A stretch of DNA of 33,501 nt from Chloroflexota bacterium (GTDB taxonomy: Bacteria > Chloroflexota > Limnocylindria > P2-11E). Positions 1 to 33,501 of this stretch are shown here, one piece after another; the stretch's first letter is position 1, and every line of letters begins with the position of its first letter. Location: contig VBDV01000131.1 of NCBI GenBank assembly GCA_005882765.1, positions 1 through 33,501 of the forward strand, read 5' to 3'. The notes under the pieces are model-generated. The model made no database searches. It worked only from the letters and a program-made list of their open reading frames with translations, and was not told the origin of the DNA. A program made the translations under genes and the position numbers.

Positions 1-1073
1 TCGAACGGCGGGCTGACGATGACCGCCTGCGTCGCGATCGCCGTCTCACGGAGCGTGCTGGCAGGCCGTACCCAAGCGCGATCGAGCGACGGAGTGATCA
101 GAAGGCAGGACGCGCCCCGCCGTAGGCGCGGAAGAGTCTCGACGAGCGTCTCCTGGAGCGTCCGCGTGCCTCCGGCATGCACCTCTGCCAGGTACTGCAT
201 GAGCTTGCCGAATTGTTTCGAGCCCCGATCGGGGTGCAGCACCTCGGCGCGGTTGCCGTTCGTGACGAGACCGACGTTGCGGTGACCATCGAGCGCCTTG
301 CGCACCACCGAGGCGGCCACCGTGACGGCCCGCTCCTCGGTCGAGTCTTCGCCATCGCCGTGATGCCAGCGGCCATCGAGGTCGAGGTAGATCCAGAGGT
401 CGGCGGTGCGGTCGAGCTCGAACTCCTTGACGTGAAGGCGCCGGTGCCGCACCGACGTTGGCCAGTGGATCCGGTTCATGGCATCGCCTGGCCGGTACTC
501 GCGGATCCCCATGACCATCGAGGTGGACTGCAGCGAGCGCTGCCCCGTAAGGACGTTCCCTTCGAGCAAGGATCCCGGGAGAGTCCAGAACGGGAGCTGG
601 ACGACCCGCGGGTAGACGAGAAGGAGCGCCTCCGAGGGGATCCGCGCTTCGGTCGCGAAGAGCCCGAATGGGTCGCCACTCCGGAGCACGATCGGACCGA
701 GCCGGAAGCGGCCGCGCCGCTGGGCTTTCGCCAGCACCTTCCATTTGCGCGTCTTGCGCCCACCGATCGAAAGCACACGGCCGGGGAGAGGCTCAGGCCA
801 GTTCGACTTCTCGAAGACCTCGAGCCAGAGCTTCCCGAGGGAATGATCGTTCGTGAGCTCGTACGCGAGCTCGATGGTGTCGCCGAGGTGTGCATAGGAC
901 TGCCCGAGGGTTCGCTTCACCGAAAGCCCCTCGAGCGTGAGCCGCGAAAGGATCGACATCACGATGAACACGAACAGCACGAGATACGAGAGGTACGAGA
1001 GGAGCTCGACCCCCGTCGACACGGCGACGATGAAGAGAACGAGCCACAGGACCGCGAAACGCCAAGGCTTCAA
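1..1073 (-). CDS. DUF58 domain protein (3' end beyond window)
   Basis: The reading frame is open from a TTG start at 1073 down to base 1, so the C-terminus is missing. The N-terminus carries two closely spaced hydrophobic helices (about residues 5-40), followed by a soluble domain. Around residues 185-215 it contains the DUF58 hallmark: an REYRPGD-type segment, then NRIHWPTS and LHVKEFE. The DUF58 fold resembles a von Willebrand A domain, and family members are usually encoded next to MoxR ATPases, as here: the TTG lies 4 bases after the moxR stop codon. The pair is thought to act as a chaperone or metal-insertion-like module at the envelope, but the substrate is unknown. The start is inferred because TTG is the first initiator after the moxR stop. 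The family call is firm; the function is not. Confidence 0.85.
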   Translation of the reverse strand, partial: MKPWRFAVLWLVLFIVAVSTGVELLSYLSYLVLFVFIVMSILSRLTLEGLSVKRTLGQSYAHLGDTIELAYELTNDHSLGKLWLEVFEKSNWPEPLPGRVLSIGGRKTRKWKVLAKAQRRGRFRLGPIVLRSGDPFGLFATEARIPSEALLLVYPRVVQLPFWTLPGSLLEGNVLTGQRSLQSTSMVMGIREYRPGDAMNRIHWPTSVRHRRLHVKEFELDRTADLWIYLDLDGRWHHGDGEDSTEERAVTVAASVVRKALDGHRNVGLVTNGNRAEVLHPDRGSKQFGKLMQYLAEVHAGGTRTLQETLVETLPRLRRGASCLLITPSLDRAWVRPASTLRETAIATQAVIVSPPF

Positions 1074-1077
1074 GGCC

Positions 1078-2040
1078 CTACGCCCGCAGCGCTTGGCCGG
1101 AGGTCGACTCCACCGGGACCGAAGCCAGGATCTCGGCAATCACTGTGGTCGCGGCGAGGTCCTTGAGCCGCGCCTGGGGCTGAAGGATGAGCCGATGCGC
1201 GAGCGTCGCTGCCGCGAGCGCCTTCACATCGTCCGGCAGGACGTAGTCACGCCCGTTCATCGATGCGTATGCCTGGGCTGCCCGCGACAGCGCGAGCGAT
1301 CCACGAGGGGAAGCGCCGAGGTACACGTCGGGGTGCGATCTCGTCGCCGTGACCACGTCGACGACGTACTTCTTTACCGACTCGGCGAGGTGTATCTCGC
1401 GCGAGGCCGACTGGGCTCGCAGCAGCTCCTCTGATGAGAGCACCTGGTCGATCGTCTCGAGGGGGTGGATGATCCGCTGCGCGTCGAGAATGGCGATCTC
1501 CTCGCGGCTTGTCGGGTAGCCGAGCTGAATGCGCATGAAGAAACGGTCGAGCTGAGCCTCAGGGAGCGGGAAGGTCCCCTCGTACTCGATCGGGTTCTGG
1601 GTCGCCATGACGAGGAACGGCTCCGGCAGCTGGTACGTCGTTCCATCGACCGTCACCTGGTGCTCGTCCATCGATTCCAGGAGCGCCGACTGCGTCTTCG
1701 GGGTGGCCCGGTTGATCTCGTCGGCGAGGACCACCTGGCTCATGACGGGACCGGGCCGGAACTCGAACTTATTGGTCTGCTGGTTGAAGATCGAGACCCC
1801 GGTCACGTCGGATGGCAGGAGGTCCGGGGTGAACTGGATGCGGCGGAAGGAGCATCCGAGGGACCTGGCGAGAGCCTTGGCGAGGACGGTCTTCCCGGTC
1901 CCCGGGACGTCCTCGACGAGGATGTGGCCGCGGCAGAGGAGCGCCACGAGCGCGAGCTCGATCTCGTGGTGCTTGCCGAAAATGACCCGCTCGACGTTCT
2001 CGACCACGCCGTTGACCTTCGCCGCGAGAGCTTTCTCCAC
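1078..2040 (-). CDS. moxR: MoxR-family AAA+ ATPase
   Basis: This 320-residue AAA+ ATPase has Walker A GTGKT at residues 47-51, a Walker B-type [10 protein letters not shown] segment and the MoxR signatures [19 protein letters not shown] and LDRFF. The length is normal for the family. MoxR proteins are AAA+ chaperones that remodel or activate partner proteins, often together with a DUF58 and a VWA protein; the DUF58 gene follows 4 bp downstream and probably shares its transcript. The start is GTG with an AGGGG ribosome-binding sequence about 11 nt upstream. The 5' leader is the 296-bp gap that also holds a structured repeat. The physiological client is unknown. Confidence 0.93.
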
Positions 2041-2202
2041 CGTGCTACTTACCCCTCTTCGTTGAGTTTCCGCGGCTGCTTACTCCTGAGTATCAGGGCT
2101 TCTCAGATAACAACGTAGGAAGACCCTAAGTTCATATACGGGCTAGCGACCTTGGCAGTTCCCTCATGGCCGGCCGCGGTGGGCAGGTCCGAGCCGGCAA
2201 GG

Positions 2203-2303
2203 GGCTGAGCAGCGCCGGGGTCTTCTTCGCTCGGCCCCGGTGGGACCGCGATACACCGCCGTGTAGGGGCCGCTCGCTCAGAAGACCCCGACGCTGCTCA
2301 GCC
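2203..2303. repeat. Structured palindromic repeat, copy A
   Basis: This interrupted palindrome has an 89-bp core (2209-2297) that recurs at 10749-10837 with 83 identical positions. The pairing model from outside inward is: a 12-bp stem (2203-2214 with 2292-2303), one C/A mismatch, an 11-bp stem CGGGGTCTTCT/AGAAGACCCCG, an asymmetric internal loop, a 7-bp stem CGGCCCC/GGGGCCG, and a terminal hairpin TACAC-CGCC-GTGTA. Relative to copy B, the terminal hairpin shows a C-G to G-C double change and an A-U to G-U change. The element begins 33 bp after the pbpA stop and lies upstream of moxR. There is no T-tract on either side, so a simple intrinsic terminator does not fit. It could be a REP-like or MITE-like repeat, or a structured RNA element. 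Confidence 0.85.
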
Positions 2304-2308
2304 AGACG

Positions 2309-2324
2309 GCGGGTGTCCACCCGC
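2309..2324. other. Short perfect hairpin after pbpA
   Basis: A 7-bp perfect inverted repeat (GCGGGTG, 2-nt spacer, CACCCGC) lies between the pbpA stop codon and the large palindrome. It could contribute to 3'-end formation or mRNA protection for the cell-wall operon, but no T-tract follows in either direction. The rest of the gap 2041-2336 holds the moxR leader; no further gene is visible there. Confidence 0.35.
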
Positions 2325-2336
2325 GCGCGCCATGTG

Positions 2337-3776
2337 CTATTTGCCTAGCGCGGCTCGCATGACCGCGGCTCCGAGTGGCGCTGCCGTTACTCCTCCGTCT
2401 GGCGTGTTCTCAACGATCACGGCAACTACCACAGCCGGATTTTCAGCCGGGGCGAAACCAACGAACCAACCGTGCGGAGCCTCGCCTGGGCGGTTTTCGG
2501 CGGTGCCGGTCTTTCCGGCAACGTTCACGCCGGGGATCTTTGCGCCAAAAGCGAAACCGCCCTGGCCTGAGACAGCCCCGACCAGCATCGTGGTCAACGT
2601 CTTCGCGGTTGCCGGCGAGATGACTTGGCCCTGGGGGCCGGGCGCGATCTGACGGACGACGTGGCCCTCGGCGTCGCGGACTTCGGTCGCGTAGTGCGCG
2701 GTCGGCATGACACCGCCGTTGGCGATCGTCGCGTAGATGAGGGCCATCTGGAGGGGCGAAACGAGGAGCTCGCCCTGCCCATAGGACGTATCGGCGAGAA
2801 GGGTCGGCCTGTCGATCGAACCAGAATCCGAAAGCTGACCCTTCGCGGCTGGCAGATCGAGGTTCGGTGTCGACCCGATCCCGAAGCGTTTCGCGTAGTC
2901 GGTGAGCTTCGCGCCTCCGATCTGCAGACCGACCTGCGCGAAGTAGATGTTCTCCGAGAGACGGAAGCCGTCGGACATGTCGAAGAGGCCATGCGCATGT
3001 GACGCCGAGCGCACGAAGTAGTCGCCCCACGACTTGTCGGCCTGGTAAGGGTCGTCCACACGCAGCTTCTTGGTCGGGTCCAACCCGTTCTCGAGAGCCG
3101 CCGCCCCGGTAACGACCTTGAAGATCGAGCCGGGTGGGTAGAGACCCTGCGCGGCGCGATTCAGGAGGGCGTGGTTGGGGTCGTGGCTCAACTGGTCGAA
3201 AGCGGCATCCTGCTTGGGCGGGTCGACGACTTGATTCGCGTCGTAGGCCGGGACGCTGACCGAGGCGAGTATCGCGCCGGTCCGCGGGTCGAGCGCAACG
3301 ATCGCGCCCTTGCGCCCGCCGAGCGCGTCGGCCGCGGCCTTCTGGATCTTGAGATCGATGCCCAGCACGACCTGTCCCGCGGGAGCGCGATCGCCGAGGT
3401 AGCGCGCTTTCCAGATCGAGACTGGGTCGGCCGGATCCTGGCCGATGAGCGAGTCGGCGTACGCGGCCTCTATGCCGGAGAGGCCGAATTTTGCTGACGC
3501 GTACCCGACCACCTGCGCGAGCGTCCGATCCTTGTAGGAGCGCGCGAAGCCGGAGTCGGTTTTCTCGCTCGTCGCGATTGGCGCGCCGTTCCGGTCGACG
3601 ATCGCTCCGCGAGGACGATCGTTCGTCGCCGCGATGAGACGCGGGTTGAAGGGATCGTTGGCGAGCTGGTCGGACGCGAGGACCGTCCAGTAAGCAGCGC
3701 CGATCGACGTCACGAGGAACGCGAGCGCGAGCGTGAGCGTGAGGGCCCGGATGTTCGCGCTGATCGGCGAGGTCAT
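2337..3776 (-). CDS. pbpA: Penicillin-binding transpeptidase (class B-like PBP)
   Basis: This 479-residue membrane-anchored D,D-transpeptidase cross-links peptidoglycan outside the membrane. One N-terminal helix (about residues 9-33) anchors it. The catalytic motifs are intact: SxxK at S217-K220 (SIFK), SxN at 274-276 (SEN) and KTG at 422-424. The short N-terminal non-catalytic region (roughly residues 40-150) matches actinobacterial PbpA rather than the long class B PBPs. The ATG start overlaps the stop codon of the upstream SEDS gene as ATGA, giving translational coupling, and a SEDS/class B PBP pair normally works as a polymerase–transpeptidase complex. The actinobacterial homologue sits in the fhaAB-rodA-pbpA-pkn cluster and serves growth or division. 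Subtype naming is by context; enzymatic class is certain. Confidence 0.95.
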   Translation of the reverse strand: MTSPISANIRALTLTLALAFLVTSIGAAYWTVLASDQLANDPFNPRLIAATNDRPRGAIVDRNGAPIATSEKTDSGFARSYKDRTLAQVVGYASAKFGLSGIEAAYADSLIGQDPADPVSIWKARYLGDRAPAGQVVLGIDLKIQKAAADALGGRKGAIVALDPRTGAILASVSVPAYDANQVVDPPKQDAAFDQLSHDPNHALLNRAAQGLYPPGSIFKVVTGAAALENGLDPTKKLRVDDPYQADKSWGDYFVRSASHAHGLFDMSDGFRLSENIYFAQVGLQIGGAKLTDYAKRFGIGSTPNLDLPAAKGQLSDSGSIDRPTLLADTSYGQGELLVSPLQMALIYATIANGGVMPTAHYATEVRDAEGHVVRQIAPGPQGQVISPATAKTLTTMLVGAVSGQGGFAFGAKIPGVNVAGKTGTAENRPGEAPHGWFVGFAPAENPAVVVAVIVENTPDGGVTAAPLGAAVMRAALGK

Positions 3777-5089
3777 GACGGTCCTCCACCCCGCATGCGG
3801 TCCGAGATCTGCGAGACCCGCATGAGGATCCCCACGAGCATCCAGTTCGTGACGAGCGACGACCCGCCGTACGCAACGAAGGGAAGGGTGATCCCGGTGA
3901 GTGGTATGAGCCGGAGATTTCCACCGACGATGACGAGCGTCTGCAACGCGACAATGAATGACAGGCCGGCCGCGAGGAGCTGCAGGAACATGGTCGGCGC
4001 GCGGAGCGCGATCAGCATTCCGCGATAGAGGAACACCAGATAGAGGGCGAGGAGGGCGATCGCCCCCGCGAGCCCGGCTTCTTCGGCGAACGCATCGAAG
4101 ACGAAGTCGCTCCAGACGATGGGGATGCGGTCGGGCATGCCGTTGCCAAGACCAACGCCGATCAGGCCGCCGTTGGCGAGCGCGTACAGGCCCTGAATCA
4201 GCTGGTATCCGGTCCCGAACCGCAGGTCTTCATCGAACGGCCGGAGCCACGTGTCGACGCGAGCCTGCACGTGGCCGAACAGCTGATAGGCCACGATGCC
4301 GCCGAGGACGAGGAGAACGAGCCCGATGATCGCGTAGAACGCCTCGCCGGTCGCGAGGAAGAGCATCGCGAGGAAGATCCCGAAGAAGAGCACGGTCGCG
4401 CCCATGTCCTTCTCGAAGACCATCACGAGCATCGCAATGACCCACATGGCCACGATCGGCACGAGGTACGGCACCGGCGGCACCGGGAACGGCCCGATGC
4501 GGCGCTGGGCGTGCGACAGCACTTCGCGGTACTCCTCGAGGTAGGCGGCGAAGAAGATCACAAGCAGGATCTTCACGGCTTCCCACGGCTCGATGCTCCC
4601 CGGCCCGACTTTTATCCAGATCCGCGCGCCGTTGATCTCTCGGCCGATGACCGGAAGGAGCGGCGCGATGAGCAGCAAGACGCCGAGCAGCGCCCACGTC
4701 CACTTGTATCGGGCGAGGGCGGTGAGGTCGCGCGGCACGACGATCGTGGCCGCGAAGGCTCCGGCCGCGATGATCGACCACGAGAGCTGCTGCAGGAGGA
4801 GGTCCGACGCGAGCCGCTGGACCAGCACGAGTCCGATCGCGGTGAGTCCGGCGGCGATCGGCAGAAGGATCTGGTCGCCGCGAAAGCGGATGCCGACGAG
4901 GAAGACGTGTAGGGAGAGCATCAGGGCGAGGAACACGAGGGGCACGACGACCGCCGTGGGTCTGAATGACGCCGTCTCCGTCGCGAGCACCGCGACAAAA
5001 CCGGTGATCGCGATCGTTGCGACCCAGATGAGCAGCGCAAGCTCGGTGAAGCGGCCGCGCCCGAGCGGGACGGCCGCCTGGGCGCGCAT
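3773..5089 (-). CDS. FtsW/RodA/SpoVE-family SEDS glycosyltransferase
   Basis: This 438-residue polytopic membrane protein has about ten helices. It belongs to the SEDS family, which polymerises lipid II into glycan strands. The catalytic-type Asp falls in the segment WSDFVFDAFAEEAG (D328), and the C-terminal SEDS signature PFVAYGGSSLVTN is present. The ATG start at 5089 overlaps the preceding fhaB stop as TGATG, and the gene ends overlapping pbpA. This coupling suggests stoichiometric synthesis with its cognate transpeptidase. Actinobacterial relatives in this position are called RodA, but sequence alone does not separate elongation from division function here. A longer upstream-extended frame exists, but it would run across fhaB and is rejected. 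Confidence 0.93.
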   Translation of the reverse strand: MRAQAAVPLGRGRFTELALLIWVATIAITGFVAVLATETASFRPTAVVVPLVFLALMLSLHVFLVGIRFRGDQILLPIAAGLTAIGLVLVQRLASDLLLQQLSWSIIAAGAFAATIVVPRDLTALARYKWTWALLGVLLLIAPLLPVIGREINGARIWIKVGPGSIEPWEAVKILLVIFFAAYLEEYREVLSHAQRRIGPFPVPPVPYLVPIVAMWVIAMLVMVFEKDMGATVLFFGIFLAMLFLATGEAFYAIIGLVLLVLGGIVAYQLFGHVQARVDTWLRPFDEDLRFGTGYQLIQGLYALANGGLIGVGLGNGMPDRIPIVWSDFVFDAFAEEAGLAGAIALLALYLVFLYRGMLIALRAPTMFLQLLAAGLSFIVALQTLVIVGGNLRLIPLTGITLPFVAYGGSSLVTNWMLVGILMRVSQISDRMRGGGPS

Positions 5090-5526
5090 CACTGCTCGAG
5101 CCTGAGAGCGACGCGGCCGATCGCGAGCTCGTCGCCGTACTGCAGGCGCTCGCGGGAGCGGACGACCTCGCCGTTCACGACGGTCCCGTTCGTGCTGCCG
5201 GCGTCTTCGACCCACCATTCTCCGTCGGCGAACTCGACGAGCGCGTGCCTCGCGGAGGCGGCCTCGTCGTTGATCACGATGTCGTTCCCGGCGTCGCGGC
5301 CAAGCCCGTTCACCGCGCGAAGCGGAAGCCGGTCGCCGACGCGGAACGCCCCGCGCACCGTGCGCTGGACGACTAGATGCGCGAGGCCAGTCGGGCGGGC
5401 CGCGATGGCGTTCTCGGTGGCGAGCGAGCGTTGCAGCGAGCTGAAGACGCGGATCAGGAAGAGATAGAGAAGGACGAGGAAGAGGATCCGGACGCCCCAC
5501 AGGAGGACCGCGAACGTGATCTCCAT
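5089..5526 (-). CDS. fhaB: FHA-domain membrane protein, FhaB-like
   Basis: This 145-residue protein has an N-terminal transmembrane helix (about residues 4-27) and a C-terminal forkhead-associated domain (about 60-145). Visible FHA residues include GRD, SARH and GSTNGTVVNG, the usual phosphothreonine-binding loops. FhaB-type proteins of Actinobacteria read Ser/Thr-kinase phosphorylation and link it to peptidoglycan synthesis. The ATG start overlaps the fhaA stop as TGATG, and the stop overlaps the SEDS start in the same way. The PknA/PknB kinases and PstP phosphatase that usually accompany this cluster are absent from the window; the gene downstream of pbpA is moxR instead. The kinase partner must therefore lie elsewhere if the pathway is conserved. 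Confidence 0.9.
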   Translation of the reverse strand: MEITFAVLLWGVRILFLVLLYLFLIRVFSSLQRSLATENAIAARPTGLAHLVVQRTVRGAFRVGDRLPLRAVNGLGRDAGNDIVINDEAASARHALVEFADGEWWVEDAGSTNGTVVNGEVVRSRERLQYGDELAIGRVALRLEQ

Positions 5527-6281
5527 CAGTCGGTCGCGCGGAACTGAAGCTCGACACCACCGATCGAGAGACGGTCTCCGTCGGCGAGCACGACCTCGGC
5601 GACGCGCCGGCCGTTCACGTAGGTGCCATTGGTGCTCTGGAGGTCGTAGAGCGTGTACCGCCCAAGGCGGAGCCGGATCTCGGCATGTTTCCGCGAGACC
5701 CTGCGGTCGTCGAGCGTGATGTCGTTCTGCGGGTCGCGTCCGATCGCAAGCGGTTCGGCCCCAAGGACGATGTCGCGGCGGTCGTCGCCTTCGCGCACGG
5801 TGATGGCGGCCTTCGGCGCACGCGGCTTCTCGCGGAGAAGCTTCTCGCGGTCGAGGACCATCGTGTGGCCCGACTCGACCGCACCGAGCGCCTTGGCGTC
5901 CGGTGAGACCTCGTCGCCGGACGCGTCGACGAGCGCGCACGAGACTCGCAAGTCCCCAGGGGGCAGGTCATCGTCGCGCTCGATCTCGACCGTCGGAAAC
6001 GCAAGGAGCGTGTAGTTGCGGTCGCGCGCCGCCCCCAGGACGGCCTCGGAGAGGTCCTGCTCGAGGCTCCGGCGGTATTGCTCGAACTGCGCGAAGTCCG
6101 AGGGCGAGAGCGACACGACATAGGAATTGGGCACGAAGGTTTTGCTGAGGGAGATGGTCTGGTGCGCTTCCATCGCGCGGATCACGCGTTTGGCGATCTG
6201 GACCGGCTGAAGCTTCGCGCCGAAAAGGCGGGCGCTCCAGCCCTCGATGAACCGACTCGCGAATGCCTCAAGCCGTTCCAC
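5526..6281 (-). CDS. fhaA: DUF3662 and FHA domain protein, FhaA-like
   Basis: This 251-residue cytosolic protein has an N-terminal DUF3662 domain (about residues 1-120) and a C-terminal FHA domain (about 160-250). The FHA domain carries GRDPQND, SRKHAEI and STNGTYVNG, the canonical phosphothreonine-binding elements. In mycobacteria, FhaA binds phosphorylated partners such as MviN and restrains late peptidoglycan synthesis. The start is GTG at 6281, giving the family-typical N-terminus with LEAF and the following GWSARLFG segment; this start overlaps the end of the upstream YihY-family gene by 14 bp. It is the first of four translationally coupled genes. The domain call is firm; the specific partners are inferred from relatives. 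Confidence 0.93.
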   Translation of the reverse strand: MERLEAFASRFIEGWSARLFGAKLQPVQIAKRVIRAMEAHQTISLSKTFVPNSYVVSLSPSDFAQFEQYRRSLEQDLSEAVLGAARDRNYTLLAFPTVEIERDDDLPPGDLRVSCALVDASGDEVSPDAKALGAVESGHTMVLDREKLLREKPRAPKAAITVREGDDRRDIVLGAEPLAIGRDPQNDITLDDRRVSRKHAEIRLRLGRYTLYDLQSTNGTYVNGRRVAEVVLADGDRLSIGGVELQFRATD

Positions 6282-7062
6282 GCGTCTTCATGACCTCCGC
6301 GCCGAACAAGATGATGACCGCTGTGACGTAGATCCAGGTAAGAAGCCCTGCCGCGAACGCGAGCGGCCCGTACGCCGCGAACAGGGCGAGCGCTCGCGTG
6401 AAGTAGCCAAACGCCAGCTTGGCGACCTCCCATAGCACGGCCGATACCAGTGCGCCCTGCGCCGCCGCTCGCCGTGAAGGCCGGTGGCGTGGGACGGCGC
6501 GGTACACGACGAAGAAAAAGACGAAGCCGGCGAGAAGGCCCGCGAGAGGCGAGAGGAGCCGCACGCCGACCCACACGAGGCCGCCGAAACCGGCGCCGAT
6601 GAGGACGTCGGAGACCGCGGCGGTGCCGAACGAGAGACCGAACGAGACGAGTGCGAGCACCGCGAGAGCGGCGACGAATCCCGCCGCCTCGAGGTGTCCA
6701 CGGACGAAGCTGCGCCGGCCCTCCCGGCCGAGAACCGCGGCGAGGGCGCGATCGAGCGAACCGTGGATCGCCATCGTCGAGAAAACGGTGCCGATCACGC
6801 CGATCGAGAGCGAGAGCGCGCGGCCCTGCACGAGCTCGCGCGCGATCCGCGTTTCTTGCGACGTCGCCGATGGATACACCTCGCGGAGAAGCTGAACGAG
6901 ATCGCGCTCGGCGCGATCCGGTCCGTACACGAACGCAAGGATGCCGACGAGGAGCGCGAGCAGCGGGATGAGCGCGAAGAAGATCTGGTACGCGACAGCG
7001 CCGGCGAGAAAAGGGCAATCGTCGGCGGCGAAGCTCACGATCACGGCCCGACCGCGTGCCAC
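6268..7062 (-). CDS. YihY/UPF0761 (BrkB-like) membrane protein
   Basis: This is an inner-membrane protein of the YihY/BrkB family, with about six helices over 264 residues. The family-typical opening is a cytosolic segment followed by AGAVAYQIFFALIPLLALL. Family members have no settled function despite the historical ribonuclease BN label. The frame extends upstream to 7305 but would overlap the fmdB-like gene and adds a charged, non-membrane stretch. The GTG at 7062, 8 nt after that gene's stop, fits both the family length and the operon spacing; GTGs a few codons later are possible. It precedes fhaA with a 14-bp overlap, which suggests cotranscription with the cell-wall genes. Confidence 0.85.
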   Translation of the reverse strand: MARGRAVIVSFAADDCPFLAGAVAYQIFFALIPLLALLVGILAFVYGPDRAERDLVQLLREVYPSATSQETRIARELVQGRALSLSIGVIGTVFSTMAIHGSLDRALAAVLGREGRRSFVRGHLEAAGFVAALAVLALVSFGLSFGTAAVSDVLIGAGFGGLVWVGVRLLSPLAGLLAGFVFFFVVYRAVPRHRPSRRAAAQGALVSAVLWEVAKLAFGYFTRALALFAAYGPLAFAAGLLTWIYVTAVIILFGAEVMKTRGTA

Positions 7063-7070
7063 CGCGCGGG

Positions 7071-7388
7071 CTAGGATGACCCCTCGCTCTTCGGAGAGCT
7101 CTGATCCTTTGGCTTCGCCTTGGCCCCGGACTTCGCGTCCGGCTTCGTTTCGGACTTGCTCTCGGACTTGGTCTCGGACTTCGTCTCGGATTTGCTCTCG
7201 CTCTTGTCCGCAGGGCGGCTGTCCGTCTTGTACCAGCCGGATCCCTTGAAGACGACCGCCGCCGGCGCGATCAATCGGCGCGGTTTCTTCCCGCAGTTCG
7301 GGCATTTCGCGACCGGCTCGTCGCTGTACGACTGCACCTGGGAGAAGGAATGGCCGCAGTGATCGCAGTGATAGTCGTAGATCGGCAT
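7071..7388 (-). CDS. FmdB-family zinc-ribbon protein with Lys/Ser/Glu tail
   Basis: This 105-residue protein begins MPIYDYHCDHCG, the FmdB/putative regulatory protein signature. Four cysteines (C8, C11, C29, C32) form a CxxC...CxxC zinc ribbon. After residue 60 the sequence is low complexity, built from repeated KSES/KSET units and ending in Pro/Lys/Ser. The corresponding DNA is a string of near-identical 12-nt units around 7140-7205. Zinc-ribbon FmdB proteins are small and ubiquitous, with uncertain roles. The ATG at 7388 is chosen over an upstream start because the family begins at this Met. It opens the operon leading to yihY and fhaA and is divergent from the sugar permease gene, only 22 bp away. 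Confidence 0.88.
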   Translation of the reverse strand: MPIYDYHCDHCGHSFSQVQSYSDEPVAKCPNCGKKPRRLIAPAAVVFKGSGWYKTDSRPADKSESKSETKSETKSESKSETKPDAKSGAKAKPKDQSSPKSEGSS

Positions 7389-7410
7389 CGCTCGCCTATC
7401 ATCGCAGCCG

Positions 7411-8406
7411 GTGGCGGCCGAGGTCATTCCCGCAAGGGTCCGCGCATCGCCCCGCCGTCGGCTTCCAGTCGAAACGATTCAGGCTTGGCTCTTCCTCCTG
7501 CCGGCCGTCGTCATCATCGGCGTCTTCAAAGTCATCCCTGCGATCGCGGCCTTCTACATGTCGCTCTTCAAGTGGGACGTCATCCAGGGCGCGTTCCGCG
7601 GTCTCGGGAACTACACCGACTGGCTCTACGACAGCGCGCTCCGGAGTCCAGATTTCTGGCGCGCCTTATCGACGACCTTCGCCTACGTGATCTTCACGGT
7701 GCCCCTGGAAATGGCCATCGCGCTCGTCCTCGCGTATCTCCTCTTCCAGAAGATGCGGGCCCGCGGCCTCTACCGGACCCTCTATTACCTGCCGTACGTG
7801 ACGTCGTTCGTCGCGGCGGCCGCCGTCTTCGTATGGGTCTTCAATCCGCAATACGGGCCGGCGAACGAGGTCCTCGGACTCTTCGGGATCGGAGCGCAGA
7901 AGTGGCTCGAGGAGCCGAGCGGGATTTTCGAGCTCGCCGCATCCGCGTTCGGGATCACCCTGCCGGCGTGGCTCGCCGGTCCCAGCCTCGCCCTCCTTGT
8001 GCTGTCGCTCGTCACGGTCTGGCACTACCTGGGCTATCAGATCGTCATCTTCCTCGCTGGACTGTCAAACATCTCGCAGGAGTTCTACGAGGCCGCGCGA
8101 CTCGATGGCGCGAGCGAACGCCAGATCTTCACCAAGATCACACTCCCGCTTCTCTCGCCGACCACGTTCTTCGTCTTCACTGTCGCGTCGATCGGTGTGT
8201 TGCGGTCGTTCGACTCGGTCTACGTCCTCACGAACGGCGGGCCGCTCGACACGACGCGCACGGTGACCCTCCTCGTGTTCCGAACGGCGTTCCAGCAAGC
8301 GCAGTTCGGGCTGGGCTCGGCGCTCGCGTTCATCCTCACGCTCGTCATCCTGCTGTTCACGCTCATCCAGTTCCGAGTCCTGGGAAGGCGCGTGCAATAT
8401 GGCTAG
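7411..8406 (+). CDS. ABC sugar transporter permease (UgpA/MalF type)
   Basis: This 331-residue permease belongs to the binding-protein-dependent carbohydrate family (CUT1). The first helix, at about residues 25-45, carries LFLLPAVVIIGVF, and five or so further helices follow. The cytoplasmic EAA loop reads YEAARLDGASERQIFTKITLPLL, the site that contacts the ATPase. A roughly 35-residue extracellular insert sits in the middle of the protein. The GTG start at 7411 is the only initiator close to the first helix, and no convincing ribosome-binding site precedes it. It overlaps the second permease by 8 bp. Together with the next two genes it makes an uptake system for a sugar or glycerol-phosphate-like substrate. 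Confidence 0.92.
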   Translation: MAAEVIPARVRASPRRRLPVETIQAWLFLLPAVVIIGVFKVIPAIAAFYMSLFKWDVIQGAFRGLGNYTDWLYDSALRSPDFWRALSTTFAYVIFTVPLEMAIALVLAYLLFQKMRARGLYRTLYYLPYVTSFVAAAAVFVWVFNPQYGPANEVLGLFGIGAQKWLEEPSGIFELAASAFGITLPAWLAGPSLALLVLSLVTVWHYLGYQIVIFLAGLSNISQEFYEAARLDGASERQIFTKITLPLLSPTTFFVFTVASIGVLRSFDSVYVLTNGGPLDTTRTVTLLVFRTAFQQAQFGLGSALAFILTLVILLFTLIQFRVLGRRVQYG

Positions 8407-9295
8407 GGCCATCCCGCTGGAGCGCGGCCTTCCGCGGTTTTCGGCGCGACCCCGCATTGGCACCATCGCGAAGCACGCCGTGCTGATCGCCGTCGCCGTG
8501 CTCGTCGCGTACCCCTTCTATTTCATGCTCACGAGCTCGTTCAAGGACGTCCTCGAGGCCGCGCGCACGCCGCCGACGATCTTCCCGACCGAGTTCCATC
8601 CCGAGAACTACACCGACGCATGGAACCGCGCACCGTGGGGCCGGTACTTCGTCAACACGATCTTCGTGTCGGTGACGGTGACCGTCCTCGAGCTCGCCAC
8701 CGCGTGCCTCGCGGCCTACGCCTTCGCGCGCATGCGGTTCCGCGGCAAGACCATCCTGTTCACGGTGTTCCTCGCGACGCTGATGATCCCCGCCGAGGCG
8801 ACGCTCATTCCGAACTATGTGCTGATGAGCCCGAGCCGGAACGGATGCCTGGGCCTCCCCTGCCTGGGCTGGTTCGACAGCTACCAGGTGCAGATCGTCC
8901 CGTTCATCGCGAGCGCCTTCTCAATCTTCCTCATGCGCCAATTCTTCCTCTCGATCCCGAGCGAGCTCGCCGACGCGGCCCGGATCGACGGCGCCGGTCA
9001 CCTTCGATTCCTCTGGAGCATCGTTCTGCCGCTCTCCGTCCCGGCGCTGATCACGGCCGGCCTCATCACCTTCCTCGGCTCGTGGAACGCGTTCCAGTGG
9101 CCCCTCATCGTGACCTCGAAGCCGGACTTCCGGCCCGTTCAGGTTGGTCTGTCGGGGTTCCGGCAGGAAGCGGGGTCGAGCTACCATCTGCTCATGGCAG
9201 CGGCCACTTTCGTGGTCGCCCCCATCGTTGTGCTCTTCCTCGTCGCCCAGCGCTACCTCGTGCAGGGCATCGCACGCACGGGCATCCGGGGGTGA
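8399..9295 (+). CDS. ABC sugar transporter permease (UgpE/MalG type)
   Basis: This 298-residue second permease of the CUT1 system has six predicted helices. The N-terminal helix is followed by the family-typical MLTSSFKD segment. The EAA loop reads LADAARIDGAGHLRFLWSIVLPLSVPAL and would dock to a MsmK/UgpC-type ATPase. That ATPase is not encoded nearby, which is common because one ATPase can serve several CUT1 systems. The ATG overlaps the end of the first permease, so translation is probably coupled. It pairs with the first permease as a heterodimeric channel. Confidence 0.93.
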   Translation: MARAIPLERGLPRFSARPRIGTIAKHAVLIAVAVLVAYPFYFMLTSSFKDVLEAARTPPTIFPTEFHPENYTDAWNRAPWGRYFVNTIFVSVTVTVLELATACLAAYAFARMRFRGKTILFTVFLATLMIPAEATLIPNYVLMSPSRNGCLGLPCLGWFDSYQVQIVPFIASAFSIFLMRQFFLSIPSELADAARIDGAGHLRFLWSIVLPLSVPALITAGLITFLGSWNAFQWPLIVTSKPDFRPVQVGLSGFRQEAGSSYHLLMAAATFVVAPIVVLFLVAQRYLVQGIARTGIRG

Positions 9296-9329
9296 GAGGG
9301 ATGCGTATGTCACGTAGGAGGGAAGACCC

Positions 9330-10652
9330 ATGCGGGTAAAGGCGACGATCCTCGCGACGATGATGCTGGTGAGCGCCGCATGCAGCGCGGCGGCTCCAGC
9401 ACCGCAGCAGTCAACGGAAGCGGACATCACGCTCTCGGGCCCGGTTTCCATCACGCTGTGGCACGCCCTGAGCGGTCCCCAGCAGGTGGCCCTCGACGCG
9501 ATGGTCAAGAAGTTCAACGAGACCAACGGGAAGGGCATCACCGTCACCGCCCTCAACCAGGGCAACTACACCGTTCTCGGCCAGAAGCTGATGGGCGCGA
9601 TCCAGGCCGGAAGCCTTCCCGAGCTCGCGCACGCCTACGAAAGCAACGTCGCCGACTACATGAAGGCGGCGACGGTCGTCGACCTCGGCCCGTACAAGGA
9701 CAGCAAGACGAACGGCCTTTCCAAGGCGAGCCAGGACGACATCTACAAGGGTTACTACGACACCAACATCTTTCCGCAGTTCGGCAACCAGCTCCTGTCG
9801 TGGCCGTTCACGAAGTCCCTCGCCGTCATGTACGTGAACGAGGACATCCTCAAGGAGCTCGGCAAGCCGATCCCAAAGACATGGGACGAGTTCGAGGCCA
9901 CGGCGGCAGCCGCCGTGAAGAAGGACGCCTCGGGCAAGACGACTCGCTACGGCTTCGGCTTCACCACCGACGCCTCGTACTTCAACGCTCAGGTCTATTC
10001 GCGCGGAGGCAGCCTCATGGCGGCGGACAACCAGACCGTCGCCTGGAACAGCACGCAGGGTCTGCAGGTCCTGCAGATGTACGACCGGATGAACAAGAAC
10101 GGCAGCGGGTACACGCCGGCCGGCTTCGACTGGCAGAACGATCTGCCCGGCGGCAAGCTGCTCTTCTACTTCTCGACGACCTCGTCGATTCCGTTTCTCA
10201 AGGACATCGCCGACAAGACGGGCGCGAAGTGGAGCATCGCCAACCTGCCTCAGGCAGACACCGCGAAGCCCAAGACCGTCCAATTCGGCGCCAATGTTGC
10301 GATCTTCAAGAGCACGGCCGAGAAGCAGCTCGCATCGTGGCTCTTCATCAAGTGGATGAGCGAGACCGACCAATCCGCGCAATTCGCGGCGACCTCGTAC
10401 TACATGCCGGTCCGGAAGTCCTCAGCTGACGCGCAGATCCTCAAGGACTACTGGGCCAAGGTCCCGCAGGGGAAGCAGGGATTCGACCTTATCCAATACA
10501 GCTCGCCCGAGCCGAACGTGCGCGGGCAGCAGGACGTGCGCAACGTCGTCAGCGACATGATGACGTCCGTCCTCGCCGGAAAAGCGACGCCGGACGCCGC
10601 CATCAAGGCCGCAGGAGACAAAGCGAACGCGATCTTCAAAGACAACCAGTAG
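9330..10652 (+). CDS. Extracellular solute-binding lipoprotein (UgpB/MalE-like)
   Basis: This 440-residue substrate-binding protein serves the adjacent permeases. The N-terminal signal (residues 1-17) ends in SAAC, giving C18 as a plausible lipidated cysteine; the lipobox is slightly atypical because the -3 residue is Ser. The mature domain opens with ITLWHALSGPQQ, typical of family 1 solute-binding proteins. The segments ELAHAYES and WPFTKSLAVMYVNEDIL resemble glycerol-3-phosphate/sugar binders such as UgpB, but the true ligand cannot be read from sequence. A strong ribosome-binding site, AGGAGG, lies about 9 nt before the ATG. A terminator follows 18 bp after the stop, closing the operon. 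Confidence 0.93.
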   Translation: MRVKATILATMMLVSAACSAAAPAPQQSTEADITLSGPVSITLWHALSGPQQVALDAMVKKFNETNGKGITVTALNQGNYTVLGQKLMGAIQAGSLPELAHAYESNVADYMKAATVVDLGPYKDSKTNGLSKASQDDIYKGYYDTNIFPQFGNQLLSWPFTKSLAVMYVNEDILKELGKPIPKTWDEFEATAAAAVKKDASGKTTRYGFGFTTDASYFNAQVYSRGGSLMAADNQTVAWNSTQGLQVLQMYDRMNKNGSGYTPAGFDWQNDLPGGKLLFYFSTTSSIPFLKDIADKTGAKWSIANLPQADTAKPKTVQFGANVAIFKSTAEKQLASWLFIKWMSETDQSAQFAATSYYMPVRKSSADAQILKDYWAKVPQGKQGFDLIQYSSPEPNVRGQQDVRNVVSDMMTSVLAGKATPDAAIKAAGDKANAIFKDNQ

Positions 10653-10670
10653 CTCACGCCGGAACTGAAC

Positions 10671-10708
10671 GAAGCGCCGGGACTGTCAAAGCTCCGGCGC
10701 TTCTGTTT
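10671..10708 (+). terminator. Rho-independent terminator of the sugar ABC operon
   Basis: A perfect 10-bp G+C-rich stem, GAAGCGCCGG/CCGGCGCTTC, with a 13-nt loop is followed by TGTTT. It lies 18 bp after the solute-binding protein stop codon and fits an intrinsic terminator acting on the plus strand. Confidence 0.85.
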
Positions 10709-10744
10709 GGGAGAGGCGACGCGGGTCCTGTCCCGGGGGACCGG

Positions 10745-10844
10745 GGGTGCAGCGCCGGGGTCTTCTTCGCTCGGCCCCGGTGGGATTGTGATGGACCGCC
10801 GTCTAGGGGCCGCTCGCTCAGAAGACCCCGACGCTGCGCAACCC
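10745..10844. repeat. Structured palindromic repeat, copy B
   Basis: This is the second copy of the palindrome, in the same orientation as copy A. The 89-bp core (10749-10837) differs at six positions, all in the apical part. The terminal hairpin here is TGGAC-CGCC-GTCTA, versus TACAC/GTGTA in copy A, so pairing is preserved by one full compensatory exchange and one wobble. Outside the core the flanks differ completely from copy A yet are still partly complementary (GGG with CCC). The copy lies in the convergent gap between the sugar operon and valS, about 50 bp after the valS stop. No T-tract adjoins it. Confidence 0.85.
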
Positions 10845-10893
10845 GCTCCCTCGCGTGCCATCCCGCGTCGCCTACTCTGCGCGCAGCCTTCTC

Positions 10894-13569
10894 CTACCCG
10901 CGGCGCTTCCTCATTTCGGCTTCCAAAAGCTTCATGCGGTCTTCTCGCTCTTTGAGTTTCTTCTTTTCTTTCTCGACGACGTCCTTGGGGGCCTTGTCGG
11001 CGAAGCCGGGCTTCGCGAGCAGATCTCGTGAGCGCTGAAGCATGTGCCGCGCTTCTTCGACGTCTCGTTCGAGTCTCTTGCCGTCTTGCGCTTCGTCTTT
11101 CGCGATGGCGAGGCGAATTTCGATCGCTCGCACGACGGCCGCCGCACCGTCGCCACCTGATGCGAGGCTGACCTCGCTATGCGTCAGCTCGCCGATCGGC
11201 TTGAGCAACTCCCGGACGGCTTTCGTGTCACCCGCGAGCGATACCTTGGCGCGCGCGGATGGATCGAGCCCGCCCTCCTGTCGCAGGTTGCGGATCGCGC
11301 GGACGACGTCGATGAAGGCGCCGAAGCGTTCCTCCAGCGCGAGATCACGCTCGCCCGCCTTCGGCCACGGGGAGACCACGAGCGACGCGATGTCGTCGGA
11401 TTTCCCGGTGCGCTTCCAGAGTTGCACCGCGATCGTCTCGGTGAGGAAGGGCATCGACGGATGCAGGAGGCGCAGTGACCGGTCGAGCACGTACGCGAGC
11501 GTGCGCACGGCCTCGGTCGCGTCCGAGCCACGCAGCGAGGGCTTTGCGAGCTCGACGTAGAAGTCGGCCAGCTCATTCCAGATGAAGCTCTCCAGCGCGA
11601 CGAGGTACTCGCCGAAGAGATAGCTGTCCACCAGGCGCGTCGCCTCCGCCACCGCGGCGTCGGTGCGCGAGAGGATCCACCGAGCGGCCTCGCTCTTCGG
11701 ATCGGGTCGCTGATCAGCGGTGTGACCCCTGAACGCCTCCGGGTGCTCGTCCACCTGCTTCAGGACGAAGCGGCTGATGTTCCAGAGCTTGTTCGCGAAG
11801 TTTCGCGCGTGATCGAGCTTGTTTTGCGAAAGCTGGGAGTCGGCGCCCATTGCGATGCCATGGACGAGCGCGTAACGGAGCGCGTCGGCGCCGTACTCCT
11901 GGATGAAGTCGACCGGGCTCACCACGTTGCCGAGGGACTTGCTCATCTTCACGGTGCCGACGCGCACCAGACCGTGGAGATACACCGTCTGAAAGGGGAT
12001 CTCGCCCATGTGCTCGAGCCCGAGCATGATCATGCGGGCGACCCAAAAGAACAGGATGTCGTAACCAGTCTCGAGAACGCTTCCTGGGTAGTAGCGCTCG
12101 AGGTCCGGCGTCTTGTCCGGCCACCCGAGAGTGCTGAACGGCCAGAGTCCTGACGAGAACCATGTGTCGAGCACATCTGGGTCCTGATAGATGTCATCCG
12201 AGCGGCATCGGGTGCAGCGCGTCGGATCCGGTGCGTCCTCGTCGGGCACGATCACGTTGTCGCAGTCGCGGCAGTACCACACCGGGATGGAGTGGCCCCA
12301 CCAGATCTGGCGCGACACGGACCAGTCCCGGATGTTCTCCATCCAGTTGAAGTAGATCTTCTCCTGGTACTTCGGGAGGATCGTGATGCGGCCATCGCGG
12401 ACGGCGTCGATCGCCGGCGGTGCGAGGCGATCCATGCGCACCCACCACTGCTTCATCACGAGCGGCTCATCGACGGTCCCGCAGCGGTCGTGGACCGCGA
12501 TCGCGTGCGTGATGGGCTCTTCCTTCACGAGAAGGCCGGCCGCGCGCAGCTTCTCGAGCATCATCGTGCGACCGGCGTCGCGGTCCGGACCGGCGAGGGG
12601 TCCCGCGGCCGGCGTCATCATCCCGCGCTTGTCGATCACTGAGAGCACCGGAAGGCCATGGCGCTGGCCGATCTCGAAGTCGGTCTGGTCGTGGCCGGGC
12701 GTGATCTTGAGCGCACCGGTACCGAAGGCGGGATCGACCGCCTCATCGGCGATGATCTTCACGCGCCGCTCGACACCTGGGACGAGCACCTCTTTTCCGA
12801 CGTATGACTTCCATCGCGCATCGTCCGGATGCACCGCCACCGCGACGTCGGCCACGATCGTCTCCGGACGGGTCGTCGCGACGATCACCGGAGGTGTCCC
12901 CGGCGGCATCGGGTCAGCCCACGGGTAGCGGACGTAATAGAGCGTGTCGGTCCGTTCGATGTGCCGCACCTCGAGATCCGAGTAGGTCGTCTGATCCCGC
13001 AGACACCAGTGGACGATCCGATCGGCTCGGTAGAGATGACCCTTCCGGTGCAGGCGGATGAAGTGAGTGCGCACCGCGCGCTGATGCGCCGGCTCCATCG
13101 TGAAATGCGGGCGGGACCAGTCGAGGGAGCATCCGAGCATTCGCAGCTGCTTCTCGATGCGGGGGCGGTAGTGGTCCATCCACTTCCACATCTGGGCGAG
13201 GAACTTCTCGCGACCGAGCTGCTGGCGGGTGATGCCCTCCTTCGCGAGCTCGTTCTCCACGACGACCTGGGCGATGATCCCGGCGTGGTCCGTGCCCGGC
13301 ATATAGAGCGTCGGCTCACCACGCATCCGGTGGTAGCGAGCCATGAGGTCCTCGTACCCGCCGAAGCCGAGGGCGTGGCCCAGGTGCAGATCGCCGGTGA
13401 TGTTCGGAAGCGGCAGCATCATCACGAAAGGCTTCTTCGCGTTTTCGTCGGGCGTGAAGAAGCCCGAGCGCTCCCACCACTCGTAGAGATCGGCTTCGAC
13501 GGCGGCCGGCCGGAAGTTCTTCTCCGCGAGATCGAGCGCCGACTGCGGCGGTCCTTCGTGAGTCGCCAT
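10894..13569 (-). CDS. valS: Valyl-tRNA synthetase
   Basis: This 891-residue class Ia aminoacyl-tRNA synthetase charges tRNA-Val in the cytosol. The ATP-binding HIGH motif appears as HLGH (62-65) in the context PLPNITGDLHLGHAL, and KMSKS is at 541-545. The editing (CP1) domain spans roughly 190-400, with zinc-ribbon-like CxxC pairs just after it (the CRDCDN and CTRCRSDD segments). The anticodon-binding domain and a C-terminal coiled coil rich in Lys/Glu complete the typical ValRS architecture. The ATG is preceded by AGGAG-type sequences. Expression is very likely controlled by the valine T-box leader immediately upstream, so uncharged tRNA-Val would induce the gene. Confidence 0.98.
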   Translation of the reverse strand: MATHEGPPQSALDLAEKNFRPAAVEADLYEWWERSGFFTPDENAKKPFVMMLPLPNITGDLHLGHALGFGGYEDLMARYHRMRGEPTLYMPGTDHAGIIAQVVVENELAKEGITRQQLGREKFLAQMWKWMDHYRPRIEKQLRMLGCSLDWSRPHFTMEPAHQRAVRTHFIRLHRKGHLYRADRIVHWCLRDQTTYSDLEVRHIERTDTLYYVRYPWADPMPPGTPPVIVATTRPETIVADVAVAVHPDDARWKSYVGKEVLVPGVERRVKIIADEAVDPAFGTGALKITPGHDQTDFEIGQRHGLPVLSVIDKRGMMTPAAGPLAGPDRDAGRTMMLEKLRAAGLLVKEEPITHAIAVHDRCGTVDEPLVMKQWWVRMDRLAPPAIDAVRDGRITILPKYQEKIYFNWMENIRDWSVSRQIWWGHSIPVWYCRDCDNVIVPDEDAPDPTRCTRCRSDDIYQDPDVLDTWFSSGLWPFSTLGWPDKTPDLERYYPGSVLETGYDILFFWVARMIMLGLEHMGEIPFQTVYLHGLVRVGTVKMSKSLGNVVSPVDFIQEYGADALRYALVHGIAMGADSQLSQNKLDHARNFANKLWNISRFVLKQVDEHPEAFRGHTADQRPDPKSEAARWILSRTDAAVAEATRLVDSYLFGEYLVALESFIWNELADFYVELAKPSLRGSDATEAVRTLAYVLDRSLRLLHPSMPFLTETIAVQLWKRTGKSDDIASLVVSPWPKAGERDLALEERFGAFIDVVRAIRNLRQEGGLDPSARAKVSLAGDTKAVRELLKPIGELTHSEVSLASGGDGAAAVVRAIEIRLAIAKDEAQDGKRLERDVEEARHMLQRSRDLLAKPGFADKAPKDVVEKEKKKLKEREDRMKLLEAEMRKRRG

Positions 13570-13790
13570 CAGCTCCTAACTCCTTCGCGCAAACAAAAAC
13601 GCCGCCTCGTCCAAGGACGAGCGGCGTCGTGGTACCACCCTGGCTTCGCACGGAAGCGCTCTCCGTGCCTCATACCGCTGTACCGGGCGGACCCGATCCG
13701 GCTCGCGGGCGACCTTCCGAACCTCTCGCGCGGCACCCTTTCACCCGTCAGGCGCCTTCTCTATCGGTGCGAGGCTCGTACTCCTCCCGG
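13570..13790 (-). promoter_or_regulatory. T-box riboswitch leader of valS
   Basis: Read on the minus strand, the leader shows canonical T-box parts in order: AGGAGTA (13785-13779), AGAGA (13762-13758), a GGGTGAAAG terminal-loop element near 13746, and the T-box sequence AGGGTGGTACCACG (13641-13628). The UGGU in the last element would pair with the ACCA end of uncharged tRNA-Val, matching an A discriminator. A tentative specifier is GUC at 13713-13711, followed by a purine. A terminator follows immediately, so regulation is transcriptional. The upper edge is approximate, because the 5' part overlaps the end of the small membrane-protein frame. Confidence 0.92.
13591..13627 (-). terminator. T-box-controlled intrinsic terminator
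   Basis: A strong hairpin pairs ACGCCGC-TCGTCC with GGACGA-GCGGCGT, with one bulged G and a 2-nt loop, followed by TTTTGTTT. It overlaps the T-box antiterminator side, as expected for a transcriptional T-box. It ends 22 nt before the valS start. Confidence 0.92.
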
Positions 13791-14081
13791 TCGCGGCCGG
13801 TAACTGAACAGGATAACGAAGATCGCGAGAAGAACGACAGTCGTGGCGAGAGCCACAAGCGTCGCGGCCCCCTGCGTCGACGAGGTCGACAGGGCCGCAG
13901 CGCGGTCCGCAGGCAGGGGCGCGGCCTGGTAGCCCGCCACTGCCGGGGCGACCGAGGCCGCGGTCGCAGCCGGGCTCGCCGCATCCGACCGGCCGAAGTT
14001 ATTCGGCGCAGCGAACGTCAGGCCGATCGCGGCGGCAACGATGGACAGGGCGAAGCCGACGCGGAGTAGCAGGTTCCCCAT
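13761..14081 (-). CDS. Small two-helix membrane protein, unknown function
   Basis: This 106-residue frame is not recognised as any family. It has an N-terminal hydrophobic helix (about residues 5-25), an Ala/Ser/Pro-rich spacer of about 45 residues, a second helix (about 70-92), and a basic Arg-rich C-terminus. This pattern suggests a small membrane protein with a short extracytoplasmic linker. It lies between the GGDEF protein and valS in the same direction. Its last 8-10 codons overlap the 5' portion of the valS T-box, and the TAG stop runs into the conserved AGAGA motif. No good ribosome-binding site precedes the ATG. The hydrophobic pattern argues for a real gene, but the C-terminal overlap leaves some doubt. 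Confidence 0.55.
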   Translation of the reverse strand: MGNLLLRVGFALSIVAAAIGLTFAAPNNFGRSDAASPAATAASVAPAVAGYQAAPLPADRAAALSTSSTQGAATLVALATTVVLLAIFVILFSYRPRPGGVRASHR

Positions 14082-14132
14082 GGATACATGATGGGTGCAC
14101 GACCGATGCCGTGCTTTGAGAGCGAGTGTCGG

Positions 14133-17100
14133 CTAGGCGGGCGTGCGTTTCCGGGTGAGCTGCTTCTGACGGTACATGGCGCGGTCGGCCGCTTCGACCA
14201 GGGCGTCCACGGTCGCCTCCCCGGTCGCGTCGGCCACGCCCCAGGCGATGGTCGGCAGCCGGTGGCCCACGCCAAGGGTGCTGTTGGCGATCCGCTCGGC
14301 GAGGCGGCGGACGATCCGCTCGGCAGTGAGGATGGGCGCACCCGCAAAAAGGACGGCGAATTCATCACCGCCGATTCGTGCCACGAGGTCGCCTTCGCGG
14401 ACCCCGGCTTGCAAAATGGCGCCGACGCGTACGAGCGCCTCGTCGCCCGCCGCATGGCCAAACCCGTCGTTCAGCGCCTTGAGGCCGTTGGCGTCCACGA
14501 TCGCAACCGACAGCGACGCGCCGTCGCGAGCCGCGAGCTCACGCTCGAGCCGCTGGAAGAAGCTTCGTCGGTTCGGCAGCCCGGTGAGCGGATCGGTCGC
14601 CGCTGCCGTCTTCGCCGCCTGATGGAGCTTGGCGACGCGCACCGCGGCGGCGACCTGATGCGAGACCGCCGTGAGCAGGTCCTCGTCCTCACGGCTGAAC
14701 GCGGCGATCCGCGGGCTCTCGACGCCCAGCGCTCCGATGCGCTCGTCGCCGAGCTGCAGCGGGACACACAGGACCGAGCGGATCTCGGTCGGACCGTAGA
14801 AGCGCGGATCGAGACGACCGTCCGCGACGTTCTGAAGCTCGCCTCGCTCGACGACCCACCAGCTGATGCCTTGGCCCTTCGGAAGGCGCTGGCCCACGTA
14901 CGACCCGGACGGGCCGACCGCGGCGCGGATCACCAGATGCTCGCCGGCGTCGTCGAGGGTGAGGAGGAAACCATTCTCGTAGCCCATTGCGTCGCAGATG
15001 ATCCGAAGGAGCCGCTCGGCGAGGTCGTCGATGTCCAGGACGGCGCTGATCTCGGAGGCGAGCCGCTGCAGGATCGCGAGCTGACGGCCATGGGTCTGAG
15101 CGCTCGCAGCGAACTGCTCGAGGAGCACGCCCGGTCCGGGCACGTCTTCGATGTCCTCGTGGAGGATCCCCGCGATGCGGCGGAGCTGGGCCGCGCCCTG
15201 CGCGCGGTCGCGCTCGATGAGCCGCAGGAACGCGTCGACCACAGCCGGATGGAACTGAGTCCCGCGACAGCGCAGGAGCTCGGCGCAGGCATGCTCGACG
15301 GTCTGCGCCGGCTTGTACGCACGGCGGCTGACGATGACCTCGAACGCGTCCGCGGCGGCTACGACGTACGCCTCGATCGGAACGAGATCGCCGCCCAGCT
15401 CGTCCGGATAGCCGGCTCCGTCGTACCGCTCGTGATGGCTCCGCACGATCGGGACGAGGTCTCGAAGCGGCTCGACCGCGTTGACGATCGACGCGCCGAG
15501 GATCGAGTGGCTGCGCATCATGACCCACTCGTCGGCTGAGAGCGAGCCCGGTTTGTTGAGGATCGCGTCGGGCACGCCGATCTTGCCGATGTCGTGGAGG
15601 AGCGCGCCGAGCTGGATGCGGCGGACCTGGTCCGCGGTCAGACGCATCTCCTCGGCGATCCCGCGAGAGAGCGCCGCCACCCGCGCTGAGTGGCTGCGCG
15701 TGTACGGATCGCGCGCATCGACGGCCGCCGCGAGCGCACGCACCGACGCGAGGTAGAGCTCGCGCATGCGCGCGAGGGCCTCGGCGTTCTCGATCGCGGT
15801 CGCAACGAGATTCGCGAGCGTCTGCAGGACGGCCACATCCTCGTCGTCGAGCGTCTTCGGGGCGTCCGCTCCACAGGCGAGGACCCCGACGAGCTTTCCG
15901 CGACTCTTCATTGGCAGGTACACCTCACTCGGTGCGCGGGACGGCTCGCCGCTCTGGATGACCAGGCTCGCCGGCCCCGATCCGACCGGCACGCGCGCCT
16001 CGGCGACGACGGCCTCGTCGCCACGCGCGTTGATGACGAATTCGAGCTCGTTGCCCCGCTCGTCGTATCGCGCGATCGAGAAGGAGTCTCGTGACACAAG
16101 CGTCGCCGCCGCGTCGAAGGCGAGGCGCGCGATCTCGAACGGGTCGTGCACCGCTCCGAGCTGCCACGCCAGGACGTTCAGCGCGGAAAGCCGCCCGATG
16201 CGTCGCTCGCGCTCTCGGCGCTCGTTCGCGGCGCGAAGTGCGGTCGAGGCCAGATCGGCGAAGGCGAGGAGCTCTCGGCGCTCGATCGCGTCGAACGATC
16301 GGTACGGATCGGTCGTGCCGACGGTGAGGGCCGCGCGTATCTCGCCGTCAAAGATGACGGGCGCGACCATGATCGCGTGCACGCCCACCTCACGGGCGAG
16401 CATGCTGATCGGCCGGTCGGGCTCGACGCCGCTGTCGGTCGCGTAATCGCGCATGACGACCAGCTCGCGGGCGACGACCACCTGCCGGAGCAATGGTCCG
16501 TGTGATATCCACCCGTGGCTGCGCGCTGGAGCCGCCTTCCCGAGAGCGGCCAGTGACCGGACGAGATCGCCCTTGACCTCATTGATGATCACCCACTCCA
16601 GGTCGAAGACCGCCTGCATCGTCTCGGCGATGCGATCGATGACGTCCTCGGGCATGGCCCCGGAGAGCTCGCGAGAAAGAGATTCAAGGCGGCGGCCCTG
16701 CTCGATCGTCCGCGCGTTGCGCAGCGCGATGGAGGCATGTGAGGCAAGGCCTTCGAGTGCGGCGCGGTCCTCGCCGTCGAACGGTCGTGTGTCAAGCCGG
16801 CCGACGGTGATCGTCGCCGCGAATTCGCCGTGCAGGAAGATCGGGACGCAGATCATCGCTCGCACCCCGATGTCGCGGACGGCCGGGACGGCCGTCGGAT
16901 CTGTGGCGTAGTCATCGACCGCCACCGTCGCTCGCGTGCGCAGCACAGCGCCGACGATGCCCGTCTCGGCGGGGGCGTGTACACCGACGACGCGCTCGCC
17001 CGTGCCGACGCCCGCGGCGATGTAGAACTCCTCGCCTCGGCGGACGTTGATCGTCGCGTGGTGGGCGCTCGCGAGAAGGAGCGCGCTGCGGGCGACAGTG

Positions 17101-17696
17101 TGGAAGAGCGCCATCGGCTCGGTCTCGGAGGCGATCTCGGCCGCCAGGCGCTCGAGGCTTTTGCCGCGACGGAGGGCGTTCTCGGCTCGGGTCTGCTCCG
17201 CCCGATAGCTGTCGACAGTCGCCGAGAGGATGAGGACGGAGATCGTGACGACGAAGACTTCGGCGATGACCTGCGGGACCGGAGTGGGGTCACCGACCGA
17301 CATGCGAACGGCTTCCATTCCGACGCGCGCGGCGACGTACGTCGTCATCGTGGCGACGAGGCCCGCTCGTCCGAGGCGGTACATGGCGAAGGCTCCGACG
17401 GCCAGAACGATCACGAAGGCGATGCTCCGCGGGTTCGTCGCGCTGCCGATCATCCACACAGCGGCCGTTACGAGGTCAGCGATGACGAGATGTACCGGGA
17501 CCTCGTGCAGCCGCAGGGCATGGCCTCGCTCGCGATCGAGTCGCCAGACCCGAACCGACGTCGCCACGAGCAGCACCAGAGCCGCGGCGGCCAAAGGGAC
17601 GATCCCCTGCCCACCGAGCGATAGCCAGGCGACCGCACCGACGCACGCGCCGAGGCGACCCACGAGCAGCGGATCGCGCGGAAAAAGCCCCCGCAC
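14133..17696 (-). CDS. Membrane GAF/HD-GYP/GAF/GGDEF c-di-GMP protein
   Basis: This 1187-residue protein carries both predicted halves of cyclic-di-GMP turnover. Domain order is: about six membrane helices (1-165); three GAF-like sensor domains (about 185-330, 335-485 and 495-645); HD-GYP phosphodiesterase (about 650-830) with HD at 701-702 and HHERYDGAGYP at 754-764; a fourth GAF (about 860-1010); and C-terminal GGDEF diguanylate cyclase with intact GGDEF at 1109-1113. An RxxD inhibitory-site motif (REGD, 1100-1103) lies five residues upstream of GGDEF. HD-GYP enzymes degrade c-di-GMP while GGDEF domains make it; which activity dominates cannot be told from sequence. The start is GTG with a weak ribosome-binding site, so a later start is possible. 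It follows the cupin gene by 95 bp. Confidence 0.93.
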   Translation of the reverse strand: MRGLFPRDPLLVGRLGACVGAVAWLSLGGQGIVPLAAAALVLLVATSVRVWRLDRERGHALRLHEVPVHLVIADLVTAAVWMIGSATNPRSIAFVIVLAVGAFAMYRLGRAGLVATMTTYVAARVGMEAVRMSVGDPTPVPQVIAEVFVVTISVLILSATVDSYRAEQTRAENALRRGKSLERLAAEIASETEPMALFHTVARSALLLASAHHATINVRRGEEFYIAAGVGTGERVVGVHAPAETGIVGAVLRTRATVAVDDYATDPTAVPAVRDIGVRAMICVPIFLHGEFAATITVGRLDTRPFDGEDRAALEGLASHASIALRNARTIEQGRRLESLSRELSGAMPEDVIDRIAETMQAVFDLEWVIINEVKGDLVRSLAALGKAAPARSHGWISHGPLLRQVVVARELVVMRDYATDSGVEPDRPISMLAREVGVHAIMVAPVIFDGEIRAALTVGTTDPYRSFDAIERRELLAFADLASTALRAANERRERERRIGRLSALNVLAWQLGAVHDPFEIARLAFDAAATLVSRDSFSIARYDERGNELEFVINARGDEAVVAEARVPVGSGPASLVIQSGEPSRAPSEVYLPMKSRGKLVGVLACGADAPKTLDDEDVAVLQTLANLVATAIENAEALARMRELYLASVRALAAAVDARDPYTRSHSARVAALSRGIAEEMRLTADQVRRIQLGALLHDIGKIGVPDAILNKPGSLSADEWVMMRSHSILGASIVNAVEPLRDLVPIVRSHHERYDGAGYPDELGGDLVPIEAYVVAAADAFEVIVSRRAYKPAQTVEHACAELLRCRGTQFHPAVVDAFLRLIERDRAQGAAQLRRIAGILHEDIEDVPGPGVLLEQFAASAQTHGRQLAILQRLASEISAVLDIDDLAERLLRIICDAMGYENGFLLTLDDAGEHLVIRAAVGPSGSYVGQRLPKGQGISWWVVERGELQNVADGRLDPRFYGPTEIRSVLCVPLQLGDERIGALGVESPRIAAFSREDEDLLTAVSHQVAAAVRVAKLHQAAKTAAATDPLTGLPNRRSFFQRLERELAARDGASLSVAIVDANGLKALNDGFGHAAGDEALVRVGAILQAGVREGDLVARIGGDEFAVLFAGAPILTAERIVRRLAERIANSTLGVGHRLPTIAWGVADATGEATVDALVEAADRAMYRQKQLTRKRTPA

Positions 17697-17791
17697 CCGC
17701 CAAGACGATAGGTAGCCTGCTTGTCGGGCAGGTATCAGAAACGTCCGGAGACTGGCCGTGCCTCCCTGGCGCGGCCGGCGCTCCTTTTTCG

Positions 17792-18157
17792 CTAGGTCTT
17801 GATGGTGGGTCCGTCCGTGCTCGGCCGCGGAAGATCGGTGCGCGGCGGTGCGAACACCTGCACCACCTGTGTGGGCTCCTCGAAGACGCGGGCGCCGTGC
17901 GCCGTTCCCGCGGGAATCCGGAAGGTGTCGCCCACCATGAGGATGCGCTGCTCGCCGGCGACGACCATCGCGAGCGACCCCTTCACCACCACGCCGAACT
18001 GCTCGACGGTGTGCTTGTGGGTCTCGACGATCGTTCTCGGCGCGTAGTCGTAGACGATCAGCGTCGCGTGCTGAGCGTGGACAACGCGGCCCTTCACGCC
18101 TGGATGCGGCTCGATAACCGGAAGGTCTCGGGGGCTCGCGTAATAGAGCTTAGGCAT
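17792..18157 (-). CDS. Cupin-domain protein
   Basis: This 121-residue single-domain cupin is a small beta-barrel. Motif 1 reads ETHKHTVEQFGVVVKG and motif 2 reads GDTFRIPAGTAHG, so metal-binding His and Glu residues are present. Small cupins of this kind may be isomerases, dioxygenases or ligand sensors; the substrate is not evident. The gene starts 12 bp after the clpX stop and is probably read from the clpP-clpX transcript, but a functional link to the protease is not demonstrated. Confidence 0.85.
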   Translation of the reverse strand: MPKLYYASPRDLPVIEPHPGVKGRVVHAQHATLIVYDYAPRTIVETHKHTVEQFGVVVKGSLAMVVAGEQRILMVGDTFRIPAGTAHGARVFEEPTQVVQVFAPPRTDLPRPSTDGPTIKT

Positions 18158-18169
18158 GAGTGACGAGCG

Positions 18170-19444
18170 TTACGAAGCGGTCGCCTCGTCTCCCTCGAGC
18201 GAGATCTGCTCGTTCTTCGAGAGGAGGAGCGGCTTCATGCGGCCCTCGATCGAGTCGCCGGTCACGACGACCTTTCGGATGTTCGTGCTCGACGGGATCT
18301 CGTACATCACGTCGAGGAGTACCTCCTCGATGATCGTCCGCAAGCCGCGGGCTCCGGTCTTCCGCTTCGCCGCGCCCTTCGCCGCCGCCTGGAGCGCATC
18401 CGGCGTGAGCTGCAGCTCCACCTTGTCGAGCGCAAGGAACTTCTGGTACTGCTTCACGATTGCGTTCTTCGGCTCGGTGAGGATGCGCATGAGGTCGCCC
18501 TCGTCGAGCGCCTGGAGGGGCACGACGACCGGAAGCCGGCCGACGAACTCGGGAATGAGCCCGTACTTCAGCAGATCGTCGGGCATGACCTGCTCGAGGA
18601 TCGCCGAGGTCTCCTTGGTGTTGTCGCGGAGCGTCGCGCCGAAGCCCATCGTCTTCTTGCCCACGCGCGCCTCGACGATCTTCTCGAGACCTTCGAACGC
18701 GCCGCCGCAGACGAAGAGGATGTTCGTCGTGTCGATCTGTATGAAGTCCTGGTGCGGGTGCTTGCGGCCGCCCTGTGGCGGGACGTTCGCGACCGTGCCC
18801 TCGAGGATCTTCAACAGCGCCTGTTGGACGCCCTCGCCGGAGACGTCGCGGGTGATGGAGGGGTTATCGCCTTTCCGCGCGATCTTGTCGATCTCGTCGA
18901 TGTAGATGATCCCCCGCTGCGCACGGTTGAGATCGAAGTCGGCGGCCTGGATGAGCCGGAGGAGGATGTTCTCGACGTCCTCTCCGACGTACCCCGCCTC
19001 GGTGAGGCTGGTCGCGTCGGCGATCGAGAAGGGCACGTCGAGGATCCGCGCGAGCGTCTGCGCGAGGAGCGTCTTGCCGCACCCGGTCGGCCCGATGAGC
19101 AGGACGTTGGACTTCCCGAGCTCGACGTCGTCGACCCGGTGGCCCGCGCCCACCCGCTTGTAGTGGTTGTAGACGGCGACCGAGAGGACGCGCTTCGCCT
19201 TGTCCTGGCCGATGACGTACTGGTCGAGGATCTCGTTGATGCGGCGAGGGCTCGGGACCTTCGCGCCGAGAGTCCGTGCCTTCGGCGTCTCCATGAACTC
19301 TTCGTCCACGATCTCGCGGCAGAGGGTGATGCACTCGTCGCAGATGTAGACGCCCTGACCGGCGATGAGCTTGCGGACCTGATCCTGGCTCTTGCCGCAG
19401 AAGGAGCAGCGGTAGGGCTTGCCGCCCTTCGCGGTGGTTGTCAT
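18170..19444 (-). CDS. clpX: ATP-dependent Clp protease ATPase subunit ClpX
   Basis: This 424-residue AAA+ unfoldase feeds substrates to ClpP. The N-terminal zinc-binding domain has C13, C16, C35 and C38. The AAA+ core shows Walker A GPTGCGKT, the pore-1 loop GYVGEDVE, Walker [11 protein letters not shown] and the RKH pore loop within [10 protein letters not shown]. Length and order match the family. It follows clpP with a 3-bp gap, the usual operon arrangement. The start at 19444 gives the family-typical MTT...[10 protein letters not shown] opening. Confidence 0.98.
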
Positions 19445-19447
19445 GGT

Positions 19448-20110
19448 CTAGCGGGCCGCCACCGGCTCTCGAGTTGGCTCGCGCCTGGGCTCTTCGGCCT
19501 TCGCGATCGAGATCAGTGACTCCTTGCCCACGAAGATCTCGTCAATGAGACCGTACTCCCGCGCCTCCTCGGCGCTCATGAAGCGATCGCGGTCGACGTC
19601 GCGTCGCACCTTGTCGGCCGGCTGTCCGGTGTGGTGCGCGAGGATGCGCATGAGCTTCTCGACAAGCGTTTCTAGCTCTTTGACCTGAATGAGGACATCC
19701 GGGGTGTTGCCACGGAATCCGCCGGAGCCCTGGTGGATCATGATCCGCGAGTTGGGAAGGGCGTAACGCTTGCCCTTCGCGCCGGCCGCCAGAAGGACCG
19801 CGCCCATCGAAGCAGCCTGACCGATACAGATCGTATTCACGGGGGCCTTCAGGTACTGCATGGTGTCGTAGATGGCGAGCCCGGCCGTCACCACGCCCCC
19901 CGGCGAGTTGATATAGAGGTAGATGTCCCGCTCGGGGTCCTCGGACTCGAGGAAGAGGAGCTGAGCGATGATCAGGTTCGCCATCGTGTCCTCGACCGCG
20001 TCCCCGATAAAGATGATCCGTTCCTTGAGCAGGCGCGAAAAGATGTCGTAGGCGCGCTCGCCGCGCCCGGACTGCTCGATGACCATCGGCACGTAGTTCC
20101 GCGTCGTCAA
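19448..20110 (-). CDS. clpP: ATP-dependent Clp protease proteolytic subunit ClpP
   Basis: This 220-residue serine protease forms the barrel that degrades substrates delivered by ClpX. The catalytic triad is S101 (GQAASMG), H126 (IMIHQG) and D175 ([11 protein letters not shown]). The TTG at 20110 is chosen because a strong ribosome-binding site GAGGAGGG lies just upstream, giving [13 protein letters not shown]; an ATG at 20086 would also give a family-like N-terminus, while the longer frame to 20203 adds a non-homologous extension. A TACACT hexamer at 20150-20145 could be a -10 box, but no good -35 matches it. The gene is divergent from the histidine kinase operon across a 164-bp gap. Confidence 0.96.
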
Positions 20111-20274
20111 GAGCACCCTCCTCGCGCGTTGTGCCTGTTCAAAGAGTGTACGGCAGCCAATTGACGCTGACGCGCAATTTCCCGCCGTGATCGCGGTTGC
20201 CATTTGGGATCAGAGGTCTGGGCATGTCCACCTGACAGGCGAGCCAGTACGATTCGCGCCGAAGACAGGAAAGA

Positions 20275-22326
20275 ATGCGTAAGCTTCCGCGCTCGCTGCG
20301 CTTCTACGTGGCGGCGTCGACCCTCTACGCCGCGGTGGTCTTCTTCGCTGTCCAGTTCATCTACACGTTTCAGCTTACCCAGAGCGGACTGCTCGTTGCC
20401 CAGCGGGATAGCGGGGACGTGCTCTCCTCGATCCAGATCGTCTCTTTCATCGTCTGGTTGGGCATCAGCCTCATTGCGGCGGCGGTCATGCATCGTCTCG
20501 CCACCGCGCTCGCCGGTGCGAAGACCGCTGAGGAGGAGGCCAAGACCGTCGGCGAGCAGAAGGAGCAGGAGCTTGGCTCGATCTTTGGTCTCTCGGCGGC
20601 GATCGCCGGACCGCTCGACCTCGAGCAGATCGGCTCCTATTTCGTCGCTGCGATCCGAGGCGCTTTGCCGGCTGACATGACCCTTGCATTGATCGTGTAC
20701 GACGACGTTCTCGAGGCGTTCCGCACAGTCGCGACGGACGGCCCGCGCAGCGCGGCGCTCCGAGAGAAGAGCTACTCGAGCGTCGCGCTTCCTGCGGTCG
20801 TACGCACGCGCGTGATCGACCACCGGCAGTCACTTCTCCTGGTCGACGATGAGGCGCACCGGGATATGTGGAAGAGGGTCGTGGAGGAGCTGCCGGCTCT
20901 CGGGACCGCGAAGTCTTTCGCGGCGCTGCCCCTCATCTCGCGCGAGCGGCTCGTGGGAGCGCTCCTTCTCATCGGCGAAGGGACTGGCGATCTCATCGCG
21001 GACAAGGTCCAGCTCCCGATGATCATGGGCCAGTACGTCGCGGGCTCCATACACAGTGCGCTCTCCGTCAAAGAGGCCGAGGCGCGCGCGGAGCGCGAAG
21101 CGCTGGTCAATCGGGTCGCGCAGCGCGCCCGAGCGAGCCTCGATCCCGAGGAGATCCTCCGCGGCACCGTCGAGGAGCTCGCGAAAGTGCTGGAGGTCTC
21201 CCGAGCGCTCGTCTGCACGGGCGCAACCGAGGACGACCTCGCTGTGTCCTACGAGTGGGACGCGACCGGCGTCGCGCCGGTCGGGATCGGGGCAAAACAC
21301 GTTCCTGTCGCGCGTCTCGCGGCGCGGCTCGGACGCACCATCATCGTGACCGACGTCCGTAAGGATCGCCGGTTTACCGATCCGCGCGGGGCCGAGGACG
21401 TCATCTCACAGGACGTCGTCGCCGCGGCGGCCACGCCCATTCGCGTCGGAGGCCAGCTCGCAGGCGCGCTCTCCTTCTCGCAGGTCGATCGCTCCCGAGA
21501 GTGGACCGCCGACGACGTCCGTCTCATCGAGGCTGTGGCGCAGGAGCTCCGGATCGCGATCACCGCGGCCGAGGCCTTCGAGCGCCAGCGCGCCGCGGTC
21601 GTCGAGCTCGAGCGCTTGAACCGAGCGAAAAGCGACTTCGTGTCGATCGTCAGCCACGAGTTTCGCACGCCCCTCACGGGCATCCAGGGTTTCTCGGAAA
21701 TGATGGCAAGCGAGGAGCTAACGATCGACGAGATGCGCGAGTACGCCGGCGACATCAACAAGGATGCCCACCGCCTTAATCGGATGATCACCGAGATGCT
21801 CGATCTCGACAAAATGGAGTCGGGGCGGATGCAGCTCCATCGCGAGCGGCTCGATCTGAATGCGGTCATCAGCGACGCGGTCGATCGCGTGCGGCCGAAC
21901 GCGCCGCAGCACCCGGTTTCGCTGCGGCTCGACCCGCTCGTCGGCGAGATGAATGGAGACCGCGACAAGCTCATTCAAGTGATGGCCAATCTCCTCAGCA
22001 ATGCCGTGAAGTACTCGCCGAAGGGGGGCGAGATCGTAGTGAGCAGCCGCGCCGAGGGCGGCGCCGCGCACGTCGTCGTGCGCGACCACGGGATGGGCAT
22101 CCCCAAGGCCTCCCTCGAGACGATCTTCGAGCGGTACGGGCGGGTGGAATCGCCGGAAACGCGCCACATCCAGGGGACCGGCCTGGGCCTCCCGATCGTT
22201 CGCCAGATCGTGCACCTCCACGGAGGGACGGTGTGGGCGGAGAGCAGCGTCGGCGAGGGCTCGGTCTTTCACGTCACGTTGCCGCGCGCGGCTGCGGGCA
22301 CGGCCGCTGCCGAGGCCGCGTCGTGA
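20275..22326 (+). CDS. Membrane sensor histidine kinase with two GAF domains
   Basis: This 683-residue kinase has two N-terminal helices (about residues 8-32 and 45-70), two GAF-like domains (about 110-270 and 280-440), a HisKA dimerisation domain and a HATPase domain. The phospho-acceptor is H461 within SHEFRTPLTG. The ATPase domain shows the N-box NLLSNAVKYSP, DHGMGIP and GTGLGLPIV. The helices are separated by only a short segment, so sensing is probably by the GAF domains or the membrane rather than a large external domain. An AGGAAAG ribosome-binding site precedes the ATG. Its TGA overlaps the GTG of the following response regulator, marking an operon of three signalling genes. Confidence 0.94.
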   Translation: MRKLPRSLRFYVAASTLYAAVVFFAVQFIYTFQLTQSGLLVAQRDSGDVLSSIQIVSFIVWLGISLIAAAVMHRLATALAGAKTAEEEAKTVGEQKEQELGSIFGLSAAIAGPLDLEQIGSYFVAAIRGALPADMTLALIVYDDVLEAFRTVATDGPRSAALREKSYSSVALPAVVRTRVIDHRQSLLLVDDEAHRDMWKRVVEELPALGTAKSFAALPLISRERLVGALLLIGEGTGDLIADKVQLPMIMGQYVAGSIHSALSVKEAEARAEREALVNRVAQRARASLDPEEILRGTVEELAKVLEVSRALVCTGATEDDLAVSYEWDATGVAPVGIGAKHVPVARLAARLGRTIIVTDVRKDRRFTDPRGAEDVISQDVVAAAATPIRVGGQLAGALSFSQVDRSREWTADDVRLIEAVAQELRIAITAAEAFERQRAAVVELERLNRAKSDFVSIVSHEFRTPLTGIQGFSEMMASEELTIDEMREYAGDINKDAHRLNRMITEMLDLDKMESGRMQLHRERLDLNAVISDAVDRVRPNAPQHPVSLRLDPLVGEMNGDRDKLIQVMANLLSNAVKYSPKGGEIVVSSRAEGGAAHVVVRDHGMGIPKASLETIFERYGRVESPETRHIQGTGLGLPIVRQIVHLHGGTVWAESSVGEGSVFHVTLPRAAAGTAAAEAAS

Positions 22327-22688
22327 GCAAGGTCGTCTTCTGCGAGGACGACCCAATGATCCAAAAGCTCGTGCGAGCCGCGCTGCGTTCGACGAGCCAC
22401 GAGGTGCACGTCGCTGAAAACGGGAAACTGTGCCTCGCCCTGATTGACGAGGTCCGTCCTGACGTAGTCTTCAGCGACGTCATGATGCCCGAGATGGATG
22501 GCTTTGGTGTGGCTGATGCGATGCGCGCGAGACCCGCTCTCGCGCACATTCCGATCGTGTTCATGACGGCGTCGGTGCAACGCGAGCAGATCGAAGAGTG
22601 CTTCCGCCACGGGGCCGCCGGACACCTCGCCAAACCATTCACGATGACCGAGCTTCGCGCTCGCGTCGCGCAGTTCTTCAAGAACTAG
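22323..22688 (+). CDS. Single-domain response regulator
   Basis: This 121-residue CheY-like receiver has no output domain. The acidic pocket is at E8-D9-D10, the phospho-acceptor is D52 (FSDVMMPEMDG), the switch Thr is T82 and the conserved Lys is K104 (AKPF). The GTG start overlaps the kinase stop codon, and its TAG overlaps the GTG of the next gene, so the three are coupled. It is the likely direct target of the upstream kinase, and may pass the phosphate on or compete with the receiver of the next protein. Confidence 0.93.
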   Translation: MSKVVFCEDDPMIQKLVRAALRSTSHEVHVAENGKLCLALIDEVRPDVVFSDVMMPEMDGFGVADAMRARPALAHIPIVFMTASVQREQIEECFRHGAAGHLAKPFTMTELRARVAQFFKN

Positions 22689-23836
22689 TGCCGGGAGAAC
22701 GCATCCTCTTCGTCGATGACGAAGAGCAGATCCGCAAGCTGCTGTCGACCTGGCTGACGCGCCACGGGTATGAGATCAGCGTGGCGAACGATGGCTGGGA
22801 GGCTCTGAAAACGATTCGCGCGAAGGCCCCCGACCTCGTCATCACCGACGTGAACATGCCGAACATGAACGGTCTGGAGCTCACGCGGCGCATGCGCGCG
22901 GACCACCGCACCGCGCGGATCCCCGTGATCATGCTGTCGGCGCGCAAGCAGGCGGACGACGTCCTGAGCGGTTACGCCGAGGGCGCGGACGAGTATGTCC
23001 CCAAGCCGGTCGAGATGGCCGTGCTCGAGGCGAAGATCGAGGTCCTGATCAAGCGGTTTCGGACGACGAAGGGCGGCGAGGCAGCCGGGAAGCGTGGCGG
23101 CAACGTCGTCCTTTTCCTGCACGCCAAGGGCGGGGTGGGCTGCACCACGCTCGCCGTGAACGCGGCGGTCGCCCTCGCCGCGACGACGATCTATCGAGTG
23201 ACCCTTCTCGACCTCAACCTCGAATTCGGGAACGCCCCGATGCTGATGAATCTGACCTCACCACGCACGCTCGCGGACCTCGCTGAAAACGCGCACGAGC
23301 AGCTCGACGAGACAACGTTTGGGAGCTACCTCGAGCAGGACCGCAGCGGGGTGCGTGTTCTCGCCGGCTGCGACCTACCGGAACGCGCCGAGCTCGTCAC
23401 GGTTCCCGCGGTGCAGCAGGCGGTCGATCTCCTTCAGAAGCAATCGGACTACGTCGTCGTCGACGCGCCCGCGAGCTTCTCGCAGCATGTCCTCGCCGTG
23501 CTCGACTCGACCGACGCGGTCGTGGTCGTGACCGCCGCGCACCTGCCCTCGCTCAAGGCGACAAAGCAGGCGCTCGAGGTGCTCGAGAAGCTCTCCTTTC
23601 CGACGGAGCGCACCGTTCTCGTCGTGAACCGGACGAGCGCGGCCGGCGTGGAGATGGACCATGTCGCCCGGTTCTTCAATCGCAAGCCCGACGTCGTGGT
23701 CCCGCACACCGAGGCTGCCGACGACGCCGCCGATCGGGGCCGGCCACTCACCGTCCTCCACCCCGACAGCGCCGCGTCAAAGGTCGTGCGCGACCTCGCG
23801 GCACGGATCGCGGTCGCGGCTCCTGCGGGCAGGTAG
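22688..23836 (+). CDS. Receiver–CpaE/MinD-like ATPase fusion
   Basis: This 382-residue protein has two domains. Residues 1-125 are a complete receiver: D10-D11, acceptor D54 (ITDVNMPNMNG), S84 and K106. Residues about 138-382 form a deviant-Walker ParA/MinD ATPase with KGGVGCTT at 147-154, LLDLNLEFG and VVVDAPASF motifs. This matches the CpaE/TadZ architecture, where the ATPase positions pili at a pole, but in most TadZ proteins the receiver is degenerate while here it is intact. No tad/cpa pilus genes are in the window. The GTG at 22688 overlaps the previous stop; an upstream in-frame extension into the regulator gene is rejected. It ends 2 bp from the convergent glycosyltransferase gene. 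Confidence 0.92.
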   Translation: MPGERILFVDDEEQIRKLLSTWLTRHGYEISVANDGWEALKTIRAKAPDLVITDVNMPNMNGLELTRRMRADHRTARIPVIMLSARKQADDVLSGYAEGADEYVPKPVEMAVLEAKIEVLIKRFRTTKGGEAAGKRGGNVVLFLHAKGGVGCTTLAVNAAVALAATTIYRVTLLDLNLEFGNAPMLMNLTSPRTLADLAENAHEQLDETTFGSYLEQDRSGVRVLAGCDLPERAELVTVPAVQQAVDLLQKQSDYVVVDAPASFSQHVLAVLDSTDAVVVVTAAHLPSLKATKQALEVLEKLSFPTERTVLVVNRTSAAGVEMDHVARFFNRKPDVVVPHTEAADDAADRGRPLTVLHPDSAASKVVRDLAARIAVAAPAGR

Positions 23837-23838
23837 CG

Positions 23839-24981
23839 CTACGCCGGCTCGCGGACCTGCAGCTCGATCGCGAAGAGAAAGAACGACGAGAACACCGTCT
23901 GCATCCCAAGGAGCATCGCGACCAGGGCGAACAGCGCGGGCCGGACCTCATTCAACGGTCCGAAGCCTGAGGCGACCCACGTGGCGGCGATCCCGAAGTC
24001 CACGATGAAGCCGACCATGAAGAGCACCGCGCCGGCAACCAGGCCACGCTCGAGGCTGAACACCCGGCGAAGGATGCCGAGCGTGCGATCTGGCGGCTGG
24101 AGACGTAGGGTGACGGCGAGCGTCTTCGCGTAGAGGCCGATAGCGAGAATCTGAAACCCGATCAACGTCAACAGCGCACCGAGGACCATGACGTGGATGT
24201 CGAAGAGGCGGCCGAGTACGACGACTGGGCCCGGCAGGAGCGCGACGAGCAACACCAAGCCGATGACAAGGAGGGCGAGACCAGGCACGACGAAGAGATG
24301 CGTCGGGCTGTAGAGCATCAGGAAGCGCAGGTGCCGCCAGCCATCGGGTATCGTCCGCAGCTTCGAGCGCCCGCCCCGAACGCGGTAGTTCACGGGGACC
24401 TCGCCGATCCGCAGACCCGATCGCGCAGCGTTCACGACCATCTCGCTCGCGAACTCCATCCCAGGCATCCGCAGCCGAAGGTCATCGAGCACATCGCGCC
24501 GGAACGCACGCATCCCGCAGTGCGCGTCGTCGACGCCGGTGTGGTAGAGAAGGTTGAGCAGCCCTGAGAGAATCGGGCTCCCGATGTGCCGGTGGGTCCA
24601 CGGCATCGCACCAGGCTCCAGGTGTCCTTTGAATCGCGAGCCCATCACGAACTGGTCCCCGTCTCTGATGCGATCGAGGAAAGCGGGAAGCGCCGCAAAA
24701 TCGTACGAGCCGTCCGCGTCGGCCATGACGATCACGTCGCCCGCGGCCGCGGCGAACCCGGCCATGTACGCGGCGCCATATCCGCGGCGGCGCTCGCGCA
24801 CCACGCGCGCGCCCGCGGACGCCGCGACCTCGGCGGACCCGTCGGTGGACCCGTTATCGACGACGATGACTTCGCCGGCGACACCGGCTTCTTCCATCGC
24901 GTGGAGCGCTTCACGGACGACGGCGGCAACGCTCTCGATCTCGTTGAGGCACGGAAGGATCACCGACACGCCTTCGTTCAC
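23839..24981 (-). CDS. Family 2 glycosyltransferase, GtrB/DPM1-like
   Basis: This 380-residue polyprenyl-phosphate glycosyltransferase-like protein has a GT-A catalytic domain at residues 1-235. The nucleotide-binding VDNGSTDGS segment and the metal-binding DADG (88-91) are present. Four C-terminal helices (about 235-370) anchor it in the membrane. Such enzymes transfer a sugar from a nucleotide donor to a polyprenyl phosphate for envelope glycans or protein glycosylation. The acceptor and sugar are not evident, and no cognate membrane C-type transferase lies next to it. The gene converges on the receiver–CpaE gene with stops 2 bp apart, leaving no room for a separate terminator. A 236-bp gap to tig shows no gene. 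Confidence 0.9.
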   Translation of the reverse strand: MNEGVSVILPCLNEIESVAAVVREALHAMEEAGVAGEVIVVDNGSTDGSAEVAASAGARVVRERRRGYGAAYMAGFAAAAGDVIVMADADGSYDFAALPAFLDRIRDGDQFVMGSRFKGHLEPGAMPWTHRHIGSPILSGLLNLLYHTGVDDAHCGMRAFRRDVLDDLRLRMPGMEFASEMVVNAARSGLRIGEVPVNYRVRGGRSKLRTIPDGWRHLRFLMLYSPTHLFVVPGLALLVIGLVLLVALLPGPVVVLGRLFDIHVMVLGALLTLIGFQILAIGLYAKTLAVTLRLQPPDRTLGILRRVFSLERGLVAGAVLFMVGFIVDFGIAATWVASGFGPLNEVRPALFALVAMLLGMQTVFSSFFLFAIELQVREPA

Positions 24982-25217
24982 CGGGTGAGGCTATCAGTCG
25001 TTACGCGGGCGAAACCCTATGCGAAGGCACCTCATGTCGGTCCTTCTCCAAGCGCCCGCGGATCGCCGACAGACTGAGCACATCCGCGATGTGGTGCGCC
25101 GCGCGCGATCAGCAACCTCGCGCTGGCCAGACGCCCGACGATCAGCCACCGCGGCGCTGGGGTTACAACGCGAACGGCATGAGAATGCTAGCGACGAGCG
25201 GCAAAAACCGCCCCACG

Positions 25218-26672
25218 CTATTTCTTCTCGAGCATCGCCCGAAGGGCCTCGCGGCCCTCGGGTGTCGCATCCGACTTCTCAGGCACGATGATCTTCGGCT
25301 CCGCCAGCTTCGGCGGACTGTCGCCGTGGAAGTCGAAGTCATCCCCGCCCGCCTTCCTGATCGCCTCGCGCTCGGCATCCGGCGAATCGAGACCGACGAG
25401 CTTGTCAACCGTCTTTCGATTGCGGATCGACCGCGCAAGGGACGCGAGAACCGCGGGGGAGCGAAGCGCCTGCGGGTCGACCTGCGCGAGCGGCGACATC
25501 GCTGCCTGGGCGGCGAGCTCGTCGCCCGAGACGGTGATGCCTTCCTTGCGGGCGATCGCGTCCAGCACCAGAAGTGACTTCGCGCGCCGCTCCGCGACCG
25601 GACGCCACTCTGTGCGGATCTCATCCTCGGTCTTTCGCGCCTGAAGGAGGAACTTCTCCCACGTCATCCCTTCCTGCTTGATGCGCGCCTTCAAATCGTT
25701 CACCAGGTGTTCCAACTCGTCCTCGATCAGAAGCTCCGGAATCTCCACGGTGGACGTGGCCATCGCGTGCTCCACCGCTTTGTCGGCCGCTTCGTCGCGA
25801 GCCTCATGGAAGGCCGCGTGCGCCAGCTCGTTCCGCACCGCCTTCCGGAGCGCGGCGACGTCCGCAACGCCGACCGTCTTGGCGAACTCGTCGTCAAGCT
25901 CCGGCAAGATCTTCTCGGCCACCTGGGACGGCCGGATGCTGAATGTCCCGGTCTTTCCGGCAAGGTCGTTCTCGCTCGCGTCGTTCGGGAAAGTGAGGTC
26001 GACCTTTTTCTCGTCGCCCAGCTTCATACCGACGAGGGCTTCGCCGAGTCCCACCATGCCGAGATCTTTCCCGGCCTCGATGTGCGCGTTGCGCGCGAAC
26101 GGCGGCAGGGCCTTCCCCGGCACGGCTGCGTCAATGTCAACGGTGAGGATGTCGCCGGCTCGCGCCTCGCGGTCGACGGGCCGAAGCTGAGCGTGGGTGT
26201 CGCGCATCGACGCGATCGTTCGCTCGACGTCTTCATCGGTGGGCGGAGCGGCCTCGACGGTCGCGCCGTGCGCCAGGTAGTCGCCGAGCGTGACGTCGGG
26301 ACGCACAACAACGGTCGCGGTGTAGCGGAGGGGCTCGCCCTCTTTGAGCTGCGTCAGCTTCGCATCCGGCCGATCGATCGGCTCGATGCCCTCCGCCTCG
26401 ACGATCTCTCGATAGGTCTGGTCCATGAGGTCGTCCGCGGCGTCCTCCCAGAGATGCTCCTTGCCGTATGCCCGCTCGTACATTCCCCGCGGTGCCTTGC
26501 CGGGACGAAAGCCCGGTATCTTCGCGCGCTGCACGTGCCGCTCGAACGCGGCGTCCGCCGCGCGCGAGAGGCGGTCGGCCGCGACCTCAACATCGAGCGT
26601 GACCTTCGATCCAGGCTCTCGGCGGACCGTGTGCTTCACGGATGACGGCAAAGTCTTCGGGGAGTTCTGCAT
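25218..26672 (-). CDS. tig: Trigger factor (ribosome-associated chaperone)
   Basis: This 484-residue chaperone binds nascent chains at the ribosome exit. The N-terminal ribosome-binding domain contains the signature GFRPGKAP (54-61). An FKBP-type peptidyl-prolyl isomerase domain follows (about 155-250, with AGDILTVDID and GKTGTFSI). The rest is the helical C-terminal chaperone domain, ending in an extended acidic/basic tail. The frame continues upstream by 236 codons, but that part has no trigger-factor homology and overlaps two plus-strand genes, so the ATG at 26672 is chosen. It has no clear ribosome-binding site. The start lies 12 bp from a divergent gene. Confidence 0.93.
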   Translation of the reverse strand: MQNSPKTLPSSVKHTVRREPGSKVTLDVEVAADRLSRAADAAFERHVQRAKIPGFRPGKAPRGMYERAYGKEHLWEDAADDLMDQTYREIVEAEGIEPIDRPDAKLTQLKEGEPLRYTATVVVRPDVTLGDYLAHGATVEAAPPTDEDVERTIASMRDTHAQLRPVDREARAGDILTVDIDAAVPGKALPPFARNAHIEAGKDLGMVGLGEALVGMKLGDEKKVDLTFPNDASENDLAGKTGTFSIRPSQVAEKILPELDDEFAKTVGVADVAALRKAVRNELAHAAFHEARDEAADKAVEHAMATSTVEIPELLIEDELEHLVNDLKARIKQEGMTWEKFLLQARKTEDEIRTEWRPVAERRAKSLLVLDAIARKEGITVSGDELAAQAAMSPLAQVDPQALRSPAVLASLARSIRNRKTVDKLVGLDSPDAEREAIRKAGGDDFDFHGDSPPKLAEPKIIVPEKSDATPEGREALRAMLEKK

Positions 26673-26684
26673 GGAGATACGCCA

Positions 26685-27038
26685 ATGGTAATCGGGTACG
26701 CTCGTCGACAGCAGATGTTCTTCTACGAGATCCATGAAGGCGACGAGGAGCTCGGAACAGCCGTCCTCCTCGCCCACGAGCAGCATCTTGAGCCGCTCGA
26801 ATTCTTCGCGCTCGTGAAAAAGGCGCGGACGTTGCTCGTCGATTCGTTCGAGGAGGATTCGCTTTCCGAGGCGATCGCGAACGAGCTCGCGCGCACGGCC
26901 GGCTTCATCCACGTGACCGACGATCTTCTCGTCGCGTCCGTGAACGTGGACGTGACCGAGGAGGGCACGTTCCTCGTCTCCGAGGAGGCCGGCGACCGCA
27001 GCGTGTTCCTCTCGAGCGACGACGACATCGAGAACTGA
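26685..27038 (+). CDS. Small acidic protein, unknown function
   Basis: This 117-residue protein is very acidic and not assigned to a family. It is rich in Glu/Asp, with an aromatic MFFYEIHEGDEE opening and an acidic SSDDDIEN end. The overall pattern vaguely recalls DUF1292-type small proteins, but the match is weak. The ATG at 26685 is supported by a GGAG sequence 8 nt upstream; an ATG at 26715 is an alternative. The next gene starts 4 bp after the stop, implying cotranscription. Codon usage and composition match neighbouring genes, so it is likely real. Confidence 0.72.
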   Translation: MVIGYARRQQMFFYEIHEGDEELGTAVLLAHEQHLEPLEFFALVKKARTLLVDSFEEDSLSEAIANELARTAGFIHVTDDLLVASVNVDVTEEGTFLVSEEAGDRSVFLSSDDDIEN

Positions 27039-27042
27039 CCTG

Positions 27043-27942
27043 ATGGAGCGCGTCGGTTTCGTCGGCCTCGGGATCATGGGCGCGCCGATGGCCCGGAACG
27101 CGCTGGCAGCAGGATTCCCCGTCACGGTCACGAATCGGACGCTGGATCGCGCAAAGCCCTTCGAGAAAGACGGGGCGACGGTGGTCCGTACGCCACGTGA
27201 GGTGGCCGAGCGATCGGACATCGTCGTGACGATGGTCACGAGCTCGCCCGACGTGGAAGCGGTGACCTTCGGGCCCGACGGCATCGCTTCCGGTGCGCGA
27301 CCCGAGCTCCTCGCGATCGACATGAGCACGATCAGCCCAGCCGCGTCGCGCGAGATCGCCAAGCGCGCGGCAGCGAACAAGCCGCCATTTCACACGCTCG
27401 ACGCGCCTGTCTCCGGCGGCGAGCTCGGGGCGATCGAAGCGCGTCTTGCGATCATGGTCGGCGGCGGCGAAGCGGACACCAAGCGCGCGATGCCGCTCTT
27501 CGAGGTCCTCGGAAAGACGATCGTTCACATCGGCGATCACGGTGCGGGGCAGGCCTGCAAGCTCGCGAATCAGATCGCCGTGGCGATCAACAACCTCGGT
27601 GTATCCGAGGCGCTCGTCTTCGCGAAGGCGCAGGGCATCGATCTCGAGCGCACGCGACAGGTGATCGCGGGTGGTGCGGGCTCATCCTGGGCGATGCAGA
27701 ACTACGCCCCGAAGATGATCGCCGGCGACTTTCGCCCGGGTTTCATGGTCGATCTGCAGCAGAAGGATCTGCGGCTCGTCCTCGACAACGCCTACGGCGA
27801 CCACGTTTCGCTGCCGGGGACCGCGCTCGTGCACGCGCTGTATACCGCGCTCCAGCAGGGCGGCGGCGGGCGCGAGGGCAATCACGCGCTTCTGAAGGTC
27901 ATCGAACGGCTCGCCGGTGTCGAAGCGCGACAAGATCGTTGA
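27043..27942 (+). CDS. NAD(P)-dependent 3-hydroxyisobutyrate dehydrogenase-family oxidoreductase
   Basis: This 299-residue beta-hydroxyacid dehydrogenase has the N-terminal Rossmann motif GLGIMG (8-13), the substrate-binding DAPVSGG (120-126) and the catalytic K173 in the GQACKLANQ segment. The length and motifs match 3-hydroxyisobutyrate dehydrogenase and tartronate semialdehyde reductase; sequence alone does not choose between them. The ATG follows the small acidic gene by 4 bp. A Gly-rich segment near the C-terminus is unusual but in frame. It probably acts in the cytosol in branched-chain amino acid or glyoxylate/sugar-acid metabolism. Confidence 0.92.
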   Translation: MERVGFVGLGIMGAPMARNALAAGFPVTVTNRTLDRAKPFEKDGATVVRTPREVAERSDIVVTMVTSSPDVEAVTFGPDGIASGARPELLAIDMSTISPAASREIAKRAAANKPPFHTLDAPVSGGELGAIEARLAIMVGGGEADTKRAMPLFEVLGKTIVHIGDHGAGQACKLANQIAVAINNLGVSEALVFAKAQGIDLERTRQVIAGGAGSSWAMQNYAPKMIAGDFRPGFMVDLQQKDLRLVLDNAYGDHVSLPGTALVHALYTALQQGGGGREGNHALLKVIERLAGVEARQDR

Positions 27943-28033
27943 CCGCACGTTGACCTAGCGACCGGAGAACCAAGCTCAAACGGGTACGGCTGTCCTATTG
28001 AGCGTGACTGTCCGTCCCGCCGACTCTTGATAC

Positions 28034-28954
28034 ATGGCGGCACGCGTCCTGGTGGTGGAGGACGACGAGGCGACCCGCGGCGCGCTGCGCGCGCTCCTCG
28101 ACGATGCGGGCTACGTCTGCGACGAGGTCGGCGACGGCGAGCGCGCCGTCGCTGTGATGCGCGATGCGCGGTTTGACCTCGTCCTTCTCGATCTCGGCCT
28201 ACCCGGAATGTCCGGTGCGGAAGTTCACCGGCAGCTGCGTCAAGACCCGCGCACGCGCTTTCTGCCGATCGTCTTTCTTACCGCTCATTCCGACCGCCAG
28301 ACCAAGCTCGCCGAGCTCGAGGCCGGCGCCGAAGACTTCATCACCAAGCCCTACGACGCCGACGAGCTCCTGGCGCGAGTGGGAGCGGCGGTGCGTCGCT
28401 GGAGCGGGATGCGGAACGTCAACCCGCTGTCCGGGCTTCCTGGCAACGCGACCATCACCGAAGAGCTCGAGACGCGCCTCGCGCGCGGGGAGCATTTCGC
28501 GCTGCTCTACGTGGACATCGACCGCTTCAAGGAGTTCAACGACCACTACGGATTCACGCGAGGAGACCGCGTGATCACGATGCTTGCGGAGATCCTGATT
28601 CACGCCGCCGGCTCGGACCAGCGCTTCGTCGGGCACATCGGCGGGGATGACTTCGTGCTGCTGGCGCGAGCCGAGGAAGCGGAAGCGCTCGCAGAGGAGA
28701 TCACCGGACGGTTCGACGCCTCGATCCGCGCGCTCTACGACCCGGATGACCACGCACGCGGCTGGATCGAGGCCCGCGATCGTCGGGGACGTCTGCGCCA
28801 CACGCCGATCGCCACGGTCTCGATCGGGATCGTGAACGTACCGCCGGGCCGTTTCGACGGCGCGACCGCGGCGGCACGCGCGGCCGCGGAGGTCAAGGAA
28901 GTCGCGAAGCGTCGACCCGGTTCGGCATGGGTGGTCGATCGCCGGAAAAGTTGA
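28034..28954 (+). CDS. Response regulator with degenerate GGDEF (GGDDF) domain
   Basis: This 306-residue PleD-like protein has an N-terminal receiver (1-125) with acceptor D53 (LLDLGLPGMSG) and KPY switch Lys, and a C-terminal GGDEF-fold domain (about 130-306). The signature there is GGDDF (203-207), with Asp in place of the catalytic Glu. In canonical diguanylate cyclases this Glu coordinates metal, so activity is doubtful, and the domain may instead bind GTP or partners. No partner kinase gene adjoins. The start ATG follows a 91-bp gap after the oxidoreductase gene; tRNA-Leu begins 19 bp after its stop. Confidence 0.9.
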   Translation: MAARVLVVEDDEATRGALRALLDDAGYVCDEVGDGERAVAVMRDARFDLVLLDLGLPGMSGAEVHRQLRQDPRTRFLPIVFLTAHSDRQTKLAELEAGAEDFITKPYDADELLARVGAAVRRWSGMRNVNPLSGLPGNATITEELETRLARGEHFALLYVDIDRFKEFNDHYGFTRGDRVITMLAEILIHAAGSDQRFVGHIGGDDFVLLARAEEAEALAEEITGRFDASIRALYDPDDHARGWIEARDRRGRLRHTPIATVSIGIVNVPPGRFDGATAAARAAAEVKEVAKRRPGSAWVVDRRKS

Positions 28955-28973
28955 GCCCCCTTAGGCTAGGTGT

Positions 28974-29056
28974 GGGCGAGTGATGAAATGGCAGACATTC
29001 GAGCTTTAGGAGCTCGTGCTCGAAAGAGCGTGAGGGTTCGAGTCCCTCCTCGCCCA
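28974..29056 (+). tRNA. tRNA-Leu (anticodon UAG)
   Basis: This 83-nt type II tRNA has a 7-bp acceptor stem GGGCGAG/CTCGCCC, anticodon stem CGAGC/GCTCG with loop TTTAGGA (anticodon TAG), a long variable arm (TGCTCGAAAGAGCGT) and T-arm GAGGG-TTCGAGT-CCCTC. The discriminator base is A, as expected for leucine. CCA is not encoded, because CGG follows. It reads CUN codons. Confidence 0.97.
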
Positions 29057-29122
29057 CGGTTTGCCTTGTGAGGCGCTGAGGCCGGACGTTTTGTGCCCGG
29101 CGTCAGAAGGGTTCGCCGAGCT

Positions 29123-29908
29123 TCAGCGTTTTCCAGATGCGGGCGGAGTGGCATACATGAGCGAACCTGGTGTGGTGAGGAGCTCTCCCGTCTCGAGATA
29201 GGTCTTCAGACCCGAGAGGATCATCGGCCAGCCGCCGAAGAGCTGGTCGTTCGCGCCGTCGCGGAGCCGATCGTGGGTCACGGTAAGTCGGCACGAATCG
29301 CCGACCGGTTCGATCTCCCATGTGACCCGCGACGTTCCTTCGCGCTTCACGTCTTCGCTCCAGAGTGCGCGCATGGTCTGGACGAGCCTTCGCGGCGGAT
29401 CGACCTCCAGGTTCTCGCCTTCCACGAGTGGCCCGTTGCTGGACGGGTGGCTGGTGTCGTATCGCGAGCCCGGCGTCCAGTCCGAGTCGATGTGAACCCC
29501 GAAGTTGTACTTGCTCCTGATGTCGCTGTCGGTGATGGCCTCCCATAGGCGCTCCGGCGTGGTCTTGATGTAGATCTCGAATACCTTCTCCACGGGTCCC
29601 TCCAGTTTGGTTTTTAGATCGCTGAGAGCGGCGGTCCACGGCTCGGCGTACTTGCTCACCCACCGATCGTGGACAAGCCGAATCGGCACCGGGTTGAGAA
29701 AGTGGAGCTTCTCGCGGCCTCGCCGCTTGGTCACAACGAGGCCGGCGTCTTCAAGCTGCTTCAGGTGCTTCATGACGCCGAACCGCGTCATCCGGAACCG
29801 CGCTTGGAGCGCGCCTAACGTCTGTCCATCCTCACGGAAGAGCCGGTCGAGGAGGCTCCGCCGGGTCGGATCGGCCAACGCCTTGAACACGTCATCCACT
29901 GCGGCCAA
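29123..29908 (-). CDS. ArsR-family regulator fused to SRPBCC (AHSA1-like) domain
   Basis: This 261-residue two-domain protein has a winged-helix ArsR-type DNA-binding domain at residues 5-95 (ALADPTRRSLLDRL, LKQLEDAGLVVTKRRGREK) and an AHSA1/START-like SRPBCC ligand-binding domain at about 105-245 (TPERLWEAITDSDI, YDTSHPSS). Such fusions or neighbouring pairs are common in Actinobacteria and Chloroflexota; the ligand is usually unknown. No metal-binding cysteines of the ArsR type are seen. The start is TTG at 29908, or GTG at 29899 giving MDDVFKALADP. An inverted repeat just upstream is a likely autoregulatory operator. Confidence 0.92.
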   Translation of the reverse strand: MAAVDDVFKALADPTRRSLLDRLFREDGQTLGALQARFRMTRFGVMKHLKQLEDAGLVVTKRRGREKLHFLNPVPIRLVHDRWVSKYAEPWTAALSDLKTKLEGPVEKVFEIYIKTTPERLWEAITDSDIRSKYNFGVHIDSDWTPGSRYDTSHPSSNGPLVEGENLEVDPPRRLVQTMRALWSEDVKREGTSRVTWEIEPVGDSCRLTVTHDRLRDGANDQLFGGWPMILSGLKTYLETGELLTTPGSLMYATPPASGKR

Positions 29909-29914
29909 CTATAG

Positions 29915-29930
29915 GTGACCGTTTAGTCAC
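29915..29930. promoter_or_regulatory. Probable operator of the ArsR–SRPBCC gene
   Basis: The inverted repeat GTGAC-N6-GTCAC ends 6 bp before the TTG start of the ArsR-type regulator. Its symmetry and position suit a dimeric winged-helix repressor binding over its own promoter. There is no experimental support; the assignment rests on position and symmetry. Confidence 0.55.
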
Positions 29931-30008
29931 ATGTCAAACCACGGGAGGACTCGGGCTCATCCCCCGACGAGGTGACGTGGTCCGGAGGGCTGCTGCGTCA
30001 ACCCATTG

Positions 30009-30215
30009 ATGGACGATCGCGTGGACTTCTTCTGCGCGCGCCCGGACCACCAAGGTCCGGAGCCGACCGATGCGCTAACGATGCACGAAGACCGCTGGGC
30101 CTACTGCTCGGCCGGAAAAAGCGAATCGCACGATTGGCAGCCCACCGGGGGCATGTCCCTCGAGGACGTCAAAGGATTCGCGCTCCGTCATCCGATCCGC
30201 CGCGTCGATCCGTAA
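30009..30215 (+). CDS. Small hypothetical protein (68 aa)
   Basis: This short protein begins MDDRVDFFCARPDH and includes WAYCSAGKSESHDW and GGMSLEDVKGF segments, ending near an Arg-rich tail. Two Cys and several His residues might bind metal, but no known motif is complete. The ATG at 30009 is used; a TTG directly before it is less likely. It is flanked by the divergent ArsR gene and a 340-bp gap. Aromatic and acidic composition and balanced codon use suggest a real gene. No function is assigned. Confidence 0.6.
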   Translation: MDDRVDFFCARPDHQGPEPTDALTMHEDRWAYCSAGKSESHDWQPTGGMSLEDVKGFALRHPIRRVDP

Positions 30216-30555
30216 CTGACCGCGGCAGCCCACTCGTGTGGGCTCCAGTTGGCCTCGTCCGTGGATGCCAGGCGTCGTCCCGGAACGAGACTGTCCTAGA
30301 TGTCACGACGCCGCCGGCGGGATGGAGTCCCTGGCCGGCGGCGCGTGCGCATTGGGGGAGGTGGGGTGGACTTTCTGAACGCTCGCTGCGTACAACGTCA
30401 CTAAATGCGACATGCGGCGGTCTATGTGTCGCAGCGACGTTTCAGTTAACGGATGCTGAGCAATAGAGCCAGCGGATATACCGACGCGCACAACTTTGGG
30501 CGCAGGGCGTCCCCGGATCGGGCGGGCGAGCCCGCCCGCATCGCCTGTTACACGG
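30216..30555. other. Gene-poor 340-bp gap with hairpins
   Basis: No convincing gene is seen here. The stretch contains a 7-bp hairpin AGCCCAC/GTGGGCT with a 4-nt loop (30227-30244), 11 bp after the small hypothetical gene; a perfect 10-bp stem CGCCGCCGGC/GCCGGCGGCG with a 15-nt loop (30309-30343); and a 9-bp hairpin near 30519-30538. None is followed by a T-tract. Part of the stretch (about 30380-30500) is less G+C-rich than its surroundings. Confidence 0.5.
30519..30538 (-). terminator. Hairpin after the GerW-like gene
   Basis: A 9-bp perfect stem CGGGCGGGC/GCCCGCCCG with a 2-nt spacer lies 17 bp beyond the stop codon of the GerW-like gene. It could end the minus-strand operon, but it lacks a T-tract, so the terminator call is tentative. 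Confidence 0.4.
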
Positions 30556-30888
30556 CTAGCGTCTGGCCCTTGCCAGGGTCTTCACGACCGAGCGCGCGAC
30601 GAGGAGCGCGACGATGGCGACGAGCTGCCCGACGAGGATCGTCCGATTGAGGTCGATCGCGGGCCGCCACTCGGCCTCGCCGTTCTTGATCACCCACGCT
30701 CCGGCGGGCCGCGCGCGCACGCCAAAGCCGACGCCCCCGTTCCCGGCAGTATCGCCGCCGCCGCCGCCACCACCCATCACGCTGGCGGCGGGGATGATCG
30801 TGATTCCGTTCTCCTGGTAGGGGTCGCCGTATACGCGGCGGACGGTAATGACCTCTTTCGCCTGGCTGATCGCGTCAAGTGCGTTCAT
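30556..30888 (-). CDS. GerW/YtfJ-family protein
   Basis: This 110-residue protein has the YtfJ/GerW core: ITVRRVYGDPYQENGITIIPAA, then a Gly-rich run and GVGFGVRARPAGAWVIKNGE. A hydrophobic segment (about 85-101) near the C-terminus may anchor it to the membrane. In Bacillus, GerW is needed for lysozyme-independent spore germination, but homologues are widespread in non-spore-formers, so sporulation should not be inferred. A GGGAGG ribosome-binding site lies 8 nt before the ATG. It lies 67 bp downstream of the metallo-hydrolase gene. Confidence 0.85.
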   Translation of the reverse strand: MNALDAISQAKEVITVRRVYGDPYQENGITIIPAASVMGGGGGGGDTAGNGGVGFGVRARPAGAWVIKNGEAEWRPAIDLNRTILVGQLVAIVALLVARSVVKTLARARR

Positions 30889-30955
30889 CGGAAGACCTCC
30901 CCTCGGTCGTCGCCCCGACGATACGCTCCGTCACTTTGGTTAGAGACACGCTGTG

Positions 30956-31786
30956 CTAGATCGCGAGCTCCATGCCCTCGCGCGCCACGACGACCTCGAG
31001 GCGGGGGGCGGTTTCGGTCGCCTTCTTCTGCGCCTCGACGGCGATTCGATCGAGCGCGTCGTCGCTGCGGTCGGGGTCGTGGTGATAGAGAACCAAACGC
31101 TTCACTTTCGATTTGGCCGCCACATCGATCGCGCTCGCGATCGTGGAGTGCCCCCACGTCGGCTTGAAGTCGCTCTCCTGGAATTGGGCGTCGTGGATAA
31201 GCGTGTCCGCGCCGGTGGCGAGGGCGATCACGGGATTCGGTTTTCCAGAGAACGGATCCTCCGTATCCGTCGCGTAGACGAACGCATGGCCGTCAGCCTC
31301 GATCCGGAACGCGAGAGCGGGCGCCGGGTGGAAGATGCTGGCGGCGCGCACGCGGAACCGCCCGATCTGCTCGTCGCTTCCATCCTGCAGCTCGCCGACG
31401 GATAGCTGCGCGGGAAGATCGTCGATGTCGACGGGAAAGAACGGATCGTCCATCCCGAGCCCGAGCAGCTCGCGCATCGTCCGGGATTGCTTGGGGCCGC
31501 GGATGCGGAGCGACGACTTCGGGTCGTACGCCGGACGGAAGAAGGGAATGCCCTGGATGTGATCCCAATGGAGATGCGAGAGAAGGAGGTCGACGGAGAA
31601 CGGCCGCGTGCCGCCGCCGTTCATGAGTGCCGTGCCGAGCTCGCGGAGTCCCGTGCCGGCGTCGAGGATCAGAAGCGATCCGGTGCTGTCGCGAACTTCG
31701 ACACAGGCGGTGTTGCCGCCGTATCGCACGGTGAGCGGCCCCGGCGTCGGGATGGAGCCTCGCGTGCCCCAGAAGCGGATCTTCAT
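30956..31786 (-). CDS. Metallo-beta-lactamase-fold hydrolase
   Basis: This 276-residue MBL-fold enzyme opens with MKIRFWGTRGSIPTPGP and contains DAGTG (42-46) and the dinuclear-metal motif HLHWDH (H71, H73, D75, H76). Further His and Asp residues appear in the IFHPAPA, ATDTED and YHHDPDRSDD segments. The opening resembles MBL-fold phosphodiesterases acting on cyclic nucleotides or phosphonates, but the substrate is unproven. It starts 7 bp after the GAF–HD-GYP stop, so the two are probably cotranscribed; a role in nucleotide signalling is a reasonable but untested idea. Confidence 0.9.
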   Translation of the reverse strand: MKIRFWGTRGSIPTPGPLTVRYGGNTACVEVRDSTGSLLILDAGTGLRELGTALMNGGGTRPFSVDLLLSHLHWDHIQGIPFFRPAYDPKSSLRIRGPKQSRTMRELLGLGMDDPFFPVDIDDLPAQLSVGELQDGSDEQIGRFRVRAASIFHPAPALAFRIEADGHAFVYATDTEDPFSGKPNPVIALATGADTLIHDAQFQESDFKPTWGHSTIASAIDVAAKSKVKRLVLYHHDPDRSDDALDRIAVEAQKKATETAPRLEVVVAREGMELAI

Positions 31787-31793
31787 CAGTCGC

Positions 31794-33041
31794 TCAGGAG
31801 CTCGGTGCCTGATCGCGCTCGGAGAGGCCCGACTCCGGCGCAGCGGTCATTCCCTCGTCACCGGGTTTGGGCCAGGTGTGCTTCATGGAGTCAAGCGTCC
31901 ACTCGAGGTCGTGAACGTTGCGGCGCACGGCTGCGACGACGGCCGGGTCGAGATGATCACCCGCCATGCCATCCATGATCTCGAGCGTCTTCTCGAGCGT
32001 GTACGCGGGTTTGTAGTAGCGGGGCGCGGTGAGCGCGTCGAAGACGTCAGCCGCCGCGACGATCCGCGCGCCAAGAAGGATGCGCTCCGCCGGCAGGGCG
32101 CGGGGGTAGCCCTTGCCGTCCATGCGCTCGTGATGCTGCGCGGCGATCACGGGAACGTCGCGCATGTCCTGAGGGAACACGAGGTGGGCGAGGAATTCGC
32201 CGGTCTTCTCTGCATGGACCTTCATGTATTCGAACTCGGCCTGGTCGAGCTTCCCCGGCTTGAGAAGAAACTGGTCGCGTACCGCGATCTTGCCGTAGTC
32301 GTGGAGCAGCGCGGCGGCGCGGATCTTCTCGAGCTCTATCCCCTGAAGCCCGAGCGCCCGCCCGATGACCTCCGCATATCGCGTCACGCGCTGGCTGTGA
32401 CCGGCGGTCTGCTGATCGCGTGCGTCGATCGTGACCGCGAGCGTCTCGATGAGCGTCGTCCAGAGACGCCGCTGCTCGGCGACGAGCTGCGCGTTCTCGA
32501 CCGCAACCGCCGCCGATGCCCCGAGCGAGCTCAGCGTTTCCTCGTCGTCCGTCGTGAACTCGCCACCCCCGTTCTTGTTCACCACCTGGAATACACCGAT
32601 GACGCGATCGTTCTGTCCGGTCATCGGGAACGTGAGCAGCGTCTTGGTGCGGTACCCAGTGCGATGGTCGGGCTCGGGGTTGAAGCGGGGGTCCTCGTAC
32701 GCATCGGCGATGTTGATCGTCTCGCCTGTGGCGGCGACGGTGCCCGCGATGCCGACCCCGATCGCCTGCCGAATCTCGCCCGCGCCTGTGCCGAGGGCGA
32801 CCTTCGACCAGATCTCAGCGCGGTCGCGATCGACGATGAAGATCGTGGCGCGATCAGCGTCGAGAAGCTGGGTCGTGACCGTCGCCATGTCCCGCAGCAG
32901 GGCGTCCAGGTCGGTGATCGACATGAGACGGCGCGTCACATCGAGGATGAGATCGAGCTTGGACCCGGCTGTGACTTTGCGTTCGCCCTTGCGCCGCGGC
33001 TGGGTGCGACGGTCGCGCCGCGTCCGGCGCTCATCGGTCAT
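31794..33041 (-). CDS. GAF–HD-GYP phosphodiesterase
   Basis: This 415-residue cytosolic protein has a basic N-terminus, a GAF domain (about 35-190) and an HD-GYP domain (about 200-370). The catalytic motifs HDYGK (H247-D248) and HHERMDGKGYP (from H303) are intact, so hydrolysis of c-di-GMP is expected. The C-terminal 40 residues are Pro/Glu-rich and probably disordered. The ATG at 33041 overlaps the stop of the preceding GAF gene as TGATG; a 49-codon upstream extension in the same frame would run inside that gene and is rejected. It heads toward the MBL hydrolase 7 bp downstream. Function is inferred from motifs. Confidence 0.94.
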   Translation of the reverse strand: MTDERRTRRDRRTQPRRKGERKVTAGSKLDLILDVTRRLMSITDLDALLRDMATVTTQLLDADRATIFIVDRDRAEIWSKVALGTGAGEIRQAIGVGIAGTVAATGETINIADAYEDPRFNPEPDHRTGYRTKTLLTFPMTGQNDRVIGVFQVVNKNGGGEFTTDDEETLSSLGASAAVAVENAQLVAEQRRLWTTLIETLAVTIDARDQQTAGHSQRVTRYAEVIGRALGLQGIELEKIRAAALLHDYGKIAVRDQFLLKPGKLDQAEFEYMKVHAEKTGEFLAHLVFPQDMRDVPVIAAQHHERMDGKGYPRALPAERILLGARIVAAADVFDALTAPRYYKPAYTLEKTLEIMDGMAGDHLDPAVVAAVRRNVHDLEWTLDSMKHTWPKPGDEGMTAAPESGLSERDQAPSS

Positions 33042-33501
33042 CAGTTGTCGATTGGGATGTGCTCGAGCACCGGCCCCACGGTCTCGGCGATCTGCTCGAG
33101 CAGCATCTGGTCGCGCCGTTCGAAGGCGCCGTTGCGCTTGTTCAGCGCCTGGATCACACCAACCACGCTCTGCCCATCGCTTCCCCACACGGGGACGACG
33201 AGCATGTTCAGGGTGCGGAATCCGGTCCGCAGATCCACGTTCCGGTCGAAGCGCGCGTCAGCGTAGGCATCCGGTACGTTGATCGTCTCCCCGGTGAGCG
33301 CGGACTGGCCCGCGAGGCCCTGCCCCATCGGCAGGCGGATCTCGGTCGCGGTGCGCTGGGCGACGCGAGCCCAGAGCTCCTTCTTCTTCCCGTTGACGAT
33401 GTACACGGTGCAGCGCTCTGCATCGACGGCCTGCGAACAGAGGTCGACGAGGCCGCGCAGGTAGGCCTCGCGGTCCTTCTGGACGGCGAGATGGCCTAGC
33501 T
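33041..33501 (-). CDS. GAF-domain protein (5' end beyond window)
   Basis: The frame is open to the right edge, so the N-terminus is missing. At least 152 residues form a GAF domain, with segments CTVYIVNGKKKELWARVAQ and GETINVPDAYADARFDR resembling the GAF of the next gene (ETINIADAYEDPRFN). The two GAFs look like paralogous copies. Its TGA overlaps the ATG of the GAF–HD-GYP gene, which couples their translation. It could be a stand-alone sensor or the end of a larger signalling protein whose upstream part lies outside the window. Confidence 0.85.
   Translation of the reverse strand, partial: LGHLAVQKDREAYLRGLVDLCSQAVDAERCTVYIVNGKKKELWARVAQRTATEIRLPMGQGLAGQSALTGETINVPDAYADARFDRNVDLRTGFRTLNMLVVPVWGSDGQSVVGVIQALNKRNGAFERRDQMLLEQIAETVGPVLEHIPIDN

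Follow-up and report, generated by a model that had tools for sequence, protein, structure and literature searches.

Two long palindromes lie 3' of minus-strand genes in the 33,501-nt stretch of Chloroflexota contig VBDV01000131.1 analysed here (the window), and the question they raise is whether such a pair represents RNA elements acting at the ends of transcripts or members of a dispersed, possibly mobile, repeat. A sequence-only reading of the locus had described 89-bp cores at 2209–2297 and 10749–10837 with six differences, all of which were recovered (at positions 2246, 2247, 2249, 2253, 2254 and 2263). As that reading also stated, the stem of copy A continues past its core, giving a full span of 2203–2303, and copy B occupies 10743–10843. 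Both are assigned to the minus strand, the putative folding strand, on which they score 115 bits (copy A; 49.7 on the plus strand) and 113 bits (copy B; 43 on the plus strand) with the covariance model of the element. Compared with dinucleotide shuffles, the fold of copy A had z-scores of −6.4 (plus strand) and −6.8 (minus strand), and that of copy B −7.4 (plus strand). The conserved interior of copy A (2231–2284, minus strand) comprises an invariant GGCCCC/GGGGCC helix and a GAGCGA(GC)/GAGCGA internal loop.

Copy A is situated between two minus-strand genes, encoding a MoxR-type AAA ATPase (1078–2040) and a penicillin-binding transpeptidase (2337–3776), the latter having its 3' end towards the element and its stop codon 39 bp from the end of the core. 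Copy B lies between the 3' ends of two convergent genes, encoding a solute-binding protein (9330–10652, plus strand) and ValS (10894–13569, minus strand), with 56 bp separating its core from the valS stop. An ordinary terminator-like hairpin, read directly from the sequence (GAAGCGCCGG...CCGGCGCTTC followed by TGTTT; 10671–10708, plus strand), comes after the solute-binding protein gene, and the element of copy B is thus additional to a terminator. Rfam did not match the element at the gathering threshold, the sole match in the window being a tRNA gene (28974–29056), and below threshold gave no sensible match in five loci.

Copy number and probable folding strand of the element

The host genome (G000) yielded 38 BLAST matches to copy A, corresponding to about 28 full or partial copies, and 46 matches to the covariance model, these match numbers exceeding copy numbers because palindromes also match themselves on the opposite strand. 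The 38 BLAST matches exclude a chance likeness between copies A and B, and the dispersed, multi-copy nature proposed for the repeat was borne out both here and in relatives. Within the genus, matches numbered 24–29 in G003, 24–28 in G004 and 8–9 in G006, the lower figure being that of BLAST in each case, with zero to two BLAST matches in each of the remaining genomes; all of these genomes are incomplete MAGs and the counts are phylogenetically non-independent. The covariance model further found a single divergent copy in G007 as well as a weak copy in G026, a member of another genus, and the element was absent from most genera of the host family. An exact pattern scan of the genome collection returned 35 loci, all in Chloroflexi MAGs from one soil-depth series (14_0927/14_1009_..cm), which marks the host as an uncultured member of the soil Chloroflexi. 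No match was obtained in viral contigs with this pattern, nor in phages and plasmids by BLAST, and a strict subfamily-2 pattern searched in 177 genomes of the class matched only in G017 and G026. Tandem half copies were also seen (L013:3042–3189, L019:2423–2598, L022 and L049:2508–2671), those of G000 being joined by a recurring GGTCTGCACCGA segment.

Alignment of 57 copies of this ~101–102-nt element, read in the minus-strand sense, located the covariation in the outer stem, where 14 of 23 pairs show two-sided changes. Pairing was retained in 95.5% of all cells, which no shuffle or slid register came close to, and the covariation score of the whole structure was 0.175 versus 0.092 for shuffled alignments, with none of 500 shuffles reaching the observed value. 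The case in which only two copies exist, or in which the pair arose by a recent simple duplication, is rejected. The outer stem is separated from the inner GGCCCC/GGGGCC helix, itself almost invariant across copies, by a conserved GAGCGA(GC)/GAGCGA internal loop with the potential for tandem G-A pairs. Selection on structure had originally been argued from the terminal hairpin, in which the compensatory exchange does occur as described (TACAC-CGCC-GTGTA in copy A; TGGAC-CGCC-GTCTA in copy B). Over the 57 copies, however, this apical helix pairs no better than shuffled sequence (68.4% versus 67.8%; 162 of 500 shuffles), and was rejected as a conserved helix. The argument for structure holds instead for the covarying outer stem, which is identical between copies A and B.

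The wobbles point to a single folding strand, the minus strand of the window, since in this sense there were 40 G-U against 10 A-C cells (one near-fixed column excluded). For copies flanked by tandem genes, the skew was 9:1 with this strand antisense and 8:3 with it sense, ratios that come from small numbers of related copies. As the bias is also found in the antisense copies, the folding strand looks to be the element's own and not one provided by host transcription.

Copies within genes and probable turnover at shared sites

Three features went beyond the initial description, namely in-frame copies in conserved genes, the nesting of copy B and inversion at orthologous sites. Using genes called with our own codon-score script, we found an in-frame copy between the exonuclease and helicase parts of DnaQ-DinG in G000, G003, G004, G006 and G009, with Pfam domains on both sides whose boundaries place the insert in the linker. 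Another lies in the N-terminal extension of PyrD in G000, G002, G004, G005 and G009, with three species having it in forward and two in reverse orientation. Several species have no element at these sites. All in-gene copies belong to the 102-nt loop variant; the variant shorter by one base makes up 19 of the 25 aligned G000 copies and none of those within genes, which is what translation of the frame would predict. The in-gene sequence is open in frame and presumably translated.

In other species, unrelated palindromes are found in both of these linkers. The DinG linker of G001, G002, G005, G007 and G022 carries a different one (AAGGGACCCGCGAGCACG...), with additional matches in G001, G002, G005 and G007. 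This AAGGGACCCGCGAGCACG...ACCCCGAGAAG family was observed in frame in the DinG linker at L172, L173, L175, L190 and L191 and in DnaE at L288. In G018 and G020 the PyrD linker contains a third palindrome, which gave 10 matches in G018 and 5 each in G019 and G020. It recurs in frame in DnaE-type genes (G016, G018 and G019) and, in G018 and G019, within the N-terminal extension of ribosomal protein S17. In genus g5 and in G016, a GACGTTGCCTCGGGTCGCG... family was seen in frame in PyrD, DnaE and the S17 N-terminal extension (L143, L276, L279, L281, L282 and L286). A distant relative of the element itself occurs within DnaE in G017 and G026. De novo survey of inverted repeats in 416 kb of G000, 96 kb of G018 and 194 kb of G014 gave many weak matches in coding sequence and revealed one further family (L213). 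The palindrome GAGGGCCCCCGCGCG...GAGGGT is intergenic in the host genome (L213:17038–17138) and found in the PyrD linker of another genus (L149, G017).

Copy B is itself nested within a separate palindromic repeat, forming a composite hairpin (10712–10873; outer module GCGACGCGGGTCCTGTCCCGG ... CGTGCCATCCCGCGTCGC) with a z-score of −7.2 for the 164-nt fold. Of the two outer arms, GCGGGTCCTGTCCCGG and CGTGCCAnCCCGC, the first occurs 8–40 times per genus genome versus 3–9 times for its reversed control. A flank motif allowing three mismatches was detected in 22 and 26 of 66 cases against 9 and 11 for the reversed control, which is too loose, and our claim for the outer module is based on exact matches and per-genome arm counts. 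The outer module GCGGGTCCTGTCCCGG...CGTGCCACCCGC was seen as an independent genus-wide repeat at window positions 10712–10873, L001, L003, L006, L009, L010, L015 and other loci, and also in species without the inner element. At site B the element is present in G000 and absent in G003, G004, G006 and G009; the outer repeat encloses other sequence in G003 and is inverted in G005, and G004, G006 and G009 have neither outer repeat nor element. Target-site duplication is unreadable here because unoccupied sites differ over the entire intergenic region.

Species have sixteen element sites in common; in seven cases one species carries the element in inverted orientation, although L013, with two opposed copies, makes one of these cases ambiguous. 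When species were compared at individual sites, stem changes comprised 28 two-sided, 34 one-sided but kept, and 41 broken cells. Loops were about as similar among copies within a genome as among orthologous copies (0.807 versus 0.826), and the G000-type loop occupies sites whose G004 or G006 orthologues have another loop, a pattern which indicates replacement or homogenisation in place.

Genomic placement and competing explanations

The placement after stop codons seen in the initial reading was supported, with 28 of the 54 intergenic copies lying between convergent genes, 22 between tandem genes (10 sense, 12 antisense) and 4 between divergent ones, against a background of 54 convergent regions among 366 (15%; ~380 kb of G000). 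The binomial probability of this enrichment (p ~2e-10) is optimistic since orthologous copies are not independent. No bias was found in orientation relative to the flanking genes. Those around the scanned G000 copies are ordinary (ftsA/ftsZ, glutamate synthase, purH, folD, ndk and others) and include no transposase or autonomous relative. Likewise, the Y1 transposase/RAYT domain (PF01797) was detected in none of the 11 genus genomes, all incomplete MAGs, while control genomes were positive. Between ftsA and ftsZ, L017:2518–2619 is a copy with a strongly altered yet fully paired stem.

We conclude that the element is probably a non-autonomous selfish palindrome working in the manner of Rickettsia palindromic elements (RPE) or REPs, a reading that fits its dispersal, its preference for harmless sites, the tolerance of linkers, the changes of orientation and the lack of orientation bias. 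Weighing against it are the negative results for Y1 transposases in the genus genomes and for a mobiliser beside the scanned G000 copies, along with the lack of a readable target-site duplication. Among the options originally offered, a REP-like repeat or non-autonomous mobile element is the best supported, ahead of a dedicated RNA function at 3' ends. In the mechanism we propose, one strand (the minus strand in the window) would fold into the covarying outer stem, the GAGCGA loop, the GGCCCC/GGGGCC helix and a variable apical loop, and the element would spread by copying of this folded single strand, as ssDNA or RNA, by an enzyme acting in trans. Copies would survive mainly where insertion does no harm, namely in the flexible linkers of proteins or where two 3' ends converge, and would be turned over in place through replacement or through inversion via their self-complementary arms.

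The strongest competitor holds that the element benefits the host and is conserved for that reason, its hairpin blocking 3' exonucleases or insulating convergent transcription. The strong preference for convergent ends, tens of bp from stops, the retention of the sixteen shared sites across species and the covariation on one strand all speak for such an RNA element, and a host function would account equally well for convergent placement and a transcribed hairpin. Yet the element has no orientation bias to genes although it has a defined folding strand, is inserted in frame within genes, is frequently inverted at conserved sites, stands at copy B behind a hairpin already resembling a terminator, and is missing from most genera of the family. 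We regard this explanation as unlikely for the element as a whole, and individual copies may nonetheless have a host role at 3' ends.

Somewhat less probable still is a rival in which template-switch correction (quasi-palindrome repair), along with recombination among copies, maintains the perfect palindromes, with no selection on a folded strand. This would be in keeping with the two-sided stem changes seen when species are compared at one site, the genome-specific loop variants at orthologous sites and the in-place inversions; such correction would, however, erase wobbles, whereas on one particular strand G-U persists and A-C is scarce, and it leaves dispersal unexplained. Intrinsic (bidirectional) terminators amplified by chance similarity, for which GC-rich hairpins at convergent ends might be taken, are very improbable given that none of 57 copies has TTTT within 20 nt after the hairpin, that the ~100-nt conserved interior is unneeded for termination and that copies occur within ORFs.

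Extending the selfish-palindrome reading to the other families, we tentatively speculate that these Chloroflexi might harbour a hairpin ecology, in which unrelated and mutually nested elements would be mobilised as folded single strands by an enzyme other than Y1 and repeatedly colonise a few protein linkers (PyrD, DnaQ-DinG, DnaE and ribosomal S17), essential proteins serving as long-term harbours from which each family could re-expand. A word of caution also follows for such genomes, as 'conserved 3' hairpins' may be selfish repeats and not regulators.

Comparison with known palindromic systems

Previous descriptions assign protein-coding palindromes to Rickettsia and Wolbachia, and we know of no mobiliser for them. 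Bacterial MITEs (Correia/NEMIS, ERIC) are small non-autonomous inverted-repeat elements, some of them fused in frame to genes; the element resembles them in all these respects, but its whole length forms a single hairpin instead of being bounded by two short terminal repeats. By the tags, size and transposase tested, it belongs to neither the RPE nor the REPs.

RPE (Ogata 2000, 2002; reviewed in PMC2229807 and PMC10969869) are palindromes of ~105–146 bp that fold into a long stem-loop (PMC2229807), and the present element (~101–102 nt, just below this range) shares with them such folding, the existence of several families per lineage, the occurrence both between genes and in frame within conserved genes, where RPE add a short peptide, and the lack of a known mobiliser. 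Set beside RPE as described in these reviews, it differs in being GC-rich and from an unrelated phylum (Chloroflexi soil MAGs), and in its conserved GAGCGA internal loop, nested palindromes and inversions at orthologous sites. The RPE of R. conorii carry CGTC at one end (PMC3733652), a tetranucleotide that just 8 of the 57 copies have close to one or other stem foot.

REPs tagged with GTAG or CGTC are 20–40 bp long, and the GTAG ones are associated with RAYT transposases (Di Nocera 2013, PMC3733652). Like the element, REPs are palindromes near the 3' ends of convergent and unidirectional genes, with intragenic copies in replication and repair genes, including DnaE2/DnaE in the case of REPs. 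Unlike them, the element is ~100 bp long and has GTAG near its feet in none of the 57 copies (CGTC in the eight mentioned above), and, in contrast to the GTAG REPs, is accompanied by no Y1 transposase in the 11 genomes of the genus. These Chloroflexi offer an independent and richer palindrome system in another phylum, represented by many closely related genomes. Its shared and vacant sites, its switches of orientation and the several families per linker make the movement of palindromes testable, as well as whether palindromes create new protein segments. REPs inside DnaE2/DnaE and further repair genes, as well as placement between convergent genes, were already known from other phyla (PMC3733652), and are here met in an unrelated phylum with palindromes of ~100 letters.

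Follow-up and report, generated by a model that had tools for sequence, protein, structure and literature searches.

A Chloroflexota operon coupling a membrane histidine kinase gene to a receiver protein of putative TadZ/CpaE type

We have analysed a 33,501-nucleotide stretch of DNA (the window) in which three overlapping genes encode a membrane-anchored histidine kinase, a lone receiver and a protein joining a receiver to a MinD-type domain (receiver-CpaE). With moderate confidence, we read this operon as a two-component system whose output would be a hub protein of the TadZ/CpaE type, the likeliest target being a Tad-type (type IVc) pilus. The source of the operon is a soil Chloroflexota genome. 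The features are given below, with the basis of each assignment in brackets.

19448 to 20203, minus strand: clpP, divergent neighbour of the operon (gene order comparison)
20275 to 22326, plus strand: membrane-anchored sensor histidine kinase gene (frames, Pfam, transmembrane prediction)
22323 to 22688, plus strand: lone receiver gene, 121 aa, GTG start (frames, Pfam, alignment)
22688 to 23836, plus strand: receiver-CpaE/TadZ-type gene, 382 aa, GTG start (frames, Pfam, alignment, structure model)
22703 to 23038, plus strand: receiver domain of receiver-CpaE, residues 6-117 (Pfam, alignment)
23093 to 23833, plus strand: MinD/ParA/TadZ-fold domain of receiver-CpaE, residues 136-382 (Pfam, structure model)
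25061 to 25114, plus strand: relic of a dienelactone hydrolase gene (comparison with relatives)

A preliminary description had placed the three genes in one operon on the strength of overlaps at both junctions, and the coordinates bear this out. The TGA that ends the kinase gene (22324-22326) and the GTG that starts the lone receiver (22323-22325) together form a 4-base GTGA overlap, and the TAG stop of the latter (22686-22688) shares one G with the GTG start of receiver-CpaE at 22688 (TAGTG). Of 11 same-genus genomes, 9 retain the 4-base overlap, the two exceptions being a kinase frame that continues and a damaged junction, and all 11 retain the 1-base overlap. Given this conservation in the genus, the overlaps exceed chance. 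The longest open frame, of 412 aa, begins at 22598, but conservation places the start of receiver-CpaE at 22688. In relatives the operon runs on into MBL-receiver and hydrolase genes. A dienelactone hydrolase gene comes after it in many of them, and the window retains a relic.

The last gene encodes Response_reg and a MinD/ParA-type domain in one chain, according to Pfam and the structure model. Across an alignment of 18 orthologues, which includes the window protein, its receiver shows no variation at D10, D11, D54, S84 and K106, so that the response-regulator signature of acidic pair, phospho-acceptor Asp, Thr/Ser and Lys is complete. The description of this protein as a fully conserved receiver on a MinD/CpaE-like ATPase thus stands for the residues and the fold, and fares less well on two points. 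Firstly, the P-loop (KGGVGCTT) retains the first lysine, but the P-loop lysine is replaced; this position is occupied by C, S, N, T or A in 18/18 orthologues and by R or C in TadA-linked relatives, and the lysine is absent in 43 of the 44 receiver-CpaE proteins compared. Secondly, an intact receiver is the norm, being found in 41 of these 44 proteins. Since TadA-linked TadZ proteins share it (8/9), receiver intactness was ruled out as a distinguishing mark.

The structure model matches MinD-fold proteins, with E. rectale TadZ (3fkq) aligned over both domains at rank 4. In a profile search against solved structures the whole protein returned receivers among the best 60 matches listed, and the ATPase half was searched separately. 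The last element of the model is a helix at residues 362-377, a candidate for an amphipathic membrane helix; the best 18-mer hydrophobic moment of the protein was 0.37, and the same test gave 0.40 for a TadA-linked TadZ of the same genome (contig C148). The nearest paralogues, which form sister clades, adjoin CpaB, TadE and TadG at 4 loci. Judged by sequence and model, with a MinD fold, no P-loop lysine and these paralogues, receiver-CpaE is a protein of the TadZ/CpaE type. FleN and FlhG are also among the close fold matches of the MinD-like domain, as would suit an anti-activator that sequesters a transcription factor under phospho-control and has gene expression as its output. We regard such a role as quite improbable, given the lost P-loop lysine, the kinship to tad-linked proteins and the absence, by eye, of any FleQ-like factor adjoining receiver-CpaE.

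An orthologue of receiver-CpaE is present in 18 of 61 genomes. When genome contigs were scanned with peptide patterns taken from the receiver only, the best 8 of the 80 matches listed were orthologues from Chloroflexi MAGs, and the remaining 72, general receivers, were excluded. A plasmid search gave weak general matches only. The kinase has two predicted transmembrane stretches (about residues 8-30 and 48-75), followed by a weak GAF (115-234) and by the Pfam domains GAF (290-429), HisKA (451-517), with the motif HEFRTP containing H461, and HATPase_c (561-672). A kinase gene lies upstream of the receiver-CpaE orthologue in 17/18 genomes; at the eighteenth locus (L054) the contig ends first, without upstream sequence for the count. 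A same-strand kinase within 3.5 kb was likewise found at 17 of the 18 window-clade loci. Outside the class, counting either side, 10 of 17 loci had one, 8 of them upstream (5 histidine kinases and 3 CheA) and 2 downstream only, while 7 had none in range; the count was 0/9 for TadA-linked loci and 0/12 for class-wide orphan loci.

In the kinase tree, the window kinases and the partner kinases from families f30 and f22 group in a single clade (99/98), to the exclusion of 19 kinase paralogues of the window's own genome. Core identity to the window kinase is 61% for the f30 partners and 53% for the f22 partners, against 41% for the best own-genome paralogue. The kinases of loci L223 and L224 did not group with the window kinase. 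The receiver-CpaE tree, from which the very long branches L072 and L010 were omitted, is mirrored by the kinase tree. By these comparisons, kinase and receiver-CpaE are co-inherited across families of Chloroflexota, which suggests that an environmental signal may directly switch a cell-organising protein, probably for Tad pili.

The middle gene encodes Response_reg alone (Pfam). Its phosphorylation residues are intact, and E8, D9, D10, D52, T82 and K104 are invariant in 13 aligned sequences. The gene is missing in 3/17 orthologous operons, and the lone receiver is thus accessory and dispensable. It might be a CpdR-like phospho-controlled adaptor of ClpXP, with receiver-CpaE placing the protease. 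The operon sits between tig and clpP-clpX, in a divergent arrangement relative to the latter pair both in the window and wherever an orthologous locus has sufficient flanking sequence; the lone receiver also matches CpdR weakly, at 52.2 bits against an NCBIfam cut-off of 180. We nevertheless consider the adaptor role most improbable, as the CpdR score is generic, the lone receiver has been lost in those three operons and the operon is an insertion. The last point comes from an examination of 14 genomes without the operon, of which G012 and G023, without a clpX match, were not judged and may lack the operon through assembly loss. Tig, clpP and clpX are adjacent in 11 of the other 12, and the twelfth has only the hydrolase gene there. 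The ClpXP neighbourhood was accordingly rejected as functional evidence.

No match to T2SSF, T2SSE, RcpC or TadE was found on the operon's contig (C186), and the available flanking sequence showed no tad gene within 3.5 kb of any orthologue (18 loci). The remark that no pilus genes lie nearby therefore holds for the contig; it loses its force as a distinctive feature, since the nearest paralogues sit with CpaB, TadE and TadG and one relative (L222) adjoins CpaB and a T2SSF protein. Because receiver-CpaE is not encoded in a tad locus beside TadA, we file it as TadZ/CpaE-type rather than as a TadZ of pili. Linkage to a kinase and linkage to tad genes hardly ever coincide. All four CpaB-linked paralogues lack a kinase within 3.5 kb, L222 combines a lone receiver and tad genes with no kinase in the 2.4 kb of upstream sequence covered, and at L234 a kinase is accompanied by a TadA fragment at a distance of some 4.6 kb. 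A Flp-type pilin beside L238 was dropped for want of Pfam support.

A search for tad/cpa genes elsewhere in the genome, as the preliminary description had proposed, revealed four TadA loci (C148, C11, C155 and C47). A complete tad locus lacking its own tadZ would have pointed to receiver-CpaE as the displaced ordinary TadZ of that system, with the kinase regulating that pilus. Three of the four loci do not fit: a TadZ protein is clear at C148 and at C11, and C155, with two candidates, likely has its own; C148 and C155 carry TadZ copies that are nearly identical. C47 is the most plausible remaining candidate. Its TadZ position is occupied by a 257-aa gene with no Pfam match and 5.8% hhalign probability, at most a putative TadZ relative, and C47 also encodes TadE/TadG proteins related to those next to the tad-linked paralogues. 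By eye, however, the 257-aa gene has a P-loop-like and a Walker-B-like pattern, and TadA matches of the C47 score class (by score, not orthology) occur in family members without the orthologue. We therefore hold a displaced TadZ to be unlikely. Co-occurrence of operon and tad genes proves nothing here, because tad genes are near-ubiquitous in the class: TadA-type matches occur in 57/61 genomes and RcpC in 59/61, all 18 orthologue-bearing genomes have both, as do most genomes without an orthologue, and at least five same-family genomes have strong TadA matches without it.

The kinase might instead control the positioning of a machine other than Tad, such as a chemosensory array or the envelope or division machinery, with a TadZ-type domain recruited from pili. 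A separate class-wide receiver-CpaE clade adjoins SPFH/NfeD-type and ComM-type genes and not tad genes (gene names by eye), and in three f22 genomes relatives of receiver-CpaE come after CheA and CheR genes, some f22 relatives following CheW/CheA/CheR. The lack of tad genes near the operon and its extension in relatives into MBL-receiver and hydrolase genes speak the same way. Against this stand the tad linkage of the nearest paralogues and the TadA and RcpC matches in 18/18 orthologue genomes (shared by most others). This explanation is possible, yet we find it somewhat doubtful.

For a Tad-directed system, we infer phosphotransfer, an effect of phosphorylation and a target machine as follows. 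A signal would be sensed by the membrane kinase through its GAF region, and the kinase would autophosphorylate on H461. The phosphate would pass to D54 of receiver-CpaE, and probably also to D52 of the lone receiver, which could act as a competitor, sink or reset branch. Phosphorylation may alter receiver-receiver contacts and, through them, how the MinD-like ATP-binding domains assemble or where they localise; these domains would in turn set where or when the membrane machine is built. Receiver-CpaE would then be a signal-gated second TadZ, in addition to those that serve the tad loci in a housekeeping role, and would probably gate the assembly or placement of a Tad-type machine. Excerpts of a study of the Tad machine in Caulobacter describe a model with six CpaE dimers around the motor CpaF, in which inter-dimer contacts are likely made via the CpaE REC domains (PMC13170226); such contacts would be a natural place for a phospho-switch.

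Like Caulobacter CpaE and the TadZ proteins of Eubacterium rectale and Aggregatibacter, the window protein has a receiver, then a MinD/ParA-type domain, and a deviant P-loop. It differs in lying outside a tad locus, in having a co-inherited histidine kinase of its own as neighbour, and in its intact phosphorylation residues, as in most TadA-linked TadZ proteins of the class; the excerpts cited above treat CpaE/TadZ as a placement and assembly factor and call its receiver atypical (PMC13170226). With classical two-component systems the operon shares a HisKA/HATPase kinase adjoining an intact receiver, overlapping frames and co-inheritance, but its output is of MinD/TadZ type, neither DNA-binding nor a c-di-GMP enzyme. 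The f22 relatives recall chemosensory pathways, whereas the window-clade kinase is a membrane GAF-HisKA protein and not CheA. In the type VIIf secretion system, TsfV likewise combines an ATPase with a TadZ-like atypical receiver and belongs to no tad gene set, but it is an AAA+ ATPase in a secretion locus, and the excerpted account mentions no kinase (PMC11217815). We found no report of a kinase acting on TadZ/CpaE in the open-licence PubMed Central literature.

It is tempting to speculate, and we do so tentatively, that a lineage of TadZ/CpaE proteins across Chloroflexota may have become a module through which two-component and chemosensory signalling generally achieve spatial output. GAF-HisKA, PAS-HisKA, hybrid and CheA kinases would phosphorylate the receiver and so directly switch a MinD-type hub, controlling the place and time of assembly of a surface machine with no need for transcription. 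The intact receiver and the co-inherited kinase make the notion of CpaE-type hubs as phospho-switches directly testable, and the operon is a candidate for a route from signal to cell organisation that would bypass transcription.

The operon comprises three genes.

20275-22326, forward strand: sensor kinase, GAF-HisKA-HATPase by Pfam
22323-22688, forward strand: lone receiver, Response_reg alone by Pfam
22688-23836, forward strand: receiver-CpaE, Response_reg plus a MinD/ParA-type domain by Pfam

The three overlapping frames claimed in the preliminary description are real in the sequence, with junctions GTGA between the kinase and the lone receiver, and TAGTG between the lone receiver and receiver-CpaE. 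The kinase starts with two predicted membrane stretches, its first GAF domain is a weak match, and its HEFRTP box contains the ExxT pattern, a mark of kinases doubling as phosphatases.

Conservation was surveyed in 61 genomes (our own and 60 relatives). A receiver-CpaE orthologue, 56-100% identical, was found in 18 of them, comprising 11/11 genus members and 7/17 other family members. The kinase adjoins it in 17 of the 18, the eighteenth locus having just 295 bases upstream. Within the genus, the 1-base overlap of lone receiver and receiver-CpaE is preserved in all 11 genomes and the 4-base overlap of kinase and lone receiver in nine. The lone receiver is present at 14 of the 17 orthologous loci with upstream sequence; one of these 14 (L049, about 1178, genome G002) has a damaged kinase-receiver junction, where the 3' part of the kinase gene and the beginning of the lone receiver are gone. 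The three genomes without it all belong to one sister genus, and there the kinase lies directly 5' of receiver-CpaE. Because it is absent from 3 of 17 loci, the lone receiver is accessory, an optional branch.

The operon is located between tig and clpP-clpX. When 14 genomes without a close orthologue were queried for clpX, 12 had it; tig, clpP and clpX were consecutive, with no operon, in 11 of these, and in the twelfth (G015) the gap held a hydrolase gene only. The closeness to clpXP is a matter of insertion or loss at this site and therefore no argument for a protease function. In relatives, the operon runs on into an MBL-receiver gene (9/18 loci) and/or a dienelactone hydrolase gene. The window has neither after the operon, but an 18-residue hydrolase relic is found at 25061-25114.

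Within 23839-25114, reverse strand: glycosyltransferase gene, in the place of the relatives' MBL-receiver and/or dienelactone hydrolase
L076:8303-9616, L073:8613-9929 and L107:7098-8417 (orthologous loci): fusion of an MBL-fold hydrolase and a receiver domain, the next gene after receiver-CpaE

The MBL-receiver protein may serve this kinase as an additional output. Enzymes of c-di-GMP, named by domain, flank the operon: a GAF-HD-GAF-GGDEF protein (14133-17696) and a receiver-GGDEF protein (28034-28954).

Receiver-CpaE is a TadZ/CpaE-type protein. The P-loop lysine is replaced in 18/18 orthologues and in 43 of the 44 receiver-CpaE proteins compared, while the orthologues retain the first lysine; receiver residues are intact in 41/44, including 8/9 TadA-linked TadZ proteins. 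The best structural matches of its AlphaFold2 model (pLDDT 87, pTM 0.65, 25 sequences) were MinD-fold chains (3ea0, Z 30.3, rmsd 2.2 over 237 residues). In Foldseek, E. rectale TadZ (3fkq) ranked fourth with both domains covered (TM 0.46-0.49, rmsd 16.6), the domain orientation not being reproduced. In a tree built from all 44, four proteins whose genes lie next to CpaB, TadE and TadG (CpaB and TadG confirmed by Pfam) form the sister group of the kinase-linked clade (100/100). That clade is separate from both the TadA-linked TadZ clade and a class-wide clade. The latter (L182, L185, L193, L195) adjoins ComM-type genes, joined at some loci by SPFH/NfeD-type genes, all of these names being assigned by eye from translations; neither a tad nor a kinase gene was found there within 3.5 kb.

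A search of 400 phylum genomes with receiver-CpaE gave matches at 1e-58 or better in 26. Outside the class, 17 regions flanking matches of this strength were examined; their gene orders include the following.

L225: PAS-kinase, receiver, receiver-CpaE
L223: hybrid kinase, receiver, receiver-CpaE
L232: GAF-kinase, receiver-CpaE
L233, L234: kinase, receiver-CpaE
L226, L228, L229: CheA, CheR, receiver-CpaE
L222: receiver, receiver-CpaE pair near CpaB and a T2SSF protein

The CheA loci (L226, L228:1843-6388, L229:1802-6203), from another Chloroflexota family, form a chemosensory cluster whose output protein is of CpaE type; the CheA has its own receiver, and a CheW or MCP gene lies upstream in some. 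A uniform search for same-strand kinases within 3.5 kb of receiver-CpaE, on either side, found them at 17/18 window-clade loci, 10/17 loci outside the class, and 0/4 CpaB-linked, 0/9 TadA-linked and 0/12 class-wide orphan loci, counts that are contrasts and not a test, since related loci are not independent. Outside the class, the kinase is upstream in L223, L225, L226, L228, L229, L232, L233 and L234, and downstream only in L224 and L227.

In the receiver-CpaE tree, one clade of 33 (100/99) unites the window clade, L232, L222/L225, the CpaB-linked and CheA-linked proteins and a few more, with L233/L234 next outside (99/97). A tree of 49 kinase cores places the window-clade kinases with those of L232 (61% identical to the window's) and L225 (53%) in one clade (99/98), L233/L234 being next to it (93/89). 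All 19 own-genome paralogues, the best of them 41% identical, fall outside. Thus kinase and receiver-CpaE have been passed on together in the Chloroflexota families f1, f22 and f30 at the least; the case is weaker for f9. The L223 and L224 kinases do not group with the window's, so other kinases were recruited there. Wiring from the kinase to receiver-CpaE is supported.

The preliminary description had staked its reading on there being no complete tad locus elsewhere lacking its own tadZ. Four TadA-type matches were found in the genome, and three of their contigs do not show such a gap: C148 and C11 encode clear TadZ proteins, and C155 has a TadZ-like N-terminal stretch inside its TadA frame (hhalign 78%). 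On the fourth, C47, which may have such a gap, the gene in TadZ position (257 aa) had no Pfam match and an hhalign probability of 5.8%. The end of C155 also carries a TadZ copy 96% identical to that of C148 over 222 residues (L012:1-668 and L009:4041-5312), to be explained either by duplication or by the MAG containing two strains.

Since its nearest kin are tad-linked, the best candidate for what receiver-CpaE acts on is a Tad pilus; a non-Tad machine is a less likely but plausible alternative. One report (PMC12488501) has about a third of 3,780 Chloroflexota genomes encoding a Tad pilus, without secretins. The account of the Caulobacter Tad machine (PMC13170226) presents a model in which six CpaE dimers ring the motor CpaF, with CpaE switching between states and inter-dimer contacts likely made via receiver domains. 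A phosphorylated receiver could form or break such dimer-dimer contacts. The operon is a real, conserved and co-inherited module, in which, judging from sequence, a TadZ/CpaE-type hub appears to have been turned into a response regulator.
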